Part shown: positions 1-40,170 of the stretch, one piece after another
Numbering within the stretch: the first letter of the stretch is position 1
Layout of the letters: the number at the start of each line of letters is the position of its first letter
IMG/VR virus record: IMGVR_UViG_3300031211_000002
Location: 1 to 40,170 of that record
Length of the DNA stretch: 40,170 nt
Direction: 5' to 3' (one strand)
Source of the DNA: a virus
Position numbers and translations under genes: made by a program
Notes under the pieces: generated by a model
Told to the model about the DNA's origin: nothing
The model's input: the letters and a program-made list of their open reading frames with translations, nothing else
Databases searched by the model: none

Positions 1-127
1 AGGCCAAGGCCCGCGCTGACGCAGAGGCGGCGGCACAGATGGCGGCACAGCAAGCCAAAGACGCAGAGGCACGGCGCATTGCACAAGAGCAGGCGCGGGT
101 TGCGGCTATCGCGCGGGAAGAGGCAGA
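1..127. repeat. Terminal direct repeat, left copy (circular-closure overlap)
   Basis: These 127 bases are identical to 40044-40170. The reading frame of the methylase gene that begins at 39560 runs into the right copy and continues in frame through this copy to a stop at 779. The simplest reading is a circular contig of 40,043 bp printed with an assembly overlap; 127 is also a common maximum assembly word length. A true short terminal redundancy is possible but less likely. Confidence 0.93.
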
Positions 128-779
128 GGCGGCAGCTAAAGCAGAGGACGCAAAGGCAAAAGCTGCGGACAAGGTTGCCAAGGAATCCGACAAAACAGCC
201 AAGGCTGCGGACAAGAGCGCGAAGTCGGCTGACAAAAAGGCAGCGAAGGCAAAGACAGGCGATACCAGCGCCGATAAAACCGCCCACGTCTCAAACAATG
301 GAGGCGAAAACGAATGGTACACGCCTGCGCAATTCATTGAAGCGGCCCGCGAAGTTTTGGGCGGGATTTATCTTGATCCGGCGACGTCTGAAATCGCCAA
401 CCGCAGAGTGAAGGCGGCAAAGATATTTACGATTGATGATGATGGGCTTTCACGTGATTGGCCCGTTGGCTCGATCTGGATGAACCCGCCATATGCTCAA
501 CCGCTTATGGGCCAATTCGCGTCTAAGTTTGCAGCGGCAATTCGTGCTGGTTCGTCTGGCATTGTGTTAGTCAACAACGCGACAGAAACGGCATGGTTTC
601 AAGAGATTGCCGCAGAGTGTTCAGCTATATGTTTTCCAAAGACGCGAATCCGTTTTTTGGACCCAGATGGAAACCCTGGCGCGCCTTTGCAGGGGCAGGC
701 AATCATCTATTCCGGAAACTCGCCATCCGAGTTCTGCGCGAAATTCTCACAATTTGGGCTGGTAGTGCGTCATGGGTGA
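1..779 (+). CDS. Dam-type DNA N6-adenine methyltransferase, C-terminal part of a gene that begins at 39560
   Basis: This is the 3' portion of a 420-residue protein whose start lies at 39560 on the other side of the circular join. The first part encodes an Ala/Glu/Lys-rich coiled coil. The catalytic domain follows, resembling the phage DNA N-6-adenine-methyltransferase family (PF05869): a WYTP motif near the domain start, LDPATSE, and the catalytic NPPY at bases 483-494 (residues 323-326 of the full protein). It should transfer methyl groups from S-adenosylmethionine to adenine in DNA, probably to protect phage DNA or mark it for replication or packaging. The stop at 777-779 overlaps the next gene by 8 bp. 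The domain call is firm; the target site is unknown. Confidence 0.9.
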   Translation, partial: AKARADAEAAAQMAAQQAKDAEARRIAQEQARVAAIAREEAEAAAKAEDAKAKAADKVAKESDKTAKAADKSAKSADKKAAKAKTGDTSADKTAHVSNNGGENEWYTPAQFIEAAREVLGGIYLDPATSEIANRRVKAAKIFTIDDDGLSRDWPVGSIWMNPPYAQPLMGQFASKFAAAIRAGSSGIVLVNNATETAWFQEIAAECSAICFPKTRIRFLDPDGNPGAPLQGQAIIYSGNSPSEFCAKFSQFGLVVRHG

Positions 780-1299
780 GTTTGAAAATGCACTGGCCTT
801 TGGGCAGGCTGGCGAATTGACGGTCTCAAAGTGGCTGCAATCGCGGGGACATATGGTTTTCCCCGCGTATGAGAAGGAAGGCGGCGACTTCAAAGGCCCG
901 CAACTTTTCTCTGCTGATGGCGATCTGGTTTTGCCTGATCTACTGGCATTTCGTGAAGGCAAGGCGATCTGGTTTGAGGTTAAGCGCAAGACGTGCTTCA
1001 CTTGGCACCGCATTTCTAGGCAGTGGGTGACAGGCATTGACCTACACCACTACGGGCAATATCAGGAAGTTTCTGCGCGCACGAAGTTGCCCGTTTGGTT
1101 GATGTTCTATCACCCAAAAAGCACCCCAGACGAGCGAGACCTGAAGCATGGATGCCCCGATGATTGCCCTACGGGTTTGTTTGGGAATGACATTTCAGAA
1201 TTGTGCGGTGTTGAGAACCACAGGCACGAAAACTGGGGCAAGAATGGCATGGTTTATTGGTCTCATAGAAGGCTAAAAAGACTGGCAGGTGTGCCATGA
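772..1299 (+). CDS. PD-(D/E)XK nuclease-like protein
   Basis: A 175-residue protein with the layout of a small PD-(D/E)XK nuclease. An early Glu lies at residue 15 (QAGELTVSKWLQSRG), then PDLLAF with Asp56, then WFEVKRK with Glu69 and Lys71, matching the D...ExK metal-binding core. Holliday-junction-resolvase-like and VRR-type nucleases share this plan, and I cannot say which branch this is. It starts inside the last codons of the methylase gene and its stop overlaps the replication gene (ATGA), so the three are probably co-translated. With RusA also present, the phage has two candidate DNA-processing nucleases. A partner nuclease for the methylase is possible but nothing here shows it. Confidence 0.7.
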   Translation: MGEFENALAFGQAGELTVSKWLQSRGHMVFPAYEKEGGDFKGPQLFSADGDLVLPDLLAFREGKAIWFEVKRKTCFTWHRISRQWVTGIDLHHYGQYQEVSARTKLPVWLMFYHPKSTPDERDLKHGCPDDCPTGLFGNDISELCGVENHRHENWGKNGMVYWSHRRLKRLAGVP

Positions 1300-2081
1300 G
1301 CCATTATATGACCGCCCTCGCCATGAAACAGGAAGGCATTAAGCCTGCCGCAAAAATTGTGCTTTATTGGCTTGCAGATCATTACAATGGAGAAACGGGG
1401 CTTTGCTTCCCAAGCCTTAAAACGCTTGAGCGTGAATGCGAAATGTCACGACCTGCAATCATTAGGCACCTTTTAACGCTTGAAAATGCTGGCCTGATTA
1501 GCCGCAATCAACGCACACGTGCTAATGGATCACAGACTAGCACCGCATATTCTCTACACCTTACCCCTGTTACAAAATGTAACAGCCCCAGTAACGAAAC
1601 GTCACAGCCCCCTGTTACAAAACGTGACCCCCATAACCTTGGAATACTTAACCTTGGAATTGAACCAGACTTAGAAGCTAACGCTTCCATGCAATCTGTT
1701 GCACCTGACATTGATGAAATTGCAAAGGCTGTCTCAGCATACAATGCCACGGCGGCAAGGGTGGGCTGGCCGTCTGTGCAAAAGCTAACACCAGCAAGGC
1801 GCGCAGCGGTTCGCGGCAGGCTCAAGGACGCAGGCGGGGCAGAGGGTTGGGAGATTGCACTAGCCAAGGCTGAGGCATCCCCGTTTCTTCGAGGGGAGCG
1901 CGGCGGGTTTAGTTGCACCTTCGACTTTCTAAGCAAACAAGCAAATTTCACGAAATTGATGGAAGGGAATTACGATGAACGAGATAACAGCAAGGCCAGT
2001 GATAGCCGCGCCCACGCCACAACTAACGCGATCAATGTCGCGGGACGAGCAAGACGCGCACCGAGCGCGGATAGCTTTTGA
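1296..2081 (+). CDS. Replication initiator-like protein, winged-helix (HTH_36-type)
   Basis: A 261-residue protein. Residues about 18-90 form a winged helix typical of phage replication proteins (AAKIVLYWLADHYN, FPSLKTLERECEMSRPAIIRHL, GLISR). The middle is a low-complexity Pro/Thr/Asn stretch whose DNA carries three iterons (1569-1628). The C-terminal half contains GWEIALAKAEASPFL and GGFSCTFDFLSK, a pattern common at the end of phage initiator/DnaT-like proteins. By analogy with lambda O it probably binds the iterons and starts replication there. The start overlaps the previous stop (ATGA), and the 3' end overlaps the next gene by 107 bp in another frame. Function is inferred from the fold, the iterons and the neighbours. 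Confidence 0.75.
   Translation: MSHYMTALAMKQEGIKPAAKIVLYWLADHYNGETGLCFPSLKTLERECEMSRPAIIRHLLTLENAGLISRNQRTRANGSQTSTAYSLHLTPVTKCNSPSNETSQPPVTKRDPHNLGILNLGIEPDLEANASMQSVAPDIDEIAKAVSAYNATAARVGWPSVQKLTPARRAAVRGRLKDAGGAEGWEIALAKAEASPFLRGERGGFSCTFDFLSKQANFTKLMEGNYDERDNSKASDSRAHATTNAINVAGRARRAPSADSF
1569..1660. repeat. Iteron cluster, probable replication origin inside the initiator gene
   Basis: Three 15-bp units with the pattern GTnAC-RAAAY-GTnAC lie at 1569-1583 (GTTACAAAATGTAAC, a perfect dyad in its arms), 1591-1605 (GTAACGAAACGTCAC) and 1614-1628 (GTTACAAAACGTGAC), spaced 22 and 23 bp, about two helical turns. They are followed by a 12-bp direct repeat TAACCTTGGAAT at 1634-1645 and 1649-1660 in a more AT-rich stretch. 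Iterons inside the initiator gene next to an AT-rich segment is the lambda ori arrangement. The repeats are directly visible; origin function is inference. Confidence 0.75.
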
Positions 2082-2430
2082 TGTTGAGGTAATCCTTGAT
2101 GGATACTGGAAGGACCGCCCACCGGAGAATGTAAAGGCTGGCATCCTCGCAGACTGGGCCGACACGCTGGAGGACTGGACGCAAGAGCAGACCCTCTATG
2201 CCCTGCGCAAGTGGCGGAATGAAAATCCAAGCCGAAAGCCAAACCCCGGCCACATTCTAGGCATCTTAAAGATGATGCGCGGCAAGGCCGAGGTGAAGCG
2301 CAACCCGCCTGCCCCTGCCCCGCAGATTGAGCGCCAGCGTGCCACGAAAACTGAGGCGGCGGCAATCATGGCAGAATATGACTTTGCACCGAAACGATTT
2401 ACAGACACACCTAAGGAGACAGACACATGA
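1975..2430 (+). CDS. Phage replication-associated protein, candidate helicase loader (lambda P position)
   Basis: A 151-residue protein that begins 107 bp inside the initiator gene in a different frame. Its core (ILADWADTLEDWTQEQ, YALRKWRNENPSRKPNPG, HILGIL) recalls small proteins that follow winged-helix initiators in other phages. The position matches lambda P or a DnaT-like loader, which would bring the host replicative helicase to the origin. No ATPase motif is visible, so it would be a P-like rather than a DnaC-like loader. A GAAGGGAA ribosome binding site precedes ATG 1975. The deep overlap suggests translational coupling. Family resemblance is moderate; the loader role is inferred from position. 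Confidence 0.6.
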   Translation: MNEITARPVIAAPTPQLTRSMSRDEQDAHRARIAFDVEVILDGYWKDRPPENVKAGILADWADTLEDWTQEQTLYALRKWRNENPSRKPNPGHILGILKMMRGKAEVKRNPPAPAPQIERQRATKTEAAAIMAEYDFAPKRFTDTPKETDT

Positions 2431-2696
2431 GCGACACACAGACACAGGACGCCAGCTACACCGTAACGGCGGGCGAATTGCGCGCCTTCGTTGAACGGGT
2501 CGAGCGGCTCGACGCGGAGAAGAAAGACTTGGCCGAACAACAGACGAAAGTGATGGCAGAGGCCAAGGGTCGCGGCTACGACACGAAGATTTTGCGCAAG
2601 ATCATCGCGCTTCGCAAGCGTGAACCTGACGATATCGCCAACGAAGAGGCGGTGTTGGATATGTACCGCGAAGTCCTTGGCATGGGGAGCAACTGA
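2427..2696 (+). CDS. gapR: GapR-like DNA-binding protein (DUF2312)
   Basis: An 89-residue protein with the DUF2312 signature: GELRAFVERVERLDAEKKDLAEQ, KGRGYDTKILRKIIALRK and a final helix with VLDMYREVLG. In Caulobacter, GapR is a nucleoid-associated protein that clamps overtwisted DNA ahead of replication and transcription forks. A phage copy just after the initiator and loader genes and before SSB fits a role at the phage replication fork. The family is largely alphaproteobacterial, which helps place the host. A strong AAGGAG precedes the start, which overlaps the previous stop. Confidence 0.88.
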   Translation: MSDTQTQDASYTVTAGELRAFVERVERLDAEKKDLAEQQTKVMAEAKGRGYDTKILRKIIALRKREPDDIANEEAVLDMYREVLGMGSN

Positions 2697-2697
2697 T

Positions 2698-2898
2698 ATG
2701 GCAAAGTTTTTTGTAATGGGTGCAGATCGCCTTGATGTTTTCACGGCTGATGGTGAGCAGGCCGCAGAATACGCCGCGATTAACGAATGGGGCATTTCTG
2801 GGGATGATAGGCTTTCAGTCACTGCCTTCCCGTTTGATGCAGAACACGCAAATCTTTTCGCATACGATATGGAGGATGATAAATGGCTGGCAGCGTAA
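2698..2898 (+). CDS. Small acidic hypothetical protein
   Basis: A 66-residue acidic protein beginning [20 protein letters not shown], with Asp/Glu-rich segments around DDRLSV and DMEDDKW near the C-terminus. I do not recognise a family. It starts two bases after the GapR stop and overlaps the SSB gene by 16 bp, so the three genes are tightly coupled. GGGGAGC just before the GapR stop is its probable ribosome binding site. A replication or recombination accessory role is suggested only by its neighbours. Confidence 0.7.
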
Positions 2899-3368
2899 AC
2901 AAAGTAATCCTTATCGGAAATCTGGGCGCTGACCCAGAGGTCCGCAACTTCCAGAACGGCGGCAAAGTCTGCAATCTGCGCATTGCCACAAGCGAGACGT
3001 GGAAGGACAAGAACAGCGGCGAGAAGCGCGAAAAGACGGAATGGCACACGGTAGCCATTTTCAACGAAGGTCTGGTGCGGATTGCCGAGCAGTATCTGAA
3101 AAAGGGCAGCAAGGTCTACATCGAGGGCCAGATGCAAACCCGCAAATGGCAGGACCAGAGCGGCGCGGATAAGTACAGCACTGAGGTCGTTTTGCAAGGG
3201 TTCAACGGCACGCTGACGATGCTTGACGGGCCAAGCGGCAATTCAGGCGGCGGCAATTCTCAGCAATCCGGCGGCAACTATGACGCGCCGGACCACGGCG
3301 GCGGCTCAGGCGGCGCGCGGGATCTGGACGGGGACAGCATACCATTTGCCGCAGAGTGGCGCATCTGA
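2883..3368 (+). CDS. ssb: Single-stranded DNA-binding protein
   Basis: A 161-residue SSB. The OB fold spans roughly residues 1-112, with the classic opening [18 protein letters not shown], then [10 protein letters not shown], a segment around [13 protein letters not shown], and a strand with TEVVLQGF. A glycine/serine/asparagine-rich linker follows. The usual acidic DDDIPF tip is replaced by [13 protein letters not shown], so the IPF core is kept but five residues extend beyond it. That tip normally recruits replication and repair partners. GGAGG lies seven bases before ATG 2883. It coats the single strands used by the Erf protein and the replication fork. Confidence 0.95.
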
Positions 3369-3577
3369 TGATTTTCCCACAGCAGGAAACCACATGGGAC
3401 GAAATGCACGACACCTTTGCGCTTTACCGCGCAGAGGAGGTTGCACGGCACCGTGACGCGGGCCGCACCAAGACGCAGGCAGCGCAACGCCTCGGCATGA
3501 CGCTGGGCAATCTCAGCAACTTTCTTTCGCGGAACGGTATCCCATGGACGCCATCACAGCAGGGCAAGCGGCAATAA
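3368..3577 (+). CDS. Small helix-turn-helix protein
   Basis: A 69-residue protein whose second half reads as a helix-turn-helix: AGRTKTQAAQRLGM followed by TLGNLSNFLSRNGIPW. The ATG at 3368 overlaps the SSB stop (TGATG). It probably binds DNA as a small phage regulator, but the target and partner are unknown. A 122-bp gap follows before the next gene, with short GC-rich hairpin potential but no clear terminator. Confidence 0.7.
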   Translation: MIFPQQETTWDEMHDTFALYRAEEVARHRDAGRTKTQAAQRLGMTLGNLSNFLSRNGIPWTPSQQGKRQ

Positions 3578-3699
3578 AGCGTTGCAATGTTGGTGGAAAA
3601 TCGCCAATATCACGAGGCGCGGCTAGGGGGATACCCCGAACATCGGACCCTCCCCCGACCGCCGCGCGCACTTTCAGGGAGATGTGACAGGAGATCACA

Positions 3700-4293
3700 A
3701 TGACAGATTACAGAGTTGAGGCTAAGTTCAGAAACGCGCGTCTGCTGGCAGCGTTTGAACGTATTGGCGAATCGCCGACAGGGTTTGCCAAGTCTCGCGG
3801 CCTGAGCATAACAAGAACTTGCGCCATTGTTGCAATGACCAAAAGACCCGTTGATCGAAACGGTGATTGGTGGCCGGAAGTCATGGCCCTGTGCGATGCT
3901 GCGTCGGTTATGCCCTGCGATATGTTTAACGAAAAGCAGATGGATGGGTTTGATAAAACCTCATTTTCTAAAGACGTGGATGAATCACTGCTGGCCGCTT
4001 CGGAATTTAACAGAATGCAGCTTTCAGCAACCCCAATTTGTGACCGTGAGGAAAACATAGAACTGGCTTCTAAGCTATTTTATTGGATAACTGAATATAA
4101 CCCTCGCTACGCAAAAGTTGTGTCCCTGCACAGCGACGGGCTTACTTTTGACGAAATAGGAAGTGAACTAGGCGTTACTAAAGAGCGTGTTAGACAGATA
4201 GTAACCAAAAGCCACAGAATGATGAAAGACTATGCCAAAAAGAGGCTTGGAATTGATAACCTTGCAGGCGCATTCAAGGAGATCATACAATGA
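3700..4293 (+). CDS. Two-headed transcription regulator: XRE-like N-terminus plus sigma-70 region 4-like C-terminus
   Basis: A 197-residue protein. Residues about 8-70 (NARLLAAFERIGES, GFAKSRGLSITRTCAIV) look like a phage repressor-type helix-turn-helix. Residues about 140-185 (LTFDEIGSELGVTKERVRQI) closely match sigma-70 region 4, the part that reads the -35 box. Proteins with this pairing occur in alphaproteobacterial phages. It may redirect host RNA polymerase to the late promoter near 7065, though that is inference. AGGAG lies six bases before the ATG. No regions 2 or 3 are present, so it cannot be a complete sigma factor. Confidence 0.8.
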   Translation: MTDYRVEAKFRNARLLAAFERIGESPTGFAKSRGLSITRTCAIVAMTKRPVDRNGDWWPEVMALCDAASVMPCDMFNEKQMDGFDKTSFSKDVDESLLAASEFNRMQLSATPICDREENIELASKLFYWITEYNPRYAKVVSLHSDGLTFDEIGSELGVTKERVRQIVTKSHRMMKDYAKKRLGIDNLAGAFKEIIQ

Positions 4294-4466
4294 CAGACAC
4301 AAGCCCCGCCCGCTGGCACGCAAACGCTGACCCACGCCTGCGTGACGCCGGAGACACCATCGACGCGCACCAGCGCCGGGTCACAACGCTGTGCCTTTCG
4401 CTTGCCGATCATATGGGCCACCCGCTATTCGGCAGTGACCTGCCCTTCGCAGCAGCATTGCAATAA
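4290..4466 (+). CDS. Small hypothetical protein (58 aa)
   Basis: A 58-residue reading frame starting MTDTSPARWHANADPRLRDA and ending GSDLPFAAALQ. The ATG overlaps the previous stop (ATGA), which supports real translation coupled to the regulator. Codon use is GC-rich like the neighbours. I recognise no domain. A promoter-like sequence for the next gene lies across its last codons. Confidence 0.65.
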   Translation: MTDTSPARWHANADPRLRDAGDTIDAHQRRVTTLCLSLADHMGHPLFGSDLPFAAALQ

Positions 4467-4486
4467 ATTCTGCTATGTCGTATAAT
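4458..4486 (+). promoter_or_regulatory. Sigma-70-like promoter ahead of the HNH gene
   Basis: TTGCAA at 4458-4463 and a perfect TATAAT at 4481-4486 are separated by exactly 17 bases. The -35 box lies in the last codons of the upstream gene. Transcription would start near 4493, at the base of the hairpin at 4491-4522. It would give the HNH gene its own promoter within the early operon. Confidence 0.6.
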
Positions 4487-4490
4487 TAGC

Positions 4491-4522
4491 GGCGCGCGTT
4501 TTGCTTCAACAACACGCGCGCC
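4491..4522 (+). other. GC-rich 9-bp stem-loop in the HNH leader
   Basis: GGCGCGCGT (4491-4499) and ACGCGCGCC (4514-4522) form a perfect nine-pair stem around a 14-base loop. No T-run follows, so it is not a normal intrinsic terminator. It sits at the expected 5' end of a transcript from the 4458-4486 promoter and could stabilise that RNA or slow read-through. The strong AAGGAGG of the HNH gene lies downstream, outside the stem. Confidence 0.55.
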
Positions 4523-4550
4523 TCATCAAAAAACCTGTAAGGAGGTTCAT

Positions 4551-5135
4551 ATGACTACTGGCAAAATATGCAGCATAGACGGATGTAGCAAGCCATTCAT
4601 GGCTAGGGGGTGGTGTAGTGCCCACTGGACAAGGTGGAAAAGAAACGGGCACCCTCTTGGAGGTGGGATAGATCGCGGCAAAACTGTTGAATTTTTTGAA
4701 GAGGCTAAGAAATTTAACGGGAAGGAGTGCATGATTTGGCCTTATGCAAAAGACGCAAACGGTTATGCTCAAATAAACTACGGTGGTAAGGTTAGATATG
4801 TTCATCGAGAAGTATGCATATTTATTTACGGAGAGCCGGAAGATGGAGTTGTAGCAGCTCACTCATGTGGCAGGGGGAACATGGGGTGCATCAACCCAAG
4901 CCATCTTAGGTGGGCAACGTTTAAAGAAAACTATGAAGATTCTGTTTTACACAAAACGGCCGTTCGCGGAGAAAGGGTAGGTAATTCAAAACTTAAGAAG
5001 GAAGATATAAAAAAAATAAAACAGATGAGAAAAACCATGACGCAGCAAAATGTTGCTAACGTCTTTTCTGTAAGTCGAACTGCGATATCAGACATAGAAA
5101 ACGGACGTAGATGGAAGTGGGCTACAAGTGAATAA
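4551..5135 (+). CDS. HNH endonuclease, homing-type
   Basis: A 194-residue protein. The N-terminus is a short Cys-rich module (CSIDGCSKPFMARGWCSAHW). The HNH core is VVAAHSCGRGNMGCINPSHLRWAT split over residues about 99-123, in which AHSC and CINPSHL carry the metal-binding histidines and cysteines. The C-terminus has a helix-turn-helix (QNVANVFSVSRTAISDIENG) of the kind that targets homing endonucleases. Base composition is visibly more AT-rich than the neighbours, which suggests recent arrival. An exceptionally strong AAGGAGG lies five bases before the ATG, and it has its own promoter-like sequence. Probably a free-standing mobile endonuclease. Confidence 0.88.
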   Translation: MTTGKICSIDGCSKPFMARGWCSAHWTRWKRNGHPLGGGIDRGKTVEFFEEAKKFNGKECMIWPYAKDANGYAQINYGGKVRYVHREVCIFIYGEPEDGVVAAHSCGRGNMGCINPSHLRWATFKENYEDSVLHKTAVRGERVGNSKLKKEDIKKIKQMRKTMTQQNVANVFSVSRTAISDIENGRRWKWATSE

Positions 5136-5139
5136 CGAC

Positions 5140-5277
5140 ATGACCCCCGCACAGAAATCACAAGTCAACTATTGCTCCAAGCTACTGCGCGACGGCCACG
5201 AGGAGGCTTGGCTGCTGAAAATCGGATACGCCGCTGCCGCAATCAAATCCGCGAAGGAGTTGAACGCCAATGACTAA
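5140..5277 (+). CDS. Small hypothetical protein (45 aa)
   Basis: A 45-residue frame starting MTPAQKSQVNYCSKLLRDGH and ending KELNAND. An in-frame GTG at 5128 would add four residues and overlap the HNH stop. The stop overlaps the next start by 8 bp, consistent with a real coupled gene. Composition returns to the GC-rich phage norm after the HNH gene. No family is recognised; it looks like a single helical domain. Confidence 0.55.
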   Translation: MTPAQKSQVNYCSKLLRDGHEEAWLLKIGYAAAAIKSAKELNAND

Positions 5278-5638
5278 CCACGCACCAATCGTCGCCGCCT
5301 ACAAAGGCAAGGGCTACACAGAGCGCCAGTACGCCGCCGCAATGCAGCTTCTATGCTACGCTGAGGGACAAACACTCCGCAAGCTCGGGCCAATCACTCC
5401 GCCGCCCGGCAAAACCATCTTTGATGACACAAGCCCCGCCATCCTCGACGTGCTATCCGGCGAAATGACAGCAGCCGAAATTGCCCGGGCCGCTAGTGAA
5501 AAGCTGGGACGCAACGTATGGCCGCAAGGCGTGCGGGATCGGCTGGAAGGCAAGCTATCCACGCTCGTCGAAAAGCGGTCCCGTCACTCACGCGGGGCAT
5601 TGTGGCGGCTCAAGGGTGTAAAGGTGGGTGGGCTATGA
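5270..5638 (+). CDS. Hypothetical protein, possible DNA-binding
   Basis: A 122-residue basic protein. The middle (ILDVLSGEMTAAEIARAASEKLG) reads as a helix-turn-helix, followed by WPQGVRDRLEGKLSTLVEK and a C-terminal GALWRLKGV that resembles the wing of a winged helix. It may be a small regulator. Its start overlaps the 45-residue gene upstream and its stop overlaps the next start (ATGA), so it is inside one co-translated string of small genes. No precise family assigned. Confidence 0.7.
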   Translation: MTNHAPIVAAYKGKGYTERQYAAAMQLLCYAEGQTLRKLGPITPPPGKTIFDDTSPAILDVLSGEMTAAEIARAASEKLGRNVWPQGVRDRLEGKLSTLVEKRSRHSRGALWRLKGVKVGGL

Positions 5639-5949
5639 TGACGTGGAAAGAGCACCTTGCGCACCAATCTGCGGAGAAAAAGCGTTTGCGCGATGAATGG
5701 GTAAACCAAGCTGCGGCCCTAAAAATGGGCGTAACTCCTGCCGCGCGCCATCTGGGAATAAAACCGCAAAAACTACAAAACGAATTTAGCGCACGCGGCA
5801 TAAAAACAAAACCATCGGCCCGCACTTTTGTCGTGGCCCCCATCAAGGTTCCAAAAGCGTCAACAGCACGACAGCGCAAAATCGCGGCAATGGTGGCAAA
5901 GGGCTATCCGAAGAACGTAGCGGAGCAAAAAGCGGGGATGATACAATGA
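5635..5949 (+). CDS. Hypothetical protein with helix-turn-helix-like segment
   Basis: A 104-residue lysine-rich protein. ALKMGVTPAARHLGIKPQKL resembles a helix-turn-helix, and a second repeat-like segment near the end (IAAMVAKGYPKNVAEQKAG) may be another. The start at 5635 overlaps the previous stop; ATG 5638 is a possible alternative one codon later. Likely DNA-binding by sequence character only. Confidence 0.65.
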   Translation: MMTWKEHLAHQSAEKKRLRDEWVNQAAALKMGVTPAARHLGIKPQKLQNEFSARGIKTKPSARTFVVAPIKVPKASTARQRKIAAMVAKGYPKNVAEQKAGMIQ

Positions 5950-6347
5950 CTGACAGAAAGAAGGCGCTGCAAGATTTGCTGGCGAAGGTTGAGGAGGGCG
6001 TAAAATACGAAACTATGGGACACACTCAAATGTGCCAGCGAGCCTTCCCCAAGCCGAAAGATTTTGACGGATCGCGGGAGGCATATGCGAAATCTGACGC
6101 GCAGATGGCTATTCTTGCTTGGCGTAATGGCTCACTAAACGCAGCAAAGGCGCTGCATGATGCGGTCCTGCCGGGTAGGGACTGGATATTAACAAATCAG
6201 GCTAGTCATGCTGATGAGCCAGAAGGACCAATGGCCGCTATACACAATGGAGAAGATGATCCTTTTGAGGGCAGCGGTGATAATCCCGCCCGCGCGTGGC
6301 TCATAGCAATCCTGCGCGCACTCATAGCACAAGATCATGCGGAATGA
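5946..6347 (+). CDS. Conserved phage hypothetical protein
   Basis: A 133-residue acidic protein. GSREAYAKSDAQMAILAWR, then AAKALHDAVLPGRDWIL and a C-terminal NPARAWLIAILRALIAQ give the layout of small phage proteins sometimes grouped with the ABA-sandwich type. The repeated hint is a short domain that places a conserved Leu-Pro-Gly after a helix. The function of such proteins is unknown. ATGA overlaps at both ends put it in the same translational chain as its neighbours. Confidence 0.7.
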   Translation: MTDRKKALQDLLAKVEEGVKYETMGHTQMCQRAFPKPKDFDGSREAYAKSDAQMAILAWRNGSLNAAKALHDAVLPGRDWILTNQASHADEPEGPMAAIHNGEDDPFEGSGDNPARAWLIAILRALIAQDHAE

Positions 6348-6508
6348 CCTTTGATCGCGTAGTTGTCGCGGCCCATTGCCAAGGCAAGCAACTCATGGCA
6401 CGCAACGAAGCCCACGCACTCGCACGCAAGCAAAGTAAGCGCGGGGTTTATGTCGGCGCATATCGGTGCAAGGTTTGCAGTAAATGGCACGTAGGGAAAG
6501 AAACATGA
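6344..6508 (+). CDS. Small protein with C-terminal CxxC motif
   Basis: A 54-residue basic protein ending AYRCKVCSKWHVGKET. The RCxxCxxWHvG ending is frequent in small phage proteins and may bind zinc with the histidine. The ATG overlaps the previous stop and the stop overlaps the next start. It probably acts with nucleic acid or a protein partner, but nothing more can be said. Confidence 0.65.
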   Translation: MTFDRVVVAAHCQGKQLMARNEAHALARKQSKRGVYVGAYRCKVCSKWHVGKET

Positions 6509-7029
6509 GCAGCAAGGCAGAAGCAAGGCGCAAAAAGAAGGCCGCACAAGGGCAGCAAGGTCCACAGGCGGCAACCACACCAGAGACAGCACCCACGGCA
6601 ACCAGTGCGCGGGAAACCACGCGCCCCACGCCGGAACGCATGGCGCTCGGCAAGTGGATCAAACCGCAAGGAGCCGACAAGCGGTCACAGCCAATGGTGG
6701 ACACTGCGAACGACATGATTGGCAGGCTATACCAGAAGGGCCAGCTAACGGCATCGCAAGAGCAATCAGCGCGTACTTTTCAGGAGTTATGGGCGGCGTA
6801 TAGGTCAGAACTTGGCGTCTCAGAATATCGCTCATGCCTAGCAGGTGGCGTTGGGGCGCATGACGAAAGCGACGGCAGGCCTGAAGTCTATGCAGCATGG
6901 TACAGCCTATGCGACAAGATCGGGCGCGTATCCGTGGCGGCAATCAAGATGCACGTCGAGCGCGGGGCAGACGAAAAGCCCATAAACCTGCCCGCGTTAA
7001 AATCGGCGCTTGATCGGGTGGCAGAATAA
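6505..7029 (+). CDS. Last gene of the rightward early operon; candidate late-gene regulator
   Basis: A 174-residue protein. The first 50 residues are low-complexity and basic/Ala-Thr-rich (SSKAEARRKKKAAQG). The folded part has MIGRLYQKGQLTASQEQSAR, YRSELGVSEYRSCLAGGVG, AWYSLCDKIG and a last helix LPALKSALDRVAE. Proteins of this general shape sit just before terminase genes in alphaproteobacterial phages and weakly recall DUF6456. Its position, last in the early operon and directly before the late promoter region, is the place of lambda Q. An antiterminator or late activator role is inference. Confidence 0.65.
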   Translation: MSSKAEARRKKKAAQGQQGPQAATTPETAPTATSARETTRPTPERMALGKWIKPQGADKRSQPMVDTANDMIGRLYQKGQLTASQEQSARTFQELWAAYRSELGVSEYRSCLAGGVGAHDESDGRPEVYAAWYSLCDKIGRVSVAAIKMHVERGADEKPINLPALKSALDRVAE

Positions 7030-7064
7030 AAATTCGGTTGACGCGCCTGCGTAAGTATGCGATC

Positions 7065-7093
7065 TTGACACCAAGATAATTCCGTCTTGTAGA
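7065..7093 (+). promoter_or_regulatory. Candidate late promoter
   Basis: A perfect -35 TTGACA (7065-7070) is followed after 17 bases by TGTAGA (7088-7093), a weak -10. A second TTGACG lies upstream near 7038. It stands in the only large non-coding gap between the early and late genes and upstream of two large RNA structures. A good -35 with a poor -10 would suit a promoter helped by an activator such as the region-4 protein at 3700-4293. Confidence 0.5.
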
Positions 7094-7131
7094 AATGCAG
7101 GGCGGTTTTTGTTTTAATGACGCTTTCTTGC

Positions 7132-7260
7132 GGTGCATCACGTCCGGCTAATAATCGGTAGGAGTAGGGTCGCGGCCTACCTGATGCACCCCATGAGCGC
7201 GGAGATGGCTTCGTCTAGTGGCCATGCGGTAGATACTAGATAACCCGCGAACCCGCGCTC
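7132..7260 (+). ncRNA. Tandem structured RNA leader (two multi-arm stem structures)
   Basis: Structure 1: GGTGCATCA (7132-7140) pairs perfectly with TGATGCACC (7182-7190), enclosing an inner hairpin GGTAGG/CCTACC (7157-7162 with 7176-7181). Four bases later, structure 2: GAGCGCGG (7195-7202) pairs perfectly with CCGCGCTC (7253-7260), enclosing ATGGC/GCCAT (7205-7209 with 7221-7225) and GCGG/CCGC (7226-7229 with 7245-7248). An alternative inner stem TCTAGT/ACTAGA (7214-7219 with 7235-7240) competes with those arms. The pair would be transcribed from the 7065 promoter. Possible roles are a put-like antitermination RNA, a regulatory leader, or a packaging recognition region. It is not a tRNA. 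The surrounding gap 7030-7408 holds no credible gene. Confidence 0.55.
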
Positions 7261-7349
7261 AACCCACACCCTCAGCCTCTCCACACGGCGAACCCCCGCA
7301 GCCGTCATCGCTACCAATGCGCGCAAGCGTCAACGCTGGGGCTGGATCG

Positions 7350-7389
7350 TTTTATCACGGCGAATTGGTGGCGCGGGGAAATGATAAAA
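7350..7389. promoter_or_regulatory. Inverted repeat just upstream of the terminase small subunit gene
   Basis: TTTTATCA (7350-7357) and TGATAAAA (7382-7389) are perfect complements around 24 bases. A second small dyad AGCGTCAACGCT lies at 7326-7337. The repeat ends 19 bp before the terminase small subunit start and just upstream of its AAAGGA ribosome binding site. Small terminase proteins often bind near their own gene, so a pac or cos-associated site is plausible. It could also be an operator or an RNA hairpin controlling translation. Confidence 0.45.
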
Positions 7390-7408
7390 AATCAAAGGAA
7401 ATCATAGC

Positions 7409-7705
7409 ATGGCACGAGGTGGCAAGCGTGATGGCGCGGGCCGCAAACCCGGCGCTGTGAACAAGGCAACGCAAGATCAGCGTGATGCGGTTATTGAAAG
7501 CGGTCTTACGCCGCTGGATTACCTTCTGTCTGTGATGCGTGATGAAGATGCAGACCGTTCCGAAAGGGTAGACGCAGCCCACAAGGCCGCTCCTTACGTT
7601 CACTCCAAGCTGGCAACAGTGGATCACAAGTCTACAGATGGCAGCATGTCACCGCCTGTCACGGTATATCAGCTTCCAGACAATGGCCGCAGTAACGACA
7701 ATTAA
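7409..7705 (+). CDS. terS: Terminase small subunit (probable)
   Basis: A 98-residue protein beginning MARGGKRDGAGRKPGAVNKA. The GGxRxGAGRKPG opening is typical of small terminase and related phage DNA-binding proteins. The rest is helical and acidic, with a Pro-rich tail. It should recognise phage DNA and deliver it to the large subunit for cutting and packaging. It is at the short end for the family. It overlaps the large subunit gene by 23 bp, and an AAAGGA site precedes the ATG. Confidence 0.75.
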   Translation: MARGGKRDGAGRKPGAVNKATQDQRDAVIESGLTPLDYLLSVMRDEDADRSERVDAAHKAAPYVHSKLATVDHKSTDGSMSPPVTVYQLPDNGRSNDN

Positions 7706-9077
7706 GCCGCAGGAGGGGCCGCAAGAGCGGTTCTTAGCCAGCGGTGCAGACATAGCCATTTACGGGGGCAGCGCAGGAGGCGGCAAGACATGGGCCTTGC
7801 TGCTAGAGCCGTTACGACACGTTGCAAATAAAGATTTTGGCGCGGTGTTCTTTCGCCGATCTATGGTGCAGGTCAAGAACGAAGGCGGCTTATGGGACGA
7901 GAGCGCGAAGCTATACCCGCTCATCGCTGCCGACCCTAAAGAGCATAACGCCACATGGGCCTTTCCTTCCGGCGCTAACATATCGTTTGCACATCTGGAA
8001 CACGACAAGACGAGGTTCAACTGGCAAGGCTCGCAGATCCCGCTGATCTGTTTTGATGAGTTGACGCATTTTAGCGAAACGCAATTCTGGTATATGCTTT
8101 CGCGCAACCGTTCTATGTGTGGTGTGAAGCCGTATATCAGGGCAACGTGCAACCCCGACGCAGATAGTTGGGTTGCATCATTCATCGCGTGGTGGATTGA
8201 CCAAGAAACGGGCCTTGCCATTCCTGAGCGGTCTGGCGTTCTTCGTTGGTTTGTTCGAGTTGGCGATACGATCATATGGGGCAATGGCCCTGATGATTTG
8301 ACGCAATACACAATGCCGGATGAAAACGGTGATCCCCAGCCAATTCCGGCAAAGTCAGTTACGTTCGTTTCAGCCAGCCTAACAGACAACAAGGCACTGA
8401 TGGCTGCTGACCCAAGCTACATGGCGTCATTGCTGGCGTTGCCAACGGTTGAGCGTGAGCGCCTGTTAGGCGGCAACTGGAAAATCAGACCAGCGGCGGG
8501 CCTATACTTCCAGCGCCACTGGACGCAGGTAGTTGATGCCGTCCCATCTGATCTGCGCATTGTGCGGGGGTGGGACTTGGCAGGGACGCCAAAGATTGAA
8601 AGCAATGATCCAGACTGGACGTGCGGCACAAAGATGGGCGTTACGCCAGATGGGCGGTACTTCGTCCTAGATCACGTTTATGACCGCAAGGGACCGATGG
8701 ACGTGGAGCGCCTTGTAAAAGGTACCGCAGAGCAAGACGGAAGAGACGTGGCGATTGATATGCCGCAAGACCCCGGCCAATCCGGTAAGGCGCAAGTGGC
8801 GACCTACAGCAAGCTGTTGACTGGCTATAATTGCCGCTTTGCCACTGTGACGGGCGACAAGGTTACAAGGTTTTCGGGATTCTCTGCACAGGCCGAGGCG
8901 GGCAACGTGTTTGTCTTGCGCGGCAAGTGGAATGATAGGTGGTTTTCGGAACTTGAAAACTTCCCGCCCGAAACTGGGCATGATGACGACGCAGACAGCA
9001 CAGCGCAGGCTTTCAACTTCTTAGCCAACAAGCGCCAACCGAAAACAACAACTACAACGGTCAAAGGATTGTACTAA
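7683..9077 (+). CDS. terL: Terminase large subunit
   Basis: A 464-residue packaging motor. The ATPase half has Walker A GGSAGGGKT at residues 28-36 and Walker B LICFDE at 121-126, followed by the coupling-type sequence ATCNPDADSWV. The C-terminal nuclease half has the acidic residues of the RNase H-like fold: RGWDLAGT, VAIDMPQDPG and GHDDDADSTAQAF. It cuts concatemers and pumps DNA into the prohead through the portal. ATG 7683 is chosen because the conserved protein begins KPQEGPQERFLAS, and an upstream in-frame start at 7638 would lie deep in the small-subunit gene. Size and motif order are normal. Confidence 0.95.
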   Translation: MAAVTTIKPQEGPQERFLASGADIAIYGGSAGGGKTWALLLEPLRHVANKDFGAVFFRRSMVQVKNEGGLWDESAKLYPLIAADPKEHNATWAFPSGANISFAHLEHDKTRFNWQGSQIPLICFDELTHFSETQFWYMLSRNRSMCGVKPYIRATCNPDADSWVASFIAWWIDQETGLAIPERSGVLRWFVRVGDTIIWGNGPDDLTQYTMPDENGDPQPIPAKSVTFVSASLTDNKALMAADPSYMASLLALPTVERERLLGGNWKIRPAAGLYFQRHWTQVVDAVPSDLRIVRGWDLAGTPKIESNDPDWTCGTKMGVTPDGRYFVLDHVYDRKGPMDVERLVKGTAEQDGRDVAIDMPQDPGQSGKAQVATYSKLLTGYNCRFATVTGDKVTRFSGFSAQAEAGNVFVLRGKWNDRWFSELENFPPETGHDDDADSTAQAFNFLANKRQPKTTTTTVKGLY

Positions 9078-10412
9078 ATGGCCGTTAATTCGCTGCACCC
9101 ACAAATCACGCGCCAAGTTCTTGACGATTGGCGGCTGTGCTATGACGCCTATCAGGGCGAGGGAGACGTAAAGCAACGCGGCACAACTTACCTGCCCATG
9201 CCGTCTGGCTACACGACGCACCCAGACAACGGCATCGCGGCCTATGCGGCATACAAGATGCGCGCTCAGTTCCCCGAGGTTCTGGCAACCAGCGTTGGCG
9301 CTATGGTCGGCATCATTCACGGCGAGGAAATCGCGGTCGAATTGCCAAGCAACATGGAATATCTGTTCGAGGATGTTGACGGCGAGGGCATTACGCTCAA
9401 CGACTTTCACAAGAACATAACGCGCAACCTGCTGGTGTCGGGACGCTACGGCGTGCTTGCAGATGCACCGGAGGGCGGCGGCGATCCATTCCTTGCAGGC
9501 TATCGCGGTGACACGATTATCAACTGGGATGTCGGGTTTTTCGTGCTGAACGAAAGCGAGGCCGTTCGTGATGGCTTCGTTTGGGCGCAACAAGAAAAAT
9601 ACCGCGTTTTGCAGCTTCTAGATGGCGTTTACACCGCGACTTTGCACAAGTCTGACGGCGAAACGGACGTAACGCCAACGCGACTTGGCGGCGGCGCACT
9701 CAACAGGATACCGTTTGCGGTCGCGTCTGCAAAAGACATGGGGCCGGACATGGAAGCCCCGCCGATGATCGGCATCGCCCGCGCGGCTTTGTCCATGTAC
9801 CAGCTTTCCGCAGACTACCGCTTGCAGCTTTACATGAGCGGGCAGGAAACGCTTGTCGCAATCAACGGGCCAGCACCCACCGCCGTTGGCGCGGGTGTGG
9901 TTCACGAAATGCTAGGCGATGAAAATTTAACGCCGGATCTGAAATACGTCTCGCCAACATGCGCAGGCATTCAGGCGCACCTTGAGGCAATCCAAGATAA
10001 TCGGACAATCGCCATCCAGGCGGGCGCGCGTCTGTTCGAGCAATCGGGGCAGGCCAATGAATCCGGCACCGCGCGCAAGATGCGGTTTCGCTCAGAGACG
10101 GCCAACCTAAAGACGGTGGCGCAATCATCCTGCTCATTGCTGGAGGCGTCCTTGCGCAACATCGCCCAGATGCTGGGGCAGTCGGACGCGGTGATTGACG
10201 CTATCACGGTCACGCCTCCCAAGGACTTGCTGGACGCGACCCTGACACCGCAAGAGGCCGTCGCGCTGTTCGCACTGGTCGAAAGCGGCGGGCTTGCACA
10301 AGAGACATATTACGAGCGCATTCAGGCTGGCGGCATTGCCAGCCAGGAGCGCACGTTTGACGAAGAATACGCCCTTATCGAGGGCGGCGATATTCGGGGC
10401 GAGATCCCGTAA
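9078..10412 (+). CDS. Portal protein (DUF4055 family)
   Basis: A 444-residue protein that starts right after the terminase stop. It carries the DUF4055 features: DDWRLCYDAYQGEGDVKQRG near the start, GIAAYAAYKMRAQFPEV, HKNITRNLLVSGRYGVLAD and DTIINWDV. DUF4055 proteins occupy the portal place in many siphoviruses of proteobacteria. Twelve copies should form the ring through which DNA enters and leaves. Location between terminase and scaffold supports this. Confidence 0.9.
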   Translation: MAVNSLHPQITRQVLDDWRLCYDAYQGEGDVKQRGTTYLPMPSGYTTHPDNGIAAYAAYKMRAQFPEVLATSVGAMVGIIHGEEIAVELPSNMEYLFEDVDGEGITLNDFHKNITRNLLVSGRYGVLADAPEGGGDPFLAGYRGDTIINWDVGFFVLNESEAVRDGFVWAQQEKYRVLQLLDGVYTATLHKSDGETDVTPTRLGGGALNRIPFAVASAKDMGPDMEAPPMIGIARAALSMYQLSADYRLQLYMSGQETLVAINGPAPTAVGAGVVHEMLGDENLTPDLKYVSPTCAGIQAHLEAIQDNRTIAIQAGARLFEQSGQANESGTARKMRFRSETANLKTVAQSSCSLLEASLRNIAQMLGQSDAVIDAITVTPPKDLLDATLTPQEAVALFALVESGGLAQETYYERIQAGGIASQERTFDEEYALIEGGDIRGEIP

Positions 10413-10454
10413 CCCTGCGCGATGCGCAACCCATAATCTAAAGGAATTAAGCCG

Positions 10455-11168
10455 ATGGCTTTGCAAACCGTTCTCGACACTCTCGACGGCATTGATGATG
10501 CTGTTAAGCCCTTCTACACCGAAACAGACGGCAAGTTCATCTTGCAAGTGTCCGGCGTAGATAATCACCCCGACGTTGCTAATCTCAAATCAGCATATGA
10601 GCGCACCAAGGCCGACCGCGATGCGGCACGATCCGAGCGCGATGCGGCCAAGGCACTCGCCAAGGAGTTCCCTGAAGATTTTGACGCTGAAAAGTGGGCA
10701 AAACTCAAAGACGGGAAAGCCGACGAGGCCGCGCTGATCAAGCTACGCCAGACACTTGAAGCCGAGCGCGACGAGTACAAAGGCAAGTACGAAGCCGAGC
10801 AAGGCCGCGCGCTTAAAAACGCACTTGACCGTGATCTGACAGACGCGCTTAACGGCGCAGGCGTCACAAACACGTCATTTGCAAAAGCGGCGCGCACAAT
10901 GCTGGCGGGCGATGTGAAGATTGGCGACGATGGCAAGCCCTTCGTGGATACCGACATGGGGCCGCTGGCCTTGGTTGATCACGTTAAGCGATGGGCCGCT
11001 GGTGAAGGCAAGGACTTCGTGACCCCCGCTTCAGGCGGCGGCGCAACGGGTGGCAAGAACGGCAACGCCCCAGCTAATGCGGAGACATTCGCAAAGATGG
11101 GAGACAAAGAGCGCACGGCTCTATTCCACAGCGACCCCGAAACATTCCGGCAATTAGCTGGCACATAA
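10455..11168 (+). CDS. Capsid scaffolding-like protein
   Basis: A 237-residue, highly charged protein. The centre is a long coiled coil (KSAYERTKADRDAARSERD; LRQTLEAERDEYKGKYEAE) and the C-terminal third is Gly/Ala/Asn-rich with a final helix (GDKERTALFHSDPETFRQL). This is the typical build of phage scaffold proteins encoded between portal and major capsid genes. It should guide prohead assembly and then leave. No protease domain is visible. AAAGGA precedes the ATG. Confidence 0.8.
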   Translation: MALQTVLDTLDGIDDAVKPFYTETDGKFILQVSGVDNHPDVANLKSAYERTKADRDAARSERDAAKALAKEFPEDFDAEKWAKLKDGKADEAALIKLRQTLEAERDEYKGKYEAEQGRALKNALDRDLTDALNGAGVTNTSFAKAARTMLAGDVKIGDDGKPFVDTDMGPLALVDHVKRWAAGEGKDFVTPASGGGATGGKNGNAPANAETFAKMGDKERTALFHSDPETFRQLAGT

Positions 11169-11186
11169 TCTCGAAAGGAAAGCCTC

Positions 11187-12215
11187 ATGGCTACCACACA
11201 AATCTCTGATGTATATGTCCCCGAGGTTTACTCCTCATACACGGCTGTGAACGGCCCCGAAAAGACTGTTTTCTTTGACAGCGGTATCGCAGTTGCAAAC
11301 CCTGCCCTTGCTGGCATGTTCTCCGATGGCGGGCGCATTGCTGAACTGCCGTTCTGGAAGGATCTGGACGCATCCGATGAGCCGAACTACGGCACCGACG
11401 ATCCAACCGATATTGCCGTGCCTGCGAAGGTCACGACAGGCACGCAGGTTGCACGCATGGCCAGCCTTAACCAAGGCTATTCGTCTGCGGACATGACAGG
11501 CGAACTTGCTGGGTCTGATCCCATGCAACAGGTTCGCAATCGCTTCGGCACTTATTGGATGCGCCAGTGGCAGCGCCGCACGATTGCATCGCTGCAAGGC
11601 GTCATTGCAGACAACATCGCAAACGACGGCGGCGATATGGTCAACAACGTGGCGGGCGCTACCAATGCAGATGTTGCGACCGGAACCCTGTTCGGGCGCG
11701 AAGTGTTCACCGCAGCGGCGTTTACCTCTGGCGACCACTATGACGATTACGCGGTGTTCGCCGTGCATTCCGTTGTAGCGAAGCGCATGGTGGACAATGA
11801 CGATATCGACTTCCTTGCGGACAGCAACGGGCAGCTTACAATCCCGTCTTTCCTTGGCCGCCGTCTAGTTGTCGATGACAGCCTGCCCATGACAGCCGCA
11901 GCAGGCACGGGCGGAACGGACGCAGCCGCGACCTACACCAGCTATCTGTTCGGCACTGGCCTGATCGGCTACGGCGAGCGCAGCCCGAAGGTTCCGGTGG
12001 AACTGGACCGCGAAGCGGCTCAAGGCAACGGCGCAGGCGTCGAGACGCTTTGGGAGCGCAAGTCGTGGGTGATCCATCCGTTCGGCACCGCGTTTACCAA
12101 CACCACGCTGACAGACGGCAATGCCACCCTGGCGCAGCTTCGTTTGGCTGCAAATTGGGACCGCGTGATCGAACGTAAGCTCGTGCCACTTGCTGCGATA
12201 ACTACAAACGGATAG
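11187..12215 (+). CDS. Major capsid protein
   Basis: A 342-residue protein starting MATTQISDVYVPEVYSSYTA. It shows features of the HK97-fold class sometimes called major capsid protein 13-like: RIAELPFWKDL, VARMASLNQGYSSADMTGEL, a W-rich spine helix (YWMRQWQRRTIASLQGV), VHSVVAKRM and a C-terminal GTAFTNTTLTD. It forms the icosahedral shell. AAAGGA precedes the start and it directly follows the scaffold gene, the usual order. Codon use is strongly biased, as for a highly expressed gene. Confidence 0.9.
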   Translation: MATTQISDVYVPEVYSSYTAVNGPEKTVFFDSGIAVANPALAGMFSDGGRIAELPFWKDLDASDEPNYGTDDPTDIAVPAKVTTGTQVARMASLNQGYSSADMTGELAGSDPMQQVRNRFGTYWMRQWQRRTIASLQGVIADNIANDGGDMVNNVAGATNADVATGTLFGREVFTAAAFTSGDHYDDYAVFAVHSVVAKRMVDNDDIDFLADSNGQLTIPSFLGRRLVVDDSLPMTAAAGTGGTDAAATYTSYLFGTGLIGYGERSPKVPVELDREAAQGNGAGVETLWERKSWVIHPFGTAFTNTTLTDGNATLAQLRLAANWDRVIERKLVPLAAITTNG

Positions 12216-12247
12216 AATTTACTTGCGGCAATTCTGTTAAACGGATA

Positions 12248-12276
12248 TTGTGGCCCTCTAACATAGGGGGCCACAA
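12248..12276 (+). promoter_or_regulatory. Hairpin sequestering the ribosome binding site of the second HNH gene
   Basis: TTGTGGCCC (12248-12256) pairs with GGGCCACAA (12268-12276), a nine-pair stem whose last base is the A of the ATG. The only ribosome-binding-like sequence, AGGGGG, lies within the loop edge and 3' arm. Folding would therefore hide the start. A 9-bp direct repeat AAACGGATA also lies at 12206-12214 and 12239-12247. Homing endonuclease genes such as T4 I-TevI are known to be silenced this way in one transcript type. Confidence 0.6.
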
Positions 12277-13073
12277 TGGGCGGACTACCAATAAAAGCGG
12301 GCGATAAATTCGGCGCGCTCACAGCCTTAGAGCGAACTCACAAAATCAGCAGATCAGGCCGCAAGCGCAGCCATTGGATTTGCGTTTGTGATTGCGGCGG
12401 CGAAAGCACTGTTGACAGCGGCAACCTTCGCAACGGGAACACGCGATGGTGTTCTGATTGCGCAAGCGATTGGAAGTCGAAGCACAAGAGCACACATGGG
12501 CAAAGCCGCCTTTCAAAAAGGTCAAAGGCGTATAACACTTGGGCGCACATGAAGCAGCGCACGATGAACCCACAAAATGCGAGCTTTTCAGACTACGGCG
12601 GTCGCGGCATTGATATGTCGACTGATTGGGCTGATAGCTTTGAAGCCTTCTATGCAGATATGGGCGATCCGCCCAGCAAGCTGCACCAGATTGACCGCAT
12701 AGACAACAACGCGGGATATTGGCCCTACAACTGCCAGTGGGCGACACTAACCGAGCAAGGCAACAACAAGCGCAGCAACATAGTTCTTTCGCACTTGGGT
12801 AAAACACAGACCCTAACGGAGTGGTCCAGAGAGTTGGGCATAAACTATGAGGCGGCAAAGCAACGATATTACAAATACCCCGACGCGCCAGATGTAGTTC
12901 TGTCAGTCGAAAAGTTGAGTTGTGGCCCGACCTACAAGGTTGAAGGCACCGCATACGACAGCTTGTCAAAAGTGGCTAAGGTTTACGGCATGTCCGTTTC
13001 GGGTTGCCACGCACGATTTAATTCAGACACCTATCCATCTTGGGTCAAGGTGCAGGGAAGGAAACCCCCATGA
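12276..13073 (+). CDS. HNH-type homing endonuclease-like protein with DNA-binding tail
   Basis: A 265-residue protein. The N-terminus resembles the AP2/NUMOD-like module seen in phage HNH proteins (GDKFGALTALERTH, then WICVCDCGGES, CSDCASDWKSKH). The central region, KAYNTWAHMKQRTMNP, FSDYGGRGIDMSTDW, DRIDNNAGYWPYNCQWAT, matches the HNH nuclease-like group whose Asn-Cys-Gln-Trp ending is characteristic. Two helix-turn-helix-like segments follow. It sits between the capsid gene and the connector block, a common homing site. Its start is inside a hairpin and its stop overlaps the next gene by 4 bp. Confidence 0.85.
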   Translation: MGGLPIKAGDKFGALTALERTHKISRSGRKRSHWICVCDCGGESTVDSGNLRNGNTRWCSDCASDWKSKHKSTHGQSRLSKRSKAYNTWAHMKQRTMNPQNASFSDYGGRGIDMSTDWADSFEAFYADMGDPPSKLHQIDRIDNNAGYWPYNCQWATLTEQGNNKRSNIVLSHLGKTQTLTEWSRELGINYEAAKQRYYKYPDAPDVVLSVEKLSCGPTYKVEGTAYDSLSKVAKVYGMSVSGCHARFNSDTYPSWVKVQGRKPP

Positions 13074-13294
13074 ACATCAAGCAACAGCTAGACATTCAGG
13101 CGCGGTATAACGCGCAGTCATTGGGCGCACCATCACCAGCAGAACCCGACGCGTTCACGCCAGAAACGGTTGACGCCATGAGCAAGGGCGACTTGCGGGA
13201 CATGGCCGAAGCCCACGGCGTTGAGATCCCCAAGGGAACCAATATTCAGGACATGCGCGGGATGGTCAAAGCGGCCATTTTCACGGGCCTTTAA
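13070..13294 (+). CDS. Small head-region protein with LEM/SAP-like motif
   Basis: A 74-residue protein starting at ATG 13070. Its second half (AMSKGDLRDMAEAHGVEIP followed by DMRGMVKAAI) has the helix-extended-loop-helix pattern of HeH/LEM or SAP motifs, which occur in small phage head and connector proteins. The ATG overlaps the HNH stop, so before the HNH gene arrived this was probably the gene following the capsid. It may be a head accessory or Rho-like N-terminal domain; the role is not known. Confidence 0.65.
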   Translation: MNIKQQLDIQARYNAQSLGAPSPAEPDAFTPETVDAMSKGDLRDMAEAHGVEIPKGTNIQDMRGMVKAAIFTGL

Positions 13295-13689
13295 TGGCTG
13301 ACCTTGCATCATTCCGCGCATACGCCCTTGCAAGGGGCGACAGCGCGCCGACAGCAACAGCGGATGTAGGTGCAGAGGCGGCGCTTGTGCGGGCTGGTGA
13401 CTACATCTCGGCGGAGTATGTGGCGCGGTTCTTGCCTGCGTTCGTGGACCCCTTGCCAGACGCAGTAGAGGCCGCAACGTATGAGGCCGCGCGGCTTGAG
13501 CTGGCAGAGCCTAACGTGTTTTCTAAGACCTACAGTGATGCGGGTGACAAGGTGCTAACAGGCGTTGGCGATATTCGTTGGGAGTTCACCGGGCGCAAGG
13601 GCGGATCACAGGTGCCGAAAAGCACGCGGATTGAAGGCATGATGCGGCCATTTATCGGCGGCAACACCAAGACGTTGTTGCGGTCATGA
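13294..13689 (+). CDS. Head-tail connector protein (DnaT-like / gp6-like)
   Basis: A 131-residue protein. SFRAYALARGD, then ALVRAGDYISAEYVARFLP, DAVEAATYEAARLELAEP and IEGMMRPFIGG match the helical adaptor family often annotated DnaT-like ssDNA-binding protein in phages, which structurally acts as a head-completion connector. It should sit under the portal ring. The start overlaps the previous stop by one base and the end overlaps the next start (ATGA). Confidence 0.75.
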   Translation: MADLASFRAYALARGDSAPTATADVGAEAALVRAGDYISAEYVARFLPAFVDPLPDAVEAATYEAARLELAEPNVFSKTYSDAGDKVLTGVGDIRWEFTGRKGGSQVPKSTRIEGMMRPFIGGNTKTLLRS

Positions 13690-14078
13690 GCGCCGGAGAC
13701 GACATAGCCGCCGAGGTTCGCGCCGCGATGATTGAGGTGGGCAACGCGACCGGCAACGGCCCGCTCTACTGCACCATCAAACGCAGCACGCCGCGCACTG
13801 ATCCAGATGATCCGGAAACGCCCCCGCAGTATATCGAGGTTGTTGCATATCAGGGCAAGCGGCATATCAAGGACGACACCGGAACGCTGATCGGCGTCAC
13901 GATGACCACGCTGAAAATCGGCGGCGGTGTTGTGGAGCCTCTGAAATCGGACTACGTTGCAATCGGAACGCGAGCCGATGATGTGACAAGCCAGACGCGG
14001 TTTGAGCAGGTCTCGGACGTTGAAACGCTGGCACCGGCTGGCGTGGCGTTGATGTATACGATCCTCATTGCCGATTAA
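13686..14078 (+). CDS. Head closure / neck protein candidate
   Basis: A 130-residue, largely beta-strand protein: PLYCTIKRSTP, PQYIEVVAYQGKRH, VTMTTLKIGGGVV, SDYVAIG and a final LMYTILIAD. The size, beta-rich character and position between the helical connector and the MuF-like protein fit a head-tail stopper, which closes the portal after packaging. I do not match it to a named family with certainty. Confidence 0.65.
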   Translation: MSAGDDIAAEVRAAMIEVGNATGNGPLYCTIKRSTPRTDPDDPETPPQYIEVVAYQGKRHIKDDTGTLIGVTMTTLKIGGGVVEPLKSDYVAIGTRADDVTSQTRFEQVSDVETLAPAGVALMYTILIAD

Positions 14079-14280
14079 CCCGCCCAGCGCGTCCGAAATA
14101 GCCGCGCTGGCGCACTTCTCGCACAGGTGTTTGGTCCAGTCGCACATAGACGCCGGACGCACCGCAGAGGCGTATTGGGCGATGCACATGATTGCGCCGG
14201 AAGTGTTCGCGGCATATGATAAACAGATAGAGGCGGCGTTTATGCTGGGCTATGTGATGGCCTTGGCCGCGAAAGACTGA
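14068..14280 (+). CDS. Small hypothetical protein, TTG start likely
   Basis: An alanine-rich, helical protein of up to 70 residues, with ALAHFSHRCLVQSHIDAGR and a C-terminal AAFMLGYVMALAAKD. The frame opens with TTG at 14068, inside the end of the neck gene, and has no ATG until well into the conserved-looking part, so a TTG start is preferred. No family recognised. It may be a small structural or assembly factor given its place in the head operon. Confidence 0.55.
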   Translation: MPINPPSASEIAALAHFSHRCLVQSHIDAGRTAEAYWAMHMIAPEVFAAYDKQIEAAFMLGYVMALAAKD

Positions 14281-14342
14281 CACCCCCAGCAATTCAACGA
14301 AACGCCGCATCCGTGCGGCCTAAGCGCGTGGAAGGAAACACC

Positions 14343-14570
14343 ATGCTCATTAACGCAATCGAGGGCGCAACGCGGAGAATTGGCAAGTCGCAAGGTTATA
14401 TCATGCCGTTTAAGGATCACACCATCGAAGGAATCCCCGCCATGACAACATCATGGCAACCGACGCCCGCCGAGATTGAAGCGATTGTCGCAGGAGCGCC
14501 TATCCATGTGACGCTGTTGGGTTCCGCACATCCCCCGATCATGTTGGCGATGGGCAGGGTGCCAGAGTAA
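14343..14570 (+). CDS. Small hypothetical protein (75 aa)
   Basis: A 75-residue protein beginning MLINAIEGATRRIGKSQGY with a middle WQPTPAEIEAIVAGAPIHV and an end LAMGRVPE. The PTxAEIxxIxAGApIHVxLLGxxHPP pattern occurs in small phage proteins, function unknown. A GGAAGGAAA site precedes the ATG. A six-pair hairpin GCCGCA/TGCGGC (14304-14319) lies in the short gap upstream. Confidence 0.65.
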   Translation: MLINAIEGATRRIGKSQGYIMPFKDHTIEGIPAMTTSWQPTPAEIEAIVAGAPIHVTLLGSAHPPIMLAMGRVPE

Positions 14571-14783
14571 ATGGCTGTCGAAGCAATCAACAGAGACGCA
14601 GGGATTGTGCTGATGTGCGATGGCTGCACTTGGCCTGTGGCTGTGTGGCTGGACGATGATGGTGAGGAATGTGAATCGCAGGACGCTATCCTTGCAGTTG
14701 TTGGGCCGTGCAATGATGAATACCGGAAAGAGTTTTGGTTCACTCTTGAGTTGAGCGACTTCCAAAGCGTGGCGGTGCAATAA
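14571..14783 (+). CDS. Small hypothetical protein (70 aa)
   Basis: A 70-residue acidic protein with one CxxC (MCDGCTWPVAVWLDDDGEE) and a Phe/Leu-rich end. It starts directly after the previous stop and its stop overlaps the MuF-like gene by one base. No family is recognised. The tight spacing with head genes suggests real expression. Confidence 0.6.
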   Translation: MAVEAINRDAGIVLMCDGCTWPVAVWLDDDGEECESQDAILAVVGPCNDEYRKEFWFTLELSDFQSVAVQ

Positions 14784-15799
14784 TGGCCGCGAAAACAGCC
14801 CAACAACGTCGCATCGAGCAGCTCCTCCGCACCCAAACCGCATCCATCCGCAAAGCCTTCGTCGAGGCGATGGCAAAGGCCAGCGGGGCAATTGACACGG
14901 CGGCGCTGGTCCGGATGCTAGAGGCGGGCAACATCGAGGCAGCGGCGCAACTGTTCAGGATCGACAGCGGCGTGATGTACCCGCTCCAGCGCGCTATCCA
15001 AGACGCATTCATCGGTGGTGGCTTGGCGGTGACGCAGGACTTGCCGAAGGGCTTGGCGGGGCGCTTTTCGTTCGACGGTGCACATCCCCGCGCTGTGGCA
15101 TTGGCAACAGAACAGGCGGCGGCGCTGGTCACGAATATCAGCGACGATGCAATCATAAACGCGCGCAAGGTCATTGTGGACGGGCTGCAAAGCAACAGAT
15201 CGACAAACACAATCGCCAGAGAATTAGGCGGGCGGCTGAAATCAGCGCGGCGCGTGGGCATCATCGGACTGGACGGACCGCAGACTGACCGCATGATAAA
15301 CCTGCGATCTATGTTGGGTGATCCTGACCGGATAGGCGAATACTTTAAAGACAAGGGCATGAAAACGCCCCGATATAAAGAGGCCAACCGCCGCTTTGAC
15401 GGCATGGTCCGCAAGGCGATCAGGGACGGCAAGGCGCTCAACCAAGCGGACGCCGACAGGCTGGTTGAGGCGTACAAGACAAAGGCCACAGGCGCGCGGG
15501 CAAAACGGGTAGCGGAGGCTGAGGCGTTCAAGGCCCAAACTCAAGGCCGCGACGAAGCCTATGCGCAGATGCTGGCCCGCGATGATGTTGAAGGCGTCAC
15601 AAAGGAATGGCGGCGCGGCTTTGCAGACGATCCCCGCGAGGATCATACTGCGATGGACGGCACGGTGATCGAGTTCAACGAGACGTTCAATTTTCCAGAC
15701 GCCCAAATGAAGCACAGCCACGATCCGGCGGGCGGGCCAAAGCACAACGTCAAATGCTCATGTTTCACGTTTTACCGCGTGCGAGTTCCGAAGGGGTAG
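14783..15799 (+). CDS. Phage head morphogenesis / MuF-like minor head protein
   Basis: A 338-residue protein. The N-terminal half is helical and Ala-rich (RIEQLLRTQTASIRKAFVE). The C-terminal part has the MuF-like signature: WRRGFADDPREDHTAMDGT, a middle FNETFNFPD, and GGPKHNVKCSCFTFYRV. MuF-like proteins ride in the head with the portal and some are ejected or required for infectivity. Here it lies after the connectors rather than right after the portal, a less usual order. No toxin domain is fused to it. Confidence 0.9.
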   Translation: MAAKTAQQRRIEQLLRTQTASIRKAFVEAMAKASGAIDTAALVRMLEAGNIEAAAQLFRIDSGVMYPLQRAIQDAFIGGGLAVTQDLPKGLAGRFSFDGAHPRAVALATEQAAALVTNISDDAIINARKVIVDGLQSNRSTNTIARELGGRLKSARRVGIIGLDGPQTDRMINLRSMLGDPDRIGEYFKDKGMKTPRYKEANRRFDGMVRKAIRDGKALNQADADRLVEAYKTKATGARAKRVAEAEAFKAQTQGRDEAYAQMLARDDVEGVTKEWRRGFADDPREDHTAMDGTVIEFNETFNFPDAQMKHSHDPAGGPKHNVKCSCFTFYRVRVPKG

Positions 15800-15802
15800 C
15801 CC

Positions 15803-16237
15803 ATGGCAGGCAAGACATTCACGGCGCAGCTAGAGAATTTCGAGAAGCTGACCAAGCAAAACCTGAAATACGTGGCAGTAGAGGCGATTCAGGATGTGGT
15901 ATCAGAGGCCCAAACCGCACAGCGCGGCATCACGTTGGGCGCGACTTCTTTTGTTGAGGGCAAGATACCCGAAGGTAAAACGAAGAACCTCAAGAACAGC
16001 CTGACATCCAACGGCACCGAAGGCGAAACGAGCTATACGGTGGCACTGGGGGCGTATGACATAGGCGACACGCTCACGTTCGCTTGGACCGCGCCTTACG
16101 CACTCAGGATGGAGTTGGGGTTTACAGGTGAGGACAGCAAAGGCCGAACCTACGACCAAGCAGGCAGGCACTTCGTCGGCGCTAACGCTCGCAAGTTCCC
16201 CGAATTCGTGGCGGCTCGCGTCAAAGAGGTGCAGTGA
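15803..16237 (+). CDS. Head-tail joining protein, HK97 gp10-like
   Basis: A 144-residue protein starting MAGKTFTAQLENFEKLTKQN. The pattern of an N-terminal amphipathic helix, a beta section (TSYTVALGAYDIGDTLTFAW), APYALRMELGFTG and a final helix FPEFVAARVKEVQ fits the HK97 gp10 / tail-completion group. It should help join tail to head. The next gene starts in its stop codon (TGATG). Confidence 0.7.
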   Translation: MAGKTFTAQLENFEKLTKQNLKYVAVEAIQDVVSEAQTAQRGITLGATSFVEGKIPEGKTKNLKNSLTSNGTEGETSYTVALGAYDIGDTLTFAWTAPYALRMELGFTGEDSKGRTYDQAGRHFVGANARKFPEFVAARVKEVQ

Positions 16238-16638
16238 TGAATGAAACCAACATATCCCGCGCTCTTCGCGCCCGCCTGAAAACCATGATCCCCGCCTATC
16301 CGATCTTGTACGAGAACCAAGACAAGCCGGACACCATGACGCGGCCATATCTGGCGGTGCAGATGGTGCGGGTATCGCGACGCAACACGACAATCAACGG
16401 CAGCGGGGGCGTAATGGCACGCGGGTTCATGCAGGTCACGGTGGTTGCCGATCTGGACCAGTTCAGCGGACCAGCCGAGACAATTGCAGACAACATAGCG
16501 GCGCACTTCCCGAAGGCACTTAGGCTCACCGACGATACTGGTGCGGTCACGGTACTGGACGCACCTAATATTATGCAGGCCATGCGCGATGAAAGCGACT
16601 GGCGTGTTAGCGTCCAGATTGATTATTGGGCATCATAA
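16237..16638 (+). CDS. Tail terminator protein
   Basis: A 133-residue protein beginning MNETNISRALRARLKTMIPA. PYLAVQMVRVSRR, GFMQVTVVADLDQFSG, AETIADNIAAHFPKAL and WRVSVQIDYWAS match tail terminator-like proteins of the DUF4128/gpU type, which cap the tail tube and fix its length. ATG 16237 overlaps the previous stop; an in-frame GTG one codon earlier is also possible. The position before the tail tube gene is standard. Confidence 0.78.
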   Translation: MNETNISRALRARLKTMIPAYPILYENQDKPDTMTRPYLAVQMVRVSRRNTTINGSGGVMARGFMQVTVVADLDQFSGPAETIADNIAAHFPKALRLTDDTGAVTVLDAPNIMQAMRDESDWRVSVQIDYWAS

Positions 16639-16648
16639 GGATCACAAC

Positions 16649-16831
16649 ATGAAGAAGTTTTCACCCAAGACAGAACAGCGCGAAGATGATGGTGAGGATG
16701 CGCCACAGCCACCAAAGCGCGCAACCCTGAAAAACACCAAAGCCAGCAACGGCGAGATTGGCGCAATCGCCCGGCCGCTGCAAAAAAATGCCGACGCATG
16801 GCGCGCAATCGGCTGGATCGACGCCTATTGA
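16649..16831 (+). CDS. Small hypothetical protein (60 aa)
   Basis: A 60-residue charged protein: MKKFSPKTEQREDDGEDAPQ at the start, then a basic stretch and ADAWRAIGWIDAY at the end. AAGGA lies before the ATG. It looks mostly disordered with a short C-terminal helix. The 116-bp gap after it holds GC-rich hairpins, including GCCCC/GGGGC near 16835-16862, but no T-run. Function unknown. Confidence 0.6.
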   Translation: MKKFSPKTEQREDDGEDAPQPPKRATLKNTKASNGEIGAIARPLQKNADAWRAIGWIDAY

Positions 16832-16947
16832 TTTGCCCCGCCTGCGGGCTGCCCCAAGGGGCGAACGGTAGGCAATTCACTCAACTTTGGACAGCAACAC
16901 CTCGCCACGGCGGGCCTGTCCGCTTTGCCAAATGAAAGGGCAATATC

Positions 16948-17433
16948 ATGGCTACTCGGAACAACATCGGTAAAACGATCTACTTCTCTACCACGCTCCC
17001 CGCGACCAATGACGCGGCGGGCTTCGAGGCCCTCACATGGGTTGAGCTGGAGTTCCCTGAGACACTCCCGCAGTTCGGTGTGACCAACAACAACATCGAC
17101 GTGCCAGACCTGAAATCAGGCTTTACCAAAGGTACGAAGGGCGCGGCGTCCGGTGTGGACAGCCAAGGGTCAAACCGCATCGACGGCAGTGTTTTGTCGA
17201 CGGGCCAAGCTGCGTTCAAGACGCTGTGCGACGGCGCTAGCGGGGCGTGTGCGATCAAGATTGGCACAGGCTCCGGCGCTGCTGCTGCTTTGGTGGCAAC
17301 CGATCCTGTGGAGTACGCGCAGGGCTACGTTCACTCGTACCAAGAGAACCAAGCGACGGACAGTTCTTATGAAGGTTTCGTCTACAACTTCAAGCAGAAC
17401 GCTCTGACGATCAAAGACGAAGAGCCTGCATAA
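16948..17433 (+). CDS. Major tail tube protein
   Basis: A 161-residue beta-rich protein. FEALTWVELEFPETLPQFG, then a TKGTKGAASG segment and a conserved-looking end VEYAQGYVHSYQENQ fit the siphovirus tail tube family. Hexamers of it stack to form the tail tube around the tape measure. It lies between tail terminator and tail chaperone genes, the canonical place. AAAGGG precedes the ATG, and a strong UUCG hairpin follows the stop. Confidence 0.83.
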   Translation: MATRNNIGKTIYFSTTLPATNDAAGFEALTWVELEFPETLPQFGVTNNNIDVPDLKSGFTKGTKGAASGVDSQGSNRIDGSVLSTGQAAFKTLCDGASGACAIKIGTGSGAAAALVATDPVEYAQGYVHSYQENQATDSSYEGFVYNFKQNALTIKDEEPA

Positions 17434-17438
17434 TCAAT

Positions 17439-17493
17439 CCGCTTCGGCGGGTAATCGAGGGGTGGCGGAATGGTTCGCCGCTGCCCCTCACCA
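17439..17493 (+). other. Two stable hairpins between tail tube and chaperone genes; the second is tRNA-like
   Basis: CCGCTTCGGCGG (17439-17450) is a four-pair stem closed by the extra-stable UUCG loop. It is followed by GAGGGG (17457-17462) pairing with CCCCTC (17484-17489), enclosing GGCG/CGCC (17464-17467 with 17476-17479). The 3' arm is followed by ACCA, and the inner sequence contains TGGCGGAATGG and GGTTCG, like D-arm and T-arm motifs. It may be a tRNA remnant or only a differential-expression hairpin that protects the abundant tail tube message. Confidence 0.5.
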
Positions 17494-17519
17494 TGAACCA
17501 GAACCCAAGGATTTTTCAG

Positions 17520-18032
17520 ATGGACTTCAACAAGTACAACAGCCGCGCTCATGCCGAAACAGGATCTCCCATGCAGATCATGGACCCGTGGACAGGCGAG
17601 CCGATGATGGACGGCGACAAGCCTTGCCGTGTGATCGTGCGCGGCACCGCGTCCAAGTCGGTACAGGCAAACATGCGCGCCAAGCAAAAAGCGGCGATTA
17701 TGTCTAAGAAGGCCAAGGGCGATGCTGCGGATGATGAAGAAGCGCGCGTTATGGAGGACGTTCACAACCAGCTATGCGAAGGCGCTGCACCCTTCATTGT
17801 GGGCTTTGAGAACGTGATGAACGGGGCCAAGCCTGCGACAGCCGAAGACGCCATGTGGTTCCTTGACCTGACATTCCCAGAAATGGGTGTGAAAGAAGAT
17901 GCGGACGGCGAGGCTGTTCTGGACAAAGACGGATCGCCAGTTTTCGAAATGAAGAACAACCCGTTTGCAAAACAGATCGGTGACTTTGCGGGCAAGCAAG
18001 CGAACCGCTTGGGAAACGGGCAGAAGGGCTAA
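17520..18032 (+). CDS. Tail assembly chaperone, short form (gpG-like)
   Basis: A 170-residue product read in the zero frame. The start at 17520 is chosen because AAGGA lies eight bases upstream; an in-frame ATG at 17493 has no clear site. The protein has MDFNKYNSRAHAETG, KPCRVIVRGTASKSVQANM, HNQLCEGAAPFIVGFENV and FAKQIGDFAGKQ, in the style of lambda gpG-type chaperones. It should coat the tape measure before the tail tube polymerises. Its last codons contain the slippery GGGAAAC. Position between tail tube and tape measure genes confirms the role. Confidence 0.85.
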   Translation: MDFNKYNSRAHAETGSPMQIMDPWTGEPMMDGDKPCRVIVRGTASKSVQANMRAKQKAAIMSKKAKGDAADDEEARVMEDVHNQLCEGAAPFIVGFENVMNGAKPATAEDAMWFLDLTFPEMGVKEDADGEAVLDKDGSPVFEMKNNPFAKQIGDFAGKQANRLGNGQKG

Positions 18033-18382
18033 GGCTCTACGCGAAACAGCTTGGCTACCTCCACGCATTCCCAAAAGATCAAAAGCGGTGCCGTCTGGAT
18101 CAATGGAAAGATGCGGGCGTTACTGACTTTGGTCTGCCGCAACTGGACCCCGAGGAATACATGATCGGCCTGTTTTTCGATCTTGGCCCGACGCGCAGCA
18201 ACGGCATGACGGAAGGCCCAACAGACTGGGATATTCTGTTGCCATACGCCACAGCCAAGGGGCTGGACGCAGACGACACCAGCATCTTGTCTGATATGTG
18301 CAAAGGCTACCATGCCGAGCGCGAAAACGGGACTAACGCGCTGGCGATTGCGCCGGTGGACAGGCCAAAGGCATCCCGTTAG
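17520..18382 (+). CDS. Tail assembly chaperone, -1 frameshift fusion (gpGT-like)
   Basis: After Asn at 18015-18017, a -1 slip gives CGG at 18017-18019 and continues open to a stop at 18380-18382. The fusion is about 287 residues: 166 from the short form plus 121 from the new frame. The added part reads LYAKQLGYLHAFPKDQK, DFGLPQLDPEEYMIGLFF and later LSDMCKGYHAERENG. The downstream frame has no convincing start or ribosome site of its own near the overlap, as expected if it is reached only by frameshifting. Lambda makes gpG and gpGT in this way at a fixed ratio needed for tail assembly. Confidence 0.85.
18011..18017 (+). promoter_or_regulatory. Programmed -1 ribosomal frameshift site GGGAAAC
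   Basis: The heptamer reads G GGA AAC in the zero frame, a canonical X XXY YYZ slippery sequence and one base from lambda's GGGAAAG. It lies four codons before the zero-frame stop at 18030-18032. Both tRNAs can re-pair after slipping. The downstream frame continues open for 121 codons. Confidence 0.88.
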
Positions 18383-18390
18383 CGGGGTGT

Positions 18391-18645
18391 CTAAATGCAG
18401 ACGTAATGCAACATGAAGCGGTTTGGCGTCACTTTATCCCTCGATTGCAGTTCTGGCTCTTTGCCGACGGTTTCACAAATCTGAGCGGCTTTCGTATCTG
18501 CGGGTGAAAAGTCGGCCACAGTGTCCAGCGTTGACATGCTGACCGTCAAATAAAACCCATTGAACGCCACAACATGCGCGGGCCGCTCTTGGGCAGATAC
18601 AGCATAGGGCATGGCAATTAGCGCCAGTGTCAAAATCTTTCTCAC
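18391..18645 (-). CDS. Small secreted or periplasmic protein on the opposite strand (moron-like)
   Basis: An 84-residue leftward gene inside the rightward tail operon. GTG at 18645 is preferred because GGAG lies nine bases upstream on that strand; an ATG at 18660 would put charged residues before the signal. The N-terminus MRKILTLALIAMPYAVSAQE is a clear signal peptide with a likely cut after AVSA. The mature part is about 65 residues with two cysteines (AAQICETVGK, LHYVCI), possibly a disulfide. No family recognised. Opposite orientation and secretion suggest a cargo gene acting on the host envelope. Confidence 0.65.
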   Translation of the reverse strand: MRKILTLALIAMPYAVSAQERPAHVVAFNGFYLTVSMSTLDTVADFSPADTKAAQICETVGKEPELQSRDKVTPNRFMLHYVCI

Positions 18646-18710
18646 GTTCAAACTCTCCATTGGTTCGCACTCAACTTAGGGTCGCGGGCCTATTCACGCA
18701 AGGATCAAAC

Positions 18711-21700
18711 ATGAGCCAGAATTTCGCTGATCTGATTCTTGGGGCCGATACGACTGGCCTACTCAAAGGCAAGAAAGCCCTTGAGGATACCACAAAGGCG
18801 GGCGCGGCTACTGAAAAAGCTGTTGGCGGAACCGAAAAGGGCTTCGTGCGTGCCGGACGTGGCGCAGGCGCTGCCGCGCCACAGGTTGAGCGTTTTAGTA
18901 AGGCGACAAGCGCCGCGCAAGGGGCCGCAGTTGCAGCTACGCGGGTTCTTGTCGGACTTGCGGGCGCTTTCGTTTCCATGCAGGCAATCGGCGCCTCTGT
19001 GACGATGGCGCGCAGCTTTAATGCGGCTATGGCTGAAACCTCAACGCTTATCGAAGGTACTCCGCAGCAGCTAAAAGAAATCGAGGCTGCTGCGAAATCA
19101 ATGTCTAGTGAGTTTGGCGGTAGCGCCACCGCGCAGGTCAAAGCATTTTATCAAGCCCTGTCAGCAGGCGCGGACGGTGTGGCTGGGGCGACTACCGTGC
19201 TGGACCAAGCGAATAAGCTTGCGGTCGGCGGTGTCACTGATGTGACGACAGGTGTTGATGCGCTCACAACCGCCATGAACGCATACGGGCCGGATGTATT
19301 GAGCGCCGCTCAGGCATCGGACGCAATGTTTGTTGCCATGCGGGCAGGCAAAACCACAATCGGAGAACTTTCCGGAAGTTTGGGGCAGATCGTACCTATC
19401 GCTTCGTCGGTCGGTGTTTCCTTTGATGAAGTAACAGCAGGCATCGCTGCACTCACAACACAGGGCCTTTCAACGTCTGCTGCGACCACAGGGCTGCGTC
19501 AAGTTCTTGCTGCTGTCATTAAGCCCACAAAAGAAGCAACAGACGCGGCGGCGGCGCTGGGTATCGAGTTTGATGTGCAGGCCGTAAAGGCTAACGGGCT
19601 GTCCGGCTTTTTGCAGGATGTGATCGAAAAGACAGGCGGTAATGAAGCTGCTATGGCGCAGCTTTTCGGGTCCGTTGAGGCGTTAGGTGCAGTGTTGGCA
19701 TTCGCGGGCGGTGCAGGCGGGACATTCTCAAACATCCTAGAGGACATGGGCAACAAGGCGGGCGCGACAGACGAAGCCTATATAAAAATGTCGGAAAGCC
19801 TAAACCAGCGATGGATAGTTGTCGTGGGGCAAGCGCAGAACGTAGCCTTGAGCCTCGGCAACGCGCTCATCGCGGTGATCGTGCCAGCCTTTGAAGCGGC
19901 AGCGCAGATCGCCGGGTTCTTGGCGGGCAATATTGATGTTTTGGGTGTCGCCCTGACCGCTATCGCGGCTACAGCTATCCCCCGCGCCGTTGCGGCTCTT
20001 GTGACCTATGGGGCCGGTATGACTGCGGCGGGTGTGGCTACAGGCACCCTGACAGCAGCGGCCACTGCGGCGCGTTTTGCACTGATCGCCCTTGGCGGTC
20101 CTATTGGCATTGTCTTTGGATTGCTCGGAGCGGCGGCTGGCGCGTTTCTTTTGTTTGGAGACAATGCTGGGACAGCAGAAACAGCCGCTTATGATGCTGA
20201 GGCGGGGACTCAGGCATTAGCTGATGCTCTGGACGCGGTGACTTTGGCAGAGCCAGCTTCTAGCGCCGCTGTGATCGCATTGGCGAACAACAACGTGAAG
20301 CTGGCTGACAGCGCATATGAGGCTGCTACGGCAGAGCTGGCGAAGCGTAGGGCTATGCTGGGCGAGGCTGAAGCTGTGGCGGGCGGCGGCCGTTCTCGCA
20401 GGGGCGCAATACTGGGCAATGAGCGCCTAGTACGTGAGGCAACAGAAGCCCAAACCGCAGCGGAGAACGCACTGGCCACCGCTATCCGTGATCGCAAACT
20501 AGCATCTGAAGATATTGCGATGACGCTGCCGACAGTGGTGCTGGAAACAAACGCCGTGACTAGTTCAACACGAACCGCCGAGGATGCGGCAAAACTGTTG
20601 TCGGATACGTTGGCGGGAAGTGGCGGAAGCACGGCGGGCGCTGCTAAAGAAGCTACTAAAGAGCTTGAGGCGATGGCTGACGAAATTAAGCAATTAGAGT
20701 TTGATGCAGACCCTCTTAAGAAGTACAACGCTGAGATCGCCAAGTTGGACAAGTTGGTGAGCGCGGGACTATCCGATGGTGCGTACCAAAAAGCCGTTGC
20801 AGACCTCAACGAAGAATTTGCCAACAGCGACCCGCTTATCTCGGGCATTGGCGATGCAATCGGAGACTTCGTGGCAGGCGGAATGCGCAGCTTTGGCGAT
20901 CTGCTGGACAGCTTTAAAAACATGATCAAGCAGATGATTGCCACGGCGATTGCAAACCCGATCAAGCTGGCGTTGTCAGCAGCACTCGGCGGTGGCGGCA
21001 CAGCCGCCGCCGCTGGTCAGATCGCAACCGCACCGGGCGGCGGTGGTATCCTTGGCGGGCTAAGTGCTGGCGTAGGGAATTTCGTCGGCACGCTTGGCGG
21101 CGCGGGCGGTTTGCTTGGCGGAGCGTCTAGCGTGTTCAGCGGGCTTATGTCGGGCGGGCTTGGCGGCGCGGCAAGTGCCATAGGGTCTGCGGTGACGGGC
21201 ATCGGTTCAGCAGCAACGATGCTTGGCGGGCTTGGCGCGGCCATTGGCGCGGTTGCCCTTCCGGTCGCAGCAGTCGCAGCGGTATTCTCGTTCTTCAAGT
21301 CCAAAACCAAAGAGCTGGACGCAGGACTGCGCGTCACTATCGACGGTATGGACACGCTAGTTGAGACATTCAGCACCATCGAAAAGAAGAAGTTTTGGGG
21401 TCTGTCCAAGAAGGTCAGCACGTCATTCACTGCGGCGGAGGCCAGTGTCGCTGATCCTCTCGAAGCTATTGTGGCACAGATGCAGGGCAGCGTTCTTGAC
21501 GCAGCAGGCTCGCTCGGCGTGGGCGCTGAGGCGTATGAGGCCTTTGCGCATGAGGTCCAGATATCTACGAAGGGCTTGAGCGAAGAAGACGCACAGCGCG
21601 CCGTGGTAGAAGCTCTGAACGGCATCGGGAACGCGTTTGCTGCACTGACCCCAGACCTTGAGCAATTCATGCGCGAGGGCGAAGAAGCTGGCGATACACT

Positions 21701-23834
21701 GACACGGCTCGCAAGTGATCTCGGCGCGGTTAATCTTATGATGGATACGCTCGGCCACACACTGCAAGAAGCTACTGTTATCGGTGCTGGTACGGCGTCG
21801 GACTTTGCTGCCATGTTTGGCGGTATTCAGGCGATGAACGCAGCAACCACAGCATTTTTCACAGGCTTCTACAGCGAGGCAGAACGATTCGCCACAGCAC
21901 AACGCCAGATCGAAGCACAGTTCTCGGCTTTGGGTGTCACGACGCCACAAACCCGCGACCAGTTCCGCGCGATGGTCGATATTCTGGATTTGACCACGGA
22001 GAGCGGCAGGAGCATGTATGCGTCGCTAGTTTCCCTGTCGAGCGCACTTGATGCCGTCCTGCCCGCCGTATCGAGCTTCACGGCGCAAATTGCGGCGATG
22101 GTGGGAGCAATCAGCACGGAGATCGACACAATCATCGGTGAAGCCACGACTGCAATGCGATCAAATGAGCAGGCGGCGGCGCTGTGGTATCGGACAGCCG
22201 ACACCCTGCGCGGCGTCATCACGGATATGCGCAGCACTGCCGGGGCTTTGATCTCCGGTGCTAAGGCGCGGGAGTTCTCCGAAACGCGGTTTCAGACGCT
22301 TCTTGCGTCGGCTATGGCGGGGGATAGCGGCGCGGCGGCAGGTTTGGGCGCGGCGGCTCGCACGCTGCTGGACAACACCAAGGCCACTGCGACAACAGCG
22401 CTGGAAGTCGCGCGGGCGGAGGCGCGCGTGATCTCGGACTTGCAACTCGCGGGCGGTGTGTCGGATATCGAGGGCGCGCGGCATGACGTGATCGCTGGAC
22501 TGATGGGTCAGCAGGTAGATCTGCTTGAGGGTGTGCGCGATGCAATCAACAGCGGTGATCTGTCTGCCGATGATATTGACGGGCTAAACGCGCAGATGGG
22601 CGCGCTTGAGGGTGCGATCAAAGCCGCCGAAATGATCAATTATGCGTTCTTGCAGGAGCGCCTTTCGGTGTCGGTTGATCTGATTGCGGACGCAGATATC
22701 CCGCAGCCGATCCGCGACCTTCTGGCCAATACTGCCACGGGCATCACCGCGACCATCGACTACATCGTGCGGGCACCTGACCTTACGCCTGATCTGCGGT
22801 GGCTGGCGCTGACTGGTACGAGCAGCCATGTTAGCACGTTGGAACTTATCGCAGATGACAGGCTGACCAATGCGCAGCGCCAGATCGCCCTGCTTGACCT
22901 TGGAGCGGATACTGCGGTCTTGCGCAATGTGGTCATGCGCGCGACCTACGCGACAGACACGACAGCAGCGCAGCGCAGCATTATTGACGCCATCGGCGGC
23001 AGTGTGGACGGTAGAATTACGCTTGGCGGCTCGTTCCAGTTTGACCCGTCAACGGGCTTCCAGACTTGGTATGCGACCACAACGCGCGCAGCAATCACAG
23101 TTCCCATGGCGGGACTGCAATTAAGCCTAAATGCACTGGCGGACCAAATCCGCGCGGACATGGCCGACCGTGCAGCAGCAGCCGCGCGCGCCCAGTATCT
23201 TGCGGGGCTTCAGGCGCAACTCGGAACGGTAGCGGGCACACGTCAGACTGCAATTGACGAGGCCGCAGGCGTAATGGGTCAGATCCGTGATCTTGAAGCG
23301 CGGACTGGCGTGGATATCCGCAACGGGTCCAGCGATGCGGTGATGGGTTTTCACGCAGGGGGTAACGTGAACTATCAGGCGTCTCACGTCAGCTACAGCA
23401 GCGGTTCTGATCTTGCAGGGTTTAATTCCGCGTTCCGAGGCCCGAACGGACTTGAGGCGCAACTGATGGCCCTCGGGCAAATTCCAGCGGCGTACAATCA
23501 GCAGATTAACGGACTGCGCGCCCAGATCGCGGGAATGGGGGCGGTGCCTGCATTCGCTACGGGCGGAACGCACATGGGCGGTTTGCGCATGGTTGGCGAG
23601 AATGGGCCTGAGCTTGAGGTCACAGGGCCGTCCCGCATCTACAGCGCGCCACAGACACGCGCGATGCTTTCGGGCGGTGATAACGCTCGACTTGAAATGC
23701 TTGTCGAAAAACTCACGATGGAGGTTGCACGGATGCGGGACGAAAACACGCAGCTTGCGAAAAACCGAGGCACTGACCTGCGCCGGGTTCGCCTTATCGA
23801 AGAGCGCCGCGCTGCCGCAGAGGAGCTTCTATGA
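18711..23834 (+). CDS. Tail tape measure protein
   Basis: A 1,707-residue protein starting MSQNFADLILGADTTGLLKG at ATG 18711, with AAGGA six bases upstream. The first 400 residues match the TP901-type tape measure core (AETSTLIEGTPQQLKEIEAA, FYQALSAGADG, TTGLRQVLAAVIKP). Hydrophobic Ala/Gly-rich segments occur near residues 420-510 and 760-900, likely membrane-inserting after ejection. Long helical regions follow. The end has FATGGTHMGGLRMVGENGPE and LEVTGPSRIYS, typical of tape measure tails, then a final coiled coil. At about 1.5 angstrom per residue the tail would be roughly 250 nm. No lysozyme or peptidase domain is obvious. Confidence 0.95.
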   Translation: MSQNFADLILGADTTGLLKGKKALEDTTKAGAATEKAVGGTEKGFVRAGRGAGAAAPQVERFSKATSAAQGAAVAATRVLVGLAGAFVSMQAIGASVTMARSFNAAMAETSTLIEGTPQQLKEIEAAAKSMSSEFGGSATAQVKAFYQALSAGADGVAGATTVLDQANKLAVGGVTDVTTGVDALTTAMNAYGPDVLSAAQASDAMFVAMRAGKTTIGELSGSLGQIVPIASSVGVSFDEVTAGIAALTTQGLSTSAATTGLRQVLAAVIKPTKEATDAAAALGIEFDVQAVKANGLSGFLQDVIEKTGGNEAAMAQLFGSVEALGAVLAFAGGAGGTFSNILEDMGNKAGATDEAYIKMSESLNQRWIVVVGQAQNVALSLGNALIAVIVPAFEAAAQIAGFLAGNIDVLGVALTAIAATAIPRAVAALVTYGAGMTAAGVATGTLTAAATAARFALIALGGPIGIVFGLLGAAAGAFLLFGDNAGTAETAAYDAEAGTQALADALDAVTLAEPASSAAVIALANNNVKLADSAYEAATAELAKRRAMLGEAEAVAGGGRSRRGAILGNERLVREATEAQTAAENALATAIRDRKLASEDIAMTLPTVVLETNAVTSSTRTAEDAAKLLSDTLAGSGGSTAGAAKEATKELEAMADEIKQLEFDADPLKKYNAEIAKLDKLVSAGLSDGAYQKAVADLNEEFANSDPLISGIGDAIGDFVAGGMRSFGDLLDSFKNMIKQMIATAIANPIKLALSAALGGGGTAAAAGQIATAPGGGGILGGLSAGVGNFVGTLGGAGGLLGGASSVFSGLMSGGLGGAASAIGSAVTGIGSAATMLGGLGAAIGAVALPVAAVAAVFSFFKSKTKELDAGLRVTIDGMDTLVETFSTIEKKKFWGLSKKVSTSFTAAEASVADPLEAIVAQMQGSVLDAAGSLGVGAEAYEAFAHEVQISTKGLSEEDAQRAVVEALNGIGNAFAALTPDLEQFMREGEEAGDTLTRLASDLGAVNLMMDTLGHTLQEATVIGAGTASDFAAMFGGIQAMNAATTAFFTGFYSEAERFATAQRQIEAQFSALGVTTPQTRDQFRAMVDILDLTTESGRSMYASLVSLSSALDAVLPAVSSFTAQIAAMVGAISTEIDTIIGEATTAMRSNEQAAALWYRTADTLRGVITDMRSTAGALISGAKAREFSETRFQTLLASAMAGDSGAAAGLGAAARTLLDNTKATATTALEVARAEARVISDLQLAGGVSDIEGARHDVIAGLMGQQVDLLEGVRDAINSGDLSADDIDGLNAQMGALEGAIKAAEMINYAFLQERLSVSVDLIADADIPQPIRDLLANTATGITATIDYIVRAPDLTPDLRWLALTGTSSHVSTLELIADDRLTNAQRQIALLDLGADTAVLRNVVMRATYATDTTAAQRSIIDAIGGSVDGRITLGGSFQFDPSTGFQTWYATTTRAAITVPMAGLQLSLNALADQIRADMADRAAAAARAQYLAGLQAQLGTVAGTRQTAIDEAAGVMGQIRDLEARTGVDIRNGSSDAVMGFHAGGNVNYQASHVSYSSGSDLAGFNSAFRGPNGLEAQLMALGQIPAAYNQQINGLRAQIAGMGAVPAFATGGTHMGGLRMVGENGPELEVTGPSRIYSAPQTRAMLSGGDNARLEMLVEKLTMEVARMRDENTQLAKNRGTDLRRVRLIEERRAAAEELL

Positions 23835-24745
23835 CCGCAATTATGGTAATTCCCTTTTCTTTGACGGACGGTAACCTTGTGTCCAGCAACGTGCCCGAAA
23901 CGGACTATCCTGCGTGGGTGGTCGGCACAACATACGCTCAAGGTGATCGGGTTATTTCAACGACAACCCACAAAATCTATGAGAGCGTGTCCGCTGGCAA
24001 CACGGGCAACGATCCAACTTTGTCTGCCAACGTTCCGACATTTTGGTTGGTGGTCGGCAGCACGAACCGATGGCGCGCTTTTGATACATCTCTGGGCCAA
24101 AGCGTCACCAACCCGGATACGATTGAGTACGTTCTGACCACACCTCAGCGGCTCGACAGCGTGGCATTTATTGGACTGGTCGGAACATTTGTTAGGGTGA
24201 TAGTCAAGGACGGATCTTCAACGGTTCGATACGACATGACACAAGACCTGCTCGACGTGGGCGGCATTACAAGCTGGCTGGACTTCTTCTCGTATGACGG
24301 CAGCTATGATCCCGAAATCGTGCTCAACGACATCGGCGCGCTGTCTGGCTTCAGGGTCGAGATCACAATCTCGACAGTCGGAGGCACGGCTCAGGTCGCG
24401 GAGATTGTCGCAGGAAAAGTCGAGTCGCTCGGCACGATCCTATCTGGAACGCGCAGTGGCTTTACAGACTACAGCCGTAAGGAGATTGATGACTTCGGGA
24501 ACATCACCATCGTGAAGCGTCCCACTGCACGACGAGCAGAATGGGAGTTGTCTTTCGAGACGAGGGCAAACCGCCGTATTCAGCGCGCACTTGAAGACGC
24601 TAGAGGCGCTCCCGCTTACTTCTACCCCGGCCCTGAAATGACTGACTTCTACGTTAGCGTGTACGGCGTGGTTGATGACTTCTTTCCTGCGCTTGAGGGC
24701 GGCGGAACAACACAAGCGACCCTTTCAATAACAGGAGCAACCTAA
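23831..24745 (+). CDS. Distal tail protein with carbohydrate-binding-like N-terminal module
   Basis: A 304-residue protein overlapping the tape measure stop (ATGA). Residues about 28-75 (YPAWVVGTTYAQGDRVI, HKIYESVSAGNTGNDP, TFWLVVGSTNRWRAFD) resemble the CBM5/12-like W-x-Y-x-x-G-D modules found in tail proteins and chitinases. The remainder is beta-rich with a conserved-looking FGNITIVKRPTARRAEWEL. It probably sits at the tail tip and touches host surface sugars. It takes the place of the lambda M/L/K/I/J genes, none of which is recognisable here. GGAG precedes the ATG. Confidence 0.7.
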   Translation: MTAIMVIPFSLTDGNLVSSNVPETDYPAWVVGTTYAQGDRVISTTTHKIYESVSAGNTGNDPTLSANVPTFWLVVGSTNRWRAFDTSLGQSVTNPDTIEYVLTTPQRLDSVAFIGLVGTFVRVIVKDGSSTVRYDMTQDLLDVGGITSWLDFFSYDGSYDPEIVLNDIGALSGFRVEITISTVGGTAQVAEIVAGKVESLGTILSGTRSGFTDYSRKEIDDFGNITIVKRPTARRAEWELSFETRANRRIQRALEDARGAPAYFYPGPEMTDFYVSVYGVVDDFFPALEGGGTTQATLSITGAT

Positions 24746-25539
24746 TGCCTCGGCCAGCGACATTTGTATTCCCGAACGATCCGCCTGTTTTGGGCGACCC
24801 AGACTTTGCGGCAGACGCGCAGGGATACCTTGGGGCGTTCCCCGATCTGTTGACCTACGTTGAAGAGATGGCGGACTTTTTGCAGACGGACTTTGCAACC
24901 GAGCTGGCAAACGGTTCGGCGGCATTGCCATCTATGGCCTTTGCAAGCGACCTAAATACTGGTTTCTATCGCGTGGCAGCGGATCAGATCGGTGCATCGA
25001 CGGGTGGGGTGCGCAGGCTGCTTCTTTCTACGACCGCTTTTCAGGTCGATGTGCCTATCACGGGTACGGCTGTTGTGGCCAACAGCACTGACGTTACTGC
25101 GGGCCGCCTACTGACAACAGCCGCAGGACCAGCGCAAGCATTCAGGCGCGGCAACATCGTCGGCACCGTCTCTCAAGCGGCTGGCGTGCCGACAGGGGCA
25201 GTGATCGAGAGAGGCTCAAACGCCAATGGACGTTATACCCGCTGGGCAGACGGGACGCAAATTTGCGTGAAGAGCATTACTGGACAAGGGCCGATTAATA
25301 TAGCTTTTGGCAGTGGGTTTCGTTCTAACGCAATTACGATAGGTTCTTGGGCGGCGGTATTTTCGGAAGTGCCTGTGAGGATGCTATCAACTTCTGAAGC
25401 TACCAACCTTTCGTGTTCAATCGAAGGATCTGGACCGGGAAGCGTCTCAAATGGTGGGTTTGCGCTATTAACGAGGTATGTAACCACATCATCCACAGCT
25501 TTCGTCGTTGACGCTATGGCTGTTGGCCGTTGGTTCTAG
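24745..25539 (+). CDS. Tail fibre / tip protein
   Basis: A 264-residue protein with PDFAADAQGYLGAFPDLLTYVEEMADFLQ split over its helical N-terminal part, then FASDLNTGFYRVAADQIGA, a motif I associate with fibres of marine alphaproteobacterial phages. The C-terminal half contains NANGRYTRWADGTQICVKS, which resembles the receptor-facing end of many tail fibres. It begins inside the previous stop, with AGGAG upstream. Its DNA becomes less GC-rich near 25290-25480, as often in variable fibre tips. Confidence 0.75.
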   Translation: MPRPATFVFPNDPPVLGDPDFAADAQGYLGAFPDLLTYVEEMADFLQTDFATELANGSAALPSMAFASDLNTGFYRVAADQIGASTGGVRRLLLSTTAFQVDVPITGTAVVANSTDVTAGRLLTTAAGPAQAFRRGNIVGTVSQAAGVPTGAVIERGSNANGRYTRWADGTQICVKSITGQGPINIAFGSGFRSNAITIGSWAAVFSEVPVRMLSTSEATNLSCSIEGSGPGSVSNGGFALLTRYVTTSSTAFVVDAMAVGRWF

Positions 25540-25552
25540 AGAGGAACAACAC

Positions 25553-25870
25553 ATGAAAATTACGGTACACCTATCCGCCGCCCTGCCCGGTCAGCCGGAT
25601 ACCACAATGAGCGTGTCGGGCGACGTGGCGACTGTTAGCGGCGTGGCCTACGATCTTTCTGGGGTTCCGGAAGGCGGCTCTGCGGTGCCCGGTGGTGATC
25701 ACCCCTTTGTGGGCACAATCAAGCGCGTCGGCGGGCAGATCGAGGTGTCGGTTCTTTGGTCTTACGATCCGGCCACCGCCTCACCAGATCAGGGCAGCGA
25801 GCATCCTGTTTTTGTAACCACGAGCGGCGCGGTTCCCGACCCCGTGCAGCGTTTGGAGGTGCAGCAATGA
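25553..25870 (+). CDS. Hypothetical tail-region protein (105 aa)
   Basis: A 105-residue acidic protein: MKITVHLSAALPGQPDTTMS, VATVSGVAYDLSGVPEGGSA, then HPFVGTIKRVGGQIEVSVLW. Small proteins with a YDLSxVPEGGxA pattern accompany fibre genes in other phages. The ATG at 25553 has GAGGA seven bases upstream. The stop overlaps the next start. Probably a fibre partner; function is not established. Confidence 0.7.
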   Translation: MKITVHLSAALPGQPDTTMSVSGDVATVSGVAYDLSGVPEGGSAVPGGDHPFVGTIKRVGGQIEVSVLWSYDPATASPDQGSEHPVFVTTSGAVPDPVQRLEVQQ

Positions 25871-26274
25871 CTTTCTCCCTGACCATCACAACGGCGGCGG
25901 AAATCGACGCCCAAGAACAGCGGGCGCGCAGCGATGCCGTCACGGTTGAGCGCGACCGCAGGCTTGCGGCGGGGGCCGTTGTCGCCGTCACAGGCTACGG
26001 CGATATTCCTGTTCAAGGTCGGATACACGACCAAATCAACCTGATCGCACTTGGAGACACGGCACGCGACTTGATTGAGGCCAGCATCTCCGGCGCGATC
26101 ATCCCGTTTCGGGACGGTGACAACGTGATGCACATTCTCACGCCTCAGCAAGTTGCGGAACTAACGCGAAAGGGCAAGGCGGCGGCATCGGCGATCTACG
26201 CAGCGGCATGGGCGATCAAAGACATCGCTGAAATTCCCGCAGACTTTGCAGACGACGCAAACTGGCCTGCCTAA
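25867..26274 (+). CDS. DUF4376-like tail fibre accessory protein
   Basis: A 135-residue protein. Its arrangement is DAVTVERDRRLAAG, GRIHDQINLIALGDTARDLI, NVMHILTPQQVAELTRKGKA and AAWAIKDIAEIPADF. This is the DUF4376 pattern, found as a domain in tail fibre or fibre-assembly proteins. It probably helps fold the fibre encoded two genes upstream. ATGA overlaps the previous stop. Confidence 0.78.
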   Translation: MTFSLTITTAAEIDAQEQRARSDAVTVERDRRLAAGAVVAVTGYGDIPVQGRIHDQINLIALGDTARDLIEASISGAIIPFRDGDNVMHILTPQQVAELTRKGKAAASAIYAAAWAIKDIAEIPADFADDANWPA

Positions 26275-26336
26275 AACCGACACAGAAGGCCATAAGGCCA
26301 TGTAAAGCCCGAATGTAGTACGGCGTAAGGAAAAGT

Positions 26337-26918
26337 ATGAGCGAGGATGATGTGCAAGTGGGTCAAAAAACCATGCGGCAACACTTGGTGGCAGCGGCGC
26401 GGGACATTCTCGTTTTCACTGCGATGTTTGGAGTTGTGGGTTCTGCGGTGGGTGCGTTGCTGGCTCCCTATTGGTTGCCGTTTCGAGACTTGCCGATTGC
26501 AGTGAGTGACTTGGGCAAGACGGTTTCGCAGGTGCAGGCGACACTGACCGAGCTGCAAAGCCCCAAGGTGATAGACGTGGCGGGCATTGGCTTGATTGTC
26601 GGGGAAAATACGGTGCATCGCGGCGACACGCTGACACTGTTCTACATGCTTCGCCGCAACATTACATGCGTCACCAGATACAACCGCAACTTTTTCAACG
26701 TCAACACGGCAACGCAGTTCAACGGCGGGTCATTCATCGCACAGCAGGCACCGGTCACGACTGGCTTTATCCCGTTCAAGATCGAAGTGACCATCCCGAT
26801 GGATATGCCCTACGGCGAATATTCATACATTCCCGTCGCCACGCCGATTGAGTGCGGGATTTACGAGCCAATCGTCATGCACCCGACTGAAACATTCAGC
26901 GTAGTGCCGAAAGGATAA
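26337..26918 (+). CDS. Membrane-anchored protein of unknown function
   Basis: A 193-residue protein. After a charged N-terminus there is one membrane span around residues 24-46 (ILVFTAMFGVVGSAVGALLA), a short coiled segment (DLGKTVSQVQATLTELQ), and a beta-rich outer domain with two cysteines (NITCVTRY and IECGIYEP). The topology would put the outer domain in the periplasm. AAGGA lies six bases before the ATG. It is the first gene of the lysis cassette, so a role in envelope disruption or superinfection exclusion is possible but unproven. Confidence 0.7.
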   Translation: MSEDDVQVGQKTMRQHLVAAARDILVFTAMFGVVGSAVGALLAPYWLPFRDLPIAVSDLGKTVSQVQATLTELQSPKVIDVAGIGLIVGENTVHRGDTLTLFYMLRRNITCVTRYNRNFFNVNTATQFNGGSFIAQQAPVTTGFIPFKIEVTIPMDMPYGEYSYIPVATPIECGIYEPIVMHPTETFSVVPKG

Positions 26919-26922
26919 TCCG

Positions 26923-27693
26923 ATGGACAAGGCAGCATTTTACAAGTCGCTTCGGAGGCGCGAAAGCGGTGTGTTCGGCACACGCCTTTCGCAGTCTCAG
27001 GTGAATGGTATCGAGGGCATCCTGACGGCGTTTGAGCAGGTCGGTGACGGCAGGTCCAGTACGTTGGCTTATGCACTTTCCACGGCTTACCATGAGGTCG
27101 GCGGGCGCATGGTTCCGGTGCGTGAGGGCTTTGCCAGCACCGACGCGGGCGCACGGCGGGCCGTAGAGGCTTTGGCGCGCAAGCGTGGGCCTAACAGCAA
27201 CGTCGCAAAGTATGCCAAGCCACAGCCGCCATACGGCCATGTCTATTACGGGCGCGGCCACGTTCAGTTGACTTGGTTGGACAACTACCGCGACAGCAGC
27301 GCGGATGCGGGCGCGGATCTAGTCAAGACGCCAGACGCCATGCTCGATCCGGCCATTAGCGCCCGCGTGATGATCAAGGGCTTGCTTGATGGCCGCTGGA
27401 ACGGTCGCGGTCACGGCCTGCGGTATTATCTGGACAAAGGCGATCTGGAAGGCGCGCGGCGCACGGTCAACATCACTGATAAATGGGCGGTTATTGCAGG
27501 CTACTACCGCGCGTTTCTGGCTGCAATTGAGGCAGGCGGTGGCGTGAGCGCAAAGCGTCCCGATCCGGTCCCGCCGATCATGCCCGCACCCGCTGACACA
27601 GACGCTCCGTTTACTGAGCAAACATCACCGCAGCGCCCTTGGTGGGTCGCTCTGCAAACCCTTTTCTCTGCAATCTTTGGAGGCAACAAATGA
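26923..27693 (+). CDS. Endolysin, glycoside hydrolase family 19-like
   Basis: A 256-residue lysis enzyme. The GH19-type features are AYALSTAYHEVGGRM with the catalytic-type His57-Glu58, HVYYGRGHVQLTWLDNY at residues 106-122, and DPAISARVMIKGLLDGRW. It should cut peptidoglycan glycan strands. There is no N-terminal signal peptide, so it depends on a holin. The C-terminus carries a Pro-rich linker and a hydrophobic WWVALQTLFSAIFGGNK tail that may associate with membrane. AAAGGA precedes the ATG and its stop overlaps the holin-like gene. Confidence 0.88.
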   Translation: MDKAAFYKSLRRRESGVFGTRLSQSQVNGIEGILTAFEQVGDGRSSTLAYALSTAYHEVGGRMVPVREGFASTDAGARRAVEALARKRGPNSNVAKYAKPQPPYGHVYYGRGHVQLTWLDNYRDSSADAGADLVKTPDAMLDPAISARVMIKGLLDGRWNGRGHGLRYYLDKGDLEGARRTVNITDKWAVIAGYYRAFLAAIEAGGGVSAKRPDPVPPIMPAPADTDAPFTEQTSPQRPWWVALQTLFSAIFGGNK

Positions 27694-27878
27694 AAAACGA
27701 TATCAACCCGCCCGCCGTGTCGAAAATCAACTGGACCGCGCTTGTGATGGCTCTGATCGGTGTTGGTGCAGCGCTGGGGGTTATCCCCGAAGAACTGAAA
27801 GAGCCTGTGACCGAAGCAGCGCTGATTATCGGCCCGATGTTGGTTGCCACGTTCCGCACATGGTTCACGAAGCCATGA
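27690..27878 (+). CDS. Holin candidate
   Basis: A 62-residue protein with two hydrophobic segments, NWTALVMALIGVGAALGVIP and AALIIGPMLVATFRTWF, separated by an acidic turn. It lies between endolysin and spanin genes and overlaps both neighbours by 4 bp. Size and topology fit a small holin that opens the inner membrane for the endolysin. GGAGG lies just before the ATG. The family is not certain. Confidence 0.7.
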   Translation: MKNDINPPAVSKINWTALVMALIGVGAALGVIPEELKEPVTEAALIIGPMLVATFRTWFTKP

Positions 27879-27973
27879 GGCTCGGACCCACAGGCGTGGG
27901 CGTTGTCGTGACCATTTTCTGGGGCGCGGTGCTTCTGGTGATCTCCCTTGGCGCGTGGAAACTGCTGATATGA
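27875..27973 (+). CDS. Tiny membrane protein in the lysis cassette (32 aa)
   Basis: A 32-residue frame, MRLGPTGVGVVVTIFWGAVL plus a short hydrophobic rest ending GAWKLLI. It is one membrane span. ATGA overlaps on both sides make it part of the translated lysis string. It could be a second holin component or an antiholin; its size alone cannot decide. Confidence 0.6.
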   Translation: MRLGPTGVGVVVTIFWGAVLLVISLGAWKLLI

Positions 27974-28176
27974 TCCGACTTGTCTTCATAGCCGCGCTTA
28001 TGGCAGGCATTGCCGCCGCAAGCGTGTGGCTGTATTCGCGCGGGGGTGACAACGCCCGCACCGATCAACTCGAAAGGACACTGCAAGATGCTGACACGTT
28101 CAACGAAGGCGATGGCACTGGCCCTGAGTGCAGTGGCCTTGACCGGATGCTGGCCCGATGCGGAATCGCCAACTAA
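27970..28176 (+). CDS. Inner-membrane spanin candidate (Rz-like)
   Basis: A 68-residue protein with an N-terminal membrane anchor (MIRLVFIAALMAGIAAASVW) and a short charged periplasmic helix (DNARTDQLERTLQDADTFNE). This is the plan of an i-spanin, though the periplasmic part is short compared with Rz proteins. The lipoprotein gene embedded in its 3' end in another frame strongly supports the call. It should bridge to the outer-membrane partner and fuse membranes at lysis. Confidence 0.68.
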   Translation: MIRLVFIAALMAGIAAASVWLYSRGGDNARTDQLERTLQDADTFNEGDGTGPECSGLDRMLARCGIAN

Positions 28177-28321
28177 GGGCGTTCCCTGCGTCGTACTTAA
28201 ACCAAAGACCGACGCGCTGCGGGCGGGCATCATTGCCAACCCTGACACAGCCGAAGCCGTGGCAACCCCGGCGGCTGACATTGTGCTAGGCACCGAAGCC
28301 GTCTGCGGAAAAACACAATAG
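28088..28321 (+). CDS. Outer-membrane spanin lipoprotein candidate (Rz1-like)
   Basis: A 77-residue protein whose first 89 bases lie inside the Rz-like gene in another frame. It has a lipoprotein signal with lipobox LTGC and the acylated Cys at residue 21. The mature part is about 57 residues with two further cysteines. The overlap and order copy the Rz/Rz1 plan. It is not notably proline-rich, unlike lambda Rz1. GAAAGGA lies upstream of ATG 28088. Confidence 0.7.
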   Translation: MLTRSTKAMALALSAVALTGCWPDAESPTKGVPCVVLKPKTDALRAGIIANPDTAEAVATPAADIVLGTEAVCGKTQ

Positions 28322-28351
28322 CCCATTGGGCAACCATTAAAGGAAATCGTT

Positions 28352-28714
28352 ATGGCTTATTTAAACTCCGAAGCACTCGACCAAGGACTTGATTGGATCG
28401 ACACCAACGGCACCCGCCTCGATGTTTGCTCTCAAGAGCCTGCAACCTACGCTGAGGCGACCAGCACCTATACGCTGATCACTGCGACCGTCAACACAGG
28501 CTCCACGGTGAACAGCGCCACGGGCCGCAAGGTCACTGTGCCCGCAGTCTCAGCGGCCACCGCCACAGCGACAGGCACAGGCACGCACTGGGCCTTGACA
28601 GACGGCACGGGTGTTCTGGTGGCCACTGGCGCTCTTTCAGCGTCTCAGGCGGTGACGTCAGGCAGTGATTACGACCTTGCCGCTTTCGATATCAACTTCC
28701 CCGCCGCGACATAA
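28352..28714 (+). CDS. Conserved structural-type hypothetical protein
   Basis: A 120-residue protein starting MAYLNSEALDQGLDWIDTNG. The body is Thr/Ala/Val-rich beta repeats (TATVNTGSTVNSATGRKVTV, TATGTGTHWALTDGTGVLVA). It resembles small virion or decoration proteins found beside fibre genes. AAAGGAAA precedes the ATG. It opens the second adhesion block, beyond the lysis genes. Function not assigned. Confidence 0.65.
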   Translation: MAYLNSEALDQGLDWIDTNGTRLDVCSQEPATYAEATSTYTLITATVNTGSTVNSATGRKVTVPAVSAATATATGTGTHWALTDGTGVLVATGALSASQAVTSGSDYDLAAFDINFPAAT

Positions 28715-28747
28715 GCCCGCCGTAAATATCTGCGCAAAGGACGTATC

Positions 28748-29197
28748 ATGCCAAGAGCACTTACCATCGAAATCGTCACGGATAAGCCTGTAACGCAGAC
28801 CATCTCCGTTCGTCGCGCAGAGACCTTGCGGATCACGCTGTCTCAAGAGGTCGCATCAGTTGCGCTGACTATCAGCCCAACGGCTGGGGGCGAACCAATT
28901 GTAGAGATCCCCGGCACGGCTGGGTTGATCATAATTTCGCCGTCTCTTGTTTCCAGTCTGACGGAGGGGCAGTCGTTTCAGATGAACATCTGGAACACGA
29001 CCAACCCGGCCGATCCGTTGCAGTTGGTCAATGGGACGTTCAAAACCGAAAACACGATCCAGCCCGGTTTTGTTGAGTATGCGAGCCAGTATCTCAGTTC
29101 CGGCGTAACGATCGTGCACCTGACCCAAGCTGAATATGATGAGATTGTCGAGTTTCCGGCTGATACAATCTACATCATCACGGAGGCAGCGGCATGA
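28748..29197 (+). CDS. Baseplate/fibre-linker-like protein
   Basis: A 149-residue beta-rich protein: VTQTISVRRAETLRITLSQE, VASVALTISPTAGGEPIVEI, FQMNIWNTTNPADPLQLVNG. The layout recalls N-terminal adapter domains of phage baseplate upper proteins that hold a receptor-binding protein. It sits directly before the tailspike and its stop overlaps that gene's start, so the two likely form one assembly. The match is by pattern, not a firm family. Confidence 0.6.
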   Translation: MPRALTIEIVTDKPVTQTISVRRAETLRITLSQEVASVALTISPTAGGEPIVEIPGTAGLIIISPSLVSSLTEGQSFQMNIWNTTNPADPLQLVNGTFKTENTIQPGFVEYASQYLSSGVTIVHLTQAEYDEIVEFPADTIYIITEAAA

Positions 29198-31182
29198 TGT
29201 ACTTCGGAGATCAGTACGTGCGCCGAATTTATCTGGGCGGAACTCTGCTCAAAGAATTTCCTGCGCAGGGCAATGCGCCGTTCGGGATGCAGGGGCTTCT
29301 GATGACGACTGCGCTTGGCTCTCCAACGCTGTCGGAAGTGGCTGGGGCTGTGCTTATTTCGCCTGCTGGCCTGAGCATGACGCCATTGATGTCGTCAACC
29401 GCGCTGACGCTTTCGAGTGTCGCTGGCATTGCCTACATCGAAGCGGAGGGGCAATCCAACGTTGTCGGCTTTAACTCCGTAGACGCCCTGTCGATTAGCC
29501 AGCACAAGACTTTTGCGGACGTGCAAGCATATGAGGTCGTCAGCGGCCTTGGCACAACCAGCACAGTGGTATCTCAAGCCAGCTATACCATCGTACCGCT
29601 TGGCGACACAATCGACGGTGTGGCAGGCAGGCAGGGAGAGCGCAACGTAGGTGCATCCAGCGGCGGGGTGACGCCGACATACGGCCTGATTAAAGCGGCT
29701 GACGATGGTAGCATCTGGACCAACTCAACGGGGCGCTGGCTCCTCAAAGCGGCAACGTCTGGTACACTCATTGACGAGTTCCTGCCAATCAACGCGGCGG
29801 GCGTCTGGAAAAACAAGGTCTACGGTATGCGCAAGCTGCGCGCAGACTTGGACGTAGAAACAGATCCTGTTTTCTACCAAGCCAAAGTCTGGTGGCAAGG
29901 CGAGGCGAATACAAACGCACCGCGTGCAGCCGCCAATCTCTCGCACCCCGATATCACCGAATACGCTGGCAAGTTCGAGCAAGTCTATGCCTTTGACGTG
30001 GCGCAAAAGGGCGTGCAACCGCCATGGTTCCTATGCGCGCTTCTGAGCGAAAGCATCACGGAAGGCGTAGACGATATCTACACCGCCGCGATCAACGACG
30101 AGTTGCGCGGGCTGTGCCGTTATACGGTGGCTCTGAACGGCGCGATCACGGACAACGGCTCTGGCAACGTCAACCGATATTATGTTGATCACGGGCTGAA
30201 CAACCCAGGCGACAAGGTACACGCACGCGAGGACCAGCAACAGCAGATCGGCGCGGCGATTGCTACGGCGCTGCAAACCATTCAAGGCGCGGATGGGTAT
30301 TCCTCTGCCCTGCCTTTGCTGCCACGTCCCGTTGTGTTGGGTATCACGACAGGCACGATCAGCGCGGGCAGCGTGGCCCTCACACTCACGACAACAGATG
30401 TTGGCACGGTCTACACGGCGTCCGTTCCCGCAGGCTCCGCAACGCCGACCACAGACCAGATCAAGAACGGCGGCGGTGCTGTGACGGCGCGCACATCGCA
30501 GGTGTTCTCCGGCCTATTCGCGCCGGGGTCTACGCTTGGCACCACACTTACGGGTATTCCCACGGGTGGGTCAGTCGATATTCATGCGGTTCTGACGGAC
30601 GTGCTGGACAGCGTGCCGCAAAGCGTGACCGGAATAGCAATCCCCGCGCCATCGCTGGGCTGGGATGATACCTATCAAACTGCGTTCCTCACCTATTCCG
30701 ATGATGCTGTGCAGGCGAACAATACACCAGGCGGTAACAGATACCCTCGCAGCGCTATTTCCCGCAGTACTGGCAAGAGGTGCTTCGATATCGACGCCAT
30801 CGGAAACCTTGTCTTTGCAGGTCTCGGCCACCCCGGCACGGCCATCGCGGGCGGGTCCAGCGACGCGAGCAAAGTGGGATGGCTCACGTCGAACCTTGTT
30901 TCCAGCCAGGCGAACGTCCCGATGGGGGCGAACGCCAGCACGAACGCGACAATCCGCATTGCGGTCGATCTCGACGCGCGGCTGCTCTGGGTGGCGGGAG
31001 ACGCTGGCCTCTGGAACAACAACGCCTCGGCGAACCCCGCAACAAGCGTGGGCGGGGTGACGATTTCGGGGCTTCCGACCGACGCCGTGCCACTCGCGGG
31101 GCTTGGTGCCGGGACGGCAAACGGCGCGACCCTTGATCTATCACCCGCCACACGGCCAGCAGGGTTCGGAACATGGGCCTAA
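29194..31182 (+). CDS. Tailspike with SGNH / sialate-O-acetylesterase-like domain
   Basis: A 662-residue receptor-binding candidate. Residues 1-80 are an adapter and Ser/Thr/Leu-rich neck. The enzyme domain begins with YIEAEGQSNVVG, where GQSN (86-89) carries the nucleophile Ser88, continues with VWWQGEANT (232-240), and ends with DKVH (340-343), giving the Asp-His of the triad. This is the sialate O-acetylesterase (PF03629-like) plan. A Fn3-like section follows at about 378-480, then a SPRY-like C-terminal domain (SLGWDDTYQTAFLTYSDD). It should remove acetyl groups from host surface polysaccharide during adsorption. Confidence 0.8.
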   Translation: MMYFGDQYVRRIYLGGTLLKEFPAQGNAPFGMQGLLMTTALGSPTLSEVAGAVLISPAGLSMTPLMSSTALTLSSVAGIAYIEAEGQSNVVGFNSVDALSISQHKTFADVQAYEVVSGLGTTSTVVSQASYTIVPLGDTIDGVAGRQGERNVGASSGGVTPTYGLIKAADDGSIWTNSTGRWLLKAATSGTLIDEFLPINAAGVWKNKVYGMRKLRADLDVETDPVFYQAKVWWQGEANTNAPRAAANLSHPDITEYAGKFEQVYAFDVAQKGVQPPWFLCALLSESITEGVDDIYTAAINDELRGLCRYTVALNGAITDNGSGNVNRYYVDHGLNNPGDKVHAREDQQQQIGAAIATALQTIQGADGYSSALPLLPRPVVLGITTGTISAGSVALTLTTTDVGTVYTASVPAGSATPTTDQIKNGGGAVTARTSQVFSGLFAPGSTLGTTLTGIPTGGSVDIHAVLTDVLDSVPQSVTGIAIPAPSLGWDDTYQTAFLTYSDDAVQANNTPGGNRYPRSAISRSTGKRCFDIDAIGNLVFAGLGHPGTAIAGGSSDASKVGWLTSNLVSSQANVPMGANASTNATIRIAVDLDARLLWVAGDAGLWNNNASANPATSVGGVTISGLPTDAVPLAGLGAGTANGATLDLSPATRPAGFGTWA

Positions 31183-31478
31183 TCTGCCATGCTTGCGGGC
31201 AGGAGGTTGAAAGCACTTTGCCCGCAATACTTGATCAGTGCAACTTGACCGCCACTGAGCGCAGGGTGTGCGATATTGTTTTGCGTACGCCCAACTTGAG
31301 CCGCGTCGAGTTGTCGAATCTCATGTACGAAGATCACGCAGATGGTGGGCCAGATCTTGCTGAGTACGCCGCTCGTCAGCACGTTCACAACATCAATAAA
31401 AAGCTGCGACCGCTTGGCTGGGAATTAACCGGCCTGCGCGGGCAGAACGGCTACCGCTTCTTGCGCGTGCCGGAGTAA
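31173..31478 (+). CDS. Winged-helix DNA-binding protein
   Basis: A 101-residue protein overlapping the tailspike end by 10 bp. It opens with a CxxC (LICHACGQEVES). The rest is a winged helix of OmpR C-terminal type: LTATERRVCDIVLRTPNLSR, then AARQHVHNINKKLRPLGWEL and a wing NGYRFLRVPE. It probably binds DNA as a regulator; why a regulator follows the last virion gene is unclear. The DNA of its last codons is repeated at 32279. Confidence 0.75.
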   Translation: MGLICHACGQEVESTLPAILDQCNLTATERRVCDIVLRTPNLSRVELSNLMYEDHADGGPDLAEYAARQHVHNINKKLRPLGWELTGLRGQNGYRFLRVPE

Positions 31479-31541
31479 CGACCCAACGGCGGGGATGCGC
31501 CGGATATTCCTAAATGATGAAAGGTTCATTACTTAGCGTTA
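31458..31541. repeat. Imperfect direct repeat, left copy (84 bp)
   Basis: This segment starts in the last codons of the winged-helix gene and matches 32279-32359 with about three bases of indel. Shared blocks are TTCTTGCGCGT, CCGGAGTAACGACC, CGGGG, GAAAGGT and TTAGCGTTA. The copies lie about 820 bp apart and bracket the small accessory genes. It may mark a past insertion or duplication. Confidence 0.75.
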
Positions 31542-31570
31542 GGGGCCTATATACTTAACTAGCCTTATCC

Positions 31571-31795
31571 TCATTCTGTTATTGTAGGCCATAGTGCTGC
31601 AATCGTCTCACATGCGTCTTGAAGGTCACGCAGCCTTTGCCTCGTTGAGCGGACGCCCTCATAGTAAATGCGCATAAAGTCGCTTGGAAACTTCTGATCC
31701 TTGATTATGCGACGTTGACGCGGAATCGAGGCGGTCATAAACTCACATAGCTTGTTCAAACTGATGCGTGGCGCATTTTCGGGGCGTCGGGCCAT
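31571..31795 (-). CDS. Small leftward gene, possible N-terminal remnant
   Basis: A 74-residue protein: MARRPENAPRISLNKLCEFM, then a basic middle (PRQRRIIKDQKFPSDFMRIY) and RSTRQRLRDLQDACETIAAL. The ISLNKLxEfMtAs...RRRIIkDQK pattern recalls the start of longer hypothetical proteins in proteobacterial accessory regions, so this copy may be truncated. It is on the opposite strand from the late genes and inside the repeat-bounded patch. Function unknown. Confidence 0.55.
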   Translation of the reverse strand: MARRPENAPRISLNKLCEFMTASIPRQRRIIKDQKFPSDFMRIYYEGVRSTRQRLRDLQDACETIAALWPTITE

Positions 31796-31820
31796 TGGTT
31801 TTCCTTAACTTGGGGGCAAA

Positions 31821-32057
31821 ATGTCTGTTTTATTCAGTGGAATTTCGGTGAGGAACTCAAGGGTGCTTTGCGTTGGTGAGGTAACCAGCAAAGAGGCAAA
31901 AGAGGCACGCGCATCAGGTATAGAGGTAGACCCATCTTCGTTCTATTTGTATCTAGCATCCGAAGATGATCCGACTGCACCGATAGAGATATTAGCCCGC
32001 TTCTTCTCAGCCGATCAAGCTGAGCGAGCTGCCGAAATGTTTCCGAGATATGCATAA
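31821..32057 (+). CDS. Small hypothetical protein (78 aa)
   Basis: A 78-residue protein with VRNSRVLCVGEVTSKEAKEA, SSFYLYLASEDDPTAPIEIL and a final helix FSADQAERAAEMFPRYA. GGGGG lies just before the ATG. The composition is less GC-rich than the structural genes. It is divergent from the leftward gene at 31571-31795, with only 25 bp between their starts. No family recognised. Confidence 0.55.
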   Translation: MSVLFSGISVRNSRVLCVGEVTSKEAKEARASGIEVDPSSFYLYLASEDDPTAPIEILARFFSADQAERAAEMFPRYA

Positions 32058-32076
32058 CTGTCCACCATCGTATCCA

Positions 32077-32331
32077 TTAGGCGCCAGCGTCATATGCTTC
32101 CTGCCAAACCCTAAGAACCTTGGGGAACGCTGTCGCCAGCAATCCGTTGCCTATGGCGCCTGACTTTGTGGCTTTATACTGAACGGGGTGGGTTAGTATG
32201 TATATCAAATCATTAGGAATAAATGGCCTTAGGTTGTTAGCCGATAGATACGGCGGCAAGTTTAAGGCGCCATCCTCTTTCTTGCGCGTACCGGAGTAAC
32301 GACCAGGCGACGGGGCACGTCGCATACTCAA
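32077..32331 (-). pseudogene. P63C-domain-like fragment
   Basis: The leftward frame encodes LPPYLSANNLRPFIPNDLIY, then THPVQYKATKSG and FPKVLRVWQEAYDAGA before a stop. This follows the P63C pattern (LkPFI..dL....pi.Y, then PkvcevWl.A.daG) seen in longer phage and prophage proteins, but only the core third is present. The first 20 or so codons are simply the antisense of the 32279-32359 repeat and are not P63C-like, so the N-terminus has been replaced. It is probably a remnant. Confidence 0.5.
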
Positions 32332-32359
32332 CTAAAGAAAGGTCCACTATTTAGCGTTA
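32279..32359. repeat. Imperfect direct repeat, right copy (81 bp)
   Basis: Right copy of the 31458-31541 repeat. In the same frame as the left copy it encodes FLRVPE and a stop, now as the end of a meaningless 33-codon frame from 32198, so it looks like the stranded 3' end of a second winged-helix gene copy. Confidence 0.75.
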
Positions 32360-32396
32360 CATACCTTTGCTGACGTTTGCCTGTACGCAAAGCACT

Positions 32397-32428
32397 GCCC
32401 GCCCCGTTAATCGGTGGCGGGCTTTTTT
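32397..32428 (+). terminator. Intrinsic terminator of the late operon
   Basis: GCCCGCC (32397-32403) pairs perfectly with GGCGGGC (32416-32422) around a 12-base loop and is followed at once by TTTTTT (32423-32428). It lies five bases beyond the end of the leftward early operon, where the two transcripts converge. On the minus strand no T-run follows, so it acts mainly rightward. Confidence 0.88.
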
Positions 32429-32432
32429 GTGT

Positions 32433-32699
32433 TCACTCCACCCCCATGACAATAGCGCGGATTGCCTTCGCCGCGTCTCGCAGTTCATTAACAGCAGACA
32501 CTGGCAGGTGGTCGCGCTGAATTTCATCGGCGCGGGCGTCCAGCATGTCCGAAAGGCTTGGCTGCACGGCGGCTATGGCGGCGCGGGCTTCACGCATACG
32601 CGCATCTACTCTGCCTGATGTGAGCCAATCCCATTCTACGCCATGCACGGCATGGATTGCCCTTGCAACCCGCTCCACGTATGTCTGTGCGGGGGTCAT
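32433..32699 (-). CDS. Small hypothetical protein, last gene of the leftward operon
   Basis: An 88-residue helical protein: MTPAQTYVERVARAIHAVHG, WDWLTSGRVDARMREARAAI and AVNELRDAAKAIRAIVMGVE. ATG 32699 overlaps the previous gene's stop on the minus strand (ATGA). Proteins that start with a VERVARAI helix are common among phage early genes, function unknown. It ends right beside the late terminator. Confidence 0.68.
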   Translation of the reverse strand: MTPAQTYVERVARAIHAVHGVEWDWLTSGRVDARMREARAAIAAVQPSLSDMLDARADEIQRDHLPVSAVNELRDAAKAIRAIVMGVE

Positions 32700-33019
32700 T
32701 GGTAAAGCCAATCAAAAACTGACAGAAGTTCACACCCGAAATAAGTGCAGGCGTTATAACCTTGCTCGCCCTTCATGCTGACTTTTGCGCAAGCCCCAAC
32801 TTGCAAAAGCGTGTTTCTTTCTGATTTTGAGACAACATCACCGTCCCAGATCGGACCCTGTTTCAGTTGCGCCAGAGACTCATGCAGAACCTTGTTTCGG
32901 TGGGCAAAATCAATCATCCTAATAAGAAGAATATTTTCTTCGTTGTCATTAAGGTCTGGTCTCCCATTGATCGGGATAGAGCATTCATAATCTTCTAGGT
33001 GCTGTTTCAGGCCAGTCAT
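32696..33019 (-). CDS. Hypothetical early protein (107 aa)
   Basis: A 107-residue protein. ATG 33019 is chosen for the strong GGAGG a few bases upstream on the minus strand. It reads MTGLKQHLEDYECSIPINGR, then LIRMIDFAHRNKVLHESLAQ and a C-terminal GYNACTYFGCELLSVFDWLY. It is more AT-rich than its neighbours and has three cysteines near the end. No family recognised. Confidence 0.68.
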   Translation of the reverse strand: MTGLKQHLEDYECSIPINGRPDLNDNEENILLIRMIDFAHRNKVLHESLAQLKQGPIWDGDVVSKSERNTLLQVGACAKVSMKGEQGYNACTYFGCELLSVFDWLYQ

Positions 33020-33020
33020 T

Positions 33021-33440
33021 TTATTCCTCCTTTGCCGCATCGTTGCGGGGTTCTGTGGTTTGGATCAGGGCGCGCAGTTTATTTTCCAGCGCGAAAAGTT
33101 CGCTGTCGCTGGTATCCCAATCGCAAAGGGCAATAGCCTCACGCAGCGCATCATCCCGCGCCGTCTGTAGCTGTGTTTGTGCGGCGGCAAGCTGGGCGCG
33201 TAGGGCGTTACGTTCGGCGGCGAGGACGTGATATCTAGCCGCGTGGTGCTTCTCCGAGCTGTCATAAATATCTACGTCGATATATTTATGATATGGACCC
33301 GGACGGTCGTCTTCCCAGCGCGGCACTGTCGCAGCAGGGTGATAGACGTGAACACCCTCGTGCATAAATTCACCCCGCTCCTCTGCCCATATCTCGCGCG
33401 GCCATCGCCATCGCACCGCGCTCGTATCAACCTCACTCAT
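33021..33440 (-). CDS. Hypothetical early protein with C-terminal coiled coil (139 aa)
   Basis: A 139-residue acidic protein. ATG 33440 has GGAGG eight bases upstream. The first half is a compact Trp/Tyr/His-rich region (FMHEGVHVYHPAATVPRWED), the second a coiled coil (HVLAAERNALRAQLAAAQTQ) and an acidic end. It overlaps the previous gene by 8 bp. It may oligomerise. No known family. Confidence 0.68.
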   Translation of the reverse strand: MSEVDTSAVRWRWPREIWAEERGEFMHEGVHVYHPAATVPRWEDDRPGPYHKYIDVDIYDSSEKHHAARYHVLAAERNALRAQLAAAQTQLQTARDDALREAIALCDWDTSDSELFALENKLRALIQTTEPRNDAAKEE

Positions 33441-34071
33441 TGTCCTGCCCTCCTGTGGCGCAAAGATCGTCGTGTATCGGTCCCAAAAGATCAACATCGT
33501 TCCCGCCATAGTGACGGATCACCTGCCGCCATGTATCGTCCAGTGTGCGGCGGTGAATATTCTTCAGTGGACGATTGGCTACCTCATCGTGCCATTTGCG
33601 AACAGCCCAATCCCATGGAGCCGCAGATGATCCTAGAGGCTGCCCTTCTGTGGCGCGGTAGGTGGAGAGGTCAGTCCGCAACATCACGTCATAGACAGCG
33701 GGGCTATCTTTCATGCGGATAAGTCTTAGCTCCTCTTCGGCGCGCGCAACCAATTCTTCAGCAGATTTCACGCGCGCCTCTAGGGCTGCGATCTGCTCAC
33801 GCTGGGCGATGATGTGCGCGGCCATTTCTTCGTATGAAATAAAGCCAGACCATATTTGCGCGGGTGTTTCGCAGTTATCCCATCCGCCATATTCGTTCAT
33901 GGCCTTCCACCGACCCTTGCGATTCATCTGCTTTGCGCCCTGCGGCTTGTACGGCACCCATTTAACTGGCCCACCGACCAGAACATAACCCTCACGAATA
34001 TCAGGCTCGTGCTGCAAATCTTGGTCAACATTAGATACGGTAGGCAGCGCTTCAATCTGTTCCGGTGTCAT
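33433..34071 (-). CDS. Hypothetical early protein with central coiled coil (212 aa)
   Basis: A 212-residue protein, the largest of the leftward operon. The N-terminal part contains GPVKWVPYKPQGAKQMNRKG and WKAMNEYGGWDNCETPAQIW. A coiled coil follows (IAQREQIAALEARVKSAEEL), then a C-terminal region with WAVRKWHDEVANRPLKNIHR. GGAG lies six bases before ATG 34071, which overlaps the stop of the 26-residue membrane gene. Function unknown; related early proteins often vary between phages. Confidence 0.68.
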   Translation of the reverse strand: MTPEQIEALPTVSNVDQDLQHEPDIREGYVLVGGPVKWVPYKPQGAKQMNRKGRWKAMNEYGGWDNCETPAQIWSGFISYEEMAAHIIAQREQIAALEARVKSAEELVARAEEELRLIRMKDSPAVYDVMLRTDLSTYRATEGQPLGSSAAPWDWAVRKWHDEVANRPLKNIHRRTLDDTWRQVIRHYGGNDVDLLGPIHDDLCATGGQDNE

Positions 34072-34148
34072 ATCAGTCTCCAAATTACCAAAAGCCAAAA
34101 GACTAGGCCCAGTGCCGCAGCTGGCACAATCCACCATGATGGTTTCAT
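34068..34148 (-). CDS. Micro membrane protein (26 aa)
   Basis: A 26-residue frame, MKPSWWIVPAAALGLVFWLL followed by VIWRLI. It is one membrane span with almost no soluble part. AAAGGA lies seven bases upstream, and the stop overlaps the next start (ATGA), so translation is credible despite the size. Function unknown. Confidence 0.55.
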   Translation of the reverse strand: MKPSWWIVPAAALGLVFWLLVIWRLI

Positions 34149-34149
34149 A

Positions 34150-34281
34150 TCAATGTCCTTTAAATTCAGTTGGCAGGACGCCAGCGTTGACTACGTAGAT
34201 CATCGCGCCGATCACGGTCAGGGCCAGCGCGAAATTCCAGATGCGGTGCGCGATGACTATGCGGCGGTCGGTGGTGGTCAT
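34150..34281 (-). CDS. Small membrane protein (43 aa)
   Basis: A 43-residue frame with a basic N-terminus MTTTDRRIVIAHR and one membrane span (IWNFALALTVIGAMIYVV), then a short outer tail. GGAG lies six bases before ATG 34281. It begins one base after the previous stop. Basic-in topology predicts the tail faces the periplasm. No family recognised. Confidence 0.58.
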   Translation of the reverse strand: MTTTDRRIVIAHRIWNFALALTVIGAMIYVVNAGVLPTEFKGH

Positions 34282-34282
34282 A

Positions 34283-34471
34283 TCATTCTCCATTCATATC
34301 GCGGCGCATACGGGCCAGCTTTTCTGGGTGTGGTTCGTTCAGCAGATCCGCTATCTCATCGCGGTTGCTGCGGTAGGTTATCGGCGCTTCGGATAGGTGC
34401 GCGAGGCAGTTGTGGATCTTGCGCCGAGGTGGATGCGGGCGGCGTAGGATACGCAATATCGCGCGGATCAT
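34283..34471 (-). CDS. Small basic protein (62 aa)
   Basis: A 62-residue, Arg-rich protein: MIRAILRILRRPHPPRRKIH, then NCLAHLSEAPITYRSNRDEI and a charged end. The very basic amphipathic N-terminus could bind RNA, DNA or membrane. ATG 34471 overlaps the DUF551 stop (ATGA). No family recognised. Confidence 0.6.
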   Translation of the reverse strand: MIRAILRILRRPHPPRRKIHNCLAHLSEAPITYRSNRDEIADLLNEPHPEKLARMRRDMNGE

Positions 34472-34824
34472 GTGGCTGGCTCCGGCGGGGTGGGTAGGGG
34501 CATCCAGTGGGTTGGTCCGTAACCAGCGATCCAAGAATTCAGCTCAAAGATTTCTTTATCATCACAGGAAGTCGCAACCCCATTACAAAAGATCCATTCC
34601 CCCAAATAAAAACAACCGAAATAGGTGGATTGTCCGTCTGTAATAAGAATTTCGGCCCCATCTTTCGGCGCGGTCGCTATGTCCTGCCATTGCGGGGCCA
34701 GATCAGCACGGACAAACTCCATTGCTGGCTCGCTCGCGGGCTTTGGTGTATCAAAGCATCTGTGGTGCTGTCCGTCGCCCTGTTCGGCGTCACTGTCCAG
34801 CCAGATCCTCTCCGGCGCGCTCAT
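34468..34824 (-). CDS. DUF551-domain protein
   Basis: A 118-residue protein. The C-terminal 70 residues carry the DUF551 pattern: WQDIATAPKDGAEILITDG, a middle YFGCFYLGEWIFCNG and GPTHWMPLPTPPEPAT. The N-terminal part (APERIWLDSD) is the typical leader of this family. DUF551 proteins are frequent early phage products of unknown function. ATG 34824 overlaps the previous stop. Confidence 0.82.
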   Translation of the reverse strand: MSAPERIWLDSDAEQGDGQHHRCFDTPKPASEPAMEFVRADLAPQWQDIATAPKDGAEILITDGQSTYFGCFYLGEWIFCNGVATSCDDKEIFELNSWIAGYGPTHWMPLPTPPEPAT

Positions 34825-34913
34825 GGCATCACCAGCGGCAGAAGCATCGCCCCGTATACAATCACGCACAGGCAGATCAGCGCGGCGGCGTCTTTGAGTA
34901 GGTTGCGGATCAT
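34821..34913 (-). CDS. Micro membrane protein (30 aa)
   Basis: A 30-residue frame, MIRNLLKDAAALICLCVIVY followed by GAMLLPLVMP. It is one membrane span behind a short basic start. GGAG lies nine bases before ATG 34913, and the frame overlaps both neighbours by 4 bp. Function unknown. Confidence 0.55.
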   Translation of the reverse strand: MIRNLLKDAAALICLCVIVYGAMLLPLVMP

Positions 34914-35095
34914 TGTGCTGGCTCCTTGCTGAGAACATTTGCGACATTGAAAGCGAGCGCCGTTGCTTCGGCGACGTGCAGCGGCATGAAGATCGTGTAA
35001 TGACCGGCCTTTGCTGTTATGTCGAGCCACGTTGTTTCACCGTTCGATCCTGCTTCCATGCCTGTAACACCGTGCATGTTTGAACTGATTGTCAT
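34910..35095 (-). CDS. Small hypothetical protein (61 aa)
   Basis: A 61-residue protein: MTISSNMHGVTGMEAGSNGE, then TTWLDITAKAGHYTIFMPLH and AFNVANVLSKEPAQ. GGGAGAG lies before ATG 35095. The second half resembles a short ferredoxin-like or beta-alpha unit. No family recognised. Confidence 0.6.
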   Translation of the reverse strand: MTISSNMHGVTGMEAGSNGETTWLDITAKAGHYTIFMPLHVAEATALAFNVANVLSKEPAQ

Positions 35096-35106
35096 ATCTT
35101 CTCTCC

Positions 35107-35280
35107 CTATTCTGAAATTGCGACCAGTGCCGCATGTTGTCCTACGTATACCCGGCCATCGCCATCGCACCGCGCGCAAAACTGCGTATGATTGTTGCCC
35201 CGCACATAGTCGTAATGCGTTGACGGGCTTCCGGTGCCACTGCACTCGTTGCAAGTGATGTAACCGTTGGCTTGGGTCAT
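35107..35280 (-). CDS. Small DnaJ-type zinc-motif protein (57 aa)
   Basis: A 57-residue frame with two CxxCxGxG-type motifs, CNECSGTG (residues 10-17) and CARCDGDG (35-42), as in the zinc-binding cysteine-rich domain of DnaJ. The four cysteines (10, 13, 35, 38) can bind one zinc ion. Small phage proteins of this kind may act as chaperone adaptors or nucleic-acid-binding zinc ribbons. The ribosome site is weak (GGAAATG). Confidence 0.68.
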   Translation of the reverse strand: MTQANGYITCNECSGTGSPSTHYDYVRGNNHTQFCARCDGDGRVYVGQHAALVAISE

Positions 35281-35287
35281 TTCCACA

Positions 35288-35635
35288 TCAGCACCCGCGC
35301 GCTACGGCTGCGGACTGGATTGCCTGCGCTTCGCCGCGCATCTGAGCAATCGCGGGGGCTTGGTCATTTCCGCCAATGGCAAACGCTGCGGGCCAGAACA
35401 GGATAAGCGCCACTGCCGTCATGGCTGCGTCATTGCTTGCTTGCTTTGCCTGTTGTCCGGTGGCTGTTGCCAGTCGTGCGTTGAGTTGCGCCGCAGAGGC
35501 GTTAAGCTGGCCGCAGGACTGCGATGCAAAGGCGTTCGGGCTGACGTATGCAGGCGCGATGCTTTCGGGTGATGCCGCGCAACCCACCATTGTGGCCGCT
35601 ACTGTCAGGGCGGTGATTGTTTTGATGATTGTCAT
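35288..35635 (-). CDS. Phage-encoded lipoprotein
   Basis: A 115-residue lipoprotein. The signal MTIIKTITALTVAATMVGC has a lipobox MVGC with Cys19. The mature part has SIAPAYVSPNAFASQSCGQL, an Ala/Gln-rich helix, a hydrophobic stretch (TAVALILFWPAAFAIGG) and a C-terminal MRGEAQAIQSAAVARGC. I recall a family of alphaproteobacterial lipoproteins with this AYVSPxxFxxxsCxQL pattern, often misnamed as transporter parts. GGAG precedes the ATG. Early expression of an envelope lipoprotein suggests superinfection exclusion; that is inference. Confidence 0.78.
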   Translation of the reverse strand: MTIIKTITALTVAATMVGCAASPESIAPAYVSPNAFASQSCGQLNASAAQLNARLATATGQQAKQASNDAAMTAVALILFWPAAFAIGGNDQAPAIAQMRGEAQAIQSAAVARGC

Positions 35636-35683
35636 TGTGGTTCTCCGGTGTGTGGTGCGGGGCGTGATTGCCCCGCGTTTGGG

Positions 35684-35872
35684 TTAGGCTGCATATTCGC
35701 GGTAAACTGCAACAGCTTCTGGAGACAGCTTGCCGAAGATGTTTGTGGCGAAAAATGCTGCCATCTTCTTGCGCTTGGACGCGCTTTTCACGTCCTGCTC
35801 CATTTCAGCAATAATTCCGCGCGCCTCGGCTGCGGTCATTTGATGGGTGGCCTTGTTTTCGCGATGCGTCAT
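35684..35872 (-). CDS. First gene of the leftward operon, small hypothetical protein
   Basis: A 62-residue basic protein: MTHRENKATHQMTAAEARGI, then EMEQDVKSASKRKKMAAFFA and LSPEAVAVYREYAA. ATG 35872 has GAGGG eight bases upstream; ATG 35887 would overlap that site. It is the first gene behind the leftward promoter, a place often used for host-takeover or early regulatory proteins. No family recognised. Confidence 0.65.
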   Translation of the reverse strand: MTHRENKATHQMTAAEARGIIAEMEQDVKSASKRKKMAAFFATNIFGKLSPEAVAVYREYAA

Positions 35873-35910
35873 TGTATTTTCCCTCATGTGCCGTTGTGGC
35901 CTATGGATTG

Positions 35911-35940
35911 ACTATAGGCTTATGCGGATATGATTGTAAA
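35911..35940 (-). promoter_or_regulatory. Leftward early promoter
   Basis: On the minus strand TTTACA (complement of 35935-35940) is followed after 18 bases by TATAGT (complement of 35911-35916). It lies about 40 bp before the first leftward gene. The -10 box lies within a TTGACTATAGGCTTA element (35908-35922) that has an inverted partner by the rightward promoter. Confidence 0.65.
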
Positions 35941-35945
35941 CACCT

Positions 35946-35967
35946 AATTGCGCCACAGCGCACAATT
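35946..35967. promoter_or_regulatory. Operator-like dyad between the divergent promoters
   Basis: A 22-bp imperfect palindrome: its outer arms AATTG and CAATT are perfectly complementary, with a further G-C pair inside, centred near 35956. It lies midway between the two promoters. With the TATAG-containing elements at 35908-35922 and 35991-36006 (inverted to each other) it makes a three-site control region, the usual design for a phage repressor. Confidence 0.5.
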
Positions 35968-35974
35968 ATAGCTA

Positions 35975-36001
35975 TTGACTGCTAAACCCGTAGGCTATAG
36001 C
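35975..36001 (+). promoter_or_regulatory. Rightward early promoter, apparently for a leaderless message
   Basis: TTGACT (35975-35980) and TATAGC (35996-36001) are 15 bases apart, a short but usable spacing. The ATG of the next gene begins at 36010, about where transcription should start, and no ribosome binding site precedes it. A leaderless transcript, as for lambda cI from its maintenance promoter, is the simple reading. Confidence 0.5.
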
Positions 36002-36009
36002 GTCAAAAC

Positions 36010-36210
36010 ATGGAAAAAAATCAAACCTCAATTAAATCATGGCTGACTGCAAACGACCGCAGCGCCACATGGCTAGGCAAGCAAATCGGCATTGGCCCTT
36101 CGCAGTCGGCGGCTATCGTCGCCGGACGCACAACAGCATCGCAAGCGCAACGCATGGCGATTGAAATGGTGACAGGTGGCGCGGTGCCAGCCTGCGGGTG
36201 GGATCAATGA
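36010..36210 (+). CDS. Cro/CI-like small repressor candidate
   Basis: A 66-residue basic protein: QTSIKSWLTANDRSATWLGK, then QIGIGPSQSAAIVAGRTTAS and QAQRMAIEMVTGG. The helix-turn-helix runs over about residues 20-42, in the style of YdaS/Cro proteins. It is the first gene behind the rightward promoter and directly faces the leftward operon, the classic place for an early repressor. There is no ribosome binding site upstream, which supports a leaderless start. No oligomerisation or autocleavage domain of a full CI is present. Confidence 0.72.
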   Translation: MEKNQTSIKSWLTANDRSATWLGKQIGIGPSQSAAIVAGRTTASQAQRMAIEMVTGGAVPACGWDQ

Positions 36211-36416
36211 CCCTAACACCACAACGCCGCACGGCACTAGCCCGCATGAGCGATGGCGAATGGAGACTAGGCCATGACATTACAGACCACGGCAACTTGC
36301 TGGGCGCGCTGGATCGTATGGGCTACATCCGCCGCGCATCCGGCAGGCTTTCTATTTTGTCTGATACTTGGAAAATCACGCCGGACGGGCTTGCGGCGTT
36401 GGAGGCCACACAATGA
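36207..36416 (+). CDS. Small winged-helix-like protein
   Basis: A 69-residue protein: MTLTPQRRTALARMSDGEWR, then ITDHGNLLGALDRMGYIRRA and TWKITPDGLAALEATQ. The pattern (helix, helix, short wing, I-T-x-x-G-L-A-A-L ending) is that of a compact winged helix. ATG 36207 overlaps the previous stop. It may act with the repressor-like protein upstream. Confidence 0.7.
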   Translation: MTLTPQRRTALARMSDGEWRLGHDITDHGNLLGALDRMGYIRRASGRLSILSDTWKITPDGLAALEATQ

Positions 36417-36616
36417 CACAGACGCAACAAATCCTCGCCGCACTAAAGGCAGGTCGCCGCCTTACCCCGATTGACGCGCTGCGGGACTTCTCATGCTTTC
36501 GCCTCGGCGCGCGCATCTATGACCTAAAGCAATCGGGCCACGGCATTACCAAGACGATGGTTGAGACGGACAGCGGCGCGATGGTTGCCTGCTATTCACT
36601 CGACGCCAAATCATAA
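36413..36616 (+). CDS. Helix-turn-helix protein (HTH_39-like)
   Basis: A 67-residue protein: MTQTQQILAALKAGRRLTPI, DALRDFSCFRLGARIYDLKQ and SGHGITKTMVETDSG. The sequence DALRDFxCFRLGARIYDL is characteristic of the HTH_39 group of small phage helix-turn-helix proteins. ATGA overlap upstream. A GGGGC/GCCCC hairpin (36619-36644) without T-run follows the gene. Target unknown. Confidence 0.75.
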   Translation: MTQTQQILAALKAGRRLTPIDALRDFSCFRLGARIYDLKQSGHGITKTMVETDSGAMVACYSLDAKS

Positions 36617-36670
36617 ACGGGGCCAGCGCATCACCGCCAGCCCCATCACAACGCGAAAGGATCTCGCACC

Positions 36671-37381
36671 ATGACTACCGATAATAAAACACCAAAGGAC
36701 GAAGCCACGCAAGAGGCCGCTCCGGCACACAAGAGCATCGCCGCTGCACTTGCCCGCGCTCAGTCTGAAATGGGGAAGGCGCTCAAGAGCGCAAACAACC
36801 CACATTTCAAAAGCAAATATGCCGACCTCGCCAGCGTTGCGGATGCCTGTATGCCATCGCTAACAAAGCACGGTATCGCGGTTATACAGCCTACGTTTGA
36901 CGATGACACGGGCCGCTACGTCAAAACGATCCTCATTCATGGAGAGAGCGGCGAAACGCTGGAATGTCGTGTCCCGCTGATTGTCCAGAAGAACGACATG
37001 CAGGGCTATGGATCTGCTGTGACCTACGCGCGCCGATACGGGCTGATGGGCATGGCTGGCATTGCGCCGGATGATGATGATGGCAACGCCGCTGCGCAGG
37101 CCGCGCCAAAGCGTGAGCCTGAACGCCCTGTATTTGACGCGGCTGCTGCAACGAAGCGCATCAAGGGCAAGCTGGCCTTGTCCGAAACACTGGACGATCT
37201 GAAGGAACGGTGGACGCAGGAAGGAGGCACTATTGCCGAGGTGAAGTCCGCAAGCGCCGATATGTTCGCAGAGATTGAGGCAGCGAAGAACAAGCGCCGC
37301 GATGCAATCCAAGCTGTTGCCGCATCCGTGTCCGACGATCCGGACGGCGATGCCATTCCGTATGAGGGGGCAAGCGCATGA
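36671..37381 (+). CDS. erf: Erf-family single-strand annealing protein
   Basis: A 236-residue recombinase. The N-terminal domain has the ERF pattern: SIAAALARAQSEMGKALKSA, NPHFKSKYADLASVADAC, HGIAVIQPTF, MQGYGSAVTYARRYGLMGMA, then an acidic DDDDGN linker. The C-terminal part is a charged helical region. ERF proteins anneal complementary single strands and promote recombination or circularisation of phage DNA. It fits the SSB, NinB-like and RusA proteins of this genome. AAAGGA precedes the ATG. Confidence 0.93.
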   Translation: MTTDNKTPKDEATQEAAPAHKSIAAALARAQSEMGKALKSANNPHFKSKYADLASVADACMPSLTKHGIAVIQPTFDDDTGRYVKTILIHGESGETLECRVPLIVQKNDMQGYGSAVTYARRYGLMGMAGIAPDDDDGNAAAQAAPKREPERPVFDAAAATKRIKGKLALSETLDDLKERWTQEGGTIAEVKSASADMFAEIEAAKNKRRDAIQAVAASVSDDPDGDAIPYEGASA

Positions 37382-38076
37382 TCGATACAAACACCCGCGC
37401 AGTTATGGGCGATAATCTCCCGCCGGACCCCATCGACACAATCACAGATTCCTACACGACCGATCGCGAGGAGGCGGAGAACTGGACGGACGGCGCACCC
37501 GTAGAGAATGAAGCGCAAATGAAGGAGGTGGACGCCCTTCGGGGTGCCATGCGCCAATGGCGTCTTGATCTGGAGAGGGGCCAGAAGGACGCCACCAAGC
37601 CGCTCAACGATATTCTGGTAGCAGAGCGCAACCGCTGGAGGCCGACGATTGAGGACGCCAAGCGCATTGAAGGATGCTTGGTTGCGACTGTTGATGTGTT
37701 CAAGCGCAAGCTGGCTGCTGAAAAAGCCGCCGCCGAGAAGGCCGCATGGGAGGAAACCAACCGCCTGCGCCGTGAGGCTGAGGAAAAGGCGCGCAAGGCT
37801 GATGCTTCTAATCTTGAGGCGCAACGCGAGGCACAGGCTGCACAGCAGGCCGCTATGGACGCCGAGAAGGCCGCACGCGATGCTAAGGCCGATAACGTCA
37901 AAGGGATGCGGAAGGTCACGCGGTACGAGATCGAGGACCACAAGAAGGCGCTGCATTGGATTGCTGCGCAGGACCGCGATGCTATGACCGCGTTTATCGA
38001 GGAATATGTGAAGCGCAACCACAAGACCAAGACCATCGACGGCGTGCGCGTCTGGAAAGACAAAGAGGCATATTGA
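37378..38076 (+). CDS. Coiled-coil protein of the recombination module
   Basis: A 232-residue protein. A disordered acidic N-terminus (NTRAVMGDNLPPDPIDTITD) leads to a helical domain and a long Ala/Glu/Lys coiled coil (residues about 100-180, for example KLAAEKAAAEKAAWEETNRL). The C-terminal part is a small folded domain: GMRKVTRYEIEDHKKALHWI and VKRNHKTKTIDGVRVWKDKE. Proteins like this follow erf in other phages. A nuclease-inhibitor or partner role for Erf is possible but not shown. ATGA overlap upstream. Confidence 0.7.
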   Translation: MIDTNTRAVMGDNLPPDPIDTITDSYTTDREEAENWTDGAPVENEAQMKEVDALRGAMRQWRLDLERGQKDATKPLNDILVAERNRWRPTIEDAKRIEGCLVATVDVFKRKLAAEKAAAEKAAWEETNRLRREAEEKARKADASNLEAQREAQAAQQAAMDAEKAARDAKADNVKGMRKVTRYEIEDHKKALHWIAAQDRDAMTAFIEEYVKRNHKTKTIDGVRVWKDKEAY

Positions 38077-38519
38077 TGAAACCCTATCGCGCAGTGACTA
38101 AGGAACACGCAGAACGGCTGGCACAAATGCTAGTCGGCCTGCCGTTGCCCTTCTCGCTGACCATTGGCGATGGTGACGCGCGGTCGCTTTCTCAGAACGC
38201 ACTGATCCACAAATGGTTCGGAGAGGTGGCGCGGCACTTCGGAGACATGACGGCGGCACAGATCAAGGGACAGTGCCATCACAAGCACGGCCTGCCGATC
38301 AAGCGCAGGAATGAGCAGTTTGCATGGGTTTGGAATCAGACGGGCGAAAAACTGACCTATGACCAGCAATGCAAATATCTCGCCAGCGGCACGCTCAACA
38401 TATCAAGCGGAATGACGGTGAAGGAATTGACGGAATACATGGACGCGATGAAAATTGACTATGCGGAACAGGGTGTGTTCTTGACTGATCCTGAATTGCG
38501 CGGAATGGAGCAAAGATGA
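38076..38519 (+). CDS. NinB-like recombination protein
   Basis: A 147-residue protein: FSLTIGDGDARSLSQNALIH, WFGEVARHFGDMTAAQIKGQ, CHHKHGLPIKRRNEQFAWVW, then GTLNISSGMTVKELTEYMDA. The SQNALIHKWF segment and the order of helices resemble the NinB/Orf group, which loads recombinases on single strands by binding SSB. Its place between erf and RusA supports that. ATG 38076 overlaps the previous stop. Confidence 0.72.
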   Translation: MKPYRAVTKEHAERLAQMLVGLPLPFSLTIGDGDARSLSQNALIHKWFGEVARHFGDMTAAQIKGQCHHKHGLPIKRRNEQFAWVWNQTGEKLTYDQQCKYLASGTLNISSGMTVKELTEYMDAMKIDYAEQGVFLTDPELRGMEQR

Positions 38520-38905
38520 AGCGCACAGCATTCACCAGCACCCGAAAGCCAATGAAGCGCAAGGCCAGCAAGCCACGCACCCGCAAGGGCGCCACAGGGC
38601 CACTTGTGGACGAAGCATATGCGGACGCCGTGCGAGGGCTTCCCTGCGCCACCTGCGGCCGCGCGGGCTCGTCAGAGATACACCACTGCAAAGACAGGCC
38701 ACCGTTTGACATTAAACTGTATCGGTACTTTCCCGGCCATGGCGAGAAGTCTGCGGACTTCGACGGGATACCGCTGTGCGGGCCAGACGGGTGCCACAGG
38801 CTATTCCACACCGACCACGGCGAGTTTTCGCGGCGGTACGGGCCAGACTACCAACACATCCCGACAACCCGCGCGGCGCTTTCACATATGGAGATTAAGT
38901 TTTGA
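38516..38905 (+). CDS. HNH-fold nuclease-like protein (Ref/NinG/DUF968-like)
   Basis: A 129-residue protein with a basic start MKRTAFTSTRKPMKRKASKP. The core has CATCGRAGSSEIHHCKDRPP and FDGIPLCGPDGCHRLFHTDH. The CxxC, the paired histidines IHHC, and LCxxxxCHxxxH make a zinc-stabilised HNH fold, as in Ref- and DUF968-type recombination nucleases. It lies between NinB-like and RusA genes, the place of lambda NinG/Rap. It probably cuts recombination intermediates. Confidence 0.8.
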   Translation: MKRTAFTSTRKPMKRKASKPRTRKGATGPLVDEAYADAVRGLPCATCGRAGSSEIHHCKDRPPFDIKLYRYFPGHGEKSADFDGIPLCGPDGCHRLFHTDHGEFSRRYGPDYQHIPTTRAALSHMEIKF

Positions 38906-39258
38906 ACACCCTACGCCTACCATGGCCTGACAAGCGCCTAAGCCCCAACGCTCGCCATCACCGCCTCGCCGTTGCACCGATACGCAAGGCCGCGCGCCAT
39001 GAGGCTATGTGGGCCTGCAAAGCCGCCAAGATGTACTACCCGCACCTGCGCGATGTGGGCCTACATCTGCGTATTACGTTTCACCCGCCTGACAAACGCC
39101 GCCGGGATCTTGACAACATGCTCGCCAGCATCAAGAGCCAGCTCGACGGCATTGCAGACGTTATAGGCGTTGACGATAGCATGTGGGGGCTGACGATCTT
39201 GCGCGGCGATGTGGCCAAGGGCGGCTGCGTGCTGATTGAAGTGGTGCCGAAGCCATGA
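38902..39258 (+). CDS. rusA: RusA-family Holliday junction resolvase
   Basis: A 118-residue resolvase. PWPDKRLSPNARHH at the start and PPDKRRRDLDNMLASIKSQ, then DGIADVIGVDDS, are the RusA hallmarks. Asp69, Asp71, Lys78 and Asp91 correspond to the catalytic residues of the E. coli enzyme. It cuts four-way junctions made during replication and recombination before packaging. The start is TTG at 38902, supported by GGAG eight bases upstream and by the overlap with the previous stop. Confidence 0.93.
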   Translation: MNTLRLPWPDKRLSPNARHHRLAVAPIRKAARHEAMWACKAAKMYYPHLRDVGLHLRITFHPPDKRRRDLDNMLASIKSQLDGIADVIGVDDSMWGLTILRGDVAKGGCVLIEVVPKP

Positions 39259-39434
39259 CTATGACCACGGCCACCCGCGCCTGCATTGTGCGTGAGCAGA
39301 TCTCCGCCGGATATGGCATTGAGGATATTGCGGTGATGTACCGGATACCGCTTTCTGGGGTTCGCTATGAGTTGCAGGAATTGCGCACATCGGGCCAGCT
39401 TGCGCATATGTTTCCGCGAAAAAGCCCCGCCTGA
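39255..39434 (+). CDS. Small helix-turn-helix protein (59 aa)
   Basis: A 59-residue protein: MTMTTATRACIVREQISAGY, GIEDIAVMYRIPLSGVRYEL, then QELRTSGQLAHMF. The GIEDIAVMYRIPLSGVRYEL segment is a clear helix-turn-helix. ATG 39255 overlaps the RusA stop. Its last codons form the 5' arm of a terminator-like hairpin. Probably a small regulator of the gene across the following intergenic region. Confidence 0.7.
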   Translation: MTMTTATRACIVREQISAGYGIEDIAVMYRIPLSGVRYELQELRTSGQLAHMFPRKSPA

Positions 39435-39451
39435 TTTAACGGGCAGGGCTT
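39422..39451. terminator. Bidirectional terminator-like hairpin
   Basis: AAGCCC (39422-39427) and GCC pair with GGC and GGGCTT (39446-39451) with one internal mismatch. Read leftward the stem is followed by TTTTT; read rightward by a broken T-rich tract (TGCTCTTTT). It includes the stop codon of the 59-residue gene. It could end part of the rightward early transcript before the methylase gene. Confidence 0.6.
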
Positions 39452-39463
39452 GCTCTTTTGCCA

Positions 39464-39509
39464 GTTATGGCGCAAGATAGCGGTGTCAAAGCGCTATATC
39501 TTGCATAAC
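39464..39509. promoter_or_regulatory. Extended dyad ahead of the methylase gene
   Basis: GTTATGGCGCAAGATAGCG (39464-39482) and CGCTATATCTTGCATAAC (39490-39509 region) are inverted copies apart from two 2-base slips, around a seven-base centre. A third GCAAGAT lies near 39528, and a GCGGG/CCCGC hairpin lies at 39515-39527. It may be an operator for the methylase-replication operon, or an RNA hairpin. No convincing sigma-70 promoter is seen in the 39452-39559 gap. Confidence 0.5.
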
Positions 39510-39559
39510 ACGAAGCGGGCGACCCGCGCAAGATGTAGCCCAAACATGAAGGGCTAAAA

Positions 39560-40170
39560 ATGAATTTACCAAACCAAAACGATGTTGGCAGAGGCCACAA
39601 TGAAAACGCCATGCGCCTTAGCATCCTTGCCGATGATGCGCAGCGCGCCCTAGAGCGTGTTGCATCCGGCGAGACAGACACGATTGAGGGCTGGCTGGCA
39701 TACGGTGCTGCACTCAATGAAGGCCGCGCCATGTTCCCAAGTGACGAACAGTTTGGGCAGTGGGTTATTTCATCTGGTGTGTACCAAGTTGGTACAGACG
39801 AAATTCGCCGCGAAGACCGAGCCGCTGCAATGTGGGCCGCTGGCAATAGCGATCAGTTTGACACCGCCCGCGCCGCTGGCAATGCGCGCACGGTTCGGGG
39901 CATCTACGCCAAGTGGCAAGAGATTGACGCCGCGCGCAAGGCTGCAGAAGAGCGTGAGCGCGCGGCGGTAGCCCGTGCCAAGGCCGAGGCCGAGCGCAAG
40001 GAAGCCGAAGAGGCGCGCCGTAAAGCCGAAGAACAGCGACGTGAGGCCAAGGCCCGCGCTGACGCAGAGGCGGCGGCACAGATGGCGGCACAGCAAGCCA
40101 AAGACGCAGAGGCACGGCGCATTGCACAAGAGCAGGCGCGGGTTGCGGCTATCGCGCGGGAAGAGGCAGA
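39560..40170 (+). CDS. Dam-type methyltransferase fusion, N-terminal part (continues at position 1)
   Basis: This is the 5' portion of the 420-residue protein completed at 1-779. Residues about 20-105 form a helical domain with IEGWLAYGAALNEGRAMFPS, DEQFGQWVISSGVYQVG and AARAAGNARTVRGIYAKWQE split across it, resembling the DUF3102-like or KfrA-like N-terminal domains of phage and plasmid DNA-binding proteins. A very regular Ala/Glu/Arg/Lys coiled coil follows and runs through the join. AAGG lies just before the ATG. DNA recognition by the N-terminal part and methylation by the C-terminal part is the likely division of work. Confidence 0.85.
   Translation, partial: MNLPNQNDVGRGHNENAMRLSILADDAQRALERVASGETDTIEGWLAYGAALNEGRAMFPSDEQFGQWVISSGVYQVGTDEIRREDRAAAMWAAGNSDQFDTARAAGNARTVRGIYAKWQEIDAARKAAEERERAAVARAKAEAERKEAEEARRKAEEQRREAKARADAEAAAQMAAQQAKDAEARRIAQEQARVAAIAREEA
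40044..40170. repeat. Terminal direct repeat, right copy (circular-closure overlap)
   Basis: Exact copy of bases 1-127. It lies in the coiled-coil part of the methylase fusion gene. Codon phase is kept across the join: base 40043 supplies the first base of the codon whose last two bases are 1-2. Confidence 0.93.

Follow-up and report, generated by a model that had tools for sequence, protein, structure and literature searches.

A structured RNA cassette with exchangeable interiors in a phage late-operon leader: a candidate undescribed RNA family

The window (the whole 40,170-nucleotide stretch of DNA analyzed here, from a bacterial virus of marine type) carries, ahead of its terminase genes, a 142-nt cassette, and comparison with homologues gives good support to its being a member of an undescribed, phage-specific family of structured RNAs. 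That comparison shows a conserved frame and two covarying clamps holding predicted structured inserts that are largely unrelated and reassort between phages. Within the open-licence literature we know of no RNA family whose conserved frame encloses a pair of structured inserts that reassort freely and are for the most part unrelated. The initial annotation of this region had described two closing stems of nine and eight perfect pairs, four bases apart and each with inner arms, behind a late promoter; the stems are exactly as it stated and inner arms are possible in both structures, but the element begins further upstream than it had placed it, with a constant motif at 7120-7133. The cassette and its surroundings in the window comprise the following features.

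6484..7029, + strand: ORF P0003, 181 aa, with a basic, arginine-rich N-terminus, immediately upstream of the late promoter
7038..7066, + strand: putative late promoter, TTGACG-17-GATCTT, sigma-70-like, picked by eye, the window copy lying under the scan threshold
7082..7115, + strand: intrinsic terminator-like hairpin, strong, with 10 pairs (TTTTTGTTTT), a GAAA loop and a T tract
7116..7260, + strand: optional insert bearing the cassette, delimited by empty-site comparison and missing from L114, L119, L149 and others
7120-7261, + strand: whole RNA cassette, 142 nt, constant 5′ motif plus modules M1 and M2
7120..7133, + strand: constant 5′ motif, 14 nt, consensus CCGCTTTGATGYGG, invariant or near-invariant columns in the 26-sequence alignment A1
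7132..7190, + strand: module M1, a 9-bp clamp (7132-7140/7182-7190) enclosing an exchangeable interior
7194..7261, + strand: module M2, a 9-bp clamp (7194-7202/7253-7261) enclosing an exchangeable interior
7205..7225, + strand: M2 inner arm ATGGC/GCCAT, loop TTCGTCTAGTG, with compensatory ACTGC/GCAGT in L174
7226..7248, + strand: M2 inner arm GCGG/CCGC, read from the sequence
7273..7390, + strand: constant stretch 3′ of the cassette, retained in most cassette-less close relatives
7409..7705, + strand: small terminase gene, the first gene after the leader (PHROG terminase small subunit, E = 7e-9)
7638-9077, + strand: large terminase gene, next after the small terminase (Terminase_6N/6C domains)

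The final GG of the constant 5′ motif is also the start of the M1 clamp, in which GGTGCATCA (7132-7140) pairs with TGATGCACC (7182-7190) through nine perfect pairs. In the M2 clamp, eight perfect pairs are formed between 7195-7202 and 7253-7260, or nine with T7194-A7261. A separate hairpin for the constant 5′ motif was considered and rejected, as its GG is common with the M1 clamp and its invariance is too high for a covariation check. Within M2, the loop ACTAGA (7235-7240) could pair with its complement TCTAGT (7214-7219) in a kissing contact, and the inner arms appear in the minimum-energy fold of L174 but not in that of the window. The folding energy in the window is ordinary (z = −0.87; equaled or bettered by 33 of 200 shuffles), so the single sequence would not have proved the structures; they are considered real because the comparison of homologues shows clamp covariation.

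Across 26 distinct homologues, 98.6% of the clamp cells are paired, and 37 of them, a count that 0 of 500 shuffles reached, are changed on both sides, compared with 8.3 in shuffled alignments; shifting the clamp partner by one to three columns cuts the pairing to 23-65%. Changes on both sides were found at six of the eight counted pairs of the M1 clamp, while the M2 clamp shows a G-C to A-U change and 14 G-U versus 0 A-C combinations, with G-U on the transcribed strand only. In the alignment (A1) the frame is gap-free, the interiors having been trimmed or N-padded to equal length beforehand. Frame constancy was partly selected for, as several members were found with frame-built patterns; the covariation of the M1 clamp was not, since nearly all of its bases are unspecified in the pattern. 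Covariation in homologous phages, the check on which the initial annotation had staked its structures, is thus strong, and its suggestion of a new structured RNA in a late-operon leader is borne out by the relatives.

Relatives were first gathered by searches with the small terminase, the large terminase and P0003; a frame pattern matched 32 IMG/VR stretches, to which a second pattern contributed seven new ones. The same frame is present in 37 loci (43 units), with two further divergent ones, from about 20 metagenomes and two isolated Rhodobacterales phages, Sulfitobacter phiGT1 and Octadecabacter (Antarctic) DB virus 2; the majority of members are fragments from metagenomes. Tandem and multiple copies occur in the family, and phiGT1, found via BLAST of the modules, carries two units in tandem, flanked by an RfaH/NusG-like gene on one side and the small terminase gene on the other. 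The annotated proteins phiGT1_69 (L155:2909-3355) and DB2_74 (L224:2891-3415) overlap cassettes, and each is likely a spurious gene or one with a wrong start. The window has the features that define the family, namely the constant 5′ motif, the covarying M1 clamp and the M2 clamp CATRAGCGCGG...CCGCGYTYA. The covariance model R1 places its cassette at 7120-7261 with 66.7 bits, the window sequence itself being in the model alignment, and also detects records outside that alignment, DB virus 2 (30.5 bits) and a divergent unit in L011.

In keeping with the earlier statement that no known motif fits, no Rfam 15 family reached its gathering score over the cassette in the window, phiGT1 or 30 further cassette loci, and a BLAST search of phages and plasmids with the window stretch itself as query returned nothing useful. 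Among 85,000 bacterial and archaeal genomes (GTDB) the frame pattern gave only 10 hits, all judged to be chance matches in coding sequence, and R1 run over 397 genomes of Litoreibacter's family gave nothing convincing, its three weak matches being chance in coding sequence. Readings of the element as a hammerhead ribozyme, an integron attC site or an ops element were raised by sequence features and dropped.

The interiors are mostly unrelated from one cassette to the next: the 43 units hold 32 M1 and 28 M2 types, with a typical pairwise identity about that of shuffled sequence. An M1 type is common to 14 pairs of units and an M2 type to 16, and no pair has both in common (two memberships were added by eye). 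Among the 43 units, only L116 and L162 have the M1 interior of the window; L005/L116 combines it, with one change, with a different M2, whereas L022/L113 differs from the window in both interiors while keeping the clamps (M1 GGTGTGTG/CACACACC), and L035/L138 joins the M2 of L113 to an M1 of yet another kind, with a NusG/KOW-like gene instead of P0003. Interiors that were checked are structured, and recurring ones covary, as in the ATGGC/GCCAT arm of the window and its ACTGC/GCAGT counterpart in L174, and the type present in L162, L167 and L168 has compensatory changes at 5 of 26 predicted pairs. A pseudoknot is possible in one M2 type, that of L155 unit 1, L157 and L171 unit 2; MAFFT displaced one of its helices by one column, so that this helix is undercounted, and by eye all six of its six pairs form in each sequence. 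Interior lengths range over 31-57 nt (M1) and 42-96 nt (M2) with no preference for multiples of three, which argues against coding. A leader at about 1700-2000 of L039 contains a relative of the M2 of L113 in which the hairpin loop is inverted (CGGCAA versus TTGCCG).

The cassette was said to lie behind a late promoter, and a sigma-70-like site is indeed present upstream; the terminator-like hairpin that intervenes between this promoter and the cassette, and is therefore upstream of the cassette, had been overlooked. The promoter is plainer in relatives (TTGACA-17-TACTTT, TACCTT), and a promoter-like site was found 52-113 nt upstream of the cassette, mostly at 82-113 nt, in 13 of 42 units, compared with 0 of 41 control stretches. 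The promoter-proximal hairpin is kept in relatives with or without the cassette, its stem sequence altered and its loops mostly of the GAAA type. P0003 represents a conserved orphan family and is a candidate regulator, and its relatives adjoin the promoter or the cassette in 13 loci. Its basic N-terminus recalls the arginine-rich N proteins. Identification of P0003 as a known antiterminator was pursued and abandoned: it has no Pfam match and only weak PHROG matches, and its AlphaFold model (pLDDT 66.5) has no structural match in the PDB. A NusG/KOW-like gene stands in the place of P0003 in L035 and L028.

Close relatives lack the cassette or swap its modules, which makes it optional and mosaic. 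Promoter and hairpin are present and the cassette absent in L114/L115, L119/L036, L118, L120 and L149, and L028 has a NusG-like leader without a cassette; at the empty sites the hairpin tail continues directly into CAGCCTCTCC or AACCCACAC. The large terminase of the cassette-less L036 is 98% identical to that of the window. An essential packaging site was ruled out, given that near-identical terminases occur in cassette-less phages; the constant stretch at 7273-7390 is possibly packaging-related. Elsewhere, cassettes precede terminase genes that fall into separate blastp clusters, and L160 has one cassette before a P0003-family gene and another before its terminase genes.

Other small RNAs occur at or near the same site. 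ARAGORN found six tRNA genes in these loci, all adjoining a cassette. In L163 an Rfam abiF RNA (39.9 bits, cut-off 37) lies at L163:3903-3939, about 215 nt 3′ of the cassette, and abiF-type cores scoring 26-27 bits, below the cut-off, are present in L009 (near 1201), L011 (near 1802) and L193 (L193:8371-8407, about 2.4 kb from its cassette). Promoter and small terminase are near-identical in sequence among L009, L010 and L011; what chiefly sets these loci apart is the leader payload, which is a short stretch in L010, an abiF-type hairpin in L009 and an abiF-type hairpin plus a divergent cassette in L011; L010 additionally differs upstream of the promoter. No Abi_2 gene was detected in the contigs with abiF-type hairpins (L009, L011, L163 and L193, all fragments), and the window has no match to abiF (RF03085).

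Adjoining tRNAs, tandem cassettes and orphan abiF-type hairpins indicate that the leader site acts like a cargo bay for RNA. We tentatively favor, at somewhat less than an even chance, a reading of the cassette itself as two-slot structured RNA cargo heading the late transcript, with modules that would act in trans, likeliest as decoys for host proteins. The late promoter would transcribe the cassette after the polymerase had passed the promoter-proximal terminator, perhaps with help from the P0003 protein or a NusG-like factor; the modules, after or without processing, would then bind host proteins in the manner of RNA antitoxins neutralizing defense toxins. There are precedents in abiF RNA, which neutralizes AbiF in trans (PMC12373285), and in a phage that evaded ToxIN through an expanded pseudo-ToxI RNA (PMC5086642). 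The cassette resembles abiF RNA (RF03085) and the type III antitoxin RNAs (ToxI, CptI) in being a small structured RNA, with orphan abiF-type hairpins in the leaders of related phages and, as in type III antitoxins, a possible pseudoknot in one M2 type; it differs from them in that the frame is peculiar to it and no toxin gene accompanies it. Against the cargo reading, only one abiF match exceeds the Rfam gathering score, the cassette modules match no known antitoxin RNA, and late expression would be late timing for an anti-defense factor. It is conceivable, though doubtful, that Rhodobacterales phages carry here an RNA display cassette of recombination-swapped RNAs that, with the orphan AbiF-antitoxin RNAs and tRNAs, forms a late-leader anti-defense island. 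Were the modules trans-acting, they would constitute an exchangeable phage RNA armory comparable to protein anti-defense islands, and every interior type would indicate a host factor.

The strongest rival is a different role, in cis, whereby the leader would stabilize or process the late mRNA or load an antitermination protein, from the P0003 family or of the NusG/RfaH-like kind, with the interiors as loosely constrained filler. The constant place between promoter and terminase genes, and that before the P0003 gene in L160, fit a cis role equally well: the distance behind promoters is conserved, the cassette lies ahead of terminase genes even where the large terminases belong to separate clusters, many cassettes are flanked by P0003-family or NusG-like genes, and L160 has its cassettes ahead of the P0003 gene and of terS alike. 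NusG-like genes beside the leader in phiGT1 and L035 likewise recall LoaP/RfaH-type leaders. However, the cassette is missing from relatives that agree in promoter, hairpin and P0003 gene; several large cassette contigs contain no P0003 or NusG gene that could be found, so that a NusG-like gene is not always detectable alongside a cassette; and the interiors, unlike filler, have structure and fall into distinct recurring types. We hold the cis role to be unlikely, albeit a serious contender; if correct, it would make the cassette a new kind of late-operon leader. The initial annotation had proposed one particular cis role, put-like antitermination, in which the nascent cassette would bind RNA polymerase and downstream terminators would be ignored without a phage protein, a mode of action that in HK022-type put RNA involves the zinc-binding domain of the polymerase beta′ subunit. 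Like HK022 putL and putR, the cassette has two adjacent stem-loop domains near the 5′ end of a long phage transcript, and some phages have more than one copy. Yet put RNA is about 70 nt, follows early promoters, has copies alike in sequence and works on later terminators (PMC9378689), whereas the cassette is twice that size at 142 nt, lies in a late leader behind the one good terminator-like site in the vicinity, has interiors unrelated between copies (at shuffled identity), is missing from near-identical phages and yields no R1 match in HK022 (best E = 0.21). The proposal did not survive these comparisons and is considered very unlikely.

The T-arm motifs of some M2 modules suggest a tRNA-related role instead, with the modules being tRNA-derived or atypical tRNAs of a phage tRNA array. 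GTTCRA occurs in 6 of 39 M2 interiors, several times in good T-arms, compared with 0.98 in shuffles, and cassettes are adjoined by tRNA genes, so that stable-RNA cargo neighbors them as in such arrays. The motif is found in none of the 43 M1 interiors and is missing from the window, T-arms are absent from most interiors, a pseudoknot is possible in other M2 types, and no cassette is recognized as a tRNA by ARAGORN (default settings) or matches the Rfam tRNA family (RF00005); this origin is quite unlikely. A DNA-level site, be it for packaging or recombination or as a hairpin-moving element, with inverted repeats that only resemble RNA structure, is highly improbable. Such a site would suit the adjoining small terminase gene and the recombination-like exchange of interiors between constant blocks, but the G-U pairs of the M2 clamp are strand-biased, the cassette is on the strand of the genes read here, and phages with near-identical terminases manage without it. 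Its presence in two isolated phages makes the cassette directly testable.

Two further features were noted elsewhere in the window. An Rfam int-alpA RNA (RF02996, 41.5 bits) at 3616-3679 lies just 5′ of an ORF at 3700-4293 that has a sigma-70 region 4 match, and 4551-5135 encodes an HNH endonuclease with a helix-turn-helix domain.
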